NCBI GenBank assembly: GCA_016223085.1
Contig: JACRPS010000003.1
Coordinates: forward strand, 434,001-498,000
Length of the DNA: 64,000 nt
Reading direction: 5' to 3'
Origin: Chloroflexota bacterium
Lineage (GTDB): Bacteria; Chloroflexota; Anaerolineae; Aggregatilineales; Phototrophicaceae
Shown piece by piece: positions 1 to 64,000 of the stretch. Every line of letters begins with the position of its first letter. The first letter of the stretch is position 1. The position numbers and the translations under genes were made by a program. Under the pieces are notes generated by a model, which saw only the letters and a list, made by a program, of their open reading frames with translations, ran no database searches and was not told the DNA's origin.

Positions 1-1029
1 CGTGACCGACGCAGCGAAAATACCCAGGATGCGCCGCAGTTCGGCTTCATCGGTGGTCAGTGGGTCTACCTCGAAGAAGTGGATGCGGTTGGCGGTGAGC
101 GTGCCCGTTTTGTCCAGGCACAGCACGTTGACGTTGCTCATGGACTCAACTGCATTGGACTGCTGGATGAGCGCCCCACTGCCGGCCATCCGCACCGCGC
201 CCATCGCATAGGCAATGCTAATCATAAAAAACAGGCCGTTGGGGATGAGGCCGGTCACCACTGCCGCGATGCGGGCGCTCTCGGTGGCAGGCAGGTTGGC
301 GACGAGGTTCGCCATGCCAAACAGAATACCCATCTGTACCGAGATCAGTACCAGCAGCCGGATGATGAGATCCACATCACGCTGCAGCGGCGTTTTGATC
401 TGCCGGAAGGCGCGCGCGCCGGACGTGAGCTTGTTTGCCACACTGTCCAGGCCAACCTTCGTCGCTTCGTAGCGGGCACTGCCGTTGACGCAGAATGTCC
501 CGGAATACACCTCGTCGCCGGCCTGTTTTGGGATAAGATCAGATTCGCCGGTCAGCAGCGACTCGTCCACGTCCATTTTGCCGTCGCCAATCACCACGCC
601 GTCCACGACAATCTGATCGCCGGGGCGGGCAACCAGGATGTCGCCCAGGACAACTTCGGTCGGGTCAACCACTTTTTCCTGACCATCGCGGATGACTGTC
701 GCTTTCGGGCGGGTGAGCAGCGCGATTTTGTCGAGCGTATGTTTAGCCTTCATCTCCTGGATGATGCCGATCACGACGTTAAGCATGGCGATACCGACGG
801 ACATCAGCGCGTCGGTATACAGGCCAAGCGCCACCAGCACCAGGCCGATGCCAAACAGCACCATGTTGATGAACGTAAACACATTCTCGCGCAAAATCTG
901 GAGGTAAGACCGGCTCGTTTCCAGCCGGACGTTGTTGCCCTGGCCGTTCTGACGACGACGTGCCACCTCAGCTTCCGTGAGGCCGGTCCTGACTGCCACA
1001 TCTGGCATTGGTTCCGATACAAGCTGCAT
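1..1029 (-). CDS. Cation-transporting P-type ATPase, N-terminal part (cut by window edge)
   Basis: The minus-strand frame stays open from ATG 1029 to the window edge (343 codons). It encodes the front half of an E1-E2 ATPase. After a short cytoplasmic N-terminus there are two hydrophobic segments near residues 50-90, then the actuator domain with TGES at 160-163, another membrane pair, and the phosphorylation motif DKTGT with the acceptor Asp at residue 306. The N-terminus lacks CXXC metal-binding motifs, which argues against a Cu or Zn/Cd exporter. Overall it resembles CtpE-like or calcium/magnesium-type pumps, but the ion cannot be assigned from half a protein. AAGGA lies about 6 nt upstream of the chosen start. 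It is divergent from the Dps gene. Confidence 0.88.
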   Translation of the reverse strand, partial: MQLVSEPMPDVAVRTGLTEAEVARRRQNGQGNNVRLETSRSYLQILRENVFTFINMVLFGIGLVLVALGLYTDALMSVGIAMLNVVIGIIQEMKAKHTLDKIALLTRPKATVIRDGQEKVVDPTEVVLGDILVARPGDQIVVDGVVIGDGKMDVDESLLTGESDLIPKQAGDEVYSGTFCVNGSARYEATKVGLDSVANKLTSGARAFRQIKTPLQRDVDLIIRLLVLISVQMGILFGMANLVANLPATESARIAAVVTGLIPNGLFFMISIAYAMGAVRMAGSGALIQQSNAVESMSNVNVLCLDKTGTLTANRIHFFEVDPLTTDEAELRRILGIFAASVT

Positions 1030-1220
1030 ACAGGTTCCTTGGGTTGCACACTCTACTATATGGTGGTGTAGGGACAATCTACACTACGTTGATTCTGGTA
1101 TCCGGGTTGCGTCCGGCAAGTCCAGCGACCATTATAATAAAAATCTCATCAAAGCGTGATTTTGGTCTTATGTGGTCGGCCTACCCTGGGCCTGATACCA
1201 GCTATTCAGGAGGTGGTTTG

Positions 1221-1721
1221 ATGGGAAATTCAACGTTAACGCAACCAGGCCCAAACCTGGGTATCTCCCAGACTGGACGCATTGAACTGAATACCACGCT
1301 GAAGGTGCTGCTGGCGGACGAGTTTGTGCTGTACACCAAGCTGCGGAACTATCACTGGAACGTGCGTGGGCCAAACTTTATCGCGCTGCACCGGTTGATG
1401 GAAGAACAATATACCGAACTGGCCGAAATCATTGATGATGTTGCCGAACGCATCCGCCAATACGGCGAATTTGCGCCGGGCACGCTGGAGGAATTTAAGC
1501 AGCTCACCCGCCTGAACGAGCAGCCGGGCGAATACCCGGACTGGCGCACGATGGTAGCGAACCTGGTGGCCGACCACGAAAGCCTGATCCGCTCGCTGCG
1601 CGAGGACATCGAAAACATTGACGAGGATGTGGATGATGACGCTGTCGAAAGTTTCCTGAGCGACCTGATTGACCGGCATCAGAAAATGGCCTGGATGCTG
1701 CGGATGCACCTGGAAGAATAG
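1221..1721 (+). CDS. dps: Dps-family DNA-binding ferritin-like protein
   Basis: The 166-aa protein has the Dps signature: the NYHWNVRGPNF helix carries the first ferroxidase His, followed by a helix with the H-x(10)-D..DD-AERIR pattern. The four-helix ferritin-like fold is expected to assemble into a dodecamer that oxidises and stores iron and shields DNA from peroxide. The frame is open further upstream, but ATG 1221 is preceded by CAGGAGG at a good distance and gives the usual family length. The acidic C-terminus lacks the Lys-rich tail of DNA-binding E. coli Dps, so DNA binding is uncertain. A TATAAT at 1133-1138 could be its -10 box, but the -35 is poor. Confidence 0.95.
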   Translation: MGNSTLTQPGPNLGISQTGRIELNTTLKVLLADEFVLYTKLRNYHWNVRGPNFIALHRLMEEQYTELAEIIDDVAERIRQYGEFAPGTLEEFKQLTRLNEQPGEYPDWRTMVANLVADHESLIRSLREDIENIDEDVDDDAVESFLSDLIDRHQKMAWMLRMHLEE

Positions 1722-1730
1722 TCCATTTCT

Positions 1731-1760
1731 GTAGGGGCGGGTTGCTAAACCTGCCCCTAC
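1731..1760. repeat. Dispersed GTAGGGG palindrome, copy 1
   Basis: A 30-bp near-perfect inverted repeat with GTAGGGGCGGGTT and AACCTGCCCCTAC arms lies 10 bp after the dps stop. It could act as a transcript-end hairpin, but it belongs to a family found throughout the window. Confidence 0.85.
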
Positions 1761-1896
1761 AAAGCAACGGTAACACAGATCGGCAACCCCTGAACCAACC
1801 TGAGTTATGGATAAGTTGTTCGGTGAAGAAGCCGCCGTTGAGCAGTCAGCGTTCAGCAGTCACCCATCAGCCTGGTTTGTAAAAATCTTCGTCCGT

Positions 1897-2919
1897 CTAC
1901 TGCGCCGCTGACAGCCACGTCCATAGATGCAGCACGTAGGCATCCGGCAGTTCTTCCCGGCTGAAAGCGGGCATCGTTTCGCTGCCGCGCCGCACCTGTT
2001 CGTAGAACGCATCCAGCGTCAGATCGCTGCCGCGCAGCGCCGGCTGGCCGTCCACCCCGCCGCCCGCATCCGCGCCGTGACAGAAGGCACAGCGCGAGGT
2101 GGCCCACACGGCAGCGCCCACGCGGGCATCGCCGCTTTCTGGCAGCAACTGCGGCGCGAACACAATTGCCTCGCGGCGTGGGACGGTGGGAATTGCCGTC
2201 TGCTCCGCTGTCAGGAATACGGTCAGACCAGCAACAACCAGCACGGTCATCAGTACGGCCAGCGGCACAAACAGCCGCTGGCGCCGGCTCACCTGTTCCG
2301 CTGACCGTGCTGGCGTTTCCAACTGGGCAGTATCCGGCTGCTGCCGGGCACGCCACAGGCCGAGCACCAGCAGTTCCCACAGCACAAGAAAAACCACAAA
2401 CAGCAGCGCGTGGTCGCTGTGGATGCTACGCGCCGTTGGAATCGTTTCCCCCGGCAGGCGGGATGTAACCGCGATGGGATTCCATAGCATCAGGCCAGTC
2501 AGCGCCAGAATAACAACGCTGATGACCACTACCAGATATTCAATTCGTAGGGCATAACGACCCTCTGGCGCGTTCGCTTTGAAGCCCAGGTTGTAAAGCA
2601 CCCGGTCAAGCAGGGCGCGCCAGTCGCGCAGGCGGGGCAGCAGTGCCAGGTGACGCCCCAGCACCCACCGCTGGTAGCTGACCGCAAGGACGTGATAAAT
2701 CGCCACCGCCAGCAGCAGCACAGCCAGCAGGCGGTGTAAAATGCGTGCGCTTTCAATGCCGCCCAGCAGTACCAACGTGATTTCGGCCCAGCGTTCCTGC
2801 GTGTAACGCTGCGGCAGACCAGTCAGCGCCAGCCCGACGACCGCCAGCACCAGCGCCAGCCGTTCAAATCGCGCCGCCGCCGAGAGGGGGCGGCTTTCCG
2901 GCTGCATCCGCTTCTCCAT
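1897..2919 (-). CDS. Membrane cytochrome b fused to a C-terminal monohaem cytochrome c
   Basis: This 340-aa protein has four to five hydrophobic segments in residues 20-230, with His residues placed as in the formate-dehydrogenase-gamma / cytochrome b561 type (for example the ARILHRLLAV and IYHVLAV helices and IHSDHALLFVV). Another transmembrane helix follows, then a class I cytochrome c domain with CAFCH at 277-281 and a probable axial Met at 316 (ETMP). It should take electrons from quinol in the membrane and pass them to its own periplasmic haem c. The start has GGGAGGG upstream and lies 4 bp after the preceding multihaem gene, so it is the last gene of that operon. The electron acceptor is unknown. 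Confidence 0.85.
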   Translation of the reverse strand: MEKRMQPESRPLSAAARFERLALVLAVVGLALTGLPQRYTQERWAEITLVLLGGIESARILHRLLAVLLLAVAIYHVLAVSYQRWVLGRHLALLPRLRDWRALLDRVLYNLGFKANAPEGRYALRIEYLVVVISVVILALTGLMLWNPIAVTSRLPGETIPTARSIHSDHALLFVVFLVLWELLVLGLWRARQQPDTAQLETPARSAEQVSRRQRLFVPLAVLMTVLVVAGLTVFLTAEQTAIPTVPRREAIVFAPQLLPESGDARVGAAVWATSRCAFCHGADAGGGVDGQPALRGSDLTLDAFYEQVRRGSETMPAFSREELPDAYVLHLWTWLSAAQ

Positions 2920-2922
2920 TGT

Positions 2923-4026
2923 CTACCCTCCCCTTCGCCGCAGCCGGCGGACCACGTCAGACACCACCACTAGCCCGACCAGACCGATCACCAGCGGCGT
3001 CAGCCAGTCGTACAGGCGGTTAGCCGCGAACAGCACCGGATGCGCCGCTGCTGTTGCTGGATAGTGTCCCAGCCAGGCATCGGGGAAACTGGTGCTGGCG
3101 CCGGGATGGCACTGCTGGCAGGTCGTGAGTAGCGTTTCCCGAATGGACGACGCGCCCCCGGCAGCCACCGGCTGGATGTTATGCACGCCGTGACAGTCGA
3201 AGCACACCGCCTTGTTGGTCGGCACGTCGGGCGTTTCGTGTTCAAACAACGCCACCGTCGAGCCGTGAAAATCGGTCAGGTAGCTATCAAACACCTGTGT
3301 GCTGATGTTGTATTTCCCCATCAACCCGGCGTCGGCATGGCAGCCGGCGCACAACTCCGGTGACCGCACCCGGAACAAGGTGGTCGTCGGATTTTGAATA
3401 TCATGTACGCCGTGACAGTTGATGCAGGTCGGCACATCCGGGTTATTCTCGTCCAGCAGCGCCGCGCCATGCACACTGTTCTGGTATTCCTCAAAAATCG
3501 CGCCGTGGCAGCGGCCACACGTCAATGACACCCGCTGGCGCGGCTCGTCCGGCGGCTGAATATCATGCCCCCCGTGACAGTCCACGCACACGGCGGCTTC
3601 CAGTCGCCCGGCGCGGAGTGCCGCGCCGTGGACGCTGTCCTGCGCGCGGGTATACTGGTCTTCATGGCAGTTCCGGCACACCGCATACCGTTCCAGCCGG
3701 AACTCGCGGGCGGTGCGGCTGGTCGAGGGTGGATGCGGAAAGCGGAAATTCGGATGGCAGTCGGCACAGGCCAGCGCGCCGTCCGGGTTGGCGTCGCCGT
3801 GAACGGACTGCGCCAGCACCGCCGGGTCCACCGTCAGCGGCAGCGTTTCGCCGCTGGGCAGATGCCATACCTGATCGGGCCGGCTGTGACACAACAGACA
3901 GTAGGCGTTGGACGCGGGCGGCGGTTCGTCACCCTCCTCCTGGACGGCCAGCACCGGAGCCGCCAGCCCAAACAGCAGGAGCAGGCACGCGATCATCCCA
4001 GCCGTGAGCGGCACTTTTGTGGTCAT
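2923..4026 (-). CDS. Nine-haem c-type cytochrome, membrane-anchored
   Basis: The 367-aa protein has an N-terminal signal peptide and nine CXXCH motifs (CLLCH, CADCH, CRNCH, CVDCH, CGRCH, CINCH, CAGCH, CFDCH, CQQCH). It ends with a transmembrane helix followed by an Arg-rich tail, so the haems face outward. The repeated SVHGAAL/VCxDCHGxHDI pattern is that of doubled-CXXCH cytochromes related to NrfB/c554-type electron carriers. It lacks the CXXCK motif of NrfA nitrite reductase. It starts 4 bp after the 614-aa cytochrome and ends 4 bp before the cyt b gene, so the three are translationally close. A conductor role is most likely; a catalytic one cannot be excluded. Confidence 0.92.
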   Translation of the reverse strand: MTTKVPLTAGMIACLLLLFGLAAPVLAVQEEGDEPPPASNAYCLLCHSRPDQVWHLPSGETLPLTVDPAVLAQSVHGDANPDGALACADCHPNFRFPHPPSTSRTAREFRLERYAVCRNCHEDQYTRAQDSVHGAALRAGRLEAAVCVDCHGGHDIQPPDEPRQRVSLTCGRCHGAIFEEYQNSVHGAALLDENNPDVPTCINCHGVHDIQNPTTTLFRVRSPELCAGCHADAGLMGKYNISTQVFDSYLTDFHGSTVALFEHETPDVPTNKAVCFDCHGVHNIQPVAAGGASSIRETLLTTCQQCHPGASTSFPDAWLGHYPATAAAHPVLFAANRLYDWLTPLVIGLVGLVVVSDVVRRLRRRGG

Positions 4027-4030
4027 GATG

Positions 4031-5875
4031 TCACGCCTCCCGCCCGGTTTGCGGTGAACGCCGGAAGGGACGGAAGACCACTACCGCCCCAACCAGTAAA
4101 ATCAGCACGATCAGGCCCGTGAGGATCACCGTCATCGGCCTTACCCCACTGTGCACCGGCGCTTCCGCGCTCACGATCACCACCTCCGGCGCGGACGCTG
4201 TCGCCGTTGGCGCCGGCGCTTCGGTCGGTTGCAGGCTCGCGCCCGGCACACTAAGCTGCGTCAGCATCCCGGCTGCCGCGTCCAGCAACGCATCGGCATA
4301 GGTGTAGTTGTGGAAGCCCTGGCTGCCGTCGTTCTGGACAAACAGCAGCGCGGCAACCGCCCGGTCATACAACGCCGCCGGCTCAGCGCCCGCCTCAGGC
4401 TGTGGGATGGTGGATACCCGCGCCCAGGCGGTGGACAGCCGTGACCGGATGGCCGCCTGCGTGTCCCGCACCAGCGATTGCAGATCGGCGGGGGTCAAAT
4501 CCTCGTGACAGGTAGAGCAGGCATCCGGCGGCGTGTCTTCGGCAGCGCCGGGCACAACCGGGCGCATGGTATGGCTGGCGAGGCTGAAACCGCCAACAGG
4601 TACTTCTAGCATGTGGCAGGTCGTGCAGCGCGGGCCGTTCTCGGCGGCAAAGTGCGCCGACGGTATCCCATCCACCGTGTCAACCAGCGTTTGCCCCTGG
4701 AACAGCTCGACCGAGGGGTGATGAATGGTCGCTGTCAGCGGCGTATTCTGGTGGCAGGAGGCGCACAGGGCGTTGGGTTCGTCCACCAGCAGGAAATCCG
4801 CCTGCTGGGCGTGATGTGGGCTGTGGCAGGTGATGCAGGTGACGCCGAAGCGCGCCCTGTCCAACGTCAGCGGCGGCGGCGCTTCCCCCAGCCGTTCGCC
4901 TTCGTCGTACAGCGCACGCAGACGCTGGTCGAGCGCGTAGTCCCCGCTGTGGCACTGCAAGCAACCGTCCTGCGCCTGATCGCTGCCAATCATTGTCTCC
5001 AGCGCGCTGGCATGGCCAGATGCCAGCCACTCGTTAAACTGCATGTTGTTGTGCCGACCATGCCCGCTGCCCCACCAGCTTTCAGCGTCGTCAGTAGCGG
5101 CCAGCGTAAAAATATCCTCGTGCAGCAAGTCCGTGCCGGGGCGGTAATTGACCGGGTACAGCCGTCCGCTTTCCGGCTCGGTGCCCCGGCTGTGACACTG
5201 GCCGCACACCTGCGCATCCGGCGTCAGCACAATCGCAGCGTGGATGTCCGCCAGTTCATCGTCATCTGGCCGGCGTCCGGCGTCGTCGGCCACTTCCACG
5301 TGAACGCTGCCCGGCCCGTGACAGGCTTCGCACTGCACGCCGTCGTCTTCCCAGCGACCACGCTCGACGTTCAGGCCGGTGGTGTGGCAGCCGGCGCAGC
5401 TTTGCAGCCAGTCATAAGCCGGGGCCGGCCACTCGTCCGCCAGCGCCAGCGGCTGCCAGCTTTGTGACACCGTATTCCATTCCGCGGGCAGCACCGCATA
5501 TTCCCGGTCGCCCAGTTCCACCAGATACCGCTGCGCGTACCGGCCCGCGCCGACGATGTAAACAATGTCGTCTGCCGTGAAGGGACGCGGCTCGCTCTCG
5601 CCGGGGAACTGGACAGTGCGTACGTCCTCACCCTGGGCGAAATCGCCCAGGATGGCGTCCTTGTCGTCTTCAACATCCTGTAGAGCCAAAGCATGGAGGG
5701 TATCAGCATGGGGGCGCGCCAGATCGCGGTGGCACGAACTGCATTCGCGCGCGCCGACGTAATCGGCATCTTCCAGGTCCTGCGCGCGAACCGGCTCGCC
5801 ACTGGCGTAAAAGCCCAAGGCAACGAAACTGAACCCCACAACGACCAGTACCCAGATACCAACGGTTCGGCGCAT
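4031..5875 (-). CDS. Large nine-haem c-type cytochrome, membrane-anchored
   Basis: This 614-aa protein has a signal sequence or anchor in residues 1-32, nine CXXCH sites (CSSCH, CAGCH, CEACH, CGQCH, CLQCH, CITCH, CASCH, CTTCH, CSTCH) and a transmembrane helix near 580-600. Motifs such as CEACHGPGSVH and CITCHSPHH are typical of the cytochrome c554 / multihaem hydroxylamine-oxidoreductase-like superfamily. About 180 residues at the N-terminus without haem sites (after CSSCH) form a non-haem insert. No cross-linking Tyr or catalytic haem can be assigned, so the substrate is unknown. It shares an operon with the neighbouring cytochromes. Confidence 0.9.
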   Translation of the reverse strand: MRRTVGIWVLVVVGFSFVALGFYASGEPVRAQDLEDADYVGARECSSCHRDLARPHADTLHALALQDVEDDKDAILGDFAQGEDVRTVQFPGESEPRPFTADDIVYIVGAGRYAQRYLVELGDREYAVLPAEWNTVSQSWQPLALADEWPAPAYDWLQSCAGCHTTGLNVERGRWEDDGVQCEACHGPGSVHVEVADDAGRRPDDDELADIHAAIVLTPDAQVCGQCHSRGTEPESGRLYPVNYRPGTDLLHEDIFTLAATDDAESWWGSGHGRHNNMQFNEWLASGHASALETMIGSDQAQDGCLQCHSGDYALDQRLRALYDEGERLGEAPPPLTLDRARFGVTCITCHSPHHAQQADFLLVDEPNALCASCHQNTPLTATIHHPSVELFQGQTLVDTVDGIPSAHFAAENGPRCTTCHMLEVPVGGFSLASHTMRPVVPGAAEDTPPDACSTCHEDLTPADLQSLVRDTQAAIRSRLSTAWARVSTIPQPEAGAEPAALYDRAVAALLFVQNDGSQGFHNYTYADALLDAAAGMLTQLSVPGASLQPTEAPAPTATASAPEVVIVSAEAPVHSGVRPMTVILTGLIVLILLVGAVVVFRPFRRSPQTGREA

Positions 5876-5922
5876 CGCGTTTTATCCTAATGGTTAAATG
5901 AAAACCGATACATAGATTTTTC

Positions 5923-5951
5923 GTAGGGGCGAACCGCCGGTTCGCCCCTAC
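5923..5951. repeat. Dispersed GTAGGGG palindrome, copy 2
   Basis: A perfect 29-bp palindrome (arms GTAGGGGCGAACCG and CGGTTCGCCCCTAC) sits in the 177-bp gap between the triheme and the 614-aa cytochrome genes, inside the likely transcript. Confidence 0.88.
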
Positions 5952-6052
5952 ATTCTATGAATCTGTTTTCGGTCATCCATAAGATCGCCAACCAGCTTTG
6001 GACAAACTGCCGAAACGGGTGGTGACAGGACCTGCCCTGCCAACGCCCCCGG

Positions 6053-6610
6053 TCAATTGGTTTCGTTGTCTCCCGCCTGTCGCGCCCGGTTTGCATTCCC
6101 GCGAAAATTCCCCGGCGCGTGGCAGGTTTTACAGAAGTTGTTTAGCTCGTTCCAGACGGGCTGTTCCAGATTATACCCCGCCGCGTGGCACAGGCCACAG
6201 GTGTTTAGCCAGTCATTGGACTGGCCTGCCAGCCGGGTTAGGTTGCCGTCCGCCAGCAACGAATACGCTTCACCCGCCTGCACAATGTATCGCTGTTGGC
6301 CCACACCGGCTAACGGCTGTTCCGGCAGATAAGCGGGACTGTCCGCCAGCAACCGTGCCGTTTCCACACGGAGATACGCTGCCGCCGCGCTCACGCTGGC
6401 CGCCTGAAGCCGCAGCAGGCTCACCGCCGGGTCGCAGTAGCGATGCGACTCCGGGTGGCAGTCCAGACACACAGCTGCGCCAGAATCACCGGTCAAATCG
6501 GCTGCCGGGAACAGGGGTTCGGACATGGAATGCGCTATCACTGCCAGTGCCACCGCCAAAAGGAGGGTGACAAGGCCGACCACAAATATCAGATAGTACC
6601 AGAACTTCAA
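6053..6610 (-). CDS. Membrane-anchored triheme c-type cytochrome
   Basis: The 185-aa protein starts with an uncleaved transmembrane anchor (residues 5-28). It has three CXXCH motifs: CLDCH near residue 48, then CGLCH and CKTCH near 138 and 158. Its second half (QSNDWLNTCGLCH..GYN) resembles the N-terminal region of the large neighbour, where SCAGCHTTGLN follows a similar Trp-rich stretch. This suggests it is a truncated paralogue or dedicated partner of that protein. It is the first cytochrome after the response-regulator gene (185-bp gap) on the same strand and is probably under its control. Confidence 0.88.
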   Translation of the reverse strand: MKFWYYLIFVVGLVTLLLAVALAVIAHSMSEPLFPAADLTGDSGAAVCLDCHPESHRYCDPAVSLLRLQAASVSAAAAYLRVETARLLADSPAYLPEQPLAGVGQQRYIVQAGEAYSLLADGNLTRLAGQSNDWLNTCGLCHAAGYNLEQPVWNELNNFCKTCHAPGNFRGNANRARQAGDNETN

Positions 6611-6795
6611 ACGACCACACGCCCTACTCGGCCAGGAATCGCCAGATTGGTTGGCGCAACGGACTGCCCTGCCGGCAGCTATTGTTCCCCGGCCCTCGAT
6701 GCTTCCCGTTATTGTCCCGTAGGAATGATACCTGCGTAATCATTCACGCGGATGATTCGCCGTCCACCGCGAGGATGATTCCAGCCGCGCCGGCA

Positions 6796-7464
6796 TCACT
6801 GAATCAGGCCATGCCGGACGGCCCATAGCGCGGCCTGCGTCCGGTCGGAGACATGCAGTTTTTCCAGGATGTGGCGCACATGGGTTTTGACGGTCGCCAC
6901 GCTGACGTTCAGCGTTTCCGCAATCACGGCGTTGTTCATGCCTGTTACCATCAGGCGCAGCACTTCGATTTCACGCTCCGACAGGCTTTCCACCGGCATC
7001 TCGGTTGGCTCCGGCTCTGGCGGGCTGTGGTCAACCGCCTGCGCCAGCGCCGCCTGCAGCAGGTCACGGTCAATCAGTTCATCGCCGGCGGCCACCGCCC
7101 GAACAGCGCGGACAATCTGCTCCGGGTTGACTTCCTTCGACAGATAGCCGGACGCGCCGCTGCTGATGGCGCGTGCCAGATAACCGGGGTTGGCGTAGGT
7201 TGTCAGCATAATCACGCTGGTGCGGGGGGATACCGCCTTGATCTGTGGCAGGGCCTGCAGGCCGTCGCCATCCCGCATCCGAATGTCCAGCAGAATCACA
7301 TCCGGTTGCATCTGTTTTGCCAGTTCAACCGCCGCCGCGCCGCTGTCCGCTTCGCCCACTACCTCGATGCCGGGCCGTGTCAGCAGGCCGCGCAGCCCTT
7401 CCCGCACGATACCGTGATCGTCCACAATCGCCACGCGGATCACCGCGTCGCCAGTTTCGTTCAC
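6796..7464 (-). CDS. NarL/LuxR-type response regulator
   Basis: A 222-aa two-domain regulator. The receiver domain (residues 9-125) has the acidic pair DD at 15-16, phospho-acceptor Asp60 in ILLDIRM and the conserved Lys in YLSKE. After a Pro/Glu linker comes a LuxR-type HTH (about 155-220) with LSEREIEVLRLM and VKTHVRHIL. It starts 5 bp after the sensor kinase stop, so the two form a cognate pair. Its position, directly upstream of the cytochrome genes and beside the divergent NapC-like gene, suggests it controls this respiratory locus. That is an inference from position. Confidence 0.95.
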   Translation of the reverse strand: MNETGDAVIRVAIVDDHGIVREGLRGLLTRPGIEVVGEADSGAAAVELAKQMQPDVILLDIRMRDGDGLQALPQIKAVSPRTSVIMLTTYANPGYLARAISSGASGYLSKEVNPEQIVRAVRAVAAGDELIDRDLLQAALAQAVDHSPPEPEPTEMPVESLSEREIEVLRLMVTGMNNAVIAETLNVSVATVKTHVRHILEKLHVSDRTQAALWAVRHGLIQ

Positions 7465-7469
7465 AGGCG

Positions 7470-9305
7470 CTACTCCTCCACTTCACACGGAACCCAGACT
7501 TCGACAGTCGTTCCACTGCCGGGGGCGCTGGTGATGGTGCAGTGGCCGTCAATCAGGTGGGCGCGTTCGCGCATGGTGGTGATGCCCATGCCGCGATTGC
7601 GTTCCGGTAACGCCGCCGGGTTAAAACCGCGTCCGTTGTCGCGGATGGTCAGCAGCAGGCCATCGCTGTTGCTCAGGTGGACGCTGACCTCGGTCGCCTG
7701 GGCATGTTTACGGATGTTGTTTAACGCTTCCTGGGCGACGCGGTAGAGGGTCACGCTGACCGTTTTATCCGGTTCCGACGAGAGATGGTCCACTTCAAAG
7801 TGCAGCTTCCAGCCGACCGACTGCGACACCGAGTAGGCCGTTTCCTCCAGCGCTGCCACCAGCCCCAGGTCATCCAGCACTGCCGGGCGCAATCCCTCGA
7901 TGATGCGCCGCCCCTCGGCAATCGCTTCACTCAGCGCGTCGCAGCCGCGCTGCAAACTCGCTGCGGTGCTGCATCCCTCGATACCGCACTGCTGGCGGAA
8001 GTTCGTCAGGTGGAAGCGCGCCCCGACCATCTGCTGAATCAGACCGTCGTGCAGGTCAAACGCCACCAGCTTCCGTTCTTCTTCCTGTGCTGTAATCAAC
8101 TGTTCAATCAGCCGCCGCTGCTTCTGGCGCTTTCGGTCCAGTTCCTGCGCCATGTTGTGGAAAGCGATGTCCAGCGCGCCGATTTCGTCCGGTCGACTGC
8201 GTTTGGGCAGCGCCGGAACAACGCCATCCCGCCCGAACTGCTCCACCCGGCGTTTTAAATCCAGAATCGGCGTGACAATCCGTTCGCTGGCGATCAGTGC
8301 CAGCGCCAGCGTCGTTAAAAATGTTCCCAGCAGAAAAATGGCAACCGTATAGTGAAAATTCGTAATATCCTTAAACAATACCGCTTTAGGCGTGTCATGG
8401 TAAACCACCCAGTAGCGGTCGGGGCGCGCGGCGGTGGGATAAACCGTGTTGTACACCAGCACGTTCGCGTCGGTTTCGAACACGCCGGCACCACCCTTTA
8501 ACAGTTCAGTCGCCTGGGGGTAGACCGCCTCAAAGTGCTGCCGCTGCACGGGTGGCGCGGGCATATCCGTATTCAGATACCGGTCAGAATACAGCAGGAA
8601 GTAGCCATCCTGGTCAAACACCGCCCAGCTATCCTGCCCCGCTTTGTAGGCCACCAGATCACCCAGCAGATGCGCCGCGTGCAGGCTGATGGCGATCACG
8701 CCGTCGTTGTTGTCCAGCTTGAGCGCGAACCGGATGACCGGAATGTAGGCGACCTCGCCGCCGCGTACGCTGGCTTCCACATCGAGCGACGATACAAACA
8801 CGTCACCATCGGACAGCCGCATCGCCTCGCGGAAGTATGGCGCGCTCTGGCGATTGAACCGCTCGCCATCCGGCACGATGCGCGCCGCGTCGTCATCAAA
8901 ATCCACCCGCACGACTTCATTGCCATCGGCGTCCAGATACTGAATCTGGTAATAGCCGGGGTGCGTGGCAGACAGCACCAGCAAATCCTGCGCCGCCTCG
9001 TTGCGCCACACCCGGACGGCTTCCGTATCATCGGCCTGATTTTTTAACGACCGGAGCATGCGAACGCTGCGCAGGTTACTGATTAAAAAGGCGTCGCCGC
9101 GCGCGTCTTCGAGCACATCCACAACATGTTTGGCCTGAAGATGCACTTCGTGTACCAGGCGCTGCACTACCTGGGGCACCAGCGCGTTATTGGTAAAAAA
9201 GTGGTCGTACAGGCCGATGCCGCCCAGCGGCAGCAGCACCAGCAGTAAAAACACCACCACCAGTCTGGCTTGCAGACCGTACAGGCGCAAATGTCGCAGT
9301 ATCAT
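7470..9305 (-). CDS. Sensor histidine kinase, HisKA_3 / NarX-like
   Basis: A 611-aa kinase with a transmembrane helix near residues 13-35, then a periplasmic sensory region of about 290 residues with a Cache-like pattern ending in YWVVYHDT. A second helix lies near 325-345, followed by HAMP (IVTPILDLKRRVEQF) and HisKA_3 with the phospho-acceptor His in FDLHDGLIQQ. The HATPase domain has NNIRKHA, DNGRGF and GMGITTMRERA. ATG 9305 is chosen over the in-frame TTG at 9308. The Cache-like input predicts a small periplasmic ligand. A NarX P-box is not evident, so nitrate sensing should not be assumed. Confidence 0.93.
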   Translation of the reverse strand: MILRHLRLYGLQARLVVVFLLLVLLPLGGIGLYDHFFTNNALVPQVVQRLVHEVHLQAKHVVDVLEDARGDAFLISNLRSVRMLRSLKNQADDTEAVRVWRNEAAQDLLVLSATHPGYYQIQYLDADGNEVVRVDFDDDAARIVPDGERFNRQSAPYFREAMRLSDGDVFVSSLDVEASVRGGEVAYIPVIRFALKLDNNDGVIAISLHAAHLLGDLVAYKAGQDSWAVFDQDGYFLLYSDRYLNTDMPAPPVQRQHFEAVYPQATELLKGGAGVFETDANVLVYNTVYPTAARPDRYWVVYHDTPKAVLFKDITNFHYTVAIFLLGTFLTTLALALIASERIVTPILDLKRRVEQFGRDGVVPALPKRSRPDEIGALDIAFHNMAQELDRKRQKQRRLIEQLITAQEEERKLVAFDLHDGLIQQMVGARFHLTNFRQQCGIEGCSTAASLQRGCDALSEAIAEGRRIIEGLRPAVLDDLGLVAALEETAYSVSQSVGWKLHFEVDHLSSEPDKTVSVTLYRVAQEALNNIRKHAQATEVSVHLSNSDGLLLTIRDNGRGFNPAALPERNRGMGITTMRERAHLIDGHCTITSAPGSGTTVEVWVPCEVEE

Positions 9306-9481
9306 CAACCAACCCCTTCACTCTATCATCACCCTGCCCCGCTCCCCGGATAAGTTCAGCCCGTCCCAAATCAGCTTACCAATAAGGATGCATTCCGGCA
9401 GGGGCACGGCGACACTAACGGCTGTGGTGTCGTTGGCTCAAGAGGGAATCCGTTACTGTTAAGTTTCCACCTTTTGCGGAT

Positions 9482-9527
9482 TTGTGACATATAACTTTTG
9501 TCACTTGTGCGAGACGCAAATTATAAT
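9482..9527 (+). promoter_or_regulatory. Promoter and inverted repeat upstream of the NapC-like cytochrome
   Basis: TTGTCA (9498-9503), an 18-bp spacer and TATAAT (9522-9527) form a good sigma-70-type promoter reading toward the cytochrome at 9639. Inverted half-sites TTGTGAC and GTCAC flank and overlap the -35, as expected for an operator. The 333-bp divergent gap between the kinase and the cytochrome holds no gene. Confidence 0.6.
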
Positions 9528-9638
9528 CAAAATCAATAGGCAAGGACGTTTGCCTGCGCAGACAGGCCGACAGCAGGGGAAACACCCACCCTGACTGTCC
9601 GGCGTTGCCTAAAATACCCATGCAGGAGGAATTTGCCC

Positions 9639-11297
9639 ATGCACCGCCTCCGACGTTTTTTTGCTCACCGTACACTGCGGGATTTATTACCTTTTGGTCT
9701 GGTCGGCGCGGGCCTGGTTGTGATCCTGCTGGCCGTTCCCCCCGCCTGGGAATACAGCAACTCCCCCGCTTTCTGCGGCACCACCTGCCACACCATGCCG
9801 CCGGAATACAGCACCTATCTGGTTTCGCCCCATGCGCGAACCCTGTGTGTGGACTGCCACATCGGGCGCGATCTGATTCTGGTGCAGGCCTTCCGCAAGG
9901 CTGGACACATGCGGCTGGTAGTGGATACGGTGCTGCAAAATTACGAACTGCCTATCCGCACGGCGGAAATGCGACCGGCGCGTGAAACCTGCGAGATGTG
10001 CCACTCGCCAGAAAAATTCTCCGACGACAGCCTGCGCGTCGTCCATAGCTTTGAGGACAACCGCACCAACGACCCCTACAGCATTTACCTGCTGATGCAT
10101 ACCGGCGGCGGCAGCCAGCGCGAAGGGCTGGGGCGCGGCATCCACTGGCACATCGAAAACAAAATCTCGTACATCGCGCTTGACCCGGAACAGCAGGAAA
10201 TCCCCTGGGTGCGCGTGGAAACCGCCGACGGCCAGACAGTGGATTACAACGCTGTCAATTCGCCGGTGGACACGGCCAATCTCGACAAGTACGAACTGCA
10301 CGAGATGGACTGCATCACCTGTCACAACCGGATCGCGCACCTGATTAAAACCCCAACGCGGGCGGTAGACCAGGCGTTGTATCTGGGCGACCTCTCGCGC
10401 GAGATTCCATTCATCCGCACCCGCGCCGTCGAACTGCTGTCCGCCCCGTATGAAACGACGGCGGAGGCAATGCAGGCGTTTGCGTCGCTTGATTCGTACT
10501 ACCGCGACAACTATGCCGAGTTTTACGCCGAGGGGAAAGAGCAGGTGCAGCAGGCGATTACGCTGCTGGAGACGCTGTACCGGGAGAGCAACTACCCCGA
10601 ACAGGAATTAAGCTGGAACACCCATCCCAATAATACCGGCCATCGCGATGCACCAGGGTGCTTCCGCTGCCACGATGGACAGCACTTCAGCGAAGCCGGC
10701 GAGGTGATTCGGCTGGAGTGCAACCTGTGCCACTCCATCCCCCAGGTAGTGCGCCCCGGCGAAATTGAGCCGATGCTGCCGTTGACTACCGGCATCGAGC
10801 CATCGTCGCACCTTGACTCGACCTGGATCAGCCGCCACCGCACTGAGTTCGACGCGACCTGTTCCAACTGCCATACAACCACCAATCCGGGCGGCGTGGA
10901 CGACCAGAGCTTTTGCGCCAACAGCGGCTGTCATGGCGTGGAATGGCGCTTCGCCGGCTTTGACGCGCCCGGTCTGGCGACGATGCTGGGCATCTATCAG
11001 GTGGAGCCGGTGCCGCTGCTGGCGGATTTCGACGGCGACCCCACCTATGCTATCCTGCAGCCGTTCTTCGTGCAGGAGTGCGGCGGCTGTCACGGCCCGG
11101 TGCCATCGAAGGGGCTGCGCCTGACGGATTACGCCAGTTTGATGGCCGGCAGCGAAAGCGGCGCGGTGGTTGTGCCCGGCGCGCCGGAGCAGAGCAAGCT
11201 GCTGCAAGTGCTGCTGGAAGGGCACTTTGCCCAGCCGACCGAACACCAGATAGACTTGCTGGAAAGGTGGATTGCCAACGGCGCGCCCGCCGAATAG
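9639..11297 (+). CDS. NapC/NirT-like multihaem cytochrome with C-terminal cytochrome domain
   Basis: This 552-aa protein begins with a short cytoplasmic tail and a transmembrane helix (about 17-37). The NapC/NirT pattern SPAFCGTTCHTMPPEY follows, its first haem site having three residues between the cysteines, then CVDCH. Further sites are CEMCH, CITCH, CFRCH, CNLCH, CSNCH, a CX4CH site (CANSGCH) and CGGCH. The last 90 residues (ECGGCHGP...GLRLTDYASLMAG) match the planctomycete-type cytochrome module. NapC-like proteins oxidise membrane quinol and feed periplasmic enzymes. AGGAGG lies upstream of ATG 9639. It is divergent from the two-component pair. Confidence 0.9.
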   Translation: MHRLRRFFAHRTLRDLLPFGLVGAGLVVILLAVPPAWEYSNSPAFCGTTCHTMPPEYSTYLVSPHARTLCVDCHIGRDLILVQAFRKAGHMRLVVDTVLQNYELPIRTAEMRPARETCEMCHSPEKFSDDSLRVVHSFEDNRTNDPYSIYLLMHTGGGSQREGLGRGIHWHIENKISYIALDPEQQEIPWVRVETADGQTVDYNAVNSPVDTANLDKYELHEMDCITCHNRIAHLIKTPTRAVDQALYLGDLSREIPFIRTRAVELLSAPYETTAEAMQAFASLDSYYRDNYAEFYAEGKEQVQQAITLLETLYRESNYPEQELSWNTHPNNTGHRDAPGCFRCHDGQHFSEAGEVIRLECNLCHSIPQVVRPGEIEPMLPLTTGIEPSSHLDSTWISRHRTEFDATCSNCHTTTNPGGVDDQSFCANSGCHGVEWRFAGFDAPGLATMLGIYQVEPVPLLADFDGDPTYAILQPFFVQECGGCHGPVPSKGLRLTDYASLMAGSESGAVVVPGAPEQSKLLQVLLEGHFAQPTEHQIDLLERWIANGAPAE

Positions 11298-11360
11298 GGG
11301 TAAACAACGGGGAGCGCACGGAGACGTTCCAACAAATATCAGGTTCGGCCATTGCGCTGC

Positions 11361-11497
11361 CTGGGGCTGCAAGCCCCCAGGCTGAATGTAATGCTAGGCC
11401 CGCTAGAAGCGGGCTGCTGTACTGGAGGAATATCGGATTGAGCCGCCTTCCAGGCGGCTTTTTTCGATCAGCCGGACGACTTCCAGCGTCCGGCGCG
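11361..11497 (+). repeat. Composite four-hairpin repeat, copy A
   Basis: Four successive short hairpins lie in 137 bp: CTGGGGCTGC..GCCCCCAG, GCCCGCTAGAAGCGGGC, GCCGCCTTCCAGGCGGC followed by six T, and CCGGACGACTTCCAGCGTCCGG. Related copies are at 16060-16199 and, inverted, at 40403-40542. With the next palindrome it fills the 287-bp gap between the convergent cytochrome and dihydropyrimidinase genes. The third hairpin with its T-tract could terminate transcription. Confidence 0.82.
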
Positions 11498-11522
11498 GAC
11501 AACTGCGGGACTGAAAGGACAT

Positions 11523-11553
11523 GAAGGGGGAGCACACACAGGCACTCCCCTAC
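11523..11553. repeat. Degenerate GTAGGGG-type palindrome
   Basis: GGGGGAGC and CACTCCCCTAC arms surround an imperfect core. It is a diverged member of the dispersed palindrome family, next to composite repeat A. Confidence 0.5.
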
Positions 11554-11584
11554 AACCCCAAATTACTCGCCATCGGGTTATCGG

Positions 11585-13060
11585 CTACAGCACCGGCGCG
11601 TAGGGCTTGCGTGGCACAAACTGGCCGTCACCGTTGCAACCCAGCCACTGGTCGCCGTCCACGATCTTTTTGCCGCGCAGGTAGACCTGCACCGGCTTGC
11701 CCTTGACCTTCCAGCCTTCGTAGACGATGTAATCCGTCCGCATGTGGGTGTTGCTGACGCTGAGCGTGTGGCGTTTGTTCGGGTCCCACACGGCAATATC
11801 GGCGTCGCTGCCGACGGCAATCGTGCCCTTCTTCGGGTACATGCCGAAGATTTTCGCCGGGTTGGTACACATCAGTTCGACAAACCGCATCGGCGAAATC
11901 CGGCCCTGGTTCACGCCGTGTTCCCACATCACCATCATGCGTTCTTCCAGCCCCGGCATCCCGTTCGGGATTTTGGCGAAGTTGCCCATGCCCAGTTCCT
12001 TACCCGGTCGGCGGTACGACGGGTCCTGCTGCTCGTACGCCACCCAGTTCGAGCCGTTGTTGGCCTGCGCCCATTCGCGCCAGGGGCCTTTGCCACCCTC
12101 GAACCAGAAGTTGCAATGGTCGGTGCTGACCGCCTGGAGCGTGCCGTCGCGCACGGCCTGCCACAGCACCTTATGGTCGTGCGGGGTGCGAATCGGCGGC
12201 GAACAGACGTACTTCGCGCCTTCAAAACCAGGCGCGCCCAGGTGTTTTTCCGCCGTCAGAAAGAAGTACTGCGTGCAGCTCTCGCCCATCACCGGATAGC
12301 CCTGCGCCCGCCCGCGCCGCAGCGCCTCAATCGCCGGCTCGCAGGTCATATGCACCACGTATAGCGGGCAGCCGGTCAGCCCGGACATCATGACGGCGCG
12401 GTTAGTGGCCTCGCCTTCGATCTCCGGCGGGCGCGAGGCCGCGTGCCACTTCGGGTCAGTCTTGCCCGCCGCCAGCAGCGACGGCGTGAGCGTGGCTTCT
12501 ACGTCGCCGTTTTCCGCATGAACCATCACGATCATGCCGTTTTCGGCGGCCTTCTGCATGGTTTTAAACAGCGTCGTGTCGTCAATCTGGAACACATTTT
12601 TGTAGGCCATAAACAGCTTGAGGCTGGTCACACCTTCGTCCACGAGCGACGGAATTTCGTCCATCACTTCCGGGCGCAAATCGGTCACGGCCATGTGAAA
12701 GCCGTAGTCAATCTGCGCCGGGCGCGCCTTCTCGCGCCACGTCCGCAGCCCATCGTGGAAGCTGCCGCCCTTCGGCTGGATAACAAAGTCAATGTGCGCG
12801 GTCGTGCCGCCGAAGGCCGCCGCCTTGTGGCCGGAATCAAAATCGTCGTTGCTGACCGTGCCGCCAAACGGCAGTTCGAGATGCGTATGCACGTCAATGC
12901 CGCCAGGCAGCAGGTATTTACCCTTGCAGTTGACGACCTCATGCCCGCCCGCGTCAATATTTTTACCGATCAGCGTCACCACTTCGCCCTCGACCAGCAC
13001 ATCGGCCTGCACCATGTCGCTGGCGGTAATCACCGTACCGTTCTTAAACAGAATGCCCAT
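11585..13060 (-). CDS. hydA: Dihydropyrimidinase (D-hydantoinase)
   Basis: The 491-aa cyclic amidohydrolase hydrolyses 5,6-dihydrouracil/dihydrothymine (or hydantoins) to N-carbamoyl-beta-amino acids. All ligands of the binuclear zinc site are visible: HTH (His58, His60), the Lys to be carboxylated at 148 in TSLKLFMAYK, His in MVHAENGD, His in YVVHMTCEPA and Asp in VSTDHCNF. The length fits the family. It is the last gene of the minus-strand series aminotransferase, semialdehyde dehydrogenase, unknown, LLM oxidoreductase, hydA, which gives a pyrimidine-catabolic context. Strict substrate choice between dihydropyrimidine and hydantoin cannot be read from the sequence. Confidence 0.93.
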   Translation of the reverse strand: MGILFKNGTVITASDMVQADVLVEGEVVTLIGKNIDAGGHEVVNCKGKYLLPGGIDVHTHLELPFGGTVSNDDFDSGHKAAAFGGTTAHIDFVIQPKGGSFHDGLRTWREKARPAQIDYGFHMAVTDLRPEVMDEIPSLVDEGVTSLKLFMAYKNVFQIDDTTLFKTMQKAAENGMIVMVHAENGDVEATLTPSLLAAGKTDPKWHAASRPPEIEGEATNRAVMMSGLTGCPLYVVHMTCEPAIEALRRGRAQGYPVMGESCTQYFFLTAEKHLGAPGFEGAKYVCSPPIRTPHDHKVLWQAVRDGTLQAVSTDHCNFWFEGGKGPWREWAQANNGSNWVAYEQQDPSYRRPGKELGMGNFAKIPNGMPGLEERMMVMWEHGVNQGRISPMRFVELMCTNPAKIFGMYPKKGTIAVGSDADIAVWDPNKRHTLSVSNTHMRTDYIVYEGWKVKGKPVQVYLRGKKIVDGDQWLGCNGDGQFVPRKPYAPVL

Positions 13061-13078
13061 TGTTCCTCACTCCCTATT

Positions 13079-14080
13079 TTAAAAACACGGCAGCACATGT
13101 TCAGCATATTCCGCGATCATACGCTCTTCCTCGCCGCACATCAGGTAAATATTAAACTGCGTGACGCCGGCAGCTTCCAGTTCCTTCAGCTTGCGGATGT
13201 GTTCTTCCGCGGGGCCAAGCACGCCAAACGAGTCAATGATGTCGTTGGAGATAAAGTCCAGGTGATCGGCGTCCTTGTCGGCGTGGTGGCGGTAATCATA
13301 GCCCTTGCGGCCTTCGATATACTCCGTCAGGCGCGTGGGAATGTCGCCGCCGCCGTCCTTGCCGTAGCGTTCCACGATGTCGGCCACGTGGTTGCCGACC
13401 ATCGCCGGGAACCAGCGCGTCTGCTGGCGCGCCTTCTCGATGTCGCCTACCCACACGGGCGCGGCGGACATCACCTTGTAATTGGACATGTCACGACCGG
13501 CGGCCTGCCCCGCGCTTTTGGCCTGGTCGGCGAACCACTTCACCAGCCAGGGGTCGGCCAACTGGATAATCAGGCCGTCGCCACCCTGCCCGGCGGCCTG
13601 GAGCGCCTTCGGGCCATAGGCCGCAATCCACGCCGGCAACTCGTAACCGTCCGCCCAGGGAAACTGCACCGGTGCGGCGTCGTCGGCGTATTGCACCGTG
13701 TCGCCGCGCACCATGCCCTTGACTGCCGCCACAAATTCGAGCATGGTCTCCACGTTCAGCGGCTTGCGCCCCAGCACGCGCCGCGAACTGTCGCCGCGCC
13801 CGACGCCCATGTCAAAACGACCGCCGCTTTGCGCCGCCAGTGTCGCAAACAGGCTGGCCGCCACCGACCAGTCGCGCACGCCGGGGTTGGTCACACACGG
13901 GCCGAAGCGGAGTGTATCGGTGTGCTCCATGCACATCGCCATCGTGACGTAACACTCGCGCCACAGCACATGCGAATCAAAAAACCAGGCGTATTTAAAC
14001 CCGGCTACCTCCGCCTGCTGACACAAGGCGACCGTGCGCTTGGGCGAAATATCCCCTTTAAACGTGATACCGAATTCCAT
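13079..14080 (-). CDS. LLM-class flavin-dependent oxidoreductase
   Basis: A 333-aa luciferase-like TIM-barrel protein beginning MEFGITFKGD, with DMGVGRGDSSRRVLG and the late AAGVTQFNIYLM segment as in F420- or FMN-dependent members of the family. It lies only 18 bp upstream of dihydropyrimidinase and is very probably co-translated. RutA, the uracil ring-opening monooxygenase, is also an LLM protein, but this one is next to a reductive-pathway enzyme and is shorter. A role in oxidising or reducing the pyrimidine ring or a related amide is inferred from position. Cofactor choice (F420 or FMN) is not decidable here. Confidence 0.85.
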   Translation of the reverse strand: MEFGITFKGDISPKRTVALCQQAEVAGFKYAWFFDSHVLWRECYVTMAMCMEHTDTLRFGPCVTNPGVRDWSVAASLFATLAAQSGGRFDMGVGRGDSSRRVLGRKPLNVETMLEFVAAVKGMVRGDTVQYADDAAPVQFPWADGYELPAWIAAYGPKALQAAGQGGDGLIIQLADPWLVKWFADQAKSAGQAAGRDMSNYKVMSAAPVWVGDIEKARQQTRWFPAMVGNHVADIVERYGKDGGGDIPTRLTEYIEGRKGYDYRHHADKDADHLDFISNDIIDSFGVLGPAEEHIRKLKELEAAGVTQFNIYLMCGEEERMIAEYAEHVLPCF

Positions 14081-14129
14081 AAACCTGTACCCCTTAGTGA
14101 AAAACCTGTGTCACCAGTTGCATTATTCT

Positions 14130-14159
14130 GTAGGGGCGGGTTTATAAACCCGCCCCTAC
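14130..14159. repeat. Dispersed GTAGGGG palindrome, copy with GGGTTTATAAACCC core
   Basis: A perfect 30-bp palindrome between the 118-aa gene and the LLM oxidoreductase gene, inside the presumed operon. Confidence 0.88.
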
Positions 14160-14166
14160 CTGTACC

Positions 14167-14523
14167 TTACGCTAAAGCTGCGTGCTGCTTGGCACAGCGT
14201 TCGAGGGCGCTGCGCGCCTCGCGCACGTTGATCTTCGGCGCGGCGGTTGTATAGAATCGGGCCGCCGCCGCTTCCACCGCGCGCTGGCCTTCAGCAGATG
14301 TATCCTCCAGATTGGGCGTGAAGTCCTCCGCGTTCAGCCCGTCAATCGCTTCCAGCGTGATTTCCACCACATTTTCGCGGCGCACCCGTTCCAGTCTGGC
14401 GCGGCGCGCGTCCGCCTCTTTTGCGCGGTCGGCATTGCCAGCGGCCTGATAATAATCCCGCAGCCGGGTTTCCAGTTCGATGGCGTAAGTCAGCACCGCG
14501 CCAAACGAATTTAAAGCGGTCAT
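14167..14523 (-). CDS. Conserved small helical protein of unknown function in the pyrimidine locus
   Basis: I do not recognise this 118-aa protein with certainty. It is almost all helix. The first helix (VLTYAIELETRLRDYY) resembles helix 1 of rubrerythrin/ferritin-like proteins. No EXXH metal ligands are present in the rest, so a diiron site is unlikely. A basic stretch (EADARRARLERVRREN) follows. The start is 14 bp after the stop of the semialdehyde dehydrogenase, so translation is probably coupled. It may be an accessory or scaffold protein for the neighbouring enzymes. The function is unknown. Confidence 0.7.
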   Translation of the reverse strand: MTALNSFGAVLTYAIELETRLRDYYQAAGNADRAKEADARRARLERVRRENVVEITLEAIDGLNAEDFTPNLEDTSAEGQRAVEAAAARFYTTAAPKINVREARSALERCAKQHAALA

Positions 14524-14537
14524 GCTTATCCCCTGGC

Positions 14538-15989
14538 CTACAGCCAGCGTTCGATGAGAATCTTCCTATCCGTGAAAAATTCAATGGAATCCGGCCCCTG
14601 CCCGTGCAGGTCGCCAAAGAACGATTCCTTCTGCCCGCCAAACGGGAACGAGGCCGTTGCCGCCGCCACGCCGACGTTAATGCCGATGTTGCCGGCGCGC
14701 ACGCGGTATTTAAACTCGCGCGCGTATTTGCCGCTGCTGGTGAAGATGCTGGCGGCGTTGCCGTAGCGGCTCTGGTTAATCATGTCAACGGCGGAGTCGA
14801 AGTCCGGCGCGTGCATGATGGACAGCACCGGCCCGAAGATTTCTTCTTTGGCGACGGTCATGTCCGGCTCCACGCCGTCCAGAATCGTCGGGCCGACAAA
14901 CGACCCGTCCTCAAAACCATCCACACGGATGCCGCGTCCATCCAACACCGGCTGCGCGCCTTCGGTCACGCCCTGCTCGATCAAGGAGTTGATACGCTCT
15001 TTAGCTGCCGCCGAAATCACCGTACCCATCTGGGTGGATTCGTTCAGGCCGTAGCCCACGCGCAGCATCCCGGCGCGTTTCACCAGTTCGTTCCGCAGCG
15101 GCTCGTAGGCGTCGCCCACCGCCACCACAACCGACCCGGCCAGACACCGCTGCCCGGCGCAGCCAAAGGCCGACCCCATGATGTTGGCAACACTGGCTTC
15201 GATGTTGGCGTCCGGCATGACGGCGATATAGTTCTTCGCGCCGCCCTGCGCCTGCACCCGCTTGCCGTGTTTGGCGCAGGTTTCGTAAACAATCTTCGCT
15301 ACCGGCGTCGATCCGACAAACGACACGCCCACCACATCGGGATGTTCCATCACGGCCATTGACGCTTCCCTGCCGCCATGTACCAGATTGACAACCCCTT
15401 CCGGCAGGTCAAGTTCTTCCAGCAGTTCGTAGACCAGTTGCATACTCAGCGGCGTTTGCGGCGACGGTTTGACGACGTAAGTATTACCGCAGGTGATGGC
15501 CGTCGGCAGGAACCACAGCGGCACCATCATCGGGAAGTTAAACGGCGTGATGGCGGCGAACACCCCAAGCGGCTGGCGTTCGGCGGTTTCGTCAATGCCA
15601 GAACTGATGTCCTCAACCTTGTAGCCGCGCATGATCGTCGGTACGCTGGCGGCAAAGTCCACGCTTTCGATGCCGCGCCGCACTTCGCCACGGGCTTCGT
15701 CCTTGGTCTTGCCGTTCTCCCGCACGACGGTGTTGGCTAAATCCTCAAAGCGATCTTCGAGCAGCGCCTTGAAGCGGTACATATACTGCGCCCGGCTGAG
15801 CACCGGCGTGCGCCGCCAGTCATCGTAAGCGGCGCTGGCCGCCCGCACCGCTGCGTCCACATCGGCGCGGGTCGAGTCCGGGCACTCCGCCAGCAGTTCG
15901 CACGTCGCCGGGTTATGCACCGGGATGGTGCTGGCTGCGCTCGATTCAACCCACTGCCCGCCGATAAAATTCTTTAAACGTTCCACCAT
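14538..15989 (-). CDS. mmsA: CoA-acylating (methyl)malonate-semialdehyde dehydrogenase
   Basis: A 483-aa aldehyde dehydrogenase of the MMSDH class. It has the N-terminal MVERLKNFIGGQWV start, the nucleotide-binding TPFNFPMMVPLWF region, FVGSTPVAKIVYE and the nucleophile Cys in GCAGQRCLAGS. It converts malonate semialdehyde (from beta-alanine) or methylmalonate semialdehyde (from 3-aminoisobutyrate) to acetyl- or propionyl-CoA with NAD and CoA, which is the last step of uracil/thymine degradation. ATG 15989 has CAGGAG upstream; the 15 extra in-frame codons beyond it look non-coding. The transaminase that makes its substrate lies just upstream, separated by composite repeat B. Confidence 0.94.
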   Translation of the reverse strand: MVERLKNFIGGQWVESSAASTIPVHNPATCELLAECPDSTRADVDAAVRAASAAYDDWRRTPVLSRAQYMYRFKALLEDRFEDLANTVVRENGKTKDEARGEVRRGIESVDFAASVPTIMRGYKVEDISSGIDETAERQPLGVFAAITPFNFPMMVPLWFLPTAITCGNTYVVKPSPQTPLSMQLVYELLEELDLPEGVVNLVHGGREASMAVMEHPDVVGVSFVGSTPVAKIVYETCAKHGKRVQAQGGAKNYIAVMPDANIEASVANIMGSAFGCAGQRCLAGSVVVAVGDAYEPLRNELVKRAGMLRVGYGLNESTQMGTVISAAAKERINSLIEQGVTEGAQPVLDGRGIRVDGFEDGSFVGPTILDGVEPDMTVAKEEIFGPVLSIMHAPDFDSAVDMINQSRYGNAASIFTSSGKYAREFKYRVRAGNIGINVGVAAATASFPFGGQKESFFGDLHGQGPDSIEFFTDRKILIERWL

Positions 15990-16059
15990 GCTGATAGCTC
16001 CTGTAAGACTGTCTATAAAGTTCCCTGCCCACATGCAGTAACTTTAGCCAATTTCGCCG

Positions 16060-16199
16060 CCAGGGGCTGGAAACCCCTGGCTGACTCACCAGGGTAAGCC
16101 CGCTGGAAGCAGGCTGAAAAACATCGCCAACTCGTCTTTCCAGCCACCTTCCAGGTGGCTTCTTTCGTTCAGCCGGACGGCTTCCAGCGTCCGGCGCAG
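16060..16199 (+). repeat. Composite four-hairpin repeat, copy B
   Basis: The hairpins are CCAGGGGCTGGAAACCCCTGG, GCCCGCTGGAAGCAGGC, AGCCACCTTCCAGGTGGCT and GCCGGACGGCTTCCAGCGTCCGGC, in the same order and orientation as copy A. It ends one base before the stop codon of the minus-strand aminotransferase, so it lies just behind that gene and ahead of mmsA. Confidence 0.88.
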
Positions 16200-16200
16200 C

Positions 16201-17538
16201 TTACGCCTCGTAATACTGGTCAATCCTGCTCAACGCCTCGTCCAGAATCGCCAGCCCTTCCTGAAGCTGCTGCTCGGTGATGACCAGCGGTGGGCAATTA
16301 AAAATCAGATTCCAGCGCACGAAGGTGCTGAGGCCGTTCTGCTTGAGCGTGGTAGCCACCGTTTTCATCGGCTCGGACAGCGGCTTGTTGAATTCACTTA
16401 AGGGTTCGCGGGTGTCGCGGTTTTTGACCAGTTCAATCACCTGATGCAGCCCTTCACCACGAACATCGCCGATCACCGGATGTTTCTCGGCCAGGTCCAT
16501 CAAACCCTTGCGCAAGACCTTGCCCAGTTGGTGCGAACATTCAATCAGGTTTTCGTTCCGGTAGACTTCGATGTTGGCGACACCCGCCGCGCAGGCCAGT
16601 GCGTGGGCGCTGTAGGTTAGCCCCGCCCACAGCGTGTGTTTGTCGAAGTATTCCGCAATTTCGGCGCTGAGAATCGTGCCACCTAACGGCACGTAGCCGC
16701 TGGTGATGCCCTTCGCCACCACCAGAATATCCGGCGTCACGTCCGGGTAGTGCTCGATGCCGAACCATTTACCGGTGCGCCCAAAGCCGCTCATCACCTC
16801 GTCCGAAATGAGCAGGAGGTGATACTTGCGGCAGATTTCGCCGATGCGCGTCCAGAAGACCGCGCCGGGCTGGATGATACCGCTGGTGCCGCTGTAGCCT
16901 TCCAGCAGGATGGCGGCACAGTTTTCCGGCCCTTCCAGTTCCACAATCTCCTCGATCATATCCGCGATGATGAGATCGCCTTCTTCCTGCGTGCGCCCGC
17001 GATACACCGGGCTGCGGTAGGCGTAGGGGTCGGGCAGGCGAACAATCCAGGGTACGCCCGGCTCGTTAGCCAGGCGGCGCGGGTCGCCGCCGGCGCTCGC
17101 CGCGCCAAATGTGCCGCCGTGATACGAACGGTAGCGCGTCAGGATTTTCTGCCGCCCGGTGAACAGGCGCGCCGCTTTCATAGCGTTTTCAATCGCGTCC
17201 GTGCCACCGTTGGAGAACAGCGTCTTGGTTAAATCGCCGGGGGTTACTTCCGCCAGCAGTTCCCCCAGGCGGGCGCGTGCCTCGGTGGTGGCGGAGGGTT
17301 CGACGTAGGTCAGTTTGGCGGCCTGCTCCTGAATCGCCTTGATGACATGCGGGTGACTGTGGCCGACGTTGACGTTGACCAACTGCGACGACCAGTCGAG
17401 ATACCGCTTGCCGTTGGCGTCCCAGACATACACACCTTCGCCGCGTTCCATCGGAATCGGCTGCCATGCGCCCTGCGCCGACCAACTGACAAGGGTGTAA
17501 TTGCGGCTGTTTTCAACAATTTGGGCTGGGGTAGACAT
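16201..17538 (-). CDS. Class III aminotransferase, probable beta-alanine/omega-amino acid transaminase
   Basis: A 445-aa fold-type I PLP enzyme. It shows VSWSAQGAWQPIPMERGEGVYVWD at the start of the small domain, SNGGTDAIENAMKAAR for phosphate binding, ISDEVMSGFGRTG with the PLP-pyridine Asp, and the Schiff-base Lys in VVAKGITSGYVPLGG. In this context it should move the amino group of beta-alanine or 3-aminoisobutyrate to pyruvate or 2-oxoglutarate, giving the semialdehyde used by the dehydrogenase. It is divergent from the ABC transporter, sharing a control region with two palindromes. GABA or other omega-amino acids are alternative substrates. Confidence 0.9.
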   Translation of the reverse strand: MSTPAQIVENSRNYTLVSWSAQGAWQPIPMERGEGVYVWDANGKRYLDWSSQLVNVNVGHSHPHVIKAIQEQAAKLTYVEPSATTEARARLGELLAEVTPGDLTKTLFSNGGTDAIENAMKAARLFTGRQKILTRYRSYHGGTFGAASAGGDPRRLANEPGVPWIVRLPDPYAYRSPVYRGRTQEEGDLIIADMIEEIVELEGPENCAAILLEGYSGTSGIIQPGAVFWTRIGEICRKYHLLLISDEVMSGFGRTGKWFGIEHYPDVTPDILVVAKGITSGYVPLGGTILSAEIAEYFDKHTLWAGLTYSAHALACAAGVANIEVYRNENLIECSHQLGKVLRKGLMDLAEKHPVIGDVRGEGLHQVIELVKNRDTREPLSEFNKPLSEPMKTVATTLKQNGLSTFVRWNLIFNCPPLVITEQQLQEGLAILDEALSRIDQYYEA

Positions 17539-17603
17539 TCAATAAACTCCAGTTGGCTGAAAAACAGTAATTGAACCACATCCTGAAGCAATCGTCAAAA
17601 GAG

Positions 17604-17656
17604 GTCTAAAGACAAATTTAGACGAATTGGCAAAATTTTGCCAGCATGTTTAGAAT
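17604..17656 (+). promoter_or_regulatory. Divergent control region: two palindromic operators and a promoter
   Basis: Two inverted repeats lie between the aminotransferase and the ABC permease. GTCTAAA-N6-TTTAGAC is at 17604-17623, and the perfect 16-bp palindrome TGGCAAAATTTTGCCA is at 17628-17643. TTGGCA (17627-17632), an 18-bp spacer and TAGAAT (17651-17656) read toward the transporter, so the second palindrome covers the -35. A regulator binding here would control both the catabolic and uptake arms. No regulator gene with an obvious match is adjacent. Confidence 0.6.
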
Positions 17657-17698
17657 AGGGAAAGTCTTAAATTGCAGTTTCTTAAGAAGGCTTTTTGG

Positions 17699-19447
17699 AT
17701 GACCGATCTGGCTTTTCAGCGCCAGGTAAAAACCGGCGCGCTCTCCGACCATATCCGCCGCGTGCGCCATTGGGGGCCGGTCGCCCTGACGCTGCTTGTC
17801 ATCCTCCTGATCGGCGGCATCACCCTCGGCTACGCCGGCGCGCCGCTGGATGCGCCCGCGCTGGTGAATTCCACGCCGGGGCAGCTTGCCCTGTGGATGG
17901 CCGAGCAATCGCAGGAAGACGCGCCGGTGTCGCTGCTGGGGCAGGCCGCCAAACGCTGGGCGGCGAGTCTGGGACAGGAGAGCCTGACGCCGGAAACGAT
18001 TCTGGCGGCCATGCGAACGGTCATCGTCCTCATAACGGGCGTACTGCTGGCGCTGCTGGTCGCCGGCATGGTCGGGCTGTCACGCGGGGTGCTGTGGAGC
18101 CGGCGCGCCCTGCTGCTGGCGCTGGCCGGGATGGACACGCTGCTGTTTATCCTGCCGCCCGACGGCGGCGCAACCGAACTGGCGCTGCTGCTGTTCAGCC
18201 TGTTCCTGATGCTGGTGATTCTGCTGGTCGCGCCGGGGCGCGTCACCAAAGTGCTGGGGTTTATGGTGGTGCTATCCGCGCTGCTACTCGCGTGGGAAGT
18301 CTTTAAGGCGTTCGCGGACTGGGCCAGTTACCGGGTGGTACTGCCGGAGCAGAACTGGACGTACACCCCCTACCCCACCCTGGACGAGGCGCTGCACGCG
18401 CTTGAAAACGGCGATGCCGACGCGGTGATCGCCGATACCAAGGAACTGACGCCGCTGGCGCCGTCGGTCCGCCCGGACGACAACGCGCCGGACCCGGCGA
18501 CGCTGCCACATCCCAACGTCCGCCTGCTGACGACCATTGACAAAAACACCAGCCGGTTAGGACTGCCGATCATCCCGGCCTTCCCCGGACGACTGACAGT
18601 GGCCGTGCGCGCCGACGACGCGAACCGCTGGACAGCCGTCAGCGAACTCGTGAACCAGCGTCTGGCCGCTGTCGAAGGCAGTTTTGCCGCCGACAAACTG
18701 CTGTCGCAGCCACGCCAGTGGATGTTAATTGACCTCAGCATCGGCAACGACCTGAACCTGCCGCACCTGCAAAAAATCGCCGAAGCTCTGTTCCAGCCCG
18801 CGCGCCGCAACGGCCCGGTGCTGCTGGTGCGGATTCTGGCAACTGCCGCGCAGTTCACCTGGACGGAAGCGGTGCTCGGTTTTGCGGCAGGGGCGCTGTT
18901 AGGCTTCGCGCTGGGGACGCTGTTCGCGCACTCGCCGCTGATGGAGCGCGGCCTGCTGCCCTACGTTGTCGCCTCGCAGACCATTCCCATCCTCGCCATC
19001 GCACCGATGGTCGTGATCTGGCTGGGCGCAAGTCCGATTTCGGTTGCGGTGATTTCGGCCTACCTGACGTTTTTCCCGGTCACGATCAACACCCTGCGCG
19101 GCCTAAAGTCGCCTCACCCCAACGCGCTGGAGCTGATGCACTCCTACGCCGCGTCGCGCTGGACGATTCTGTGGAAGCTGCGCCTGCCGGCGGCGCTGCC
19201 GTACATCTTCACGGCGCTCAAGGTATCGGCAACGGCCAGCGTGGTCGGCGCGATCATCGGCGAACTGCCATCCGGCATTGGCGACGGGTTGGGGCGCGCC
19301 ATTCTTGACTTCAACCAGTATTACACCTCTGACCCGGCCAAGCTGTGGGCAGCGATCTTTATTGCGGCGCTGGTCGGCATCGGTTTCTTCGTGCTGGTGG
19401 TGCTGGCGGAACGCTGGCTGATGCCCAAACGCGCTGCGCTGGAATAG
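17699..19447 (+). CDS. NitT/TauT-type ABC permease with long N-terminal membrane and extracytoplasmic extension
   Basis: A 582-aa protein. The last 250 residues are a COG0600 permease domain (SsuC/TauC type) with the ATPase-contact loop ELMHSYAASRWTILWKLRLPAALP. The preceding part holds about five helices and an extracytoplasmic stretch of about 170 residues. That stretch contains TLDEALHALENGDADAVIADT, which resembles the lobe of a periplasmic binding protein. ATG 17699 has AAGAAGG 8 nt upstream; an in-frame TTG at 17672 is less likely. With the following ATPase, second permease and binding protein it forms an importer, probably for pyrimidines or an amide related to the catabolic genes. Confidence 0.88.
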   Translation: MTDLAFQRQVKTGALSDHIRRVRHWGPVALTLLVILLIGGITLGYAGAPLDAPALVNSTPGQLALWMAEQSQEDAPVSLLGQAAKRWAASLGQESLTPETILAAMRTVIVLITGVLLALLVAGMVGLSRGVLWSRRALLLALAGMDTLLFILPPDGGATELALLLFSLFLMLVILLVAPGRVTKVLGFMVVLSALLLAWEVFKAFADWASYRVVLPEQNWTYTPYPTLDEALHALENGDADAVIADTKELTPLAPSVRPDDNAPDPATLPHPNVRLLTTIDKNTSRLGLPIIPAFPGRLTVAVRADDANRWTAVSELVNQRLAAVEGSFAADKLLSQPRQWMLIDLSIGNDLNLPHLQKIAEALFQPARRNGPVLLVRILATAAQFTWTEAVLGFAAGALLGFALGTLFAHSPLMERGLLPYVVASQTIPILAIAPMVVIWLGASPISVAVISAYLTFFPVTINTLRGLKSPHPNALELMHSYAASRWTILWKLRLPAALPYIFTALKVSATASVVGAIIGELPSGIGDGLGRAILDFNQYYTSDPAKLWAAIFIAALVGIGFFVLVVLAERWLMPKRAALE

Positions 19448-19459
19448 GAATAGAGACAT

Positions 19460-20260
19460 ATGACGAATGGCACGACCCATGCGCCGGTGATTTACGCCCG
19501 CAACGTCAACAAGATCTTCAAACCCAGCGGCGCGGAGCCGGTCATCGCGCTGCAAAACATCAACCTGACCGTGCAGCCCGGCGAGTTCATTTCGCTGATC
19601 GGGCCGTCCGGCTGCGGTAAGTCCACGCTGCTGCGCCTGATTGGGGATTTAATCACGCCCACCACCGGCGAACTGAAGGTCAACAACAAGGAGCCGCACC
19701 AGGCACGGCTCGACCGGGATTACGGCATGGTGTTCCAGGCGGCGACGCTGTACGACTGGCGCACCGTCAGCAAAAACGTGCAGCTTCCGCTGGAAATCAT
19801 GGGCTACACGCCGCAGGAACGCAAAGCGCGCGCGCAACAGATGCTGGAACTGGTCGAACTCGGTAAGTTCGGCAACCACTACCCGTACCAGCTTTCCGGC
19901 GGGATGCAGCAGCGCGTTGCCATCGCGCGGGCGCTGGCGTTTGAGCCGTCGCTACTGCTGATGGACGAACCCTTCGGCGCGCTCGACGAGTTCACCCGCG
20001 AACGCATGAACATGGAACTACTCAGCATCTGGGAGCGCACCAAAATCACCGTGATGTTTGTGACGCACAGCATCCCGGAAGCGGTGTTCCTGTCGAACCG
20101 CGTGGTGGTCATGTCGCCCCGACCGGGGCGCATCACCCAGGTGGTGGACATTAACCTGCCCTACCCGCGCAATTTTGAAACGCGGGAAGACCCATTATTC
20201 TTCCAGAAGGTGATCGAAGTGCGCGAGTACCTGCGCGAGGCGCATGAGGTTGAGGGATAA
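19460..20260 (+). CDS. NitT/TauT-type ABC transporter ATPase
   Basis: The 266-aa ATPase has Walker A GPSGCGKST, Q-loop VFQAATLYDW, signature LSGGMQQRVAIARAL, Walker B LLLMDEPFGALDE and the switch His in MFVTHSIPEA. The short C-terminus without a regulatory domain matches SsuB/TauB/ThiZ-type proteins. It starts 12 bp after the first permease stop and powers that permease and the one downstream. Confidence 0.95.
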   Translation: MTNGTTHAPVIYARNVNKIFKPSGAEPVIALQNINLTVQPGEFISLIGPSGCGKSTLLRLIGDLITPTTGELKVNNKEPHQARLDRDYGMVFQAATLYDWRTVSKNVQLPLEIMGYTPQERKARAQQMLELVELGKFGNHYPYQLSGGMQQRVAIARALAFEPSLLLMDEPFGALDEFTRERMNMELLSIWERTKITVMFVTHSIPEAVFLSNRVVVMSPRPGRITQVVDINLPYPRNFETREDPLFFQKVIEVREYLREAHEVEG

Positions 20261-20305
20261 TACAGGCGCACGGCGCGCCATGCCTTAACAAAATAGAATG
20301 GTCTG

Positions 20306-20335
20306 GTAGGGGCGGGTTTGTAAACCCGCCCCTAC
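20306..20335. repeat. Dispersed GTAGGGG palindrome, GGGTTTGTAAACCC core
   Basis: A near-perfect 30-bp palindrome inside the ABC operon, between the ATPase stop and the second permease. A hairpin here could modulate read-through or mRNA stability. Confidence 0.88.
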
Positions 20336-20387
20336 AATCCAACAAGATCAATCGGTTGGCATTTGACGCAATCAACAGGCATAACAA

Positions 20388-21236
20388 ATGGCAGAAGCGG
20401 TACAAACGACCCGCAATCAATCTTCTAAAACGCCAATTGGCGCCCGCCTGCGTTATTACCTGCCGACCATCCTGGTCGCCGTCGGCGTGCTGCTGGTGTG
20501 GGAACTAGCCGTGCGCGTGCTGAATATTCAGCAGTTCCTCCTGCCCAAACCGTCCGCCATTCTGGAAGCGTTTGTCAACGAAATCCGGCTGTTTGTCACC
20601 CCCGGCGAAGGCTCGATTCTTTTCCAGGCAGCAGGGGCGACGTTATGGGCAGCGTTTGGCGGCTTCTGCCTGGGCTGTGGCGCTGGCGTGCTGGTGGCGC
20701 TCATCACCGCGCGCTGGACGATCATCAGCGAGGCAGCCATGCCGTTTGCCATCGCGGCCAATTCCGTGCCGATCATCGCCTTCGCGCCGATCATGAACAA
20801 CTGGTTCGGCACCACCAACCCAGCCTCCAAAATGGCAATTGTGGCGATCATCGTGTTTTTCCCGACGATGATTAACACCGTGCGCGGCCTGACATTGATT
20901 GACCCGCGCCAACTGGAACTGATGCAGTCGTATGCCGCGCGGCCAGTCAAAATCCTGCTGGCGCTGCGGATTCCCAATGCGCTGCCCTACATTTTCAGCG
21001 CGCTACGGGTTGCCAGCGCCCTGAGCGTGATCGGCGCGGTGGTGGCAGAGTTCTTCGGCGGGCAGCGTGCCATGCTCGGCGTGTTTATCACCCAGGAAGC
21101 GGCCAGCTTTAATTTCGTCCGCGCCTGGACTGGCATCATCATGGCCTCGATCATCGGTCTGTCGTTTTATTTTGTGATGCTGCTGCTGGAACGCTGGCTG
21201 ATGCCCTGGCACGTCGCATTCCGCAACACCGACTAA
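20388..21236 (+). CDS. NitT/TauT-type ABC permease
   Basis: A 282-aa permease with six predicted helices and the EAA-like loop ELMQSYAARPVKILLALRIPNALP. Its length is typical for SsuC/TauC/ThiX. It lacks the N-terminal extension of the other permease, so the transporter probably uses a heterodimeric membrane core. The gene follows a 127-bp gap holding a palindrome and is followed closely by the binding-protein gene. Confidence 0.94.
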   Translation: MAEAVQTTRNQSSKTPIGARLRYYLPTILVAVGVLLVWELAVRVLNIQQFLLPKPSAILEAFVNEIRLFVTPGEGSILFQAAGATLWAAFGGFCLGCGAGVLVALITARWTIISEAAMPFAIAANSVPIIAFAPIMNNWFGTTNPASKMAIVAIIVFFPTMINTVRGLTLIDPRQLELMQSYAARPVKILLALRIPNALPYIFSALRVASALSVIGAVVAEFFGGQRAMLGVFITQEAASFNFVRAWTGIIMASIIGLSFYFVMLLLERWLMPWHVAFRNTD

Positions 21237-21321
21237 CCGGGATTTCCGGGCGGCAGGAGCGGCACCGTTCCGCCGTCCGTAAATGGTTACGAATATTTCT
21301 ACTTGTAGGAGGCGATTTAGT

Positions 21322-22425
21322 ATGAAGTCCGTTCGTGTTTTTCTGCTGGTTGCGGTAGGGATGCTGCTGGCGCTGTCATTGGCGACCACCGGCGCGCAGG
21401 AACTAACGCCGGTGCGGCTGCAATTGCAGTGGGTGGCACAGTCGCAGTTCGCCGGGTACTACGCGGCAGTAGACCAGGGCTACTATGAAGAAGAAGGGCT
21501 GGACGTGGAGATTCTGGAAGGCGCGGTGGACATCGTGCCGCAGCAGGTGGTGGCGTCCGGCGGCGCGGAATTTGGCATCGCCTGGGTGCCGAAGGTGCTG
21601 GCCTCCCGCGAGGAAGGCGCTGATCTGGTAAACATCGCCCAGATTTTCCAGCGCAGCGGCACGCTGGAAGTGTCCTTCGTGGAGAAAAACATCACCAGCG
21701 TGGCTGACCTGCGCGGGATGCGCGTCGGGACGTGGGGCTTCGGCAACGAGCATGAACTGTTCGCCGCGCTGCGCGCCGAAGGCATTGACCCCGACAACCC
21801 CGATGACGTAACGATTGTGCAGCAGCCGTTTGACATGTCCATGCTGCTCAACGACGAACTGGATGCTGCCGAGGCCATGACCTACAACGAATACGCGCAG
21901 GTGCTGGAACAGGTCAACCCGGAAACGGGCGAACTGTACCAGCCAGAGGACCTGAACGTGATTGACTTCAACGACGTGGGCACGGCCATGCTGCAGGACC
22001 ACATCTTTGCCCGCGAATCCTGGCTGGCGGAAGAAGGCAACGAAGACATCGCGGTGAAGTTCATCCGCGCTTCGATCAAGGGCTGGCTGTTCTGCCGGGA
22101 TAACTTCGAGGAGTGCGTGGACATCGTGCTGGACAACGGCCCAACGCTCGGTCGCGGCCATATGACCTGGATGCTGAACGAAATCAACAAGCTGATCTGG
22201 CCGTCGCCCAATGGCATTGGCGTGATGGACGAGGAACTATGGAATCAAACCGTTGCGGTGGCGCTGGAAGGCGAGGTGATTTCGGAAGAACCGGATGAAG
22301 GCGCGTACCGCACCGATCTGGTACAGGCCGCGCTCGACAGCCTGCGCGAAGAAATGCCGGACATAGACCTGACCGGCGAGGACTGGCAGCCGGAGGAGGT
22401 CGAAATCACCCCCGGCGGGGAATAA
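21322..22425 (+). CDS. NMT1/THI5-like ABC substrate-binding protein
   Basis: A 367-aa protein with signal peptide (cleavage near residue 25, TTGAQE) and an NMT1/THI5 binding fold. It shows VRLQLQWVAQSQFAGYYAAVDQGYYEEEGLDVEI, EFGIAWVPKVLASREEGADLV and LRGMRVGTWGFGNEHEL. Proteins of this family bind pyrimidine-like heterocycles, riboflavin, nitrate or sulfonates. The aromatic-rich QLQWVAQSQFAGYY start is that of the pyrimidine/thiamine-precursor and riboflavin group. TAGGAGG precedes ATG 21322. No lipobox is visible, so membrane tethering is unclear. Substrate inferred from the locus: a pyrimidine or derivative. Confidence 0.92.
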   Translation: MKSVRVFLLVAVGMLLALSLATTGAQELTPVRLQLQWVAQSQFAGYYAAVDQGYYEEEGLDVEILEGAVDIVPQQVVASGGAEFGIAWVPKVLASREEGADLVNIAQIFQRSGTLEVSFVEKNITSVADLRGMRVGTWGFGNEHELFAALRAEGIDPDNPDDVTIVQQPFDMSMLLNDELDAAEAMTYNEYAQVLEQVNPETGELYQPEDLNVIDFNDVGTAMLQDHIFARESWLAEEGNEDIAVKFIRASIKGWLFCRDNFEECVDIVLDNGPTLGRGHMTWMLNEINKLIWPSPNGIGVMDEELWNQTVAVALEGEVISEEPDEGAYRTDLVQAALDSLREEMPDIDLTGEDWQPEEVEITPGGE

Positions 22426-22439
22426 AGCCACATTGATCG

Positions 22440-22466
22440 CGGGGCAGGTCTGCGTGCCTGCCCCGG
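22440..22466 (+). terminator. Hairpin after the ABC operon
   Basis: CGGGGCAGG and CCTGCCCCG form a 9-bp GC-rich stem with an 8-9-nt loop, 15 bp after the binding-protein stop. No T-tract follows, so it may be an mRNA-end stabiliser rather than an intrinsic terminator. Confidence 0.5.
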
Positions 22467-22531
22467 ATAGTCTGATGAAATCGTCCGCAGAGGTCGTTTC
22501 TCCACAGATTTCCCGGTTTCAAAAACAGGGC

Positions 22532-22562
22532 TTGACTCTCCCGTTAAGGGAGGCCGCATAGT
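22532..22562 (+). promoter_or_regulatory. MerR-type promoter-operator with 19-bp spacer
   Basis: TTGACT (22532-22537) and CATAGT (22557-22562) are separated by 19 bp, the overlong spacing typical of MerR-activated promoters. Between them is the dyad CTCTCCC-GTTA-AGGGAGG, the classic MerR-family operator form. It lies 43 bp upstream of the SemiSWEET gene, which overlaps a merR-family gene, so it is almost certainly their autoregulated promoter. Confidence 0.82.
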
Positions 22563-22604
22563 GGTACTTGCGAAGGTGAGTAGTCAAGGACACTGTGGAG
22601 AACG

Positions 22605-22889
22605 ATGGATAATCAAACCCTTCAAAACGTTGCCGGCAGTATCTCGTCGCTCCTGTTCATCACTGCCAATCTTCCCATGCTGGTGAAAGCGTACCGAACC
22701 CGGAACCTGCGTTCCTACAGCCTGACCAACATGGTGCTCATCAACGTGGGCAATCTGCTGTACTGGCTCTACATTGCTCATTTTCCGCCAGGTCCGATCT
22801 GGCTGTTACACAGCTTCTACACGGTGACTTCAGCCGTTATGCTGGTGTGGTATCTTCGTTACGAACGCTGCCGGAGGATTGCATCATGA
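22605..22889 (+). CDS. SemiSWEET / PQ-loop small transporter
   Basis: A 94-aa protein with three predicted helices and the single triple-helix-bundle pattern of bacterial SemiSWEETs: TANLPMLVKAYRTRNLRSYSL (Pro-hinged helix 1 with charged loop), NVGNLLYWLYI and a third helix ending in basic residues. Such proteins dimerise to carry sugars or other small solutes down a gradient. A GGAG site precedes ATG 22605. Its stop overlaps the alternative start of the MerR gene (ATGA at 22886), so the two are co-transcribed from the MerR-type promoter. Confidence 0.85.
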   Translation: MDNQTLQNVAGSISSLLFITANLPMLVKAYRTRNLRSYSLTNMVLINVGNLLYWLYIAHFPPGPIWLLHSFYTVTSAVMLVWYLRYERCRRIAS

Positions 22890-22924
22890 GACAACCTTCA
22901 AACCCTGTTGAACTGGAGGTGGAC

Positions 22925-23773
22925 ATGCTCAGGATAGGCGAGTTTTCACGCTTAAGCCAGGTGACGATCAAGACCTTGCGGTATTACGACGACATGGGGT
23001 TGCTGAAACCGGCTCACATTGATCGGTTTACCGGCTACCGTTATTACACGGTTGAGCAACTGCCGCGTATCCACCGTATCATCGCGCTCAAAGAGCTTGG
23101 TCTATCCCTGGAACAAATAGCGAGTCTGGTGAACGACAACCTATCGCCCGAACAAATCCGCGAGCTACTGCGGCTGCAACAGGCCGAAATCAGGCAGCGT
23201 ATCCAGGAGGACCAGGCGCGGCTGTCTCAGGTCGAGTTCCGTCTGCGGATGATTGAAATGGAGGCGCAAATGCCGGATATAGAGGTGATCGTCAGACCTG
23301 TCCCGCCCCTACGGGCGCTGACACTGCGCACGTCTATCAGTCAGGAGGACCCAACCGCCAATCTGCTTGTTCTCCAGGGTGAAATCGAACAGGCGATGGC
23401 GCAGCACCACATCCGGTTTGCCAGTCCTTTGACGGAAATCCACTATAGCGATGAATTTCAGATTGATTATCAGGATGTGGAGATCGTTATACCTGTGGAT
23501 GGCGAACAGACCAAAGACGTGCCCCTGGCAACCGCCGGCATCCTGCGGCTGAAAACAGTCCCCGGTCTGCCAATGGCCGCCACCTATATCCATCGAGGCG
23601 ATTATTTGCGCCAGCTTCCCGATGTTCTGCCCTTGTTACAGCACTGGATTGTAGACAATGGATATAAACTGTGTGGAACGCACCGCGTCATCCATCATCG
23701 TGGCGCATTCGAGCACGCGGAGTATGCGGACTGGATCATGGAATACCAGCACGAAATTGCATTCTTGGATTGA
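22925..23773 (+). CDS. MerR-family activator with GyrI/BmrR-like ligand domain
   Basis: The N-terminal winged HTH (LRIGEFSRLSQVTIKTLRYYDDMGLLKP) is followed by a dimerising helix (about 75-125) and an effector-binding GyrI-like domain of about 155 residues, the BmrR/TipAL arrangement. ATG 22925 has GGAGG five bases upstream and gives the canonical family N-terminus. ATG 22886, with GGAGG eight bases upstream and an ATGA overlap with the SemiSWEET stop, is a possible alternative adding 13 residues. It probably senses an organic ligand and activates the 22532-22562 promoter. Confidence 0.93.
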   Translation: MLRIGEFSRLSQVTIKTLRYYDDMGLLKPAHIDRFTGYRYYTVEQLPRIHRIIALKELGLSLEQIASLVNDNLSPEQIRELLRLQQAEIRQRIQEDQARLSQVEFRLRMIEMEAQMPDIEVIVRPVPPLRALTLRTSISQEDPTANLLVLQGEIEQAMAQHHIRFASPLTEIHYSDEFQIDYQDVEIVIPVDGEQTKDVPLATAGILRLKTVPGLPMAATYIHRGDYLRQLPDVLPLLQHWIVDNGYKLCGTHRVIHHRGAFEHAEYADWIMEYQHEIAFLD

Positions 23774-23832
23774 ACACCAGCCTACCGGAAGAGAAGTATC
23801 CCCCTGAACGGCGCATGATCGGCGCAGGCGCA

Positions 23833-23863
23833 GGAGGGACATGGTGGCGCCATATCCCCCTAC
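23833..23863. repeat. Diverged GTAGGGG-family palindrome
   Basis: GAGGGACATGGTGGCGCCAT and ATCCCCCTAC arms with a GGCGCC centre, between the convergent merR-type and amidohydrolase genes. Confidence 0.6.
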
Positions 23864-23875
23864 AGCGGCAACCTG

Positions 23876-25129
23876 CTACCCCTTCCCCGCCAGCCAGTTC
23901 ATTGTCCTGGTCGCCAGCCGGTCAAGCGCCTCGACCGACATAGCGAGGTGTTCCTCTTTGGTATCTTCCTCTTTGGCGTGCGACAGCCCACGCAGGCTTT
24001 GCACAAACAGCATGATCGTCGGCACGCCCGCCCGCGCCACCTCCGCCGCGTCGTGTAACGGCCCGCTGGGCAGCCGGTGTACCTGGCCGCAGGTTTCGCG
24101 CACGGCTTCGTCGGCCATTTCGATCAGTTCCGGGTGGAACAGAATCGGGTGAATCTGCCACAGCCGCGTCCATTCCTGGCTGACGTTTTCCTCCGCCGCG
24201 AACCGTTCACTGGCGGCTTTGGCTTCCGCCAGCATCGTCGCCAGCGCGTCAGCGTTCAGGTGGCGCTGGTCGAGCGTGATGTCACACTGGCCGACGACCG
24301 CCGTCACGATGCCCGGCTTTGTTTCCACGCGCCCGACGGTACACACGCCGCCATTGCGTTTGGCGATCTCGCGGATTTCGAGGTGCAGCTTCGAGGCCGC
24401 GCCCAACGCGTCGCGCCGCTGGTTCATCGGCGTCGAACCGGCGTGCGCTGACTGCCCGACGAAGCGAATCGCATGGCGCTCCACGCCGAACGTGCCCAGC
24501 ACCACGCCCAACGGCAGGTTCATGCTTTCCAGCACCGGCCCCTGTTCGATGTGCAGTTCCAGATACGCGACGGCGTTTTTGAGCTGCCGCCCCGCGTCCT
24601 TCACGCAGTTCATGTCCACGCCGAATCGGGCAACGGCGTCCACCAGCTTCACGCCGTCCCGGTCGGTCAGGTTGCGCAGATCGTCGGGATTCATCGTGCC
24701 GGAGGCGGCGCTGGAGCCAAACAGGCTGCGCCCGAAGCGGGCGCCTTCTTCGTCGGCCCAATCCACCAGCCGCACCGTCACCGGGGGTGTGCCTTCGCTG
24801 GCGATACGCCGCAGCACTTCCAGACCGGCAACGACGTTTAAACAGCCATCCAGCCAGCCGCCATTGGGCACAGAATCAAGGTGGCCGCCGATGAGCATGG
24901 CTTTTTCTGATTGACCCCGCAGTGTGGCCCAGACGTTGCCGGCTTCGTCGGTTTCCACCTCAACCGGCAGTTGGTCGAGCTTGTCGCGCATCCAGGCGCG
25001 CGCTTTCGCCCAGGTGTCCGTCCAGGCGACCCGCTGCGCCCCGTCGGCGTTGCCGGTCAGGGCGCGCAGTTCTTTCAATTCGTCAATCGTCCGCTGCGGT
25101 TGAAGGGTGGGATTTAAAGAGGTTGCCAT
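23876..25129 (-). CDS. M20-family N-carbamoyl-amino-acid amidohydrolase (beta-ureidopropionase type)
   Basis: A 417-aa binuclear metallohydrolase of the AmaB/HyuC/AllC family. It has metal ligands in GGHLDSVPNGGWLDG (His, Asp), DEEGARFGRSLFGS and ELHIEQGPVLE, and the dimerisation-domain GQSAHAGSTPMNQRRD motif. It removes CO2 and NH3 from N-carbamoyl-beta-alanine (or other N-carbamoyl amino acids), the step between dihydropyrimidinase and the transaminase. ATG 25129 gives the usual length; in-frame sequence extends 35 codons upstream but looks non-coding. Allantoate amidohydrolase is an alternative, less favoured by context. Confidence 0.9.
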   Translation of the reverse strand: MATSLNPTLQPQRTIDELKELRALTGNADGAQRVAWTDTWAKARAWMRDKLDQLPVEVETDEAGNVWATLRGQSEKAMLIGGHLDSVPNGGWLDGCLNVVAGLEVLRRIASEGTPPVTVRLVDWADEEGARFGRSLFGSSAASGTMNPDDLRNLTDRDGVKLVDAVARFGVDMNCVKDAGRQLKNAVAYLELHIEQGPVLESMNLPLGVVLGTFGVERHAIRFVGQSAHAGSTPMNQRRDALGAASKLHLEIREIAKRNGGVCTVGRVETKPGIVTAVVGQCDITLDQRHLNADALATMLAEAKAASERFAAEENVSQEWTRLWQIHPILFHPELIEMADEAVRETCGQVHRLPSGPLHDAAEVARAGVPTIMLFVQSLRGLSHAKEEDTKEEHLAMSVEALDRLATRTMNWLAGKG

Positions 25130-25240
25130 TGTTTCTGCTCTTTCAATAATAACCTGATCCAGTTTCGAGAATTCCGGTCGAACCTTCCTATAAGCGTATC
25201 CGGTCAGGTAAAGAGCGTCAAATACCGGGGACATTCACTC

Positions 25241-25560
25241 GGGCAATCGCGTCTTAAAAGGGGGAAGGAAAGGCAAAGGGGGTCAGCTGTAGGCAACAAG
25301 GCTTGCCGGAATGGATGGGATGGGCGATAGCAGCCTGCTGGCTCACGTTGCCGACTTAAACGTCCCGCGTGTTGAACGGACAAAAACGCAGACACGGATC
25401 GACAGGAGTGCCATCTGCGCGGTCAGTGGTGGCGCGGATCATTGGGTGGCAGTTGCCTGCTTCGGGGACGTGAAAGCCGCGTGTTGCGTCAGTTTCGACC
25501 CGAACCCAACGGCATCCCGTCCTACTGGACGTGTTCCGGCGTGGCTGTGTGGGTTACGTG
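25241..25560 (+). pseudogene. ISAs1-like transposase remnant: left end and broken N-terminal domain
   Basis: The region opens with a probable left inverted repeat (GGGCAATCGCGTCTTAAA, 25241-25258). The same 37-bp stretch recurs at 59781-59816. From 25340 one frame reads VPRVERTK and then SAICAVSGGADHWVAVACFG, which matches the ISAs1 N-terminal pattern (LPDPRVERTK..ICAVLCGADSWVAVAEFG). Another frame continues with LRQFRPEPNGIPSY, matching the PNGIPSHDTF block, so at least one frameshift is present. The rest of the element is missing where the GT87 gene begins. It is non-functional. Confidence 0.72.
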
Positions 25561-26681
25561 CGCGCCACGCTGGTTATTGCATCATGCACCTGGGCTGCGG
25601 CGGGTGACTGTGTCCAGACGTGCCACGCCAGCACTGACCACGTTAGAAGCGTGTAGAGCGTCCAGTAGTAACTGGCGACACCAACGAAGGCGGCCTGGTT
25701 GAGCAGCAGGGCGGCGTTCATTAACCCGATGAGCAGCAGCCCCGGCAGCGGGCGTTTCTGGAAGAACGGAATCACGCCGATGGCTACATAGGTCAGGACG
25801 CTGTTTCCGGCAGCATACGGCGCGCACAGGATAGACGCGGCAATCAACAGTCCGGCGCTCTCACGGGTCAGCCGCGCGCGGGCGCGCCAGGCAATGACCA
25901 GCGTTGCGGCGATGACTGCCAGCCGTGCCATCAGAATTATGACTGGCGAGAAGTCGCCCGCCCGCCGCAGGGAAGCGCCCAGCGTAATATCCAGCAGATT
26001 GCCGGTGAACACGGCGTTGTTTTCGCCGCCCAGCGCCACTAACCAGTCCGACCCGCGCCACAGCAGCGTTGGGATAACAATGGCCAGCGTAATGGCGGCG
26101 GTCCGCCCGATCAAGCGCCACTGGCGGCCTTCCAGCAGGTACAGGCCGATGACCGCGATCAGCAGAAACACAGTCTGCGGCTTAATCGTCGCCAGGAGTA
26201 TCCCGACGCCCAGCGGCAGCGCCTGCCGCCGGTCGTAGCCCCACAGCATGAGCAGCACGCCGCCAACGATCAAGCCCTCGAAATTGCCGTCCACGATTAC
26301 GCGCAGGGTGAGGAACGAAGCTCCCAGCAGCAGCATACCCGCCCGATGCCGCCAGCGTGCCGTTCGGCGCGGGACGCTGATAATCAGGATCAGTATCGTC
26401 GCCAGCGCCAGCAGCGCCCAGGCCGTCCGCAGCGATACGAAGCCCAGCGGCAGGATAAACAGCACGCTCCACGGCGGAATCCGCAGCCCGAAGGCGCTGT
26501 AATACACGACGTTGCCGTCTTGAATGGACTTCCAGAAAACTCCCCAATCAATCAGGAAGGTTGTGCCTTCCACCGGCAGGCGCTCGAAAAATGTGATAAA
26601 CGCGGCTGCCACGAGGAGGAGAACCAGCAGCAGCACCAGCAGCGGCGCTATTCGGGTTGGGGTCAAGAGTGTCCGGGTCAT
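25554..26681 (-). CDS. GT87-like polytopic membrane glycosyltransferase
   Basis: A 375-aa protein with about ten helices. The first extracytoplasmic loop carries the acidic site (LIDWGVFWKS) of the GT-C fold, and AFGLRIPPWSVLFILPLGF and GVGILLATIKPQTVFLLI follow the DUF2029/GT87 pattern. Members transfer mannose or arabinose from polyprenyl-phosphate donors to cell-envelope lipids. The last 20 residues lie at the edge of the IS remnant and may be replaced sequence. There is no operon partner. Exact donor and acceptor are unknown. Confidence 0.78.
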   Translation of the reverse strand: MTRTLLTPTRIAPLLVLLLVLLLVAAAFITFFERLPVEGTTFLIDWGVFWKSIQDGNVVYYSAFGLRIPPWSVLFILPLGFVSLRTAWALLALATILILIISVPRRTARWRHRAGMLLLGASFLTLRVIVDGNFEGLIVGGVLLMLWGYDRRQALPLGVGILLATIKPQTVFLLIAVIGLYLLEGRQWRLIGRTAAITLAIVIPTLLWRGSDWLVALGGENNAVFTGNLLDITLGASLRRAGDFSPVIILMARLAVIAATLVIAWRARARLTRESAGLLIAASILCAPYAAGNSVLTYVAIGVIPFFQKRPLPGLLLIGLMNAALLLNQAAFVGVASYYWTLYTLLTWSVLAWHVWTQSPAAAQVHDAITSVART

Positions 26682-26978
26682 AGGTTCACCTGCAAGTATT
26701 GGGTCGCAAAGTCAGGGTTCAGCTACAATCTTAAACCAAAGACTGCCTTTGCAGCATTGTGATCGTCCGGTTGCCTGCACTTGACAGCCGCCCTACCAGC
26801 TTTCTACAATACTTATGTCACGGCGAGGGTGCGCCAGTACCCTCCCCGGACGGATACCGGTCGAGCAGAAGGATTGGTACATGGTAGATCGAATCGCCAA
26901 CAGCTAACTCCCAATCGCGGGAAACCCCTGCTGCCGATTCGATTCTTTGATTCTGATCTGTCGAACTGACGCGACTCG

Positions 26979-27011
26979 CGCCGCATGGAGTGTATCCCGT
27001 GCGGCGTTTTT
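26979..27011 (+). terminator. Intrinsic terminator in the ABC-F leader (possible attenuator)
   Basis: A 10-bp stem (CGCCGCATGG / CCGTGCGGCG) with an 8-nt loop is followed by five T, ending 30 bp before the ABC-F start. No gene lies upstream on this strand for more than 300 bp, so it cannot simply end another gene. An attenuator is the best reading. The rest of the 26682-27040 gap has no convincing gene. GAATCG/CGATTC segments near 26898 and 26937 could form an alternative pairing. Confidence 0.7.
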
Positions 27012-27040
27012 GATTCGGGTTGAGCAAAGGAGCAGGCACC

Positions 27041-28723
27041 ATGCTGACGGTATCCAATATCACCAAACAATTTCGCGGCGAGAGCGCGCCGATACTCAAA
27101 AACATCAGCTTCACCGTCAACGCCGGCGAGCGCGTCGGGCTGATCGGCCCCAATGGGGTGGGCAAAACCACGCTGATTCAGATCATCATCGGCCAGTTGA
27201 AGGCCGACGCCGGCAGCATCATCTTCACGCCGCTGTCGCTCCGTATCGGCTATCTGGCGCAGGCGCTGCCGTTTGATGATGCGGCGCTTATCCGCGATGT
27301 GCTGTTCCCCGGCGGTAACAGCGTCGCCGAGGCGGAAGCCGAAGTGGAACGCCTGGCGGGCGCGCTGGCACACGCGGCGGGAGAGGCGTATGACCGGCTG
27401 GCGCTGGCTTATGCGGAGGCGCTGGAACGGCTGGAACGCCTGGGCGCAGTGACGACTTCCGGCGACGCCGAACGGGTGCTGGCGGGGCTGGGCTTGGCGG
27501 ACGTGCCGCTGGACGCGCCGGTTGGTACGCTATCCGGCGGGCAGAAAACGCGGCTGGGGCTGGCAGCGCTGCTGCTGGATAACCCGCAACTGCTGATTCT
27601 GGACGAGCCGACCAACCATCTGGACGTCACCGGCATCGAATGGCTGGAAGCGTGGCTGCGCGAGTTTAAGGGCGGGGCGCTGATCGTGTCGCACGACCGC
27701 ACCTTCCTCGACCAGATCGTGACCGGCGTGGTGGCGCTGGACGAAAAAACACATACAGCGCGTTTCATCGCCGGCGGTTACAGCGATTACGTGCGGGTGG
27801 TGCAGTCGGAGTTTGATAAACAGTGGGCGGCCTGGCGCGACCAGCAGGTCGAAATTGCCCGGCTGGAAGCCGACGTACACCGCTGGAAAGAGAAGGCGAT
27901 GCGCAAGGAAAACGCGACCAAAAACGACCACCAGCGGCGGCTGGCGAAGAAGGTTGCCAAACGCGGCAAAGCCAAGGAAACACGCCTGAAGCAATACCTC
28001 GACTCTGATGAACGGGTGGAGAAGCCGATTCCGGCCTGGCCGCTGCGGCTGGGCCTGCTGGAGGCGATTGAGCCGCTGCCGTCGGGGCGGGAGATCGTCA
28101 CGCTGGAAAAGCTGTCCATCGGTTATGACGCCGCCGCGCCCCTGCTGGCGAATCTCGATCTGCGGCTGCTGGCCGGGGAGCGCGTCGTCGTGATGGGGCC
28201 AAACGGGCAGGGCAAAAGCACGCTGCTCAAAACCATCATCGGGGAACTGCCGCCGTTGGCCGGGCGCGTCCGCGTCGCGTCCAGCGTCAAAATCGGCTAT
28301 CTGGCGCAGGAGCAGGAAACGCTTGACCCAAACGCCACGCCGTTAAGCACGCTGCAAGCCGCCGCGCCGTTCAACGAAACCGAGGCGCGCACCTTCCTGC
28401 ACTTCTTTTTGTTCGCAGGGGACGAGGCGCTGCGCCCGGTGCGGCAGTTGAGCTTTGGCGAACGGTCGTGCCTGATGCTGGCGGTGATGGTAGCGCGGGG
28501 CGCGAATCTGCTGGTGCTGGACGAGCCGATCAATCACCTGGATGTCCCTGCGCGGGAACGGTTTGAAGCGGCGATGAGCGCCTACCGGGGCAGCGTGCTG
28601 GCCGTCGTGCACGATCGTTACTTCGTGGACAAGCTCGCCACCAAAGTCTGGTACGTGGAAAACGGCGCGCTGCGGGAGGAATTCCGTACGCCGGTGGGGG
28701 AACTGGAGAAAGTGTCGTTGTGA
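27041..28723 (+). CDS. ABC-F family ribosome-associated ATPase
   Basis: A 560-aa protein with two ABC domains and no membrane segments. Domain 1 has Walker A GPNGVGKTT, signature LSGGQKTRLGLA and DEPTNHLDV. Domain 2 has GPNGQGKST, a diverged signature LSFGERSCLML and DEPINHLDV. Between them is the charged P-site-tRNA-interaction linker (about residues 250-310, rich in Lys/Arg). ABC-F proteins act on the ribosome, either in antibiotic protection or translational rescue. AGGAG precedes ATG 27041. The leader terminator suggests induction by ribosome stalling, a known mode for resistance ABC-Fs. Confidence 0.93.
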   Translation: MLTVSNITKQFRGESAPILKNISFTVNAGERVGLIGPNGVGKTTLIQIIIGQLKADAGSIIFTPLSLRIGYLAQALPFDDAALIRDVLFPGGNSVAEAEAEVERLAGALAHAAGEAYDRLALAYAEALERLERLGAVTTSGDAERVLAGLGLADVPLDAPVGTLSGGQKTRLGLAALLLDNPQLLILDEPTNHLDVTGIEWLEAWLREFKGGALIVSHDRTFLDQIVTGVVALDEKTHTARFIAGGYSDYVRVVQSEFDKQWAAWRDQQVEIARLEADVHRWKEKAMRKENATKNDHQRRLAKKVAKRGKAKETRLKQYLDSDERVEKPIPAWPLRLGLLEAIEPLPSGREIVTLEKLSIGYDAAAPLLANLDLRLLAGERVVVMGPNGQGKSTLLKTIIGELPPLAGRVRVASSVKIGYLAQEQETLDPNATPLSTLQAAAPFNETEARTFLHFFLFAGDEALRPVRQLSFGERSCLMLAVMVARGANLLVLDEPINHLDVPARERFEAAMSAYRGSVLAVVHDRYFVDKLATKVWYVENGALREEFRTPVGELEKVSL

Positions 28724-28757
28724 GGACAGGAGTGGTGAATTGTGTGACGATACCGCT

Positions 28758-28785
28758 GTAGGAATACGATATATTGTGTCCCTAC
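28758..28785. repeat. Diverged GTAGGGG-family palindrome
   Basis: GTAGGAATACGAT and ATTGTGTCCCTAC are imperfect arms, between the ABC-F gene and the GNAT promoter. Confidence 0.65.
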
Positions 28786-28823
28786 CTGACCACAATTTTC
28801 GCCACTTCCTGAGGCCAGCGGGC

Positions 28824-28853
28824 TTGACAACTGCCGTTGTGAACCGTTATGAT
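28824..28853 (+). promoter_or_regulatory. Sigma-70-type promoter for the double-GNAT gene
   Basis: TTGACA (28824-28829), an 18-bp spacer and TATGAT (28848-28853). The expected transcription start is about 25 bp before ATG 28886. Confidence 0.75.
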
Positions 28854-28885
28854 CTCTTGGGAACTGTGAAGAGGAGAGCCAAGCC

Positions 28886-29908
28886 ATGCTGCACGTGCAT
28901 CCAATGGTAACGGAAGACCTGATCGCCCGCGCCCCAACGATGGCCGATGCTGAAATCGTGACGGCGGTGATCGCAGCGGCGGATATTGCCGAAACCGGCG
29001 CATCCGAAGCGACACTGGAAGAAACGCTGGCGGAGTGGCAGTCGCCGGATTTTGATCTGGCGCAGGATGCCCTGCTGATTCTGTCCCCGGATGATCGCGC
29101 GCTCGGTTATGCCGATGTATGGGACAAAGCGCGCCCGGTCACACCCTGGCTGTCGGTGTTTCTGCCACCGGGAGACGATGCGCTGGCCGTCGGCGCTCGC
29201 CTGATGACATGGGGCGAGGCGCGGGCACAGCAGGCGATAGGCCGCGCGCCGGAAGGGACACGGGTGGCCCTGCGGTGCGGCGCGGGCAGCACTTACGAAC
29301 CGTTGAAGCAGGTATTTGAAAACGCTGCCTTCGTCTGCGTTCGGCACAGCTTTCGCATGGTGATCGAACTCGATTCACCCCCGCCGCAGCCGGTGTGGCC
29401 GGAGGGCATTACCGTGCGGTCGGCGGTAATGGGCCAGGACGAGCGCGCGATTTTACAGGCGCAGCGTGAGTCGTTCCGCGATCACTGGGGCTACGTGGAA
29501 GAGCCGTTTGAGGATGACCTGCGGCGCTGGCTGTACAAGTGGCAGGCAGAAGGCAACTTTGACCCGTCATTGTGGCTGCTGGCGATGGACGGTGATACGA
29601 TTGCCGGTATCTCCCTGTGCCGACCACACCTGAACGGGCAGGAGGATATGGGCTGGGTGAGCACACTGGGCGTGACACGCCCGTACCGGCGGCGGGGCAT
29701 TGGTCTGGCACTACTGCATCACACCTTCCAGGAGTTCTACCGGCGCGGGAAAAGGCGCGTCGGGTTGGGTGTGGACGCCAGCAGCCTGACAGGCGCGGTC
29801 CGGTTGTATGAGCAGGCGGGGATGCACGTGGCGCTGCGGTTTGATCTGTACGAGAAAGAACTGCGCCCCGGTGTGGATATCACGCGGCAGGATTTGGACG
29901 AGGCGTAA
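28886..29908 (+). CDS. Tandem-domain GNAT acetyltransferase
   Basis: A 340-aa protein with two GNAT folds. The C-terminal one is well formed: it has LGVTRPYRRRGIGLALLHHTF (acetyl-CoA pyrophosphate loop R/Q-x-x-G-x-G/A) and VDASSLTGAVRLYEQAGM. The N-terminal half has the general strand order but a poor CoA loop and may be a degenerate domain. This resembles mycothiol-synthase-like and other double GNATs. Whether it makes a thiol, modifies an antibiotic or has another acceptor cannot be told. GAGGAG precedes the start; it is followed by another GNAT gene. Confidence 0.88.
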   Translation: MLHVHPMVTEDLIARAPTMADAEIVTAVIAAADIAETGASEATLEETLAEWQSPDFDLAQDALLILSPDDRALGYADVWDKARPVTPWLSVFLPPGDDALAVGARLMTWGEARAQQAIGRAPEGTRVALRCGAGSTYEPLKQVFENAAFVCVRHSFRMVIELDSPPPQPVWPEGITVRSAVMGQDERAILQAQRESFRDHWGYVEEPFEDDLRRWLYKWQAEGNFDPSLWLLAMDGDTIAGISLCRPHLNGQEDMGWVSTLGVTRPYRRRGIGLALLHHTFQEFYRRGKRRVGLGVDASSLTGAVRLYEQAGMHVALRFDLYEKELRPGVDITRQDLDEA

Positions 29909-29910
29909 CC

Positions 29911-29939
29911 GTAGGGGCGAACCGGCGGTTCGCCCCTAC
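29911..29939. repeat. Dispersed GTAGGGG palindrome, GAACCGGCGGTTC core
   Basis: A near-perfect 29-bp palindrome starting 2 bp after the stop of the first GNAT gene and ending 16 bp before the start of the second. It lies inside a two-gene transcription unit. Confidence 0.88.
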
Positions 29940-29955
29940 AAATATAGGGGGACTC

Positions 29956-30894
29956 ATGATAACCATTCGTCCGGCGAACCCGGACACCGATTATGACCGG
30001 GTGGCCGATCTGCTGAACCTGATCGAAGTCCAGCCGGTCACAGCCACGACGATTCGCGGCTGGGACAGGCGGGAAGGGTTTACGCTGCGGCGCGAGGTGG
30101 CCGTGACGGATGACGCTGACGTCATCGGTTACAGTGTAGCAGCCCATGCGCCCTGGGTGGCGGCGCAACGCTTCGCCATCAACGTGGTGGTAGACCCGGA
30201 CTGGCGCTGCCGGGGGGTAGGCGCGGCGCTGTATGACCATGCCCTGACCTTCGCCCGTGAGAACGGCGCGAACTTCCTTGACGCCGAGGTGCGCGAGGAC
30301 GACCCGGCGGCGCTGCGGTTTGCCCAGCAGCGCAGCTTCCGGGTTGACCACCACCTGTTTGAGTCACGGATTGACCTGAAATCATTTGATGAAAGGCCGT
30401 TTGTCAGCACGCTTGACGAAGTGCTGGCGTCCGGCATTCGTATCTATTCGCTGGCGGATGTGGGGGACACGATGGAGGAACGGCGCCAGTTGTGGTCGGT
30501 GAATTGTGCCACCTCGCTGACGGACCCTGCATCTGATGGCACGTTCCCCGGTTTTGACGAGATGATGGACATCTGGAATAACGCCGAGTGGTTCACGCCT
30601 GCCGGGCAGTTCCTGGCAGTGGCGGGGGACGAGCCGACTGGCATGGCGGCGGTCGGGTACTTCCGGCAGACCAATTCGTTTTATAACATGATGACCGGTG
30701 TGCTGCCGGACTTTCGCGGGCGGAAGATCGCCCAGGCGCTCAAGCTGGTCACGATACGGTTCGCGCGGGAACAGGGCGCCGCCTACATCGCCACCAACAA
30801 CGCCTCCAACAATGCGCCGATGCTGGCGATCAACCGCAAACTTGGCTATATACCGCGACCTGGGCTATACCGGCTGGTAAACCCGGCGGTATAG
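29956..30894 (+). CDS. Tandem-domain GNAT acetyltransferase
   Basis: A 312-aa protein with two GNAT domains. The first holds VVVDPDWRCRGVGAALYDHAL; the second holds TGVLPDFRGRKIAQALKLVTI followed by ATNNASNNAPMLAINRKLGY, a pattern seen in many GNATs with small-molecule acceptors. It shares arrangement and probably ancestry with the preceding gene, 47 bp upstream. The substrate is unknown. Confidence 0.88.
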   Translation: MITIRPANPDTDYDRVADLLNLIEVQPVTATTIRGWDRREGFTLRREVAVTDDADVIGYSVAAHAPWVAAQRFAINVVVDPDWRCRGVGAALYDHALTFARENGANFLDAEVREDDPAALRFAQQRSFRVDHHLFESRIDLKSFDERPFVSTLDEVLASGIRIYSLADVGDTMEERRQLWSVNCATSLTDPASDGTFPGFDEMMDIWNNAEWFTPAGQFLAVAGDEPTGMAAVGYFRQTNSFYNMMTGVLPDFRGRKIAQALKLVTIRFAREQGAAYIATNNASNNAPMLAINRKLGYIPRPGLYRLVNPAV

Positions 30895-31028
30895 GAACGA
30901 ACCGGAAAAGATAAGCCGGGCTAATCCCTACGTCAGATACATCCACTACTCCTTACGGCAAATCTGACATTCGTCTGATACTTCTACGCTATGGTAAGCG
31001 GGCGGTTCGAACCGCAACCGACAATCAC

Positions 31029-31066
31029 TCTGGTACTAGTAAAGTTAAATAAACTCTAGTACTGGA
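31029..31066. promoter_or_regulatory. Inverted repeat upstream of the secreted 172-aa protein
   Basis: Imperfect inverted half-sites CTGGTACTAG and CTAGTACTGG are separated by an AT-rich stretch (about 14 bp) about 35-70 bp before the start codon. It could be an operator or a hairpin in the leader. No clear -10/-35 pair is seen. Confidence 0.35.
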
Positions 31067-31100
31067 GTACCGGATAAGGTAGTAGAAGGAGAAGTATCGG

Positions 31101-31619
31101 ATGAAGAGCAAGCTGTATCGTGTGCTGACGGTGGCTGTCGTAGCTGCTCTGGCATTGACGGTCGTGCTGCCGCTGGGTGCAGTTGGCGCGCAGCCGGTGC
31201 GTAACGCGCTGTTGACGGACATTCCGGTTCAGTTTACGAACGCCGCCGGCGAAACGGTGAACGCTTTACTCGACATTACGGGCTTCGCACTGGATGAGGC
31301 GGGGCAACTGACGGCCAGCGGCCAGATTACGGACACCGCCGGAAACGTGCTGGGTACGTTCACGGGCGTTCTGGCCGATCTGTTTGACCCGGACGGTGGC
31401 AAGTGTGACATCCTCTTCCTCGACCTCGGCCCGATTTTCCTCGATGTGCTGGGGCTGGAAGTTGACCTGTCGGCCATTCAGCTAGATATCAACGCCGTGC
31501 CAGGCCCCGGTAACCTGCTGGGCAACCTGCTGTGCGCGGTGGTTCATCTGCTGGACAACGGCGGCCCGCTGGACGGCATTCTGAATCTGCTGGATCGAAT
31601 CAACGATCTGCTGGCCTAA
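31101..31619 (+). CDS. Secreted hypothetical protein, 172 aa
   Basis: A signal peptide (residues 1-30, cleavage near VGAQP) is followed by about 140 residues that are short beta-like segments at first (VNALLDITGFALDEAGQLTASGQI, GNVLGTFTGVLADLF) and then a Leu/Asp-rich half. Two cysteines (in GKCDILFLDLGP and NLLCAVVHLLD) may form a disulfide. I cannot assign a function. Proteins of similar sequence with the repeated LDLGPI..LDVLGLEVDL pattern are, to my knowledge, annotated only as hypothetical. It has its own strong terminator, so it is a single-gene unit. Confidence 0.82.
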   Translation: MKSKLYRVLTVAVVAALALTVVLPLGAVGAQPVRNALLTDIPVQFTNAAGETVNALLDITGFALDEAGQLTASGQITDTAGNVLGTFTGVLADLFDPDGGKCDILFLDLGPIFLDVLGLEVDLSAIQLDINAVPGPGNLLGNLLCAVVHLLDNGGPLDGILNLLDRINDLLA

Positions 31620-31652
31620 CCGCCAGTGACGTTAACCGAATAGACTGTGTTC

Positions 31653-31688
31653 GGGGAGGGATACCCAGGTATCCCTCCCGCTTGTTTT
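31653..31688 (+). terminator. Intrinsic terminator
   Basis: An 11-bp perfect stem (GGGAGGGATAC / GTATCCCTCCC) with a 4-nt loop, followed by GCTTGTTTT, 33 bp after the stop of the secreted protein. Confidence 0.88.
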
Positions 31689-31749
31689 GCGGACGGGCTG
31701 TCCCTGACGAGTGCGTGTTTTACAGGGGAGCTGGTGCGATCATCAGGGC

Positions 31750-32967
31750 TTAAGGGCAGTTATTAGGCGGAGTTTCGCCATTTATCACCGATTGCATCCA
31801 GTTGAGGACATCGCGGTAGCTGATGCGGCGCGTCGCGGCGTGGGTCGCGTCCTCGTAGACCAGCGTCGTTACCCGGTTGCCCGCCGCGCATGTCCGGCGC
31901 AGGAAACCGTCGTGCACCGGCATCGGGATGCGGTTGTCATCCGTTCCCTGCACGATCAGCGCCGGAACGTGGCTTGGCACGTTGCCGGGGCTGTTTAACT
32001 CCAGCAGGCGATGCAGCGCCGGGAAGTCGCGGTCAAGCGTGCCGCTGCGCAAGGCTTGCAAGAACTTCGGGCGGAACAGGGTTTCCGGGTCGGCGCTGAA
32101 GTAGATTACGGCCTCGTTGACGCACAACTGCAGCGCGTCAGCTTCCAGTGTTGGCAGCCAGCGGTCGGCAAAAAGTTCAGCCAATGGGACTTGATCGCTA
32201 CCATAATAAGCTGACCAGACCACCATGCGGTAGGGGGCGAAGGGCGGCATATACAGGGTATGGTTCGCCATATCCACTATCGGCGCCCAGGCAACGATAC
32301 CTGCTAACGGCAGGTCTGGCGCGGCGTCAGCCCAGCGATCTTTGGCGGCAAACACCGCCTGCCCGCCCTGCGAATAGCCGCCTAAAAACAGCCGGTTCAG
32401 CGGCATGGCTGCGTTCCTCACATCCACATGGGACGCAGCGAAAGCATCGTAGGCGGCGCGAGCGGCATCGGTCATCACGCGGGCGGCGAGTTCGGCGACG
32501 TAATACGCCTGCACACGGTCGGGGTCGTTGTAGCCGGCATAATCCGGCAGAATGACAATCCAACCCTGCGCGGCGAAGCCCAGCACAAAGGCCCGGTAAT
32601 TGCCCAGACTGTGGACCTCAGGCTGCTCCCGGGATGGAGCGCAGTCGTCCGCCAGGCCGGTGGTGCCCGCGCCCACCACCAGCACCGGAAACTCGACGGG
32701 TTGGGCGACGCGGGGGACAAACAACTGCGCGATAATCGCCAGCGGCGCGCCGGCCTCATCCTCGCTGTGGAAGGTCAGGCGGTACTCGTCCACCGGGTAC
32801 AGCGCCGGCAGCGCCTGCTCCGGCGGATAAAACGACCCGATGATCTGATTGATCGTGGCGACAGAGCGGGTGATGACGTACTCACTGGCGAGAATCGTGC
32901 CGCGCGGGATGTCCGGCTGCGCCAGCGTGGCGGAAAAAAGACACACGAAAAATAGCAGTGTTTTCAT
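31750..32967 (-). CDS. Secreted alpha/beta hydrolase (secretory-lipase-like)
   Basis: A 405-aa protein with signal peptide (MKTLLFFVCLFSATLA) and an alpha/beta-hydrolase core. The nucleophile Ser sits in GGYSQGG, the acid in QGTDDNRIP and the His in EDATHAA. The cap-like region between Ser and Asp is large. The overall plan (VVGAGTTGLADDCAPS, WIVILPDYAGY) matches the LIP/secretory lipase and related esterase group. ATG 32967 gives a clean signal peptide; an in-frame TTG six codons earlier lacks a ribosome site. The likely role is extracellular ester hydrolysis. Confidence 0.85.
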   Translation of the reverse strand: MKTLLFFVCLFSATLAQPDIPRGTILASEYVITRSVATINQIIGSFYPPEQALPALYPVDEYRLTFHSEDEAGAPLAIIAQLFVPRVAQPVEFPVLVVGAGTTGLADDCAPSREQPEVHSLGNYRAFVLGFAAQGWIVILPDYAGYNDPDRVQAYYVAELAARVMTDAARAAYDAFAASHVDVRNAAMPLNRLFLGGYSQGGQAVFAAKDRWADAAPDLPLAGIVAWAPIVDMANHTLYMPPFAPYRMVVWSAYYGSDQVPLAELFADRWLPTLEADALQLCVNEAVIYFSADPETLFRPKFLQALRSGTLDRDFPALHRLLELNSPGNVPSHVPALIVQGTDDNRIPMPVHDGFLRRTCAAGNRVTTLVYEDATHAATRRISYRDVLNWMQSVINGETPPNNCP

Positions 32968-33157
32968 GGCGATGATTGTTGACAAATTCCGTGTATTCAG
33001 CCTATCCTATACACACGATAGCTGGTGTTGAGGGTTACGTACATGACGGGTAGCTGGCATCCACCCAATTAGTTCCTGACGGCTGACCAACGCAGGTCTG
33101 TTTCCCCCGGCGAATGGCGCCCCGCGCCTCTCGCCGTTTTGTGTTTCCGTCCCCTCT

Positions 33158-33185
33158 GTAGGGACACGATAGATCGTGTCCCTGC
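33158..33185. repeat. GTAGGGA-type palindrome, ACACGATAGATCGTGT core
   Basis: A near-perfect 28-bp palindrome ending 36 bp before the MFS start codon. Confidence 0.85.
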
Positions 33186-33220
33186 AATCCCATTTCACTC
33201 ATACGAAAGGACAATCGAAT

Positions 33221-34393
33221 ATGGTGCTCCGTATGCGGCGACGCACTGCGCAGGCATCGGTCTTTGTGTTGCTGCTGCTGGCGATTGAACTGCTGGACGA
33301 ACTGGTGTTTGGCGTCCGGGAAGCGGCCTGGCCGCTGATTCGGGATGATCTGGCGCTGAATTATGCCCAGATTGGCCTGCTGCTGGGTATTCCCGGCATC
33401 CTCGCCAGCCTGATCGAGCCGGTGTTAGGCATCCTGGCCGATACCGGCAGACGCCGCGCGATCATCCTGATCGGCGGGGTCGGCTTTACGCTGTCGCTAC
33501 TGCTGACCGGGGTAAGCGGCAGCTTTCTGCCGCTGCTACTGGCGTTTATCCTGTTTTATCCCTCGTCCGGCGCGTTTGTCAGCCTGTCGCAGGCCGTGCT
33601 GATGGATGCCGACCCAGCGCGCCATGAGCAGAACATGGCGCGCTGGACGTTCGCCGGCTCGCTGGGGGTGGTGCTGGGGCCGCTGGCGCTGGGTGCGGCG
33701 GTCAGCCTGGGCTATGGCTGGCGCACTGTTTTTCTGGCGCTGGCAGCCAGCAGTGGGCTGCTGGTGCTGATCGGGCTGCGGTTTCGGTTTGCGAACGGCG
33801 CCAGCGATGAGGAAACACCTCCGAGTCTGCGAGAGACGGTGCAAGGGGCATGGCGGGCGCTGCGGCGGCGGGAAGTGTGGCGCTGGCTGGTGTTGCTGCA
33901 ATTCTCCGACCTGATGCTGGACATCCTGCTGGGTTTTCTGGCGCTGTATCTGGTGGACGTGGCCGGTGTGAGCGAAGCGCAGGCCGGGATTGCGGTCGCG
34001 GTCTGGACGGGCGTCGGGCTTGTCGGCGATTTGCTGCTGATTCCGCTGCTGGAACGGGTGAACAGCCTGACGTATTTGCGCCTCAGCGTAGTGCTGGAAC
34101 TGGCACTGTTCCCGGCGTTCCTGCTCACGCCGGATTATACGCTCAAGCTGGTGCTGCTGGCGCTGCTGGGGTTCTTTAACTCCGGCTGGTACGCCATTTT
34201 ACAGGGGCGGCTGTATTCCGCCATGCCGGGGCAAAGTGGTACGGTGCTGGCAGTCAGCAACGTTGCCGGGCTGTTTGGCAGCCTGATACCGCTGGGAATC
34301 GGCCTGCTGGCGCAGCGGTACGGTCTGGACGCGGCCATGTGGGTGCTGCTGCTGGGGCCAATCGCGCTGCTGGTGGGGCTGCCGCGACGGTAA
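33221..34393 (+). CDS. MFS transporter
   Basis: A 390-aa protein with twelve predicted helices and MFS-like loops. It has a DTGRRRAIILIGG segment in the 2-3 loop (the usual D-x-x-G-R-R-x motif) and a cytoplasmic central loop rich in Glu/Arg near 190. It resembles drug or small-solute exporters of the fosmidomycin/arabinose-efflux type. AAAGGA precedes ATG 33221; the upstream in-frame extension lies in the palindrome. The substrate is unknown. Confidence 0.9.
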   Translation: MVLRMRRRTAQASVFVLLLLAIELLDELVFGVREAAWPLIRDDLALNYAQIGLLLGIPGILASLIEPVLGILADTGRRRAIILIGGVGFTLSLLLTGVSGSFLPLLLAFILFYPSSGAFVSLSQAVLMDADPARHEQNMARWTFAGSLGVVLGPLALGAAVSLGYGWRTVFLALAASSGLLVLIGLRFRFANGASDEETPPSLRETVQGAWRALRRREVWRWLVLLQFSDLMLDILLGFLALYLVDVAGVSEAQAGIAVAVWTGVGLVGDLLLIPLLERVNSLTYLRLSVVLELALFPAFLLTPDYTLKLVLLALLGFFNSGWYAILQGRLYSAMPGQSGTVLAVSNVAGLFGSLIPLGIGLLAQRYGLDAAMWVLLLGPIALLVGLPRR

Positions 34394-34421
34394 GGAGTTG
34401 AGGTGCCCCGGTGTGGTTGTT

Positions 34422-34449
34422 CAGGGCGCGCACGCAGGCGCGCCCCTAT
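34422..34449. repeat. Imperfect GGGCGCGC palindrome of the dispersed family
   Basis: CAGGGCGCGC and GCGCGCCCCTATG arms between the convergent MFS and O-antigen-ligase-like genes. It overlaps the last codons of the latter. Confidence 0.5.
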
Positions 34450-36086
34450 GGCAGACGGCTCAACAACTCGGCGGTGGCGCTGGCATACTGCGACAGTTCC
34501 AGCTGGTTGATTTCGTCACGATACGTGCTCCACGTCCACAGTTCGTTGATGATGTCCTGGCGATTGCGGAGGCGCGCCAGCGTGCGGGCAGCATCATCCG
34601 GGCGTCCGGCCCAGACGTAAGCCAGACCGAGTCCCTTTAGCGCCGCCTGATAATCGGCTTCGGTCGCTGCCGCTTTTTCCAGCAGCGGCACAGCTTCGTC
34701 GTAGCGTTCGAGCGCGACGTACAGGTTGCCCAGCCGGCGGTTGGCATTGGGCAGGTTGGGGTCCAGTTCAAGGGCGGTGCGGTAGGCGGCTTCCGCCGCG
34801 TTACTGAGTGCGGCCTTCGTCGCGTCGTTCAGGCCGGGGGTAAGCTGAGCGCGGGTTTCGTCCAGCGTACCGCGATTGGTATACCACAACGCGCGCAGCG
34901 TACCGTTCAGCGTCAACCCGGCGATCAGCAGCAGCCCGGCCACGCTGGCAGCCACTAGCAGCCGCCGCGCCAGATGACGCGGGACGAGGACGGCGGGCAC
35001 GTTGTAGAACGCCAGCCGCGCCAGCGCCCCCGCCAGCCCCAGCGCCACAAACAGCATCGGCATTGCCCAGGGGCTTTCAACATACTGGCGGGCGTCGGTC
35101 AGACCATGCACGAAGGTCGCGGTCACACTCAGCCACGCACCGTGAAAGAGCGCATCTGGCTCGCCAGCGCGCAGCGTTCGGTAAACCATACTATAAAAGG
35201 TGAGGCCGATGCCCAGCAGGGCGATCAGGCCGAGCAGTCCTTGTCCTAACCACACGGCCAGCGGCAGATTGTGGGCATAGGTTAGCTGCGGCACGAAGAT
35301 CAGCAGGCTGAAACGCGAATATACCATGCCGTAAGTATTGCCCAGGCCAATGCCACTGAAAGCGTAGTCCGTTCCCAGGCGCAGTGCGTTGCGGTACAGC
35401 GTCAGTCGGCTGTCGGCGGCGGCAAAGGTGGAACGCAGGAACGGCAGGCGTTCCGGTCCCAGTAGCGCGGCGGCAGCTACCAGCCCGCCAGCCAGCACCA
35501 ACACGCCGAATGTCAACGCGATTGCCGTCCGGCGGGGCAGACGTGCCAGCAGCGCCAGCGCCACGGCCAGACCTGCCGCCGCGCCGACACCCAGCCATGC
35601 CCCGCGCGAAAAGGTGAGCAACAGCGCATAGGCCAGGATGAGCACAACAGCGGCCAGCAGGGCTTTCAGCCAGCGCCCCCGGCTGGCGATAACCAGCGCC
35701 GCCGCCAGCGGCAGCAGGAGTTCAAGCAGCGTGGCGACCGCGTTGGGATGCAGGTAGATTAGTCCCAGGTTGGGCAATAAGGTTGTAATGGCCCCCAGGC
35801 GCTGGATCAGGGCCGGCGTTTCCGGGTAATTCTGGTGGCTGAACTGGGTAATAAAATACAGCGCCGCCAATACCCCCGCCGTGACCAGTGTCCCAGCGAC
35901 AACGCGGGCCGCCGCCCACGACCGCACCAGATAGGCAACCAGCAGATACAGCAGCGTGCTGCCGGTGATCGCCGCCAGCGCGCCCCACGTCAGGCCGACA
36001 TCATAGGCGGGGGGCACGCCGAGCAGGGCGCTAAGGCCAAATACCAGCACAAACAGGGTGAGGGGAAACAGGGAAAAGTTGGACAT
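34446..36086 (-). CDS. O-antigen ligase-like membrane protein with C-terminal TPR
   Basis: A 546-aa protein with 11-12 helices in residues 1-390. It includes the Wzy_C/WaaL segment with LLTFSRGAWLGVGAAAG, and a large periplasmic loop with YRNALRLGTDYAFSGIGLGNT and the HNLPLAVWLGQGL region. The last 140 residues hold TPR-like helices (AAYRTALELDPNLPNANRRLGNLYVALERYDEAVPLLEKA). Such proteins polymerise or ligate glycans onto lipids or proteins in the envelope; the TPR may bind a partner. No other glycan genes are adjacent. Confidence 0.86.
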   Translation of the reverse strand: MSNFSLFPLTLFVLVFGLSALLGVPPAYDVGLTWGALAAITGSTLLYLLVAYLVRSWAAARVVAGTLVTAGVLAALYFITQFSHQNYPETPALIQRLGAITTLLPNLGLIYLHPNAVATLLELLLPLAAALVIASRGRWLKALLAAVVLILAYALLLTFSRGAWLGVGAAAGLAVALALLARLPRRTAIALTFGVLVLAGGLVAAAALLGPERLPFLRSTFAAADSRLTLYRNALRLGTDYAFSGIGLGNTYGMVYSRFSLLIFVPQLTYAHNLPLAVWLGQGLLGLIALLGIGLTFYSMVYRTLRAGEPDALFHGAWLSVTATFVHGLTDARQYVESPWAMPMLFVALGLAGALARLAFYNVPAVLVPRHLARRLLVAASVAGLLLIAGLTLNGTLRALWYTNRGTLDETRAQLTPGLNDATKAALSNAAEAAYRTALELDPNLPNANRRLGNLYVALERYDEAVPLLEKAAATEADYQAALKGLGLAYVWAGRPDDAARTLARLRNRQDIINELWTWSTYRDEINQLELSQYASATAELLSRLP

Positions 36087-36212
36087 GCAGAATATCGTAC
36101 ATCAGGTATTCCGTTTCGCCAACTGCCGCGAAATTGAAGGTAATGATTGACGAGATGGTGTCGTCTAAACAATGTTGCACACGGAAAGCTGGACTTGAGA
36201 TTTGAGGAAATT

Positions 36213-36983
36213 ATGCCAGAGCCAATCATTTTAACCGATGCGGACCTGGAGACGGTGCTGAACGGCGACCGTCCGGCGCTCATCCTGGTTTCAAACGGTG
36301 AAGGTCTGCGCGGGGATTTTTCTGCCGCTTTTAAGAAAGCCGCTGACGAAATTCAGTCTGTCACTGTTGCCAAAATTGACCCAACCCGGAATCCAAAGGC
36401 GGCTGCCCGGTTTGATGCCGGCAGCAAACCGCTGCTCGTCGGCTGGCTGGCGGGGCAGGAAATCGTGCGCCGTCCGCGCCCCTGGGGCACCGACGTGCCG
36501 CTGGCGATTGAAATGCTGGAAGCCGCTCTGCGTGAGCGTCAACCTGACCAACCTATAGTGTCCGAAACGAATGGAGCAAAATCTGTGACCACCCCTATTG
36601 TTAACGATAAGCCGGTTCATGTGACCGACGCCACCTTTGAAGCCGAAGTGTTAAACTCCGAGCTGCCGGTCGTGATTGATTTCTGGGCGGAGTGGTGCGG
36701 TCCGTGCCGGATGGTTGCGCCGATTCTGGATAAGCTGGCGAAGGAATTTGCCGGCCAGATTCGGATTGCCAAAGTAAATGTGGATGAAAATCCCGGCCTG
36801 TCGCAGGCGTTCCGCATCATGAGCATCCCCACGATCATGCTCGTCAAGCAGCGCACGATTGTCTTCAGCCAGCCCGGCGCGCTGCCGGAAGCGGCCTTCC
36901 GTGACCTGATCCAGCAGTTGATCGCGCTGGAACTGCCGCCGCGTGAAGAAGAAGAGCAGGAAGAAGAACCCGTTCAGCAGTAA
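36213..36983 (+). CDS. Two-domain thioredoxin (degenerate first domain, active second domain)
   Basis: A 256-aa protein. Residues 1-108 have a thioredoxin-like pattern (VAKIDPTRNPKAAARFDAGSKPLLVGWLAGQEIVRR) but no CXXC. Residues 133-240 form a canonical thioredoxin with WCGPC at 161-165 and the cis-Pro in MSIPTIML. A Glu-rich tail (EEEEQEEE) follows. It should reduce protein disulfides in the cytoplasm; the first domain may bind clients. TGAGGA precedes ATG 36213, and in-frame sequence upstream looks non-coding. It is followed by a strong terminator. Confidence 0.92.
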   Translation: MPEPIILTDADLETVLNGDRPALILVSNGEGLRGDFSAAFKKAADEIQSVTVAKIDPTRNPKAAARFDAGSKPLLVGWLAGQEIVRRPRPWGTDVPLAIEMLEAALRERQPDQPIVSETNGAKSVTTPIVNDKPVHVTDATFEAEVLNSELPVVIDFWAEWCGPCRMVAPILDKLAKEFAGQIRIAKVNVDENPGLSQAFRIMSIPTIMLVKQRTIVFSQPGALPEAAFRDLIQQLIALELPPREEEEQEEEPVQQ

Positions 36984-36998
36984 AGCGATGATTGACAC

Positions 36999-37027
36999 GG
37001 GCGGCCAACAGGCCGCCCTTTTATTTT
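36999..37027 (+). terminator. Intrinsic terminator after the thioredoxin gene
   Basis: GGGCGGCC-AACA-GGCCGCCC followed by TTTTATTTT, 16 bp after the stop. It can also serve the convergent Uma2 gene only weakly, since no A-run lies on its other side. Confidence 0.9.
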
Positions 37028-37041
37028 CCCTTAGGGCGGCG

Positions 37042-37587
37042 TTACTCCGCTAACAGATCGTCAACGACGATGGTCGCGCCGGCCAGCACCGTCGAGGTGA
37101 ATGTCTGCCCCGGCCCGTACACGCCCTGCCACAGCAGCGTTTCCCCGTCGCGTCGGTAGACCTCAATGTACTGCTCCAGAGGGTCAATCATCCAGTATTC
37201 ACGCACGCCGTAACGCTCGTACAGTTCGAACTTGTCCAGCTTGTCCTTGCGCACGCTGCCGGGCGAAAAGACTTCTACTACCAGATCGGGCGGGCCGACC
37301 AGCCGCTTGTCAGTGACTTGGCAGCGGCTGTCCGGCGCGAGGTACACCACGTCCGGCTGCGGCACCTGCCCTTCGTCCAGATACACGTCAATTGGCGCCA
37401 TGTAGACCGTGCCGCCAATCGTTTTGGTGAGATTTCTTACCACATAGTAGGTATTCCCGGTGATTCCCTGATGGCGGGGGACAGGGGCAGGTGACACGAT
37501 CAGCTCTCCGTTGATGAGTTCCATCGGCTGCGTGGTTTCCGGCAGGGCGAAATATTCCTCGGTTGTCATGCGGGTGCGTTCGACCAT
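37042..37587 (-). CDS. Uma2-family (DUF820) PD-(D/E)XK nuclease-like protein
   Basis: A 181-aa protein of the Uma2 family. It has the N-terminal MELINGELIVSPAP motif, the first acidic site in QPDVVYL, the second in DLVVEVFSPGS, and KFELYERYGVREYWMIDP. These follow the PD-(D/E)XK fold order. The family is abundant in Cyanobacteria and Chloroflexota, usually in many copies per genome; its cellular role is not known. ATG 37587 has GAGGAG upstream. No partner gene is near. Confidence 0.9.
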   Translation of the reverse strand: MVERTRMTTEEYFALPETTQPMELINGELIVSPAPVPRHQGITGNTYYVVRNLTKTIGGTVYMAPIDVYLDEGQVPQPDVVYLAPDSRCQVTDKRLVGPPDLVVEVFSPGSVRKDKLDKFELYERYGVREYWMIDPLEQYIEVYRRDGETLLWQGVYGPGQTFTSTVLAGATIVVDDLLAE

Positions 37588-37686
37588 CGTTCCGCTACTC
37601 CTCACTCGCCCTTATTATGCCACAAATTCACCCCACCTCGCGCGATTCTCTCACGAAATGGATGGTGAATTGTAAATACATTCTTT

Positions 37687-37714
37687 GTAGGGGCACGGCG
37701 TGCCGTGCCCCTAC
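37687..37714. repeat. Dispersed GTAGGGG palindrome, CACGGCGTGCCGTG core
   Basis: A near-perfect 28-bp palindrome upstream of the tRNA-Gly promoter. Confidence 0.88.
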
Positions 37715-37751
37715 GTGACCACGTTTTTCGCACGCTGCATGAAATTCCCTC

Positions 37752-37780
37752 TTGCACATCCGGCGTCAGGCCGCTATAAT
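37752..37780 (+). promoter_or_regulatory. Strong sigma-70-type promoter of tRNA-Gly
   Basis: TTGCAC (37752-37757), a 17-bp spacer and TATAAT (37775-37780), placed 11 bp before the tRNA 5' end. Confidence 0.88.
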
Positions 37781-37791
37781 CTAAACAGTTT

Positions 37792-37864
<73 letters not shown>

Positions 37865-37868
37865 TCAG

Positions 37869-37897
37869 GACCCCGGTTTCACCAGCCGGGGTCTTTT
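37869..37897 (+). terminator. Intrinsic terminator of tRNA-Gly
   Basis: GACCCCGG / CCGGGGTC stem with a 9-nt loop, then TTTT. Confidence 0.88.
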
Positions 37898-37952
37898 GAT
37901 TCCGGCTGATAAAACCGATTAAACCGCGTTCATGCAGATAGATGGAGGGGGT

Positions 37953-38318
37953 ATGCCGTTGATTTACCACATCGCGCGCCAGGAGGACTGGCAGGCTGCC
38001 CAGCGTGCCGGTAGCTATCAGACCGACTCGCTGGCGTCACAGGGGTTTATCCACTGCTCGACACGGGAACAGGTGACGCGGGTTGCCAACGCGATCTTTC
38101 GCGGCCAGCGCGACCTGGTGCTGCTGGTAATCGCGCCGGGCAAACTGGCCGTGCCGCTGAAATTTGAGCCACCAGTACACCCGGAAACGGGCCAACCGGA
38201 GACTGGTACTGGCGAACAGTTTCCCCATATATACGGAGCGATAAACCTGGACGCGGTGGTGCAGGTGCTGCCGTTCCTGCCGGACGCAACGGGCGTATTT
38301 ACCCTGCCAGAAGCGTAA
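37953..38318 (+). CDS. DUF952 family protein
   Basis: A 121-aa protein with the DUF952 pattern: MPLIYHIARQEDW at the start, SQGFIHCSTREQV in the middle and the HIYGAINLDAV segment near the end. The fold is thought to be glutathione-S-transferase-like in N-terminal topology but the function is not known. ATG 37953 has GGAGG upstream and matches the family start; the in-frame ATG at 37932 is less likely. Confidence 0.88.
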   Translation: MPLIYHIARQEDWQAAQRAGSYQTDSLASQGFIHCSTREQVTRVANAIFRGQRDLVLLVIAPGKLAVPLKFEPPVHPETGQPETGTGEQFPHIYGAINLDAVVQVLPFLPDATGVFTLPEA

Positions 38319-38457
38319 CACGTTGAGTGGCGCGGGAATCCCCCGCAGAATGTGGGTGTTGGTGGCTGGAGCCTGTGACTATGATGGGGGCGTACCCGAT
38401 GAACGTGATCGCACGGCAACCTCATCGCAGCAACCAGCTACAGGAAGGATAGCGCGT

Positions 38458-39558
38458 ATGGTAGATGAAGCCTGCGGGCTGCCGGACAGCGCCGGAAGTG
38501 CCGCCCCGGTGGACGGCGCAGCAGAGTATTTACTGGCATTAAACGGGCGGGCGATTGATGCCCGCGTTGTTGCGATCTTCGACAAAAGTTTTAATCAACC
38601 ACCCGCCAATCAAGCGGAGGCCGGAGAGGAGGAAACCGCCGACCCGGCAGAATCGCTTGACACGCTGCTGTGCGCCCAGTGCGATACCCGCGCGCGGATG
38701 GCAGCCGCCTGGAAACTGGGCAAAATCCAGAGTACGGCGGCGGTGCGGTCACTGGTTAAGGCGTTGCGCGAAGGCGACGAAGCAGCGCAGGTGTTCGCGG
38801 CAACAGCGCTGGTTAGCATCGGCGTGCCGGTGGTTGAACCACTGGTGGTTGCGCTCCGGGATAACAACGTTGAAGTGCGGCGCAAGGTGATCTGGGTGCT
38901 GTGGAGCGTGGGCGACCGGCGGGCGGTGGAGCCACTGATCGGCTGCCTGGGTGACAGCGACCACAAGGTGCGTGCCTATGCCGCCTGGGCGTTGGGGCGG
39001 CTGGCGGATGCCCGCGCACTGCCGGCGCTGATCGCGGCGCTGGACGACCCGCACGAAAAAGTGCGCTGGGATGCGGCGATTGCGCTGGAGAAGTTTGGCG
39101 CGCAGGCGATTCCGGCGCTGGCGGACGCGCTGTATGATGACCGCGCGCCGGTGCGAATCGGCGCGGCTAACGCGCTGGGCTGGCTGATGGACGTGCGGGC
39201 AATCGGGGCGCTGGCGGCGGCGCTGCGCGATTCCAGTCCGCAGGTGCGCCAGCGGGCAGCGTTTGCGCTGGGCTGGATTCGGGACACGGGTGCAGTGGAG
39301 GTGCTGATCGCCGCGTTGCATGATGCCGACGAAGAAGTGCGGATGCAGGCGGCTGCCGCGCTGGGCTGGATCAGGGACAATCGGGCTATTGAACCTTTAG
39401 CGCAATTAATTGAAGATGATAATGAATGGACACGCTATACGGCGATTGAAGCCCTGGCGGATATGCAGGCGGTCGCGCCGTTGGAACACGCCCGGAACAG
39501 CCCGCACGAGCGCGTTCAGGAAGCGGCCACCCGCGCCTTACAGCGGCTGTCCGCGTAA
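38458..39558 (+). CDS. HEAT-repeat (PBS-lyase-like) protein
   Basis: A 366-aa protein. The first 75 residues are variable and acidic. The rest is about nine 31-residue HEAT/PBS-lyase repeats with the pattern D-x-x-V/E-V-R-x-x-A-A-x-A-L-G-x-I-x-D-x-R-A-V-x-P-L-I-x-A-L (for example VRAYAAWALGRLADARALPALIAAL). Such alpha-solenoids act as protein-binding scaffolds or, in cyanobacteria, as bilin lyase subunits; nothing else here suggests bilins. AGGAAGG precedes ATG 38458. It is followed by a smaller HEAT gene and a short unknown on the same strand. Confidence 0.9.
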   Translation: MVDEACGLPDSAGSAAPVDGAAEYLLALNGRAIDARVVAIFDKSFNQPPANQAEAGEEETADPAESLDTLLCAQCDTRARMAAAWKLGKIQSTAAVRSLVKALREGDEAAQVFAATALVSIGVPVVEPLVVALRDNNVEVRRKVIWVLWSVGDRRAVEPLIGCLGDSDHKVRAYAAWALGRLADARALPALIAALDDPHEKVRWDAAIALEKFGAQAIPALADALYDDRAPVRIGAANALGWLMDVRAIGALAAALRDSSPQVRQRAAFALGWIRDTGAVEVLIAALHDADEEVRMQAAAALGWIRDNRAIEPLAQLIEDDNEWTRYTAIEALADMQAVAPLEHARNSPHERVQEAATRALQRLSA

Positions 39559-39634
39559 GCGTCCGGTATAATGAGGCGGCTGTACCAGACCGCCTCGTTG
39601 CCATCTATCACGCTTGTAAGGCTGCACAACAGTC

Positions 39635-40105
39635 ATGAATCGGTTGCCGGTTGAAGACCTGAATGACCCTGAACTGCCGGTTCGTCTGCAAGCGGTCGGC
39701 GCATTTGCCGCCGCCGGAACGCCGGTGTTCGACACATTGGTTGCCGCGCTGCATCACGCCGAGCTGGAAGTGCGCTGGCGGGCTGTTGTCGCACTAGGCT
39801 GGATCGGCGACGCGCGGGCGGTTGAACCGCTGGCACGGTTGCTACGGTCGTCGCCGTATGAAATCAGAATCAACGTGGTCTGGGCGCTGGGGCAGATTGG
39901 CGATGAACGCGCGGTGAACCTGCTGCTGGATGCCCTTCACACTGACGATGCACCTGACCCCGACGTAGCCTATAACGCGGCGCTGGCGCTGCTGCGGCTG
40001 GGCGCGGTTGACCCTTTACAGCACGTGCTGGACAGCCCGCAGGAATATGCCTTCCGCGCGGCCCATGCGGCGCTTGCCAGCCGGAGTTATCTGGAGACAT
40101 CGTGA
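39635..40105 (+). CDS. Short HEAT-repeat protein
   Basis: A 156-aa protein with four HEAT/PBS-lyase-type repeats (LQAVGAFAAAGTPVFDTLVAAL, VRWRAVVALGWIGDARAVEPLARLL and so on). It looks like a truncated duplicate of the preceding gene, 76 bp upstream. The gap contains a GAGGCGG..CCGCCTC hairpin. Its stop overlaps the start of the next gene, so the two are co-translated. Confidence 0.88.
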   Translation: MNRLPVEDLNDPELPVRLQAVGAFAAAGTPVFDTLVAALHHAELEVRWRAVVALGWIGDARAVEPLARLLRSSPYEIRINVVWALGQIGDERAVNLLLDALHTDDAPDPDVAYNAALALLRLGAVDPLQHVLDSPQEYAFRAAHAALASRSYLETS

Positions 40106-40347
40106 TGATACGAACCAAAGCCTACGACGAATTGATTGATTTCCTGACCTCCTCGCCGTCGCCGGAACAGATCGTCACGTTTAGCCCTTCTCCCATCACC
40201 CAGGCGCGGGTGAAGTATCTGCTGCTGCGCAAGCGCGCCGGTTCGATGACCGCCAGCGAACGCGCCGAACTGGATGAGTTTAACCGCATCGAATATCTGA
40301 TGCGGCGGCTGATTAACGAGGCGCGCAGGAAAATCTCGACCGTATAA
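40105..40347 (+). CDS. Small conserved protein, possible antitoxin-like or regulator
   Basis: An 80-aa protein, mostly helical and strongly charged: YDELIDFLTSSPSPEQIVTFSPSPITQARVKYLL, then MTASERAELDEFNRIEYLMRR. This pattern recurs in short cyanobacterial and Chloroflexota proteins often found beside PIN or nuclease-like genes, but no toxin gene follows here. The start overlaps the HEAT gene stop by one base (TGATG); GTG 40102 is the alternative. The function is not established. Confidence 0.75.
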   Translation: MIRTKAYDELIDFLTSSPSPEQIVTFSPSPITQARVKYLLLRKRAGSMTASERAELDEFNRIEYLMRRLINEARRKISTV

Positions 40348-40402
40348 CAGGGGTGACCTATGCAGCGCTCCACATACACCAAAGCCAGGCGTTTCGCCTG
40401 GC

Positions 40403-40542
40403 CGCGCCGGACGCTGAAGCCGTCCGGCTGAATTAAAAAAGCCACCTGGAAGATGGCTGAAAAGACAGGTTTTGTCGCTTTCAGCCTGCTTCCAGCAGGC
40501 TTACCCAGATTACTCAGCCAGAGGACTTCCAGCCTCTGGCTG
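40403..40542 (-). repeat. Composite four-hairpin repeat, copy C (inverted)
   Basis: The same elements as copies A and B but on the other strand: GCCGGACGCTGAAGCCGTCCGGC, then AAAAAAGCCACCTGGAAGATGGCT, GCCTGCTTCCAGCAGGC and CCAGAGGACTTCCAGCCTCTGG. A further hairpin GCCAGGCGTTTCGCCTGGC (40384-40402) adjoins it. The remaining bases of the 40348-40680 gap hold no gene. Confidence 0.87.
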
Positions 40543-40680
40543 CAAAATGGCGGAAAATGAGGAATTAACGAACAAACCGCTTTAGCTCCGATGACCAACC
40601 GGGACCTTATCTCGGTACGCACGGGGGGCAGCACCCTGCGCCCCATGCTGAAGGATAGATACTCCTGGCCTTCCCCGCGT

Positions 40681-42378
40681 CTACCGGCCTTCCGGGAAGG
40701 GCGTTTCTTCGGGTGTCGGTTCTGGCGTCGGTTCACTTGCCGGTGGCTGTGGCGGTGCATCGGTTGGCGGCGCGGCGCGGGGCACAATCGCCCGCCCGCT
40801 GGCACAGGCCGGAGTACCATCCGGCAGCAGCGCCAGAACTTCCCATGAAAACCGGAATCCATACCCAATTGAGTTGATACTGAGATCAAGCGTCACGCTG
40901 GTGGTGTTGCGATCCACCGTGACCGAAGCGACCTGCGCACCGGGCCGATCATCCTCGTTGAAGATATTCAGGCGGTAGGCGGTCGCGCCGGGGGCGGGAT
41001 TCCAGTAGAATGTGCCGGTGCCGTAGGGCAGGCCGTCCAGCGGCGAGGTGGCGGCAAAGCGGCTGCAATCCACCGGCGTGATGTTTTCCGGCGCAGCGGG
41101 CGGTGGAATGGACGGCAGGCCGGTATCCACGCCGCAGGGAATCGTCAGAAGCTGGCCGGAAGTGATGCGCGTTGGGTCGGCCAGGTTATTGGCGGCTGCC
41201 AGCACCGCGACGGTGGTCCGGTAGCGTTGGGCGATGCGGAACAGCGTTTCGCCCGGCTCAACCTGATGGATGAGAGTCACACCGACGGGGCAATCTGGCA
41301 GTTCATCGGGTTCAAGGCCGTCAAACAGTCGCAGAATCAGTTCCATTTCAGCCTGTTCGTCTTCGGTGATAGGCCGGGGCGGCTGCCAGTCGCAATTCTC
41401 GCCAACGGCACGGTCGTTGGCCTCACCATCCGTGCCGAGATCGTCGGGCACATCCAGACAGCGCGTGGTGGTGAAGCCTGCCGGCAGGCGCACCTCGTCT
41501 GGCGTGTCGGCGTCGAAGATCGCCAGCCCTTCAACCGTTGTCACCTTAATCACCCCCGGCGGCACAATCCACACCAGAATCAGCGACCCCAGCCGGAGAC
41601 TCGCGCCGTTCACCGTCAGATCAACCGTGATGCCCTGCGGACTCTGGATTGCCAGCACCGAGGGCGCCTGGTCGCATACAGCCTGACCCGGTGAACTGCG
41701 CAGATAAAACGCCTGCATGGGGCTGCGGCGCGGCTGGCTGATCACCGGTAGCGCGTCGGTGTCGGCGTCGTCGGTAATGGCGTCGCGCTCAATCCAGCCG
41801 CTGGCTGAACCATCACTGACAGATAACCACGCGCCATCCACGCTTTGCGCGCTGGCTTCCAGCGCCGTGCCACGGGGTACGCTCGTAATAACCTGCCCAC
41901 CCGGACTGTTCCAGATGTCGGTGTCGTCCTGCGTAGTAACCGTTACCGGCGGGCTGCCCGTCGCCTCTGCCGGTTCAACTGCATTTTCGACGGCGACATC
42001 CCCCAACAGGACAAAGGTCACGTTCTGGCCGGGGAGGGTATCAGGCACGTTGGCCTGAATTCGCAGCAGGGCAATACCCCATTCACCGGCAGTCTGGTCA
42101 AAGGGGGAGGTTGCCAGCGTTTTGAGCGAAAAGAGTTCGGCGCGGTCGGCGGGACGGCTGAAAAACCCTGCCGGCACGTCCTGGGCGAAGGTGGCTTCCA
42201 CGCGCGGGAAGCCGTAGCAGACCAGGTTGCGGCCCAGATTGGTGCAGTTCTGGGTGACTTGGGTGAGCGCCTGCTCGACAACCGCCGGGCAGGACGCCGG
42301 GTCAGGCTGTGCCAGGGCGGGTTGAACCACCAGCAGCAGCAGGAAGCAGAAACCGATCAGGAACAGTCGGGAGCGCAT
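40681..42378 (-). CDS. Secreted LysM and SH3-like domain protein
   Basis: A 565-aa protein with signal peptide (FLIGFCFLLLLVVQPALAQ). It contains two SH3-like/bacterial-SH3 segments (one near 155-200, DIWNSPGGQVITSVPRGT), a middle region with cysteines that may pair, and one LysM domain near 370-415 (HQVEPGETLFRIAQRYRTTVAVLAAANN). A C-terminal fibronectin-like stretch precedes the Pro/Glu-rich tail. LysM binds peptidoglycan or glycans, so it is probably attached to the cell surface. No enzymatic domain is seen. Confidence 0.83.
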   Translation of the reverse strand: MRSRLFLIGFCFLLLLVVQPALAQPDPASCPAVVEQALTQVTQNCTNLGRNLVCYGFPRVEATFAQDVPAGFFSRPADRAELFSLKTLATSPFDQTAGEWGIALLRIQANVPDTLPGQNVTFVLLGDVAVENAVEPAEATGSPPVTVTTQDDTDIWNSPGGQVITSVPRGTALEASAQSVDGAWLSVSDGSASGWIERDAITDDADTDALPVISQPRRSPMQAFYLRSSPGQAVCDQAPSVLAIQSPQGITVDLTVNGASLRLGSLILVWIVPPGVIKVTTVEGLAIFDADTPDEVRLPAGFTTTRCLDVPDDLGTDGEANDRAVGENCDWQPPRPITEDEQAEMELILRLFDGLEPDELPDCPVGVTLIHQVEPGETLFRIAQRYRTTVAVLAAANNLADPTRITSGQLLTIPCGVDTGLPSIPPPAAPENITPVDCSRFAATSPLDGLPYGTGTFYWNPAPGATAYRLNIFNEDDRPGAQVASVTVDRNTTSVTLDLSINSIGYGFRFSWEVLALLPDGTPACASGRAIVPRAAPPTDAPPQPPASEPTPEPTPEETPFPEGR

Positions 42379-42478
42379 ACGGCCTCCGGGTATGGGTTGT
42401 GTCTTAACTGCATTGTACGGCCAACCACAGCCGGAGACAAGTCATTTGTTAAATTGGCACTTACAGAATGGGGGTAAA

Positions 42479-42503
42479 CAAAAACCCCGGCATAAACCAG
42501 GGT
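42479..42503 (-). terminator. Intrinsic terminator of tRNA-Phe
   Basis: On the minus strand, CCCTGG-TTTATG-CCGGGG followed by TTTTTG, starting 4 bp after the tRNA 3' end. Confidence 0.75.
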
Positions 42504-42507
42504 CGTG

Positions 42508-42580
42508 TGCCGAGGCCCAGACTTGAACTGGGGACCCACGCATTTTCAGTGCGTTGCTCTACCAACTGAGCTACCTCGGC
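42508..42580 (-). tRNA. tRNA-Phe (GAA)
   Basis: A 73-nt cloverleaf with acceptor GCCGAGG/CCTCGGC, anticodon GAA in CTGAAAATG and T-loop TTCAAGT, discriminator A; CCA not encoded. Upstream on the minus strand TTGACG and a repeated TATACT form a plausible promoter. Confidence 0.96.
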
Positions 42581-42665
42581 ATCCACGCCGCTGTAGCGAC
42601 GTGAAGTATAGTATAGCGGCGCGGGCGTCAAATCGCAAGAGCGAAGTTGTTGCGTTTGTGCCATA

Positions 42666-43721
42666 CTAGCGCCGGGCGACGACCAGGTGGTAGCGCACCG
42701 GACTTGTGACCGCCGCCGGCAGCGCGATGGCAAACGACTGGCGGTTGCTGCCCGCCATAAACGGCAGGACGATGGCGCTGTCGCAGGGGAAATTCTGGCT
42801 GTCCGGTGACCCCCAGCGCACGTATTGCTTGTCCTGGCCGTCGCAGGTCAGCGTCAGCGTGAATTCACCATAGTTGTCCGGGGGCTGAGGCAGGAAGTTG
42901 GTGACAATGACCTGCAGCAGATCAACCGGGTCGTCGGCGGCCAGGCTGTCGCTGAAACTGCCCCACGTGCGGCGGTCAACCAGCACCTGGAACGGCTCGG
43001 TTTCCGGCGCGATCACGGGCAGCGTATCACACGCGCCGGACAGCGACACGACGCTGCCGGATACCCAGCCCGCCGCGCCGCTGCCGCTCACGCGATACCA
43101 ATCATTGACGCTGCGGCCAGTAGTTTCCATCGTGCTGCCCGCCAGCAGCGTGCCGATAATCCTGTGTTCCAGTCCCGGCCCACTGCGCACGTTGACATTT
43201 GCGCCGCCGCTGGCAGCCCGGCAGGATGCATATCCCGGCACGAGCAGCGCCGCCGGCTGGAACGGGCTGGTTTCGGCGAAGACGGGTTGACCGGGGTCGA
43301 AATTGGGGGCGGTGGCTGGCGGCGACGATTGGCGGGTGCTGGCGGTGAGCGCAAGCGCCCCGGCGCTGCTGCCACCGGGTTTCACCGTCACCTGGTACAC
43401 GTCACTGCCGGGGCTGATTGTCAGGGCGGCGCCGGGCAGGCTGCCGTTGAAGGTGGCAACCAGTGTCCCACGCCCGTCTCGCACTTCGGCGGTATAAGCC
43501 AGCCCGGGCGACAGGCTGGCGAAGGTGAGAACGGTAGGGGTGTCGGGGCTGGCGCTGAAGGCGTACTGCTGCGAGTCGGTTAGCAGGGGGAAGTGAACCC
43601 AGGCGGGATCATCCAGTGCCAGCCAGGCGCTGGTCGCCTTGCGAGGGGACTGGCAGCCAAACAGGAGCAGCACGATCAAACCAATACTGATCTCAACCGG
43701 TAAACGCCGCATCCCAGCCAT
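42666..43721 (-). CDS. Lipoprotein with bacterial SH3 domain
   Basis: A 351-aa protein with lipobox LLLFGCQ (Cys near residue 23), so membrane-anchored on the outer face. A beta-rich region (ALDDPAWVHFPLLTDSQQYAFSAS) is followed by an SH3 type 3-like domain near residues 165-225 (NVNVRSGPGLEHRIIGTLLAGSTMETTGRS). The C-terminal part has two Cys (TCDGQ, FPCDS) that may pair. It resembles the LysM/SH3 protein in style; together they suggest a surface or envelope function. The start could also be the internal ATG three codons later. Confidence 0.78.
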   Translation of the reverse strand: MAGMRRLPVEISIGLIVLLLFGCQSPRKATSAWLALDDPAWVHFPLLTDSQQYAFSASPDTPTVLTFASLSPGLAYTAEVRDGRGTLVATFNGSLPGAALTISPGSDVYQVTVKPGGSSAGALALTASTRQSSPPATAPNFDPGQPVFAETSPFQPAALLVPGYASCRAASGGANVNVRSGPGLEHRIIGTLLAGSTMETTGRSVNDWYRVSGSGAAGWVSGSVVSLSGACDTLPVIAPETEPFQVLVDRRTWGSFSDSLAADDPVDLLQVIVTNFLPQPPDNYGEFTLTLTCDGQDKQYVRWGSPDSQNFPCDSAIVLPFMAGSNRQSFAIALPAAVTSPVRYHLVVARR

Positions 43722-43881
43722 TTTGGTCTGCTTTCTAACTGTATTTTTACTTTCAGGATAATCGGGGTGCGAACTGGCTTCTGGACGATTACCTGACTGC
43801 TGACCTACCCCTGCCGGACTGATTGCGTTCGCGCCGGTCTGACGGTAACATTAGCGCCGCTGGGGATGAAAGGATAAGCCG

Positions 43882-44529
43882 ATGACGGAAGATCGTGCGG
43901 CGGCGCTGGCTGCCATTGCGGAACAGGTACGGGTTTGCACCCTCTGCCGGTTGCATGAAAACGCAACAAACGGCGTGCCGGGCGCGGGCAGTCCCAACGC
44001 CGAGATCATGTTCATCGGCGAAGGGCCGGGATACCACGAAGATAAGCAGGGGCTGCCGTTTGTGGGGCGGTCCGGCGAGTATTTAAATTACCTGCTCAAT
44101 TTAATCGGCCTGAAGCGGGAGCAGGTGTTTATCGCCAACGTGGTTAAACACCGCCCGCCGGAAAACCGTGACCCGCTGCCGGACGAAATCCTGGCGTGCA
44201 AGCCGTATCTGGATCGGCAGGTGGAGATCATCAATCCGCTGGTGATCGCCACGCTGGGGCGCTTCAGCATGGCGCGCTACTTCCCCAACGGCAAAATCAC
44301 GCAGATTCATGGCAAGCCCAGGTTTGAGGGGGATCGGGCGTATATCCCTCTGTTCCACCCGGCGGCAGTGCTGCGTAATCCCGATTTGCGCCGGGATATG
44401 GAGGCGGATTTTAAGCGGATTCTGGAAGTGCTGGAGCAGCTTCGGCAAAAACGAGCCGCGCAGCCCACAGCGTCACCGCCCCCAGAGGACGAGCCACCGC
44501 AGCAGCCCACACAGCTCAAATTGTTTTAA
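43882..44529 (+). CDS. Uracil-DNA glycosylase, family 4-like
   Basis: A 215-aa protein with motif 1 GEGPGYHEDKQGLPFVG and the late motif HPAAVLRNPDLRRDM, as in [4Fe-4S] family 4 UDGs that excise uracil from DNA. Cys19, Cys22 and Cys106 match three cluster ligands. The fourth position, 17 residues after Cys106 in my alignment by eye, is Ala123, and there is no further Cys in the protein. A Pro/Gln-rich tail ends in QLKLF, which resembles a sliding-clamp-binding motif (QxxLF). AAAGGA precedes the start. Its stop codon shares TTAA with the convergent neighbour. Confidence 0.9.
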   Translation: MTEDRAAALAAIAEQVRVCTLCRLHENATNGVPGAGSPNAEIMFIGEGPGYHEDKQGLPFVGRSGEYLNYLLNLIGLKREQVFIANVVKHRPPENRDPLPDEILACKPYLDRQVEIINPLVIATLGRFSMARYFPNGKITQIHGKPRFEGDRAYIPLFHPAAVLRNPDLRRDMEADFKRILEVLEQLRQKRAAQPTASPPPEDEPPQQPTQLKLF

Positions 44530-44942
44530 AGCTGGCTAATAAACCGGATGATGCGCTGCAAATCGCGCTGGCGCAGGTTGTGATGGAACGTGTTGGCGCC
44601 GACCGGCGAGGTGAGCATGGCGTGCAGCGCATCCGACAGCTTGCCACCGTTGCTCCAACTGATAAATAGGTACAACTGGTGGCCGGTCTTGAGAACCACC
44701 ATCAACCCGGAACGGTGGCCGAGCATTACATCACACACCTTCGTGATATAGGTGCTGGGGATGCTGGCCGGTTCGTAGGGGCGGCGTGTCTGCGGCTGCA
44801 AGATCAGCCGGAAGTTGGTGACAGTCGCGTTTAGCGGCGGAACGGTCGGCGTCCAGCCGGACTGGGTATACCGTGCAATCGCCACCTGGTATTCGCCCAG
44901 TGGGTTTTCGCCGGGGATGAGAGCCAGGGATGAGTTCGGCAC
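44526..44942 (-). CDS. Unknown PH/GRAM-like protein, copy 1
   Basis: A 138-aa protein, not recognised with certainty. The segment VTNFRLILQP...ASIPSTYITKVCDVMLGHRSGLMVVLKTGHQLYLFISWSNGGKLSDALHAML has the strand-rich plan of a small PH/GRAM-like domain and a terminal helix. It is clearly homologous to the next gene. The start is GTG at 44942. Nothing shows a catalytic site. Confidence 0.75.
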   Translation of the reverse strand: MPNSSLALIPGENPLGEYQVAIARYTQSGWTPTVPPLNATVTNFRLILQPQTRRPYEPASIPSTYITKVCDVMLGHRSGLMVVLKTGHQLYLFISWSNGGKLSDALHAMLTSPVGANTFHHNLRQRDLQRIIRFISQL

Positions 44943-45047
44943 GGTTGCATCTCTTCCGATACTAAGATCACCTGTTATTGTAGAAGAACTTTCGTGATAC
45001 GGTCTTCATCCGAGGGGAATGATAACCGTCATCCCATGAAAGCCCGA

Positions 45048-45419
45048 CTACATGGGTCGCAGCCGAGGGGCAATGCGCGGTTTCAGCGGTGGTGTCAGCA
45101 TTTCGTTGATGTCGCGCACCAGTTTGTTGCCCTGACTCCAGTCTACCAGCATATACAGTCGGCGGCCATCGTTTAATGCCACCAGAATGCCATCCCGCCG
45201 CCCCAGGCACAAGTTCCACACGCGCCGGATGTCCGGGGGGACAATCGTTTCGGCTAAGTCGCGGCGGTGATTGTCCGAGACGATCAGCAGGCGGCGGTTG
45301 GTCACCAGTGCGCGGAGCCACTGCCCGGCGCCAAACCACTCGCCGTTCACCCAGTTGACGCGCTGCACCTTATAGCTGCCCAGAACGTACTCGCCCGATT
45401 CCAGTAAATGAGTCACCAT
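45048..45419 (-). CDS. Unknown PH/GRAM-like protein, copy 2
   Basis: A 123-aa paralogue of the gene just downstream: VTNRRLLIVSDNHRRDLAETIVPPDIRRVW aligns with VTNFRLILQPQTRRPYEPASIPSTYITKVC, and GILVALNDGRRLYMLVDWSQGNKLVRDINEMLTPP with GLMVVLKTGHQLYLFISWSNGGKLSDALHAMLTSP. ATG 45419 gives a start (VTHLLESGEYVLGSYKVQ) that lines up with the paralogue; in-frame sequence extends further upstream. A duplicated small-domain pair, function unknown. Confidence 0.75.
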   Translation of the reverse strand: MVTHLLESGEYVLGSYKVQRVNWVNGEWFGAGQWLRALVTNRRLLIVSDNHRRDLAETIVPPDIRRVWNLCLGRRDGILVALNDGRRLYMLVDWSQGNKLVRDINEMLTPPLKPRIAPRLRPM

Positions 45420-45593
45420 ACACCCCGTCTTCGCTGCTGAGGCCAATATCGCTGCATTTGCCCGCGTGCCAGAATGGTTCTGCGCGCCGACGGTCACTGA
45501 TCTTATTGATTTTACAAGCGCGCAGCTTACAGGCAAATAAAAATCGTGCATCCGGCTTCTATTAGACCCTATTCGCGGCGTTTCCGTAAGGGG

Positions 45594-45599
45594 TATAAT
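45594..45599 (+). promoter_or_regulatory. Probable -10 box of tRNA-Sec
   Basis: TATAAT centred 17 bp before the tRNA; the -35 (TTCGCG, 16-bp spacer) is poor. Confidence 0.5.
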
Positions 45600-45613
45600 G
45601 TTCCTACTAGTCT

Positions 45614-45707
45614 GGGGGTGGATGTGTCCCGGTGGATGCCCCGGTCTTCAAAACCGGTGGTAGGCTGCACAGCAGGCTACGGTGGGTTCGACTCCCATCT
45701 ACTCCCG
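45614..45707 (+). tRNA. selC: tRNA-Sec (TCA), selenocysteine tRNA
   Basis: A 94-nt tRNA with an 8-bp acceptor stem (GGGGGTGG paired with CTACTCCC) plus a 5-bp T stem, the 13-bp coaxial stack of bacterial tRNA-Sec. The anticodon is TCA in CTTCAAA. The variable arm is long (GGTAGGCTGC..GCAGGCTACG), as SerRS and SelA recognise it, and the T-loop is TTCGACT. The discriminator is G. This shows the organism reads UGA as selenocysteine. No selA, selB or selD gene lies in the window. Confidence 0.95.
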
Positions 45708-45944
45708 TTGATGGCATGACCAGGGGTATATGCCGTTTGTGACAAATCGGCGCCACCATCTTCTCCCCACGCCGCCCGTCCGTATGATCTCCAATGAAAA
45801 GTGGGCGGTAAACTTGCTTCGTTTCTGGTTCATAGTTACTGGTCTCCCGATTGTGATAATACTCCGCTATTGGGTGTTACAGACTTCTCCCCGCCCTACA
45901 GCGCCGACGGTGACGGTTGGAAGTCACGGATTGCGAGGATGAAC

Positions 45945-46754
45945 ATGAACTGGCTGAAAGACCTCTTTCACATTGACAAGCCGATTATCGCCATGTGCCA
46001 TCTCAAGGCGCTGCCCGGCGACCCCGGCTACGCTGCCGATAAGGGCATGGATTGGATTGTCGAGCAGGCGCGGGCGGATTTGCGCGCGCTGCAAGGCGGC
46101 GGTGTGGACGCGGTGATGTTTTCCAACGAAGCCAGCCTGCCGTACCTGACGAAAGTTGAAACCATCACCGTCGCCTGCATGGCGCGGGTGATTGCCGAAC
46201 TGCGCGGGGAGATCACCGTGCCGTATGGCGTCAACGTGCTATGGGACCCGGCGGCTTCGATTGATCTGGCGGTGGCGACAGGCGGGCAGTTTGTGCGTGA
46301 GATCTTCACCGGCGTGTACGCCAGCGATTACGGTCTGTGGAACACCAACTGCGGCGAAACGATCCGCCACCGGCATCGCGTACATGGCGAGAACGTGCGG
46401 CTGTTCTTTAACATCGTGCCGGAATCGGCGGTGTACCTGGGGCAGCGGACGGTGGCAGACATTGCCCGCACGACGGTGTTTGTGTCGCAGCCGGACGCGC
46501 TGTGTGTTTCCGGCGCGACGGCGGGCGCAGAAACGCCGCTGGACGCGCTCCAGCAGGTGAAGCAGGCCGTTCCAGATACGGTCGTGTTCGCCAATACTGG
46601 CGTGCGGCTGTCGAATGTGGAGGCGATGTTAAACGCAGCCGACGGCGCGATCATCGGCACGACGTTCAAGCGCGACGGTTACATCTGGAACGAAGTGGAC
46701 GAAAACCGCGTCCGCGAACTGATGCAGCAGGTGCAGCGCATCCGGCAGACCTGA
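45945..46754 (+). CDS. BtpA/SgcQ family protein
   Basis: A 269-aa TIM-barrel protein of the BtpA family: DKPIIAMCHLKALPGDPGY at the start, GGGVDAVMFSNEASLPY and the ending GAIIGTTFKRDGYIWNEVD. The family includes BtpA (linked to photosystem I assembly in Synechocystis) and SgcQ in an E. coli sugar operon; the catalytic function is not known to me. GAGG precedes ATG 45945; the in-frame ATG at 45939 is too close to it. It lies between tRNA-Sec and the PhyH gene, ahead of the sugar-catabolic operon, so a role in sugar metabolism is possible. Confidence 0.85.
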   Translation: MNWLKDLFHIDKPIIAMCHLKALPGDPGYAADKGMDWIVEQARADLRALQGGGVDAVMFSNEASLPYLTKVETITVACMARVIAELRGEITVPYGVNVLWDPAASIDLAVATGGQFVREIFTGVYASDYGLWNTNCGETIRHRHRVHGENVRLFFNIVPESAVYLGQRTVADIARTTVFVSQPDALCVSGATAGAETPLDALQQVKQAVPDTVVFANTGVRLSNVEAMLNAADGAIIGTTFKRDGYIWNEVDENRVRELMQQVQRIRQT

Positions 46755-46850
46755 GGCAACAGCCGCAAGGGATTCTCCCAATCCTCGCTGTTCATGATAA
46801 CATAACAGAAGCACCGTTACCGGTTCAGAATGGTTTTTGTTGGAGGGGTT

Positions 46851-47642
46851 ATGTTATCACCGGATCAGATTCAGTTTTATCACGAACAGGGGTATTTGCA
46901 TGTCCCGCAGTTGTTCTCGCCGGAGGAAATCACCGAACTGTCCGACGAACTGGACCGTTTGGTGCAGGACTGGGCTTTCACCGACGAGGGCTGGACCGGC
47001 CCCTGGCGGCAGGCTTACATGACGCCGGAGGTTGAAAAACGGTCAAAACTGACGGCCATGCACGACTTGCAGTTTTATTCGGCAGCGTGGGCACGTGCGG
47101 TCATCCATCCCCGGCTGGCCGAGGTGCTGTGCGATCTGCTTGGCCCGAATGTCGAGTTTCATCATTCGACCATGCACATCAAGCCGCCGCAGACCGGCCA
47201 CCCGTTTCCGATGCATCAGGATAACCCGTTCTACGAGCATGAAAACGGCAGCTACGTGGACGTGCTGGTGCATCTGGACGACACTTTCCACGAGAACGGC
47301 GAGATCCGCTTCCTGGCCGGTTCGCATAAACTGGGGCCGCTGGACCATGTCACCCGGATGCCGGATGGTACGCCCTGTTCGCCGCATTTGCCAACCGACC
47401 AGTACAAACTGGAAGACACTGTGCCGGTTCCGGCCAAACGGGGCGACGTGGTGCTGTTCAGCATTTATACCATTCACGGTTCCTATATCAACCAGACGAA
47501 GCAGCCCCGGCGGCTGGTGCGCGTCGGCTACCGCGACCCGCACAACCGGCAGGTCGGGGGGCACAGCCTGGGACGACCGGGGCTGATGGTTCACGGTTAC
47601 CGGGAACGTCGGGACGGCGAATCGCTGCTTAAGTTGGATTAG
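46851..47642 (+). CDS. Phytanoyl-CoA dioxygenase (PhyH) family protein
   Basis: A 263-aa Fe(II)/2-oxoglutarate dioxygenase-like protein. Its metal triad is visible in MHQDNPFYEHENG (His-x-Asp) and TIHGSYINQTKQPRRLVRVGYRDPHN (His with the downstream Arg that binds 2-oxoglutarate). PhyH proteins hydroxylate or demethylate diverse small substrates; bacterial ones often sit in sugar or secondary-metabolite loci. GGAGG precedes ATG 46851. It is next to the sugar operon on the opposite strand. The substrate is unknown. Confidence 0.88.
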   Translation: MLSPDQIQFYHEQGYLHVPQLFSPEEITELSDELDRLVQDWAFTDEGWTGPWRQAYMTPEVEKRSKLTAMHDLQFYSAAWARAVIHPRLAEVLCDLLGPNVEFHHSTMHIKPPQTGHPFPMHQDNPFYEHENGSYVDVLVHLDDTFHENGEIRFLAGSHKLGPLDHVTRMPDGTPCSPHLPTDQYKLEDTVPVPAKRGDVVLFSIYTIHGSYINQTKQPRRLVRVGYRDPHNRQVGGHSLGRPGLMVHGYRERRDGESLLKLD

Positions 47643-47699
47643 GCGCAGACCAGACCCGAAAGCTGTGCTGCGGGTGAGGCAGCGAGAGCCGATCTCTAT

Positions 47700-47728
47700 G
47701 TAGGGACACGGCGCCGCCATGTCCCTAC
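47700..47728. repeat. GTAGGGA-type palindrome, CACGGCGCCGCCATG core
   Basis: A diverged palindrome with a GGCGCC centre between the convergent PhyH and small membrane-protein genes. Confidence 0.75.
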
Positions 47729-47774
47729 TCCCGTGACGGGCAGGCATCGTTCCGACCGCGCTCGCCGGATGACG

Positions 47775-48194
47775 TTAGCCGTAGCGGGGGGTGATGTGAC
47801 TCCAGACGATAAACCCCAGCGTCGAAAGCAGCAGCAGTAAAAAGCCAAGCTGGTATAGCTCAATCGCAAACGGCTGGAACATGCCCAGCAAACCGGCAAA
47901 AATCCCGCCGATAATGGTCAGCTCAATCGTGCGATGCACGTTTGCCCGAACGTTATTGTTTAACAGGTTCGCCATTACAAAAATAAACGAAATAAACGCC
48001 AACAGGATGGCAATAAACACGGCCAGGAACGGCACGGCTTGAAGCAATATGGCACGGTCGTACTGCTCCGGCGGCATGACCGAGGTAATCAGCGGGGTAA
48101 AGATTGCCGCCACCACCAGCAGAATCGGGATGGCGATCAGCAGGCCGCGCGGCGGGAGAAGGTGTCGGTTGGTCACGGTGAATATCCTCAACAA
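47775..48194 (-). CDS. Small membrane protein of unknown function
   Basis: A 139-aa protein with four predicted helices (about 17-38, 50-72, 85-108 and 112-132), short loops and a basic N-terminus (VTNRHLLPPRGLL). It is the last gene of the minus-strand series that includes the sugar enzymes, 45 bp after the dehydrogenase with a palindrome in the gap. I do not recognise a family. Confidence 0.72.
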   Translation of the reverse strand: MLRIFTVTNRHLLPPRGLLIAIPILLVVAAIFTPLITSVMPPEQYDRAILLQAVPFLAVFIAILLAFISFIFVMANLLNNNVRANVHRTIELTIIGGIFAGLLGMFQPFAIELYQLGFLLLLLSTLGFIVWSHITPRYG

Positions 48195-48203
48195 TCATTC
48201 ACG

Positions 48204-48231
48204 GTAGGGGCGTACGGCCGTACGCCCCTAC
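48204..48231. repeat. Dispersed GTAGGGG palindrome, CGTACGGCCGTACG core
   Basis: A perfect 28-bp palindrome in the 45-bp gap between the small membrane-protein gene and the first Gfo/Idh/MocA gene. Confidence 0.9.
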
Positions 48232-48239
48232 AACTTCGT

Positions 48240-49433
48240 TTAATACTTCACATCCACCTGTTTTTTGCTCTGCGCCGATTCGGCAATCGCGTCACACACG
48301 ACGGCGGCACGGTAGCCGTCCTCGAACGTCGCGCCCCAGGGGGCCACGTCCTTGTTGTTCACGATGCAGTCCAGCAGATGCGTGATTTCGTGGACGAAGG
48401 TGTGTTCCCAGCCGATCATGTGACCCTGCGGCCACCAGTTCGACCAGTAGGGATGGTACGGCTCGCTGACCAGCACGTTGGTAAAGCCCTGCGTCTCCTT
48501 CGGCTCGTCGCCTACCCAGAACACTTCCAGTTCGTTCAGGCGTTCCAGGTTAAAGACGATACTGCCCTTCTCGCCGTTAATCTCCAGCACTTCGTGGTTC
48601 TTGCGCCCCGCAGCGAAGCGCGTGGCTTCCAGCGTACCCAGCGCACCGTTCTCGAACTCAACCGCCGCCACAAACGCATCATCCACCGTGACCTTGCCCA
48701 TTGTGCCGTCGGCGTTGGGGCGGTCGGTGATAAACGTCTTGGTCATGGCGCTGACGCCCTTGATGCCGCCGACGAGGAAGTGCGCCAGGTCAATGATGTG
48801 CGCGCCCAGGTCGCCCAGCGCGCCGCTGCCGGCCTGCTCCTTATCCAGCCGCCAGATCATCGGCGTGCCGTAGTGCGGCATAATCCACTCTTGCAGGTAG
48901 ACGGCGCGGTAGTGGTAGATGCGCCCCAGCGCGCCGCTGTCAATCAGCTTCCTGGCCTGCACGATGGCCGGCACAAAGCGGTAATTGAAGGCCACCATGT
49001 GTTTGACATTGGCCTGCTTTACCGCGTCGAGCATCGTTCTGGCTTCTTCCGCCGTGCGCGCCAGCGGCTTTTCGCACAGGATATGTTTGCCCATCCGCGC
49101 CGCCGTGATGCAGGGTTCGGCATGGGCGTCGTTCGGGCCGCCGTTGTCAAACAACTGCACGTCCGGGTTCTCCAGCATCTGCCGCCAGTCGGTGTAATAA
49201 CACTCGTAGCCATAGCGTTTGGCAGCTTCGGCGGTCGCGGCTTCATTGCGGCCCGCAATCGCCACCAAACGGGGTATCGCCGGCGGCGGGTACATCATGT
49301 ACGGGATTTTTTTCATGGCGTTGGTGTGCGCCTTGCCCATGAAGGCATAGCCCAGCATCCCGACGCCGATCTCCGGGGCTTCCTTTTCGGCTTTCGCCCC
49401 GGCCATGCTGGTGAAACCACCACTGTCGCTCAT
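48240..49433 (-). CDS. Gfo/Idh/MocA-family oxidoreductase
   Basis: A 397-aa NAD(P)-dependent dehydrogenase. The nucleotide-binding start is GVGMLGYAFMG (GxGxxG variant), the catalytic-lysine motif is CEKP at 120-123, and the substrate-binding helix is GDLGAHIIDLAHFL. Such enzymes oxidise sugar or polyol hydroxyls, commonly at C3, or inositols. It follows the first isomerase gene closely (10 bp) in the sugar operon. GGGAGG precedes ATG 49433; in-frame sequence before it has no such site. Confidence 0.92.
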   Translation of the reverse strand: MSDSGGFTSMAGAKAEKEAPEIGVGMLGYAFMGKAHTNAMKKIPYMMYPPPAIPRLVAIAGRNEAATAEAAKRYGYECYYTDWRQMLENPDVQLFDNGGPNDAHAEPCITAARMGKHILCEKPLARTAEEARTMLDAVKQANVKHMVAFNYRFVPAIVQARKLIDSGALGRIYHYRAVYLQEWIMPHYGTPMIWRLDKEQAGSGALGDLGAHIIDLAHFLVGGIKGVSAMTKTFITDRPNADGTMGKVTVDDAFVAAVEFENGALGTLEATRFAAGRKNHEVLEINGEKGSIVFNLERLNELEVFWVGDEPKETQGFTNVLVSEPYHPYWSNWWPQGHMIGWEHTFVHEITHLLDCIVNNKDVAPWGATFEDGYRAAVVCDAIAESAQSKKQVDVKY

Positions 49434-49443
49434 GTCGTCCTCC

Positions 49444-50448
49444 CTATTTCTTCGAAGCAAACGCCGCGTCAAAGGCCACATTAGAGGGGGTCAGGTCGAG
49501 GCTGCGAACCAGTTGTAACGCCTCCGGCGCGCCCTGGTCACGGTTCATGTTGTTGTCTTCCCACTCGACCGACAGCGGCCCGTCGTAACCGACCTGGTTC
49601 AGCGCGCGGAACACCTGCTCAAACGGCACGCCGCCGCGCCCTGGCGACACAAAGTCCCAGCCGCGCCGGTAGTCACCAAATGGCAGATGCGACGACAGAA
49701 TCCCGTTGCGGCCATTCAGGTTGCGGACGGACTCCTTCACATGCGCGTGGTAAATCCGGTTGCCGAACTCATGGACGAAGGCTACCGGGTCAACCATCTG
49801 CCAGTACAGGTGGCTGGGGTCGAAGTTGATGCCAAATGCCGGGCGGCGGTTCACCGCTTCCAGCGTGCGCTGCGTTGTCCAGAAGTCGTAAGCAATCTCC
49901 GACGGATGCACTTCCAGCGCGTAGCGCACGCCCACCTCGTCAAACACGTCGAGAATTGGATTCCAGCGGTCGGCAAAGTCCCGGTAGCCATCCTCGATCA
50001 TCTGCGGCGGCACGGGCGGAAAGCCGGCCAGCACGTGCCAGATTTTGGAACCGGTGAAGCCGTTCACCACTTTCACGCCGAACTGCGCTGCCGCGCGGGC
50101 GGTGTTTTTGACTTCCTCGGCGGCGCGCTGGCGGACACCTTCGGGATTGCCATCGCCCCAAATGCGCGAGGGCAGAATGCCCTTGTGGCGCTCGTCAATC
50201 GGATGGTCGCCCACGCACTGGCCGACCAGATGGGTACTGATGGCGAAACACTTCAGGTTGTACTTGTTGAGGATGTCCCAGCGGCTTTGAAGGTAGCCGT
50301 CTTCGGATAACGCACGGTCCACTTCAAAATGGTCGCCCCAGCAGGCCAGTTCCAGGCCGTCGTAACCCCAATCGCACACTTTTTGCGCCAGCTTTTCCAG
50401 CGGCAGGTCGGCCCACTGGCCGGTGAACAACGTAACAGGTCGTGACAT
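49444..50448 (-). CDS. Sugar phosphate isomerase/epimerase (AP endonuclease 2-like TIM barrel)
   Basis: A 334-aa protein of the xylose-isomerase-like TIM-barrel superfamily. Metal-site residues are in [26 protein letters not shown] and LSVEWED. Members act as epimerases, isomerases or dehydratases/beta-eliminases on keto-sugars, including inosose dehydratase IolE and 3-keto-glycoside-processing enzymes. It lies between the two dehydrogenases in the operon. AAAGGAG precedes ATG 50448. Confidence 0.88.
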
Positions 50449-50488
50449 GGTTAGAAATCTCCTTTGGTTAAAAATCAATTCTGTCGGT

Positions 50489-50517
50489 GTAGGGGCGAAG
50501 CGGCGCTTCGCCCCTAC
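50489..50517. repeat. Dispersed GTAGGGG palindrome, GAAGCGGCGCTTC core
   Basis: A perfect 29-bp palindrome 10 bp from the stop of the second dehydrogenase and 41 bp before the isomerase start on the minus strand. Confidence 0.9.
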
Positions 50518-50526
50518 GTGTTTTCA

Positions 50527-51633
50527 TTACGACAGAGTCCACTCCGGCAGCGGCATAGTCTGGCCGCCGCACAACGCCGACTCGTGAGCCAGGATGCCGG
50601 TGCAGACCCAGTTGGCCGCCTGCCGCGCGTTCGGGAACGGTTCGCGGTCTTCCACGATGCTCATCAGGAATTCATGCGCCAGGTGCGGGTGCGAGCCGCC
50701 GTGCCCGCTGCCCTGAATGAACGACAGGTGCTGCTTGTCACCGCCATACACGCCGCCCATCGTGAACTTCTGAATTTCCGGCGGCAGCAGGTGGGCGTAG
50801 TCCAGCACGTCCACGTGGCGCGGCTTTTCGCCGATATGCACCACCGGCGGCGTGTGTTCGATCAGCGGCCACTCGAACGACATTTTGCTGCCATACACGT
50901 CAAAACTCTCGCGGTACTGGCGCGCCGTGTTAAACAGTGACCGCATCACTTCCGCTACCAGATCGGAGTCCTTCAGCTTGATGTGTGCGGTTTCAATCGC
51001 AAACGGTGAGTTGTACTTCGGAATGAGATGCTCCTGAATCCGGCCAGAGCCAAAACACGTCACCGATTCGGCATCCTTGCCAGCCAGCGCCAGACACGGG
51101 CTGATGACGTGCGTGGCGTAGTGCATCGGTGGCAGCCCTTCCCAGTAACCCGGCCAGCCGAGCATTTCCTGCTGGTGGGTGGCGCGCAAATATTGCAGCC
51201 GCCCCAGCTTGCCGGTATCGTACAGTTCTTTGGCATACAGGTACTCGCGGGAATAGATGACCGTTTCGGCCATCATGTACTTCCTGCCGGACTCGGCCTG
51301 CGCCTCGACAATCTGGCGGCATTCGTCCACCGTCGTTGCCATCGGCACGGTGCTGCACACATGTTTGCCGGCCTTCAGCGCGGCGATACTCTGCGGGGCG
51401 TGCATATGAATGGGCGAATTGATATGCACTGCGTCCACGTTCGGGTCGGCAATCAATTCGTCAAAATCGGTGTAACGTTTCTCAACGCCAAAGGCGTCGC
51501 CCACTTCGTCCAGCCGGCTTTTGGTGCGCTGGCAGATGGCGTACAGGTTGGCGTTGGGGTGCGCCTGATAGATCGGGATAAATTCCGCGCCAAAACCCAG
51601 GCCGACGATGGCAATATTTACTTTTTCGGTCAT
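50527..51633 (-). CDS. Gfo/Idh/MocA-family protein lacking the EKP lysine
   Basis: A 368-aa Rossmann-fold protein with GLGFGAEF (Gly-rich loop) and the C-terminal alpha/beta domain. At the place of the usual C-E-K-P it has CSTVPMA (residues 93-99), so the active-site Lys of the family is absent. A well-kept HYATHVISPCLALAG replaces GxHxxD. It may use another base or be non-redox (hydrolase- or isomerase-like). AAGGAG precedes ATG 51633. It is the second member of the pair of dehydrogenases in the operon. Confidence 0.88.
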   Translation of the reverse strand: MTEKVNIAIVGLGFGAEFIPIYQAHPNANLYAICQRTKSRLDEVGDAFGVEKRYTDFDELIADPNVDAVHINSPIHMHAPQSIAALKAGKHVCSTVPMATTVDECRQIVEAQAESGRKYMMAETVIYSREYLYAKELYDTGKLGRLQYLRATHQQEMLGWPGYWEGLPPMHYATHVISPCLALAGKDAESVTCFGSGRIQEHLIPKYNSPFAIETAHIKLKDSDLVAEVMRSLFNTARQYRESFDVYGSKMSFEWPLIEHTPPVVHIGEKPRHVDVLDYAHLLPPEIQKFTMGGVYGGDKQHLSFIQGSGHGGSHPHLAHEFLMSIVEDREPFPNARQAANWVCTGILAHESALCGGQTMPLPEWTLS

Positions 51634-51664
51634 AAATGATTTCTCCTTGCGTAATAGTTCTGAT

Positions 51665-51694
51665 GTAGGAGTGGGTTTCGAAACCCGCCCCTAC
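51665..51694. repeat. Dispersed palindrome, GGGTTTCGAAACCC core
   Basis: An imperfect 30-bp member (arms GTAGGAGTG and CGCCCCTAC) in the gap upstream of the second dehydrogenase. Confidence 0.85.
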
Positions 51695-51710
51695 AGTTAC
51701 GATTACATCT

Positions 51711-51738
51711 GTAGGGATACGATCTATCGTGTCCCTAC
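51711..51738. repeat. Dispersed palindrome, TACGATCTATCGTG core
   Basis: A 28-bp member directly following the previous one; two copies in 75 bp, ending 5 bp from the epimerase stop codon. Confidence 0.85.
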
Positions 51739-51742
51739 ACCC

Positions 51743-52591
51743 CTAACACAATAACCCCTTGAGGAACTTCAACCCCTCGCCTGCCAGCGCGTCCTGGCTG
51801 TCAGCCAGCGGACGCCAGATGGCGGCGGCGCGGGCGATGCTTTTCACCTTGTTGGTGAACGACTCGATTACCACCGGGCCGTCATACTGGATGTCCTTCA
51901 GCGCCTGTGCCACGTCGTTCCAGGGCACGTGCCCCGACCCCGGCGCGCCGCGATCATTCTCGCAGCTATGCAGGTGCGCCAGCCGCTTGCCTGCCAGCCG
52001 GATGGCATCGCCCAGCGACCGTTCTTCGATGTTCATGTGGAAGGTGTCAAGCATGATTTTGCAGGCCGGATGATCCACGCGATCCACGATTTCAACGGCC
52101 TGCGCCGCCAGATTGACGAAGCTGGTTTCAAAGCGGTTGAGGGGTTCGACACCCAGCACCGCGCCCCGGTCGCCGGCATACTGCGCCAGCCCGCGCAGCT
52201 GCCCCACCAGCACGTCGAGGTCTTTGGCGCGGTCTTCCGGCGTTTGCTGCCACACCCGCCCGACCGACGAGTACAGCGGCCCGACAACGTTGGTGCCGCC
52301 GAGCGTCCGCACCGCATCAATCAGATGGCGAATATAGGCCGCGCCATTCTGGCGGATAGCCTCGTCCTCGTGGATGAGGTCACGGTCCGGCCCCATGGCG
52401 GCGCACACGCTCACGCCCAACCCGTTGTCGCGGATGATCTGCGCGGCGCGGTTGTAGTCTATATCGTCCGTACCTTCAATCGGGACTTCAATCCAGTCGA
52501 AGCCCAGGCGCGCCACCTGCGGCGCCAGTTTTTCCAGTTCCGCCGTCGTCAGCGGCGAAACCCATACCCAGGTGTTGACTCCGAATCTCAC
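51743..52591 (-). CDS. Ketose 3-epimerase-like protein (D-tagatose/D-allulose epimerase family)
   Basis: A 282-aa TIM-barrel epimerase with the divalent-metal residues of the family: GVEPLNRFETS (Glu), MLDTFHMNIEE (Asp), HLHSCENDRGAPGSGHVPW (His, with the Arg-Gly loop) and VVIESFT (Glu). It should interconvert C3 epimers of ketoses such as fructose/psicose or tagatose/sorbose. The start is GTG 52591 with AAGGAGG upstream. It lies between the ABC ATPases and the dehydrogenase. Confidence 0.9.
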   Translation of the reverse strand: MRFGVNTWVWVSPLTTAELEKLAPQVARLGFDWIEVPIEGTDDIDYNRAAQIIRDNGLGVSVCAAMGPDRDLIHEDEAIRQNGAAYIRHLIDAVRTLGGTNVVGPLYSSVGRVWQQTPEDRAKDLDVLVGQLRGLAQYAGDRGAVLGVEPLNRFETSFVNLAAQAVEIVDRVDHPACKIMLDTFHMNIEERSLGDAIRLAGKRLAHLHSCENDRGAPGSGHVPWNDVAQALKDIQYDGPVVIESFTNKVKSIARAAAIWRPLADSQDALAGEGLKFLKGLLC

Positions 52592-52639
52592 AGGTGTTCC
52601 TCCTTAAAAATGCGTATTTGTAGGTATTGTCTGTGACCC

Positions 52640-52735
52640 CTCCTCTAGCCCCTCCCGAATTCAGGGAGGGGAGTCATGGCAGCCATTTGCTCCCCTCTCC
52701 CTTAACTTCGGGGGAGAGGGGTTGGGGGTGAGGGG
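52640..52735. repeat. GC-rich inverted repeats with CCCCTC/GAGGGG runs
   Basis: CCCCTCCC-GAATTCA-GGGAGGGG is followed by CCCCTCTCCC..GGGGGAGAGGGG in the gap between the epimerase and ABC-ATPase genes. It could end or attenuate the transcript. No gene is present. Confidence 0.6.
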
Positions 52736-53794
52736 TTACGATGACGTTATCCTCATGCCTTCCGGGTCGAAATAGTGCAGGCGTTCCGGCGCGACGCTGT
52801 ACCGCACCTCGTCGCCAATTCGCAGGTCGGTTAGCCCCGGCACGATACTGAGCAGCGTCTGCCCACCGGCGCGGATGTGGACAATCGTCTCCACACCCAG
52901 CGGTTCGGTCAGCGCGACGGTGCCACTGAACGCGCCGTCCGGCACCGGTTTCACATCCTCCGGGCGGATGCCGACGAGGAACTGCGCATGGGTCGTTTTC
53001 GGCGCGGGCAGGTGCAGCGGGCTGTCCTGCACCAGCACCGTGCCGTTGTCGCGGCGGGCGGGCAGCAGATTGATACGCGGCGAACCGACCAACTGCGCCA
53101 CAAACGTATCTGCCGGGCGATCGTAGATGTCATTGGGCGTGCCGACCTGCACGATGCGCCCCTCGCGCAGCACGCCGATGCGGTCGCTCATTGTGAGCGC
53201 CTCGATCTGGTCATGCGTGACAAACAGAATCGTGCTGGACTGCGTTTTCTGGATGTGCTGGAGTTCCACCCGCAGCGACTCGCGTAGCTTGGCGTCGAGG
53301 TTCGACAGCGGCTCGTCCATCAGGTAGATGCGCGGTTCGCGCACGATGGCGCGGCCTATCGAAACGCGCTGCATTTCGCCGCCGGACAGCCGCGCCGTCT
53401 TGCGGTCAAGCAGGTGACTGATACGCAGGATGTCCGCCGCGCGTGTCACACGCTCCTTAATCTCTGCTTCCGGCATTTTTCGCAGTGGCGACCGTAGCGG
53501 GAACGCCAGATTATCGTACACCGTCATGGTCGGGTAGAGCGAATACTGCTGGAACACAAACGCGATGTCGCGGTCAGCGGGCATCAGGCCGTCTACCGGC
53601 GTGCCATCGAACAGGACGCTGCCGGCATCCTGTTTTTCCAGCCCGGCGATAATCCGCAGCGTGGTGGTTTTGCCCGCGCCAGTTGGCCCCAGCAGCACGA
53701 AGAATTCGCCGTGATTCACGCTGAATGACACGTCTTCCAGCGCCGTGACCTGCCTAAAACGTTTCGTGATCTGCTGTAAAGTTACGTTGCTCAC
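52736..53794 (-). CDS. MalK/UgpC-type sugar ABC ATPase (second copy)
   Basis: A 352-aa ATPase with Walker A GPTGAGKTT, Q-loop VFQQYSLYP, signature LSGGEMQRVSIGRAI, Walker B YLMDEPLSNLD, switch VTHDQIEA, and an OB-like TOBE domain near 235-350 typical of MalK-like proteins. It starts with GTG overlapping the stop of the other ATPase (GTGA). Two such genes side by side suggest a heterodimeric motor for the permease pair. Confidence 0.93.
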   Translation of the reverse strand: MSNVTLQQITKRFRQVTALEDVSFSVNHGEFFVLLGPTGAGKTTTLRIIAGLEKQDAGSVLFDGTPVDGLMPADRDIAFVFQQYSLYPTMTVYDNLAFPLRSPLRKMPEAEIKERVTRAADILRISHLLDRKTARLSGGEMQRVSIGRAIVREPRIYLMDEPLSNLDAKLRESLRVELQHIQKTQSSTILFVTHDQIEALTMSDRIGVLREGRIVQVGTPNDIYDRPADTFVAQLVGSPRINLLPARRDNGTVLVQDSPLHLPAPKTTHAQFLVGIRPEDVKPVPDGAFSGTVALTEPLGVETIVHIRAGGQTLLSIVPGLTDLRIGDEVRYSVAPERLHYFDPEGMRITSS

Positions 53795-54885
53795 GAGGCC
53801 ACCTCGCAGTCATAGGCCAGTTCGGTGTCGGCGTTGAAGAAACGCACCCACTCAGGATGCAGATCAAACCGCAGTTTGGTGCCAATCGGGAAATGTTCCT
53901 GACGGCTGGCGCGGGCATGGAGAATGTCCTTTCCGTCCAGGCTGAGGTGCAGCATGTTGTAGCTGCCGTGCAGGTCGGCGGCGTAAACTTCAGCGTGCAG
54001 CGGCCCGTCGCTGCTGATCTGCGCCGCTTCCGGGCGGAAGCCGAGGATGATCCTGCCGGCGCGCGCCATCTGATTATGCAGGCTGCGCTGCCAGATCGGC
54101 GGCACGGGATAGCAGTTGCCGCCGGGCAGGTTCACCATGCCGTCGGCGTAGTCGCCCGGTATCAGGTTCATGCCGGGGCTGCCGATGAACCGCGCCACAA
54201 ACAGGCTGCGCGGATTGTGATAGACTTCCGCCGGCGTGCCAACCTGCTGCACCACCGCGCTGGACATAACCACAATCCGGTCGCCCATCGCCATCGCTTC
54301 GATCTGGTCGTGGGTGACATAAACCGACGTAGCGTGCTGGTCAAGGTGCAGCCGTTTGATTTCCGCGCGCATACTCTCACGGAATTCGGCATCCAGCGCG
54401 CCAAGCGGTTCGTCCATCAGGAAGGCCGCCGGTCGCCGCACCAGCGCCCGCGCCAGCGCCACCCGCTGCTGGTCGCCGCCGGACAGCGCGCCGGGACGCA
54501 GGTGCAGCAGGTGTTCAATCCGCAGCAGTTGCGAGACTTCCTTAATGCGCCTGTCAATCGTCTGCCGCGATTCACCCTGCGCCTGGAGGGGGAAGGCGAT
54601 ATTCTGCCGCGCCGACAGGTGCGGGTAGAGTGCGAAGAACTGGAAGACAAAGGCGATGTCCCGGTCACTGGGATGCGCCCAGGTCACGTCGCGCCCGTTG
54701 AGCAGGATGCGCCCGGCGGTCACGGCTTCCAGCCCGGAGATCATGCGGAGCGTAGTGGTTTTGCCGCAGCCGGATGGCCCCAGCAGCACCAGGAATTCGC
54801 CGTCGCGGATGGTTAAATCCATCGGTTTGACGGCATACACCTCGCCAAATTTCTTTTCGACCTGTTGGAGTTCAATGGTTGCCAT
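53791..54885 (-). CDS. MalK/UgpC-type sugar ABC ATPase (first copy)
   Basis: A 364-aa ATPase with GPSGCGKTT, VFQFFALYP, LSGGDQQRVALARAL, FLMDEPLGALD, VTHDQIEAMAM and a C-terminal TOBE domain. It is homologous to the next gene but diverged. ATG 54885 gives the family start; the ribosome site is weak (GGAAA). It lies 13 bp after the permease stop and powers the same importer. Confidence 0.93.
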   Translation of the reverse strand: MATIELQQVEKKFGEVYAVKPMDLTIRDGEFLVLLGPSGCGKTTTLRMISGLEAVTAGRILLNGRDVTWAHPSDRDIAFVFQFFALYPHLSARQNIAFPLQAQGESRQTIDRRIKEVSQLLRIEHLLHLRPGALSGGDQQRVALARALVRRPAAFLMDEPLGALDAEFRESMRAEIKRLHLDQHATSVYVTHDQIEAMAMGDRIVVMSSAVVQQVGTPAEVYHNPRSLFVARFIGSPGMNLIPGDYADGMVNLPGGNCYPVPPIWQRSLHNQMARAGRIILGFRPEAAQISSDGPLHAEVYAADLHGSYNMLHLSLDGKDILHARASRQEHFPIGTKLRFDLHPEWVRFFNADTELAYDCEVAS

Positions 54886-54898
54886 CGTACTTTTCCAC

Positions 54899-55894
54899 TT
54901 ACTGGCGAATCGCGCCAAAGGTCACACCGCGCAGCAGGTACTTCCGCAGCGCGAATGTCACAATCACCACCGGAATCAGGAAGCCCAGCGACCCGGCGGC
55001 GATGGCCGCCGACTCGATGCCGCCCGTCCCCAGCACCGATGGGATGCTCGGCGGTGCGGTGCGGGCGCGGTCAGCCGACAGCATCAGCGCGAAGGCGTAT
55101 TCATTCCAGGCGAAGATCAGGCAAAAAACGGTCGTCGCGGCGATGCCGGTCAGGGACTGCGGCAGGACAATCTTGCGGAAGGCTTGCAGCCGGGTGTAAC
55201 CGTCCACCAGCGCCGCTTCTTCGTACTCGCGCGGGATTTCGTCAATGAAGCCCTTCAGCAGCCAGACCGAGAACGACAGGTTAAATACGGTGTACAGCAG
55301 GATCAGGCCGAAGTGCGTATCGTAAATGCCGAGCGCGCGGTACATCAAAAACAATGGAATGGTGACGACGACCGGCGGTAACATGCGCGTACTCAGGATA
55401 AAAAACAGCAGGTCGCCCGCGCCGGCGATGCTGAAACGGCTGAATGAATAGGCTGACAGCAGCCCCAGCCCAACCGAAAACACGGTTGAGACACCGGCGA
55501 CAATGATCGAGTTCAACAGCCGCTGTGGGTAATCGCTGGGGCCGGTGATGACCTGCCCACGCGACAGTGCAAGCTGGTCAATCCACGTCAGATCGGTGCG
55601 CTTCTGTTCCTCGGCGATTTGTTCGGTAGTGAGCTGGCGGCGGTCGGTCAGCAGGCTGACAAATCCTTCCAGCGTGGGCTGAAAGAAGATTTTCGGCGGC
55701 ACGGCCACCGCGTCCGGACGGGACTTAAAGGCGGTCAGCGTCATCCACGTAACCGGAATCAGCATGATGATGGCAACCGCAATCACCACCACCACTCGGA
55801 TGAAGCGGGCCAGCCGGGCGCGCGAACTCACTTCGTCCACGCGGGTGGAGAAATTCACCGGCAGGCGGGGGGCCGCCGGACTCTGAGCAGCCAT
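54899..55894 (-). CDS. Carbohydrate ABC permease (MalG/UgpE type)
   Basis: A 331-aa permease with six helices plus a longer N-terminal segment. The coupling loop is EYEEAALVDGYTRLQAFRKIVLPQS (EAA motif). Residues 85-125 form an extra, charged extracytoplasmic loop absent from short MalG proteins. GGGAGGG precedes ATG 55894; the gap to the other permease is 4 bp. Confidence 0.94.
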   Translation of the reverse strand: MAAQSPAAPRLPVNFSTRVDEVSSRARLARFIRVVVVIAVAIIMLIPVTWMTLTAFKSRPDAVAVPPKIFFQPTLEGFVSLLTDRRQLTTEQIAEEQKRTDLTWIDQLALSRGQVITGPSDYPQRLLNSIIVAGVSTVFSVGLGLLSAYSFSRFSIAGAGDLLFFILSTRMLPPVVVTIPLFLMYRALGIYDTHFGLILLYTVFNLSFSVWLLKGFIDEIPREYEEAALVDGYTRLQAFRKIVLPQSLTGIAATTVFCLIFAWNEYAFALMLSADRARTAPPSIPSVLGTGGIESAAIAAGSLGFLIPVVIVTFALRKYLLRGVTFGAIRQ

Positions 55895-55898
55895 ATGG

Positions 55899-56831
55899 TT
55901 AACCCTCCCTGACTTTGTTCAGCGTGCGGATATACACGTTGCTGACGGCGATGATAATCACCAGCACGACGTAAGCGAGGGCGCTGGCGCGCCCGGTGCG
56001 GAACTGACCCAGGAAGGCCTGGCTGTAAATCTCTACCGAGATCATCTGCGTGGCGTCGCCGGGGCCGCCACCGGTTAACCCCATCACCAGATCGAAGGCC
56101 TTAAACGCTTCGATGGTGCGAAACAGCACGGCGATGAGGAGCAGCGGCGCCACCTGCGGCAGCGTGATGCGCCAGAACTGGAACCAGGGACTGGCGCGGT
56201 CAATCGCGGCAGCTTCGTACAGGTAATCGGGGATGGCGCTTAAACCTGACAGGCACAGCAGCATCACAAACGGACTCCACATCCACACGTCCACGATGAT
56301 GACCGCCCACAACGCCGTCTGGGAATTTGCCAGCCAGTCAGGCGCGGTGGCGGGGTTGGTGAGGCCGATCAGGTAGTTAAAGATGCCGTAGGAGGGGTTA
56401 AACATCAGCTTCCAGAACAGGCCGACCACCACTGGCGACAGCATCATGGGAATGAGAATCAGCGTGGTCAGGATGCCGCTGCCCCGGAACTTCTTCCGCA
56501 GCAGCAGCGCCAGCCCGAAGCCGATCACGGTTTGCAGGCCGACCGAGATCAGGGCATAGCGGCCAGTCAGCGCGAAGTAGCCCCAGATGTCCTCATCGTT
56601 AAAGATGCGTGTGAAGTTCGCAAATCCGACAAACTCCGCCGGTTTATTGGCAATGGCAGAAAAGTTGGTAAAGCTCAAAAACAGACTGTAAAACAACGGC
56701 ACAATGTTAATGGCGATCAGCAAAATCAGCGTCGGCCAGATAAACAACTGGCTCAACGTCCGGTCGCTGATCTGCCGCCGCCGCTGCGGCTGGCTGCTGG
56801 TCGGGTAGGGCGCGGCCTGGTTTTTCAGCAT
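55899..56831 (-). CDS. Carbohydrate ABC permease (MalF/UgpA type)
   Basis: A 310-aa permease with six helices and the EAA loop YLYEAAAIDRASPWFQFWRITLPQ. It pairs with the following MalG-type permease. The 112-bp gap from the binding-protein gene holds one dispersed palindrome. Confidence 0.94.
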   Translation of the reverse strand: MLKNQAAPYPTSSQPQRRRQISDRTLSQLFIWPTLILLIAINIVPLFYSLFLSFTNFSAIANKPAEFVGFANFTRIFNDEDIWGYFALTGRYALISVGLQTVIGFGLALLLRKKFRGSGILTTLILIPMMLSPVVVGLFWKLMFNPSYGIFNYLIGLTNPATAPDWLANSQTALWAVIIVDVWMWSPFVMLLCLSGLSAIPDYLYEAAAIDRASPWFQFWRITLPQVAPLLLIAVLFRTIEAFKAFDLVMGLTGGGPGDATQMISVEIYSQAFLGQFRTGRASALAYVVLVIIIAVSNVYIRTLNKVREG

Positions 56832-56895
56832 AGAACGTTGCCTCTTTCAGAAATGGTCCGGGGAGGCAAGCGGGCGCTCGCCTCCGGTTGGCATC

Positions 56896-56923
56896 GTAGG
56901 GGCACGACACGCCGTGCCCTTAC
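56896..56923. repeat. Dispersed GTAGGGG palindrome, CACGACACGCCGTG core
   Basis: An imperfect 28-bp palindrome between the binding protein and the MalF-type permease genes. In such operons a hairpin here commonly makes the binding protein more abundant; that role is inferred. Confidence 0.82.
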
Positions 56924-56943
56924 AACGGTTTAGCGGTGGAACG

Positions 56944-58269
56944 TCAGCCGTCAATCACACCGGCGTCCACCAGAATTTCCTGATGCGCTTCAGCGATGTT
57001 GTCCATCGCTTCCTGCGCCGTGCCTTCGCCACCGACTACGTAGCCGGTCAGATAGGTCTGCGCCGGTTCCAGCAGTTCGCCGAACTGCGGAATGTTCCAG
57101 AAGTCCTTGACAAACGTCATTGAGTCGGCAAACGCGGCGTTATAGGGCGTATTGGTCAGGAATTCTTCCGATTCCAGCACGTTGATGTTGCAGGTGTAGC
57201 CGCCGACCGCTGCCCAGCGTTTCTGGACTTCTTCCTGCGCGAACCACTTGATGAACTCTTTAGATGCTTCCTGCCGTTCCGGGCTGATGTAGGAGATGAC
57301 GCTTAAACCCTGGCCGCCGAGCGACACGAACTGGTCGCCGTTCGGGCCTTTCGGGCCGGGGAAGAAGCCGGTCACTTCCGCGTAGGGGTTCACGCCGGGG
57401 TTAATCAGCGCCGGGAAGAAGGCGAAGTAGTTCATAATCATGGCGGCCTGGCCGCTGATGAACACGTCGTTCATTTCGGCGAAGAAGGCGTTGCCGGTGC
57501 CGGGCGGGGCGAACTGGTACAGCCCCTTGTAGAATTCCAGCGCCTCCACTGCTTCCGGCGAATTGACAACACCCAGCACCTGCCCGTCACGGAACCAGTC
57601 CGCGCCCCAGCTAAAGAACACATTCTGGAAGCCCATCACCATGCCGTCATAGTCTTTCTGGGTGTAGACGCCCACGCCGTAAATCCCTTCATCCGGGCGG
57701 GTGAGGAATTCGGCGATGTCGCGGAGCTGCGCCCAGGTTTCCGGCGGTGCCAGCGGATAGCCGTATTTGGCCTCGAAGTCGGCCATGTTCTGCGGGTCTT
57801 CAAACAGGTCTTTGCGGTACGCCCAACCAACCGCGTCACCTTCGGTCGGGTAGGCATAATACTTGCCCGAACCGGCAGGATATTCGCCGTAATACTGGAG
57901 CGTGGCGGGGGTGACGGTCTTGTCAATGCCGTTGCTGACCATAAAATCAGTCAGGTCCAGGTAGTGCCCCTGTTCAACAGCCTGGCCGATCCACTGGCTG
58001 TCACCAACCACCATATCATAGGCGTCACCCTGCGCTGCCCATTCCACCGCCATACGGTCGTAGAAGCTGCCCCAGGGTTCCTGAATGACGTTGACCTTGA
58101 TGCCGGTTTCGGCTTCGTATTCGTTGCCGATCTGCTGGAGATAATTGGCCGGGTCCCATTCCGCCCACAGGATGGTCAGTTCGGTGATGCCATCCTGCGC
58201 GCCGACGAGGTTCACGGACACCAGCAAGCACAAAATCGCCAGAAGGGTAAAAACACGTGTCTGTTTCAT
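56944..58269 (-). CDS. Extracellular solute-binding protein, family 1 (sugar)
   Basis: A 441-aa protein with signal peptide (MKQTRVFTLLAILCLLVSVNLVGAQD) and the two-lobe fold of MalE-like proteins: ELTILWAEWDPANYLQQIGNEYEAETGIKV, WAAQGDAYDMVVGDSQWIGQ and QAAMIMNYFAFFPAL. It binds a sugar or sugar-like solute and delivers it to the permeases. Trp/Tyr/Phe-rich surfaces fit a saccharide ligand. No lipobox, so possibly free or anchored by the signal sequence. Confidence 0.93.
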   Translation of the reverse strand: MKQTRVFTLLAILCLLVSVNLVGAQDGITELTILWAEWDPANYLQQIGNEYEAETGIKVNVIQEPWGSFYDRMAVEWAAQGDAYDMVVGDSQWIGQAVEQGHYLDLTDFMVSNGIDKTVTPATLQYYGEYPAGSGKYYAYPTEGDAVGWAYRKDLFEDPQNMADFEAKYGYPLAPPETWAQLRDIAEFLTRPDEGIYGVGVYTQKDYDGMVMGFQNVFFSWGADWFRDGQVLGVVNSPEAVEALEFYKGLYQFAPPGTGNAFFAEMNDVFISGQAAMIMNYFAFFPALINPGVNPYAEVTGFFPGPKGPNGDQFVSLGGQGLSVISYISPERQEASKEFIKWFAQEEVQKRWAAVGGYTCNINVLESEEFLTNTPYNAAFADSMTFVKDFWNIPQFGELLEPAQTYLTGYVVGGEGTAQEAMDNIAEAHQEILVDAGVIDG

Positions 58270-58377
58270 TGCTTGGTTACTCCCTTTTAAACCTCATGTT
58301 CAAGAAAACCAGATCGTTACTGCCATGATCGCTTGAGCCGCTTCAGCCTCCTTTTGCTAGAGCCGGGTTCACTTCGG

Positions 58378-59616
58378 TTAACGGGTCGCCAGCGAGTGCG
58401 TAAAAATGCTCTGATGGACGACCGCGATTCCCCCCATCACACAGGCATCCGCGCCGTACCGCGCCAGCGCAACCGAGGTTGCGTCTGCGTTCCAGCGGAG
58501 CGCGCGGGTATGGAGTTCGGCCTGCACCGCCGGCAGCAGAAAATCGCCCGCCAGGCTTAACGTGCCGCCAAACACTACCCGATCCGGATTCAGGGCATTG
58601 ACCAGTGACGCGATGCCGATGCCCAGGTTATGTCCGATGGTATCCAATGCTGCCAGCGCCACCGGGTCGGCGCGGCGGGCCGCGTCAAGCACCATCGTCA
58701 TGGTCAGCCGGTTCCAGTCGCTGCCAATCCAGTCGCAAATCAGCGACGGTCTGCCGCTTTCCACCGCCTGCCGCACGGCTCGAAAGACAACCGACTGGCT
58801 GACAAACGTCTCCCAGCAGCCCCGGTTGCCGCAGTTGCAGCGTTCACCGTCGGCGTCAAACGTCATATGGCCAAATTCGCTGGCGAACCCCAGCTTGCCC
58901 TTAAACAGGCGGCTGCCGGTGACAATCGCGCCGCCCAGCCCAACGCCGGCGCTGATGTACAGCACCGTGTCGTAACCCCGCGCCGCGCCGTAGAAGTGTT
59001 CCCCCAGCGCGGCCAGGTTCGCTTCGTTGTCAACAAAAATCGGGATAGTGGGGAAGGTGACCTGTAACATCGCCCGCAGCGGGACATTTTCCCAGTGCAG
59101 GTTGGGTGCAAACAGCAGGATGCCGGTTTCCTGTTCCACCAGCCCCGGAATCCCCAGCGCCAGCCCCAACGGTCGCTCCAGCCCCTGCCGCCGTCCGGCC
59201 TTGATGGCCTGCGTCAGCAGCTTGCGCAAGCGGGTCATGATGCTGGTCTGACTGTGATCGCTGACGGTATCCTGGCGGTGCTGCCAAATGACATCGGCGG
59301 CGAAGTTGGCGCAGGCCGCCGCGATAAAGTCCACGCCGATTTCGGCGCTCACGATGTAGCCGGCGGAGGGGTTGATCTGGAGCAGCGTGGACGGGCGGCC
59401 AATATTATTGGCGGTGCGGCCAATTTCGTGTACGAACCGGCTGCTGATGAGTTCCTGCACCAGACTGGAAACGGTGGATTTGTTCAGGCCGGTCATCTCG
59501 GCCAGCGCCGCGCGGGAAATCGGGGCATTCTCCCGCAGCCGCTGCATGATGAGGGCTAAATTTATTTCTCGTACCAGCGCCTGATCGCCGGTACGGGCCT
59601 GCGCACGCTCTGGCAT
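58378..59616 (-). CDS. ROK-family transcriptional repressor (XylR/NagC type)
   Basis: A 412-aa regulator. The winged HTH (LRENAPISRAALAEMTGLNKSTVSSLVQELI) is followed by a ROK sugar-kinase-like domain with the ATP/sugar site YISAGVGLGGAI, the zinc motif GERCNCGNRGCWE and VFGGTLSLAGDF. Such repressors release DNA when a sugar or sugar phosphate binds. It is the first gene of the minus-strand operon and lies directly downstream of a XylR-like operator. It should regulate the transporter and enzymes. Confidence 0.95.
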   Translation of the reverse strand: MPERAQARTGDQALVREINLALIMQRLRENAPISRAALAEMTGLNKSTVSSLVQELISSRFVHEIGRTANNIGRPSTLLQINPSAGYIVSAEIGVDFIAAACANFAADVIWQHRQDTVSDHSQTSIMTRLRKLLTQAIKAGRRQGLERPLGLALGIPGLVEQETGILLFAPNLHWENVPLRAMLQVTFPTIPIFVDNEANLAALGEHFYGAARGYDTVLYISAGVGLGGAIVTGSRLFKGKLGFASEFGHMTFDADGERCNCGNRGCWETFVSQSVVFRAVRQAVESGRPSLICDWIGSDWNRLTMTMVLDAARRADPVALAALDTIGHNLGIGIASLVNALNPDRVVFGGTLSLAGDFLLPAVQAELHTRALRWNADATSVALARYGADACVMGGIAVVHQSIFTHSLATR

Positions 59617-59684
59617 AAAATCAGTCTCGGCTTTCGTCGAGCCACCAGTATTTATTCAAAACACTTTTGCCGGGCTGGTCAGCA

Positions 59685-59720
59685 CAAATAATATACTCGT
59701 TTGTTGAGCCAACCAACTAA
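59685..59720 (-). promoter_or_regulatory. ROK (XylR-like) operator overlapping the regulator's promoter
   Basis: On the minus strand TTAGTTGGTTGG and CAACAAACGAG are inverted half-sites, resembling from memory the XylR operator of Bacillus (TTAGTTTGTTTG..CAACAAACTAA). Within it, TTGGTT and the following TATTAT are 17 bp apart and could serve as -35 and -10. The arrangement indicates autorepression of the ROK gene. No second copy is evident before the binding-protein gene at 58269. Confidence 0.68.
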
Positions 59721-59780
59721 ATAAGAGTGTAAATCATATCAAAAACTTTGGCAAGCAATTGCTATCGCAGTCAACGTCTC

Positions 59781-60017
59781 GGACAATCGCGTCTTAAAGG
59801 GGGAAGGAAAGGCAAAGATACCTTTAACGACGTGGTTGCCCGTCTGCGGCGTGGCGACGGCAACCAAAACGTCGCCGGCCTGCGCCAACTGGCACTCAAC
59901 CTGCTGCCTCAGGCCAACTCCCTTCAATTCGGTGTCAACGGCCAGCGTCTCAACGCTGGCTCGGACGAAACCTGCCTGCTCCATCTCCTCGCTTCACCCG
60001 TTTAGACGCAATTGCCC
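59781..60017 (+). mobile_element. Internally deleted ISAs1-like element with both terminal inverted repeats
   Basis: A 237-bp remnant flanked by GGACAATCGCGTCTTAAA (59781-59798) and, inverted, TTTAGACGCAATTGCCC (60001-60017). The first 36 bp are shared with the remnant at 25241. The interior reads FNDVVARLRRGDGNQNVAGLRQLALNLL to a stop in the right end, resembling the C-terminal part of ISAs1-type transposases (..ENMALLRRLALNLL). The catalytic middle is gone. No target duplication is evident. Confidence 0.68.
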
Positions 60018-60037
60018 TATACCCGGCGCCAACCCGG

Positions 60038-60065
60038 TTGACGCGCTTGTAAGCTGTGATATAAT
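60038..60065 (+). promoter_or_regulatory. Promoter of tRNA-Arg
   Basis: TTGACG (60038-60043), a 16-bp spacer and TATAAT (60060-60065), ending 9 bp before the tRNA. It directly follows the IS remnant. Confidence 0.82.
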
Positions 60066-60074
60066 GCACACATT

Positions 60075-60147
60075 GCCCCTATAGCTCAATGGACAGAGCA
60101 GCCGCGTCCTAAGTGGAAGGTTCTGCGTTCGAGTCGCAGTAGGGGCG
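60075..60147 (+). tRNA. tRNA-Arg (CCT)
   Basis: A 73-nt tRNA with acceptor GCCCCTA/TAGGGGC, D-arm GCTC..GAGC, anticodon CCT in the loop GTCCTAA, T-arm CTGCG-TTCGAGT-CGCAG and discriminator G. The anticodon stem has a G-A mismatch at its outer pair, giving four pairs. CCA is not encoded. Confidence 0.93.
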
Positions 60148-60158
60148 ACAGTACCGAA

Positions 60159-60190
60159 CGGCGTATGATGGCATACGCCGCTTTCGTTTC
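60159..60190 (+). terminator. Probable terminator of tRNA-Arg
   Basis: CGGCGTATG / CATACGCCG stem with ATGG loop, followed by CTTTCGTTT. Confidence 0.7.
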
Positions 60191-60274
60191 CCCCTTAACT
60201 CCTCGTGAAAAAAGGTACAGACCTGTCCCGCCGTGTGGTACAATCAGGCCAGTTGAGCAAGCGGGTGTGCTGTT

Positions 60275-60475
60275 ATGACTGGTCCTGTGATTCTCGCGCA
60301 TGGCGCGCTGGGCGACTGGGACGAAGTGATATTTCTCGGCGTGGCTGTCCTTTTCCTTGTGATGATGGGCATCAGTTGGTTCCGTAGCCGCAGCGCCCCT
60401 CTGGAAGAACCTGACGAACATGAAATTCCCTCTGCCGCCCCGGAGCAGGCCGACGACCGCTTCCGGCTGGATTAA
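60275..60475 (+). CDS. Small single-pass membrane protein
   Basis: A 66-aa protein with one transmembrane helix (residues 17-35, EVIFLGVAVLFLVMMGISWF) followed by an acidic cytoplasmic tail. Its last 56 bases overlap the start of the CopC-CopD gene in another frame, suggesting translational coupling. I do not recognise a family; small helix proteins beside CopD-like genes may be assembly partners. Confidence 0.6.
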   Translation: MTGPVILAHGALGDWDEVIFLGVAVLFLVMMGISWFRSRSAPLEEPDEHEIPSAAPEQADDRFRLD

Positions 60476-62693
60476 GCATCGCGTCGGGACACGCTATAGC
60501 GTGTCCCTGCAGGCCTTCCTTCTGCTGCTGATTCTCCTCAGCGCCGCGCCGGCTGCCGCGCATGGTTATATTGTGCGCGCCATCCCTGACGACCGCGCTG
60601 TGCTGGAACGCGCCCCGACTCGCCTGCAATACTGGTTCAGCGAAAGCCTTGAGCCGGACTTCAGCAGTATGACGGTGCGCGATCAGGCCGGCAATACCGT
60701 TGCCACCGGCGGTGTGTCCGGCGACAACGCGGCGCTGCTGTCGGCACGCCTGCCCTCCAACCTGCCCGACGGCGCTTATGTGGCTGAACTGCGCGTGGCC
60801 TTCGCCAGCGACGGGCACGTCATCACCGAAACCCGCCTCTTTTTCGTCGGTGCGGAAGTCGGCGGCGTCGAGAGCGCGCCGGCAGCGCAGGCAGCCAACG
60901 CGCTGGAAGTGGTGTGGCGCGCGCTGCTGCTGTCGGCGGCACTGCTGCTGCTGGGTACGTTCAGCCTGTATGTGCTGGTGCTGCTGCCCGCCTGGGGCAA
61001 TCCCGCTCATGCCGCCGGTCTGCTGCCCCCGCGCGTGATGCGGCGCCTGAGTGCGATCATCGCCGCCGCGCTGGTGGTGGCGTTCGCGGGCAGCGTCATC
61101 GCCATCATTCAGCAGGCGATGGTGCTGTTTAACGCCGGACCGGGACAGGTCATCGCGCAAAACCTGTGGAGCATTGTCCGCGCTGGCACGCGTTTTGGCG
61201 ACCTGTGGACTGCCCGTGTGCTGCTGCTGGCGCTGGTAGCGGCGCTGTACGGCGCGAGCCTGTACTTCCGGCAGGAACAGCCGGGGCTGGTGCACCCGTT
61301 CTGGACGGCCAGCGCCTGGGCGATGGCGCTGGTGATTGGCACGTTCAGCGCGGGCAGCCATGCCGCCGGGTCGCCGCTGTTGCCCTGGGTGGGAATCGTT
61401 GTAGACTGGGCACACGCGCTGGCGGTCGGGCTGTGGGCCGGCGGACTGGCGGCGCTGGTGCTGGTGCTGCCGGTGGCGTTGCAGCCTTATTCGGGCGACA
61501 CCCGCCGCACGGCGCTGCTGGCGGCGCTGACCCGCTTCTCACGGCTGGCGGCGGTTTGCGTGGTCATCGTCGTCACAACCGGCATTTACAGCAGTCTGAA
61601 CTGGATTTACACACCGTCCGACATAACGCAAACCCCGTTCGGTGGCGCGCTGGCCTTCAAGCTGCTGCTGGTCGCCGGGCTGCTGCTGCTGGCGCTGGCG
61701 CACCATGCCGCGCTCAGGCCAGAGCGATTTGCGCGCTGGCAGGCTGTCGTCGGGCGCGTGCAAACCTTTCTGCCAACGCTGCGGCTGGAAGCGGTGCTGG
61801 CGCTGCTGGTGGTCGGCGCGGCGGGGCTGTTGAGCGCCACGCCCGTGCCGGTGCCGCCGTTCGCGCAGGATGCCCTACCTCCGCCAACTGGCACACAGAC
61901 CGTCGGCGATACCCATGTCACGCTGACGATGACCCCCGGCGGGCCGGGCGTGAACACCTATGATGTGACCGTGACACGCGGTGGCCAGCCGGTCGAGAAC
62001 GCGGCGGTGCGCCTGCGGCTGGCGAACCCGGCCCGTGACTGGCGCGGCGCGTGGGAAACTGCCGAAAGCGCCGGTGGTGGTCTGTACGTCGCTGCCAACG
62101 CGGACATAGACCGTGCTGGCGACTGGTGGGCGCTGGTGAACGTGGATAACACACGGGCAGCTTTTGCCTGGACGATCAGCGACGATGCTGCTGTGCCGCA
62201 GTGGCGCAACCCCGGCCTGCTGAATCTGCTGGCGCTGGCAGGGGTTATCGTCGCGCTTGCCTGGGCGGTCTATCCCCTTGCCCGGCGTGTCTATCGTCGG
62301 TTGGACTTAAACCCCGCCAACGTGACCATCGCCATTGGCGCGGTGGTGGCGACCACGCTGTTTATCGTGATCGGCGTGGTGGTCATCCAGACGACACAGG
62401 CGCAGTACGACGCCACGCTGAACCCCCTGCCTGCCGTTGTCAATCCCGTGCTGCCGGACACGGCCTCGCTTGAACGCGGGCAGGCGCTGTTCAAAGCATC
62501 GTGTGGCTGGCAGGGAAGCGACTGGATGGCGCTGGTCGAACGGTTGCCGCGTACCCGCGACGAGGCGCTGTACGCGGCGGTGCGGGACGGCTGGCGGACG
62601 CTGCCGCCATGCGCCGGTCTGGACGACCGCCAGCGGTGGGACGTGATGAATTACGTTAGGAGTTATGAGGAACGAGGGATGAGGGATGAGTAA
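60420..62693 (+). CDS. CopC-CopD fusion with C-terminal degenerate cytochrome-c-like domain
   Basis: A 757-aa protein. After the signal peptide the CopC domain starts with the N-terminal His (AAHGYIVRAIP) and keeps SDGH for copper. About eight helices follow, with GTFSAGSHAAGSP and WAHALAVGLWAGGLAALVLVLP of the CopD family. A beta domain (near 505-590) resembles FixH/YtkA. The tail (670-757) has the plan of cytochrome c (LERGQALFKASCGW ... LPPCAGLDDRQRWDVMNYVRSYE), but Cys695 is followed by GWQGS, with no CXXCH. The start overlaps the previous gene; a dispersed palindrome encodes part of the signal-peptide N-region. Copper import or tolerance is likely. Confidence 0.88.
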   Translation: MKFPLPPRSRPTTASGWIKHRVGTRYSVSLQAFLLLLILLSAAPAAAHGYIVRAIPDDRAVLERAPTRLQYWFSESLEPDFSSMTVRDQAGNTVATGGVSGDNAALLSARLPSNLPDGAYVAELRVAFASDGHVITETRLFFVGAEVGGVESAPAAQAANALEVVWRALLLSAALLLLGTFSLYVLVLLPAWGNPAHAAGLLPPRVMRRLSAIIAAALVVAFAGSVIAIIQQAMVLFNAGPGQVIAQNLWSIVRAGTRFGDLWTARVLLLALVAALYGASLYFRQEQPGLVHPFWTASAWAMALVIGTFSAGSHAAGSPLLPWVGIVVDWAHALAVGLWAGGLAALVLVLPVALQPYSGDTRRTALLAALTRFSRLAAVCVVIVVTTGIYSSLNWIYTPSDITQTPFGGALAFKLLLVAGLLLLALAHHAALRPERFARWQAVVGRVQTFLPTLRLEAVLALLVVGAAGLLSATPVPVPPFAQDALPPPTGTQTVGDTHVTLTMTPGGPGVNTYDVTVTRGGQPVENAAVRLRLANPARDWRGAWETAESAGGGLYVAANADIDRAGDWWALVNVDNTRAAFAWTISDDAAVPQWRNPGLLNLLALAGVIVALAWAVYPLARRVYRRLDLNPANVTIAIGAVVATTLFIVIGVVVIQTTQAQYDATLNPLPAVVNPVLPDTASLERGQALFKASCGWQGSDWMALVERLPRTRDEALYAAVRDGWRTLPPCAGLDDRQRWDVMNYVRSYEERGMRDE
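60483..60510. repeat. GTAGGGA-family palindrome inside the CopC-CopD coding region
   Basis: GTCGGGACACGCTA and TAGCGTGTCCCTGC arms encode the residues VGTRYSVSL in the basic part of the signal peptide. It is the only family member found inside a gene here. Confidence 0.78.
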
Positions 62694-62738
62694 AAAGATG
62701 GTCATCCCTTATGCCTTGTCACCTGTATGGAGGCCATC

Positions 62739-63398
62739 ATGATTACCGTTGTGAGCGTGCCGGGAGATGCGGACGTTGCTGCCCGGCTGAGGCAGGACTT
62801 GCAGGCGGCTGGGTATCGGCTGAGCGATGCGCTCGCGGCAGGGGTAGACAATCTGCTGCTGGTGGTGCTGTCGCCGGCAGCGAACACCGACCCCCACGTG
62901 GAACAGGCGATCATCACTGCCCTGGACAATGGCCAGCACATCATTCCGGTGCTGGCAAAGCCCGCGCCCGTGCCAAAACTGATTGACCATCTGGCGGTGC
63001 TGGACTTCAGCACCCGGTACGACGCCGACGCGCTGCGGAGTTACGTCGCGGCGCTGTCCGGCCCTGACGCGCACCGACCGCTGAAGGTCATCACGCCGAG
63101 GGTGCGGCAGGCCAACCGGCGCGCCGGGCTGTGGCTGGGCGCGCTGGCGCTGCTGTGGCTGATTATCGGGCTGGTGCTGGTGGGGGTGTTCCGGGTGCAG
63201 GCGCCGCTGGAGGAGTTTAACACGGTGGACACGCTCGAAGCGGCGACGATTCAGGCGGCAGTTGGACGTAATCTGCCGCATTCGACGCAGGAAGCCGAAA
63301 ACTTCCCCCTGACGATTCAGGCCGCGCCGACCGCGCAGCGACCGCTGCTGATCGCCACCGGCACGGCGCTGGTTGCCACCCGCGAGCCGCGCCGGTAG
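62739..63398 (+). CDS. TIR-like domain protein with one transmembrane helix
   Basis: A 219-aa protein. Residues 1-105 resemble a TIR domain (VVSVPGDADVAARLRQDLQAAGYRL, NLLLVVLSPAANTDPHVEQAIITALDNGQHIIPVLA, HLAVLDFSTRYDADAL). The usual catalytic Glu of NADase TIRs would fall near HVEQAI, so activity is possible. A helix follows near 132-155, then an extracytoplasmic tail of about 60 residues. ATG 62739 has GGAGG upstream, chosen over ATG 62727. It comes 45 bp after the CopC-CopD gene. Whether it signals, defends or is inert is not known. Confidence 0.75.
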   Translation: MITVVSVPGDADVAARLRQDLQAAGYRLSDALAAGVDNLLLVVLSPAANTDPHVEQAIITALDNGQHIIPVLAKPAPVPKLIDHLAVLDFSTRYDADALRSYVAALSGPDAHRPLKVITPRVRQANRRAGLWLGALALLWLIIGLVLVGVFRVQAPLEEFNTVDTLEAATIQAAVGRNLPHSTQEAENFPLTIQAAPTAQRPLLIATGTALVATREPRR

Positions 63399-63414
63399 CC
63401 CTTTTTACGAATCC

Positions 63415-63443
63415 GTAGGGGCGAACCGGCGGTTCGCCCCTAC
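63415..63443. repeat. Dispersed GTAGGGG palindrome, GAACCGGCGGTTC core
   Basis: A near-perfect 29-bp palindrome identical in core to the copy at 29911, between the convergent TIR-like and pilin genes. Confidence 0.9.
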
Positions 63444-63464
63444 ACGCTTACCACGATAGACAAC

Positions 63465-63534
63465 AAAAAAGGGGACGACCTCAGCAGGCCACCCCCCGAC
63501 AATGTGCTGGAACAACCTGGAGAGGCTGTCCCCC
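63465..63534 (-). terminator. Terminator of the Flp-type pilin gene
   Basis: On the minus strand GGGGACAGCCTC pairs with GAGGTCGTCCCC (one mismatch) across a 39-nt loop that has an internal stem, followed by six T. Confidence 0.75.
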
Positions 63535-63555
63535 GCTGTAAAAAACGGTCCCGGA

Positions 63556-63702
63556 CTACAGGGCGTTGACGATGTTCGAGAAGATGTTGCCGATGGCCGG
63601 GCCGAGCAGCGCCAGAATGACGATCACCACGACGGCGACCAGAACCAGAATCAGAGCGTATTCAACGAGGCCCTGACCTTTTTCACGCGGGATGTACATC
63701 AT
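63556..63702 (-). CDS. Flp/Fap-type pilin subunit
   Basis: A 48-aa protein with the class of tight-adherence Flp pilins. It has a short basic leader (MMYIPREKGQ), the processing and first mature residues GLVEYALILVLVAVVVIVIL (Glu5 of the mature pilin in GxxEY), and a C-terminal GPAIGNIFSNIVNAL. A TadV/CpaA-like peptidase would cut after Gly. AGGAGG lies 9 bp before ATG 63702. No tad assembly genes are in the window. It has its own terminator, so it can be made in excess. Confidence 0.9.
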   Translation of the reverse strand: MMYIPREKGQGLVEYALILVLVAVVVIVILALLGPAIGNIFSNIVNAL

Positions 63703-63901
63703 GGGATAAAGCCTCCTGTGATATGTTGACGATATGAGAATGAGTATGTCAACTAGTTACACAGTAGCCGAGAATTGTTTGATTGTCAATAAGGTTGCCT
63801 AAAGATTATACGTACTTCACAAAAAATTAACGAATCGGGTTGAACCAGAGGCAGTGCGACCTCGATAATGCCTGGAAATTCAATAGCAGTAATGGTTTTT
63901 G

Positions 63902-63932
63902 GTGGGGACATGGCGACGCCATGTCCCTGCAC
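63902..63932. repeat. Diverged GTGGGGACATGG-type palindrome
   Basis: GTGGGGACATGGC and GCCATGTCCCTGCAC arms in the region upstream of the pilin gene. The rest of 63703-64000 is AT-rich near 63720-63830, where the pilin promoter should lie; I see no other gene in it. Confidence 0.75.
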
Positions 63933-64000
63933 CGAATCAGATCGCCAGGTTTTGTCCGGCATGTTAATGACCACCACTTACAGCGTTGCGCTCCGGCTGT

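Follow-up and report, generated by a model that had tools for sequence, protein, structure and literature searches.

Genes and haem sites at the locus

Seven genes lie between positions 1897 and 11297 of the 64,000-nucleotide stretch of DNA analysed here (the window), and all seven were confirmed at their coordinates. Five encode c-type cytochromes that surround a two-component pair, as the initial annotation had described, and its tally of 1, 9, 9, 3 and 9 sites (about 31 haems) is borne out by the motifs: one in a protein of 340 aa, nine in 367 aa, nine in 614 aa, three in 185 aa and nine in 554 aa. The locus total of 31 haem sites is a motif count, made up of 29 CXXCH, one CX3CH and one CX4CH; the two variants, both in the 554-aa protein, are kept in 11 of 11 aligned rows, so counting both as haem sites is fair. 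Across the whole window, in six frames, only two further stop-to-stop frames longer than 60 codons contain any CXXCH. This near-absence elsewhere, together with the same gene order in other genomes, argues that the cluster of haem genes is not due to chance.

The 614-aa protein, encoded on the minus strand at 4031–5875, is identified as an OcwA-like nonahaem terminal reductase from phmmer searches, its haem register, an AlphaFold2 model and a C-terminal hydrophobic segment. Four base pairs past its gene begins that of a nonahaem carrier of 367 aa (2923–4026, minus strand), which also has a C-terminal hydrophobic segment. Its haem repeats are DmsE/NrfB-like; Pfam Cytochrome_C7 and Cytochrom_c3_2 score over cut-off, the NCBIfam DmsE and NrfB models score below it, and the nine motifs are kept in 17 of 17 rows. 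The next gene, 3 bp past the carrier gene (1897–2919, minus strand), encodes a 340-aa protein in which a cytochrome b561-type membrane domain (PF01292, 45.0 bits) is joined to a monohaem c domain (PF13442, 47.2 bits), each over cut-off. Histidines 62, 76 and 167 are invariant in all 11 rows, and this b561-c protein is probably the quinol-oxidising arm.

Divergently transcribed, at 9633–11297 on the plus strand, lies the gene for the 554-aa protein, with an NrfH/NapC-type N-terminal domain, nine haem sites and a C-terminal PSCyt1 domain (PF03264 and PF07635 over cut-off). The sites comprise seven CXXCH, a CX3CH (CGTTCH, residue 48) and a CX4CH (CANSGCH, residue 428). The protein matches the NrfH structure 2j7a with an E-value of 1.9e-7 and scores 49.1 bits with NCBIfam TIGR03153, for which the cut-off is 134.2. 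NrfH has a methionine by haem 1, and the first site of the 554-aa protein reads CX3CH.M in 10 of 11 rows; it is possibly a second quinol arm.

The small membrane-anchored trihaem protein (185 aa; 6053–6610, minus strand) resembles the haem 1–3 end of OcwA-like proteins. Its gene matches residues 146–219 of the 614-aa protein of the same genome (E 3.5e-6), with the match extending beyond the trihaem stop codon, and matches Ocw genes at other loci in tblastn with E-values down to about 6e-8. Positional counterparts accompany four of the seven nonahaem Ocw genes that have an upstream histidine kinase and none of the 27 that do not. In BLASTP against counterparts in other loci, no clear orthologue was found: the E-values were 1.2e-6 and 1.4e-5 for L166 and L154, 0.015 or, in a second run, at least 0.05 for L060, and at least 0.05 for L158. 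A role as a redox sensor or adaptor is possible.

The two-component pair consists of a sensor histidine kinase of 612 aa (7470–9308, minus strand), with Cache-like sensor, HisKA_3 and HATPase domains in Pfam (PF21623, PF07730 and PF02518 over cut-off; dCache_1 and HAMP below), and a NarL-family response regulator of 222 aa (6796–7464, minus strand; PF00072 and PF00196 over cut-off). The initial description of the pair as NarXL-like holds in the general sense of a NarL-family system, but neither NCBIfam model is reached (NarL 167.4 bits against 250, NarX 81.8 against 578) and the sensor is Cache-like. At eight further loci among those fetched, a regulator with 58–90% identity stands beside an Ocw gene; those of L060, L154 and L158, missed by ORF calling, were found by tblastn at 68, 90 and 67% identity.

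The OcwA-like nonahaem protein

The 614-aa protein comprises a signal or anchor segment, c554-like haems 1–4, NrfA-like haems 5–9, a three-helix bundle, a Pro/Ala/Thr-rich linker and a C-terminal transmembrane helix. OcwA (PDB 6I5B), a terminal reductase of known structure from the surface of Thermincola cells, matches it over 505 residues in phmmer (E 6.1e-55) and is also the top match by profile search (5.5e-99). The nine CXXCH motifs correspond one-to-one with those of OcwA, with zero departures in 36 rows, OcwA included. An AlphaFold2 model built on a 42-row alignment reached a pLDDT of 92, and was used instead of an earlier one built on 12 rows (55.7). In the model the c554-like half, the NrfA-like half, the extra beta domain and the three-helix bundle of the OcwA fold are all found. 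Among the matches listed by Foldseek/VIA, a ranking that holds for the families shown there, OcwA is the best PDB fold match (Z 33.0, rmsd 2.5 Å over 448 residues, 34% identity), followed by 6QVM (Z 23.5) and NrfA (Z 17.8); hydroxylamine oxidoreductases and hydrazine dehydrogenase are distant relatives of the same fold (Z 9.5–10.0). The C-terminal hydrophobic segment is found in 26 of 26 b561-type rows, the window included.

The initial annotation had seen no recognisable terminal reductase at the locus and no visible catalytic domain in its cytochromes. Neither statement survives for the 614-aa protein, which is a full-length OcwA homologue by sequence and predicted fold, and the kind of relative named beforehand as overturning that view, a homologue with proven activity, exists in OcwA at about 30–34% identity. 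The absence of CXXCK that it reported was confirmed, with zero in all five proteins; its use as an argument against NrfA was dropped, since the NrfA encoded in this genome carries five CXXCH and likewise no CXXCK, so that this absence is not diagnostic. The Pfam NrfA model, Cytochrom_C552 (PF02335), gives 21.0 bits on the 614-aa protein against a cut-off of 24.1, with nine haems rather than five. A surface protein of MtrC/OmcA type was ruled out by TIGR03507, which scores 27.9 bits against 209.3 on this protein and exceeds its cut-off nowhere in the genome.

Of the two active-site motifs of OcwA, that of haem 5 is kept as H385-H386 and in 26 of 26 b561-type rows, at the level of motif rather than coordination. 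The His-His of haem 2 is lost: residues 276–280 read NNMQF, and HH occurs in none of the 26 rows, for which reason the 614-aa protein is filed with OcwA as an OcwA-like variant and not as OcwA itself. An MQ motif takes the place of this His-His in all 26 b561-type and all six NrfC-type rows, whereas 10 of 49 rows in a wider set, including four from basal Chloroflexota, retain HHQQY. MQ is shared by all 21 rows of the starred clade of the order, but two rows outside it (L071 and L092) have the motif too, and it therefore does not mark that clade alone. The haem-5 His-His is found in only three of six NrfC-type paralogues. One methionine of an SHxM stretch, a candidate haem-9 ligand region, is common to the 614-aa protein and OcwA and absent from most relatives. 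The change at haem 2 is most simply read as one active site having been lost or capped, rather than as a gain. Octahaem enzymes have been proposed to descend from OcwA-like nonahaem ancestors by losing haem 2 or haem 5 (PMC6703420), and the variation at these two haems bears on that proposal.

Distribution and neighbourhood

Of 154 genomes of the Chloroflexota order to which this bacterium belongs, 60 encode an OcwA-like protein. The same gene order had been put forward as something to look for in other genomes, and the module of OcwA-like protein, nonahaem carrier and cytochrome b561-c protein does recur, in three families of the order or more. Neighbourhoods were counted per Ocw gene rather than per locus, some loci having two or three, in fetched loci hand-picked among the best matches, some of which end at contig ends, so that the counts do not come from random sampling. 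Gene calling followed a greedy longest-ORF rule, and 'downstream' means within the next four kept same-strand ORFs and 4.5 kb. Fifty Ocw genes were counted, 34 of them nonahaem; the nonahaem counts leave aside disrupted or cut relatives with eight CXXCH (L048, L050), as well as forms with 13, 17 and 18 haems that are fused or doubled, while L160 was dropped beforehand (same contig as L061) and L063 omitted (identical to L034). The 34 nonahaem genes are accompanied by a carrier in 32 cases, a downstream b561-type gene in 25 and an NrfH-type gene within 8 kb in 18. For the 25 with a b561-type gene, two of these being partial (L154, 209 aa with no haem motif; L161, contig end), the NrfH-type gene lies within 8 kb in 16, an upstream kinase is found in four and a small haem protein in two. 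In a tree made by a quick method with no bootstrap, from which L050_9 and L048_18 had been removed, OcwA falls beside the clade of the order. As OcwA is a long branch of odd make-up and the support is only 84, no history is drawn from this.

Elsewhere in the genome, a second Ocw-like gene adjoins a carrier, an FeS (NrfC-like) protein and NrfD, and the contig of the locus also carries a separate canonical NrfHA pair, at a distance of about 0.76 Mb. No Omp85 was found in the genome by a search that was positive in 7 of 14 control genomes, and the host cell is apparently monoderm, lacking an outer membrane. The possibility of a haem reductase immediately to the left of the window was considered and dropped: the 20 kb on that side (locus L053), searched for haem proteins only, hold no kept ORF with CXXCH. 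On the right, the next four genes tested encode an amidohydrolase, a luciferase-like protein, an aldehyde dehydrogenase and an aminotransferase, with no reductase and no hint of a substrate. A ferritin-like gene adjoins the locus on the opposite strand.

A proposed electron route and its relation to known systems

We lean, on balance, towards reading the locus as a conduit that takes electrons from quinol to the outside of a monoderm cell, with an OcwA-like terminal reductase on the outer face as its last step; extracellular electron transfer is also the best supported of the readings offered by the initial annotation. For the order and direction of electron flow, its location, acceptor and control, we infer the following. 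Either the b561-c protein or the divergent nine-site protein of NrfH type, or both, would oxidise quinol and hand the electrons to the membrane-anchored nonahaem carrier. From there they would reach the anchored OcwA-like protein and, along its chain of haems, an extracellular acceptor, whether Fe(III) or Mn oxide, a humic or flavin shuttle, an electrode or another cell as partner. The Cache-domain two-component system would control the locus, and the trihaem protein may signal redox state to it. OcwA is reported to reduce iron oxides, to exchange electrons with electrodes and to reduce nitrite and hydroxylamine (PMC6703420), whilst OmhA alone among the cytochromes is described as coming off the cell surface on shearing and off biogenic magnetite on washing (PMC7829351). 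Export is further favoured by the OcwA match in sequence and fold, the recurring gene order, the C-terminal hydrophobic segments, the search that found no Omp85, the separate NrfHA pair and the anodic and cathodic electron transfer of Ardenticatena maritima; several points count against it. Function may have changed at about 30% identity, one of the two OcwA active-site motifs is gone as judged by alignment, and the parts vary between loci, with no wall-crossing cytochrome in this one. The strictly kept haem-5 motif and the NrfC/NrfD-type partners of the paralogue fit a soluble substrate, and OcwA itself acts on two such N-oxides.

The chief rival, a membrane-bound reductase of soluble N-oxides (nitrite, hydroxylamine, NO), serving respiration or detoxification with haem 5 active and with the carrier and b561/NrfH proteins in the parts of NrfB, NrfCD and NrfH, appears rather unlikely. 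Haems 5–9 of OcwA are reported to superpose on NrfA, with haem 5 as a second active site, and the enzyme turns over nitrite and hydroxylamine, although its kcat for nitrite is given as 1 per minute, below that reported for NrfA (PMC6703420). The invariance of the haem-5 His-His among b561-type rows and the company of the second Ocw-like gene (carrier, FeS protein and NrfD) favour such an enzyme; yet that His-His is kept in only half of the NrfC-type paralogues, the group with the most Nrf-like partners, and the genome already has NrfHA, so that the OcwA-like locus would be redundant if it served for nitrite only. An enzyme of undescribed kind, acting through a remodelled haem-2 pocket on some other soluble substrate such as a sulfur, selenium or organic oxide, is very improbable: the consistent replacement of His-His by MQ, with HHQQY surviving in the wider set, would suit it, but the change is more simply loss or capping, and the tested neighbours hint at no substrate.

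The same conduit might run inwards or from cell to cell, supplying the quinone pool with electrons taken from Fe(II), from a cathode or from a partner, which we consider improbable even though no direction is set by the sequence. Hydroxylamine oxidoreductases and hydrazine dehydrogenase, which oxidise their substrates, share the fold distantly, and the ferritin-like gene stands beside the locus, but on the opposite strand and with a putative link only. Ardenticatena maritima is presumably monoderm. This cultured member of the Chloroflexi gives cathodic as well as anodic current (PMC5808234), whereas the two closest solved relatives of the 614-aa protein are reported to act in mineral reduction (PMC6703420, PMC7829351).

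Returning to the outward conduit, we propose, tentatively and with considerable doubt, that a tethered OcwA-type system could be the main extracellular electron route of this large monoderm order of Chloroflexota, with haem 2 closed or converted and the NrfA-like site kept, so that mineral and N-oxide chemistry would be split between b561-type and NrfCD-type paralogues in one cell. No description of a membrane-tethered OcwA-type locus in Chloroflexota was found among the open-access papers searched; PMC10716430 mentions OcwA and Anaerolineae, and where OcwA appears there it is only a control homologue.

OcwA of Thermincola potens shares with the 614-aa protein the nine CXXCH in register, the fold, the haem-5 HHP and the three-helix bundle with GxHNY, whereas the linker and hydrophobic anchor at the C-terminus, the haem-2 MQ motif and the co-encoded carrier and b561-c protein set the latter apart, at about 30–34% identity. 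The undecahaem cytochrome of Carboxydothermus ferrireducens (6QVM), which we take to be OmhA, is second-best by sequence and fold and differs in its eleven haems, with E 3.6e-25 and Z 23.5 only. OmhA is described as a surface protein with the largest share in ferrihydrite-grown cells (PMC7829351). With NrfHA and NrfABCD the likeness lies in the haem 5–9 half and three-helix bundle (Z 17.8), the NrfH-type input and the FeS/NrfD proteins of the paralogous locus; the 614-aa protein has four more haems, falls below the PF02335 cut-off and coexists with a separate NrfHA. The ImdcA-PdcA-CwcA-OcwA route of Thermincola likewise leads from a membrane multihaem quinol oxidase through a multihaem carrier to an OcwA-type terminal protein (PMC7911101), a likeness of logic; here there is one compact locus, with b561-c and NrfH-type input, an anchored carrier and no wall cytochrome.

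Within the phylum, Anaerolineae are reported in anode communities (PMC7399161), and the locus provides a candidate for extracellular electron transfer in Chloroflexota that can be named and tested and has a homologue of solved structure; the distribution of the family across the order offers a marker. Ardenticatena maritima 110S is described as filamentous, with surface haem and bidirectional current, for which surface cytochromes and minerals are the only route proposed in that account; its own candidate is a 7-haem protein of 430 aa, set beside the OcwA-like locus by description only (PMC5808234).

Layout of the locus and fold of the 614-aa protein

The seven genes of the locus (window 1897-11297) lie where the initial annotation had placed them, and its figure of 31 haem sites is borne out by a motif count across the five cytochromes (29 CXXCH, one CX3CH and one CX4CH); as it had also stated, CXXCK is absent from these proteins. 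The CX3CH and CX4CH sites both fall in the 554-aa protein, each kept in 11/11 aligned rows. The genes for the 614-aa, 367-aa and 340-aa proteins are separated by gaps of 4 and 3 bases and look like a single transcript. Upstream of the OcwA-like (614-aa) gene comes first the trihaem gene, at a distance of 177 bases, then the response regulator and then the kinase; the 554-aa gene is divergent from the rest. A ferritin-like gene (PF00210; window 1008-1721, opposite strand), which by its look may be of the Dps type, adjoins the b561-c gene; as its domain begins only at residue 98 of the ORF, translation probably starts further in. Elsewhere in the window, ARAGORN reported a selenocysteine tRNA at 45613-45707.

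Residues 35-539 of the 614-aa protein match 6I5B, which is OcwA of Thermincola potens (PMC6703420), with an E value of 6.1e-55 in a phmmer search of PDB sequences. The next match was 6QVM (E 3.6e-25), with cytochrome c554 and NrfA matched weakly, and a profile of 42 relatives gave 5.5e-99 against 6I5B. An AlphaFold2 model of residues 32-545, built from the 42-relative alignment and without haems, had a mean pLDDT of 92.2 and a pTM of 0.91. OcwA was its top Foldseek match (TM 0.77/0.81), and VIA-align superposed the two with Z 33.0 and an rmsd of 2.5 Å over 448 residues at 34% identity, against Z scores of 23.5 for 6QVM (presumably OmhA), 17.8 for NrfA, 12.6 for MccA and 10.0 for hydroxylamine oxidoreductase. 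Together, the PDB, profile and model matches indicate that the predicted fold and haem order of the 614-aa protein are those of OcwA. In a quick tree it clusters with relatives from the same module; the placement of OcwA itself is weakly supported.

The conserved module and its proposed control

Among the fetched loci, which hold 34 nonahaem Ocw genes, the carrier accompanies 32, the b561-type gene 25 and NrfC 6, whilst within 8 kb there is an NrfH-type gene at 18 and a gene for a large decahaem protein at 10. No fewer than three of the order's families (f1, f2, f5) have b561-type loci. The 367-aa carrier keeps its nine motifs in 17/17 rows and has a hydrophobic C-terminal stretch. The 340-aa protein joins PF01292 to PF13442, with three histidines of the membrane part invariant (11/11 rows), and the 554-aa protein begins with an NrfH-type region (PF03264) and ends in PSCyt1; these two are possible quinol inputs. 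The decahaem protein (~700-740 aa, two similar halves) is found at L034:11225-13456, L047:6582-8678 and L060:2617-4770 and in the host genome (G000:C12:370398-372569), where it lies ~63 kb from the locus and is 68% identical to one adjoining the locus in a relative. By sequence it has no convincing solved relative (best E 0.019).

Matches to the 614-aa protein occur in 60/154 genomes of the order (E <= 1e-40; paralogues and fused forms included) and in 36/396 genomes sampled from the class (E <= 1e-20). Some OcwA-like proteins have extra haem regions or are doubled, with 13 (L044, L045), 17 (L037, L039, L041, L043, L059, L062) or 18 haems (L051, L055, L056). The six 17-haem forms just named have NrfC- and NrfD-like genes downstream and another two-component pair upstream; that pair is absent upstream of the 17-haem forms L052, L162 and L164.

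The kinase and regulator had been called NarXL-like, a label we do not retain: neither reaches the NarX or NarL cut-off, and the kinase sensor is of the Cache type. Eight other fetched loci (L047, L050, L060, L154, L158, L165, L166, L169) have a kinase 36-74% and a regulator 58-90% identical beside Ocw, so the pairing is recurrent; an upstream kinase is found at only 4/25 fetched b561-type Ocw genes, so the pair is not a general controller of such loci. In the fetched loci, the place directly upstream of Ocw is taken by a small anchored two-CXXCH protein at 4/7 nonahaem genes that have a kinase upstream and at 0/27 that have none. The window has the same layout, its small membrane-anchored haem protein (6053-6610) preceding Ocw alongside the kinase. 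Such 2-3-haem proteins are poorly conserved and occur, among fetched loci, only where a Cache-type two-component system lies upstream. The window's trihaem protein is similar to that end of the OcwA-like protein which carries haems 1-3, and may be a redox adaptor or sensor subunit for the kinase sensor.

Proposed electron flow and alternative roles

In the scheme we favour, quinol would be oxidised at the membrane and electrons would move by way of the anchored nonahaem carrier to the outer face, where the OcwA-like protein would receive them and its haem chain would hand them to an acceptor outside the cell. With no outer membrane, a porin would not be needed. The host is a Chloroflexota whose genome assembly totals 6.03 Mb in 37 contigs, with 97.85% completeness and 4.44% contamination. 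Omp85 was not detected in it by a search positive in 7/14 control genomes, and no MtrC/OmcA-type protein exceeded the cut-off there.

The main rival is that haem 5 is used for nitrite, hydroxylamine or NO. Its NrfA-like motif is retained, and the genome has a paralogue with NrfC/NrfD-type partners, 50% identical (G000:C22:3481-5052; L033:3391-8444). After this paralogue come genes for a nonahaem carrier, an FeS protein and NrfD, a layout similar to NrfABCD with an OcwA-type protein in the place of NrfA; at haem 5 the paralogue has HY instead of HH. However, the genome also has a separate NrfHA pair (G000:C12:1202125-1204037; L150:7126-9038), in which an NrfH-like gene adjoins a canonical NrfA (495.5 bits), next to what looks to us like a Crp-type regulator. 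The five motifs of this NrfA are all CXXCH, without CXXCK, and a CXXCH clade of NrfA has been described (PMC10716430). Nitrite turnover by OcwA is, moreover, reported as low, with a kcat of 1 per minute (PMC6703420). Electrons could also enter the cell by this route, given that Ardenticatena is known to show cathodic current (PMC5808234).

Comparison with OcwA

OcwA is already known, and its subclade is reported to include nonahaem proteins from Gram-negative species (PMC7829351). There are also reports of Chloroflexi genomes that encode large multihaem cytochromes and no porin complexes (PMC7399161). Among the matches listed, no placement of OcwA-type proteins in Chloroflexota was found in the open-access literature, and we therefore take the locus as a variant on the known OcwA theme.

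Haems 2 and 5 of OcwA are five-coordinate, and the open side of each is faced by a His-His pair (PMC6703420). Across a 36-row alignment the nine haem motifs are in register with OcwA, and the haem-5 pair is retained in 26/26 rows with a b561-type gene, including the window protein (H385-H386). The haem-2 pair, in contrast, is missing from all 26, which have (N/Y)MQ(F/Y/L) instead. The window protein is one residue shorter here than OcwA, and its Met278 might be a ligand of haem 2. A C-terminal hydrophobic segment is likewise present in 26/26 b561-type rows and in 0/6 with an NrfC gene. In a wider set of 49 rows, 10 retain HHQQY at haem 2, and four of these (L049, L051, L055, L057) are basal Chloroflexota; MQ is found throughout the order's clade (21/21 rows) and in two rows outside it; judged by sequence, the change thus marks the clade without being unique to it. 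All of this is read from the sequence, and any haem coordination that it suggests is putative.
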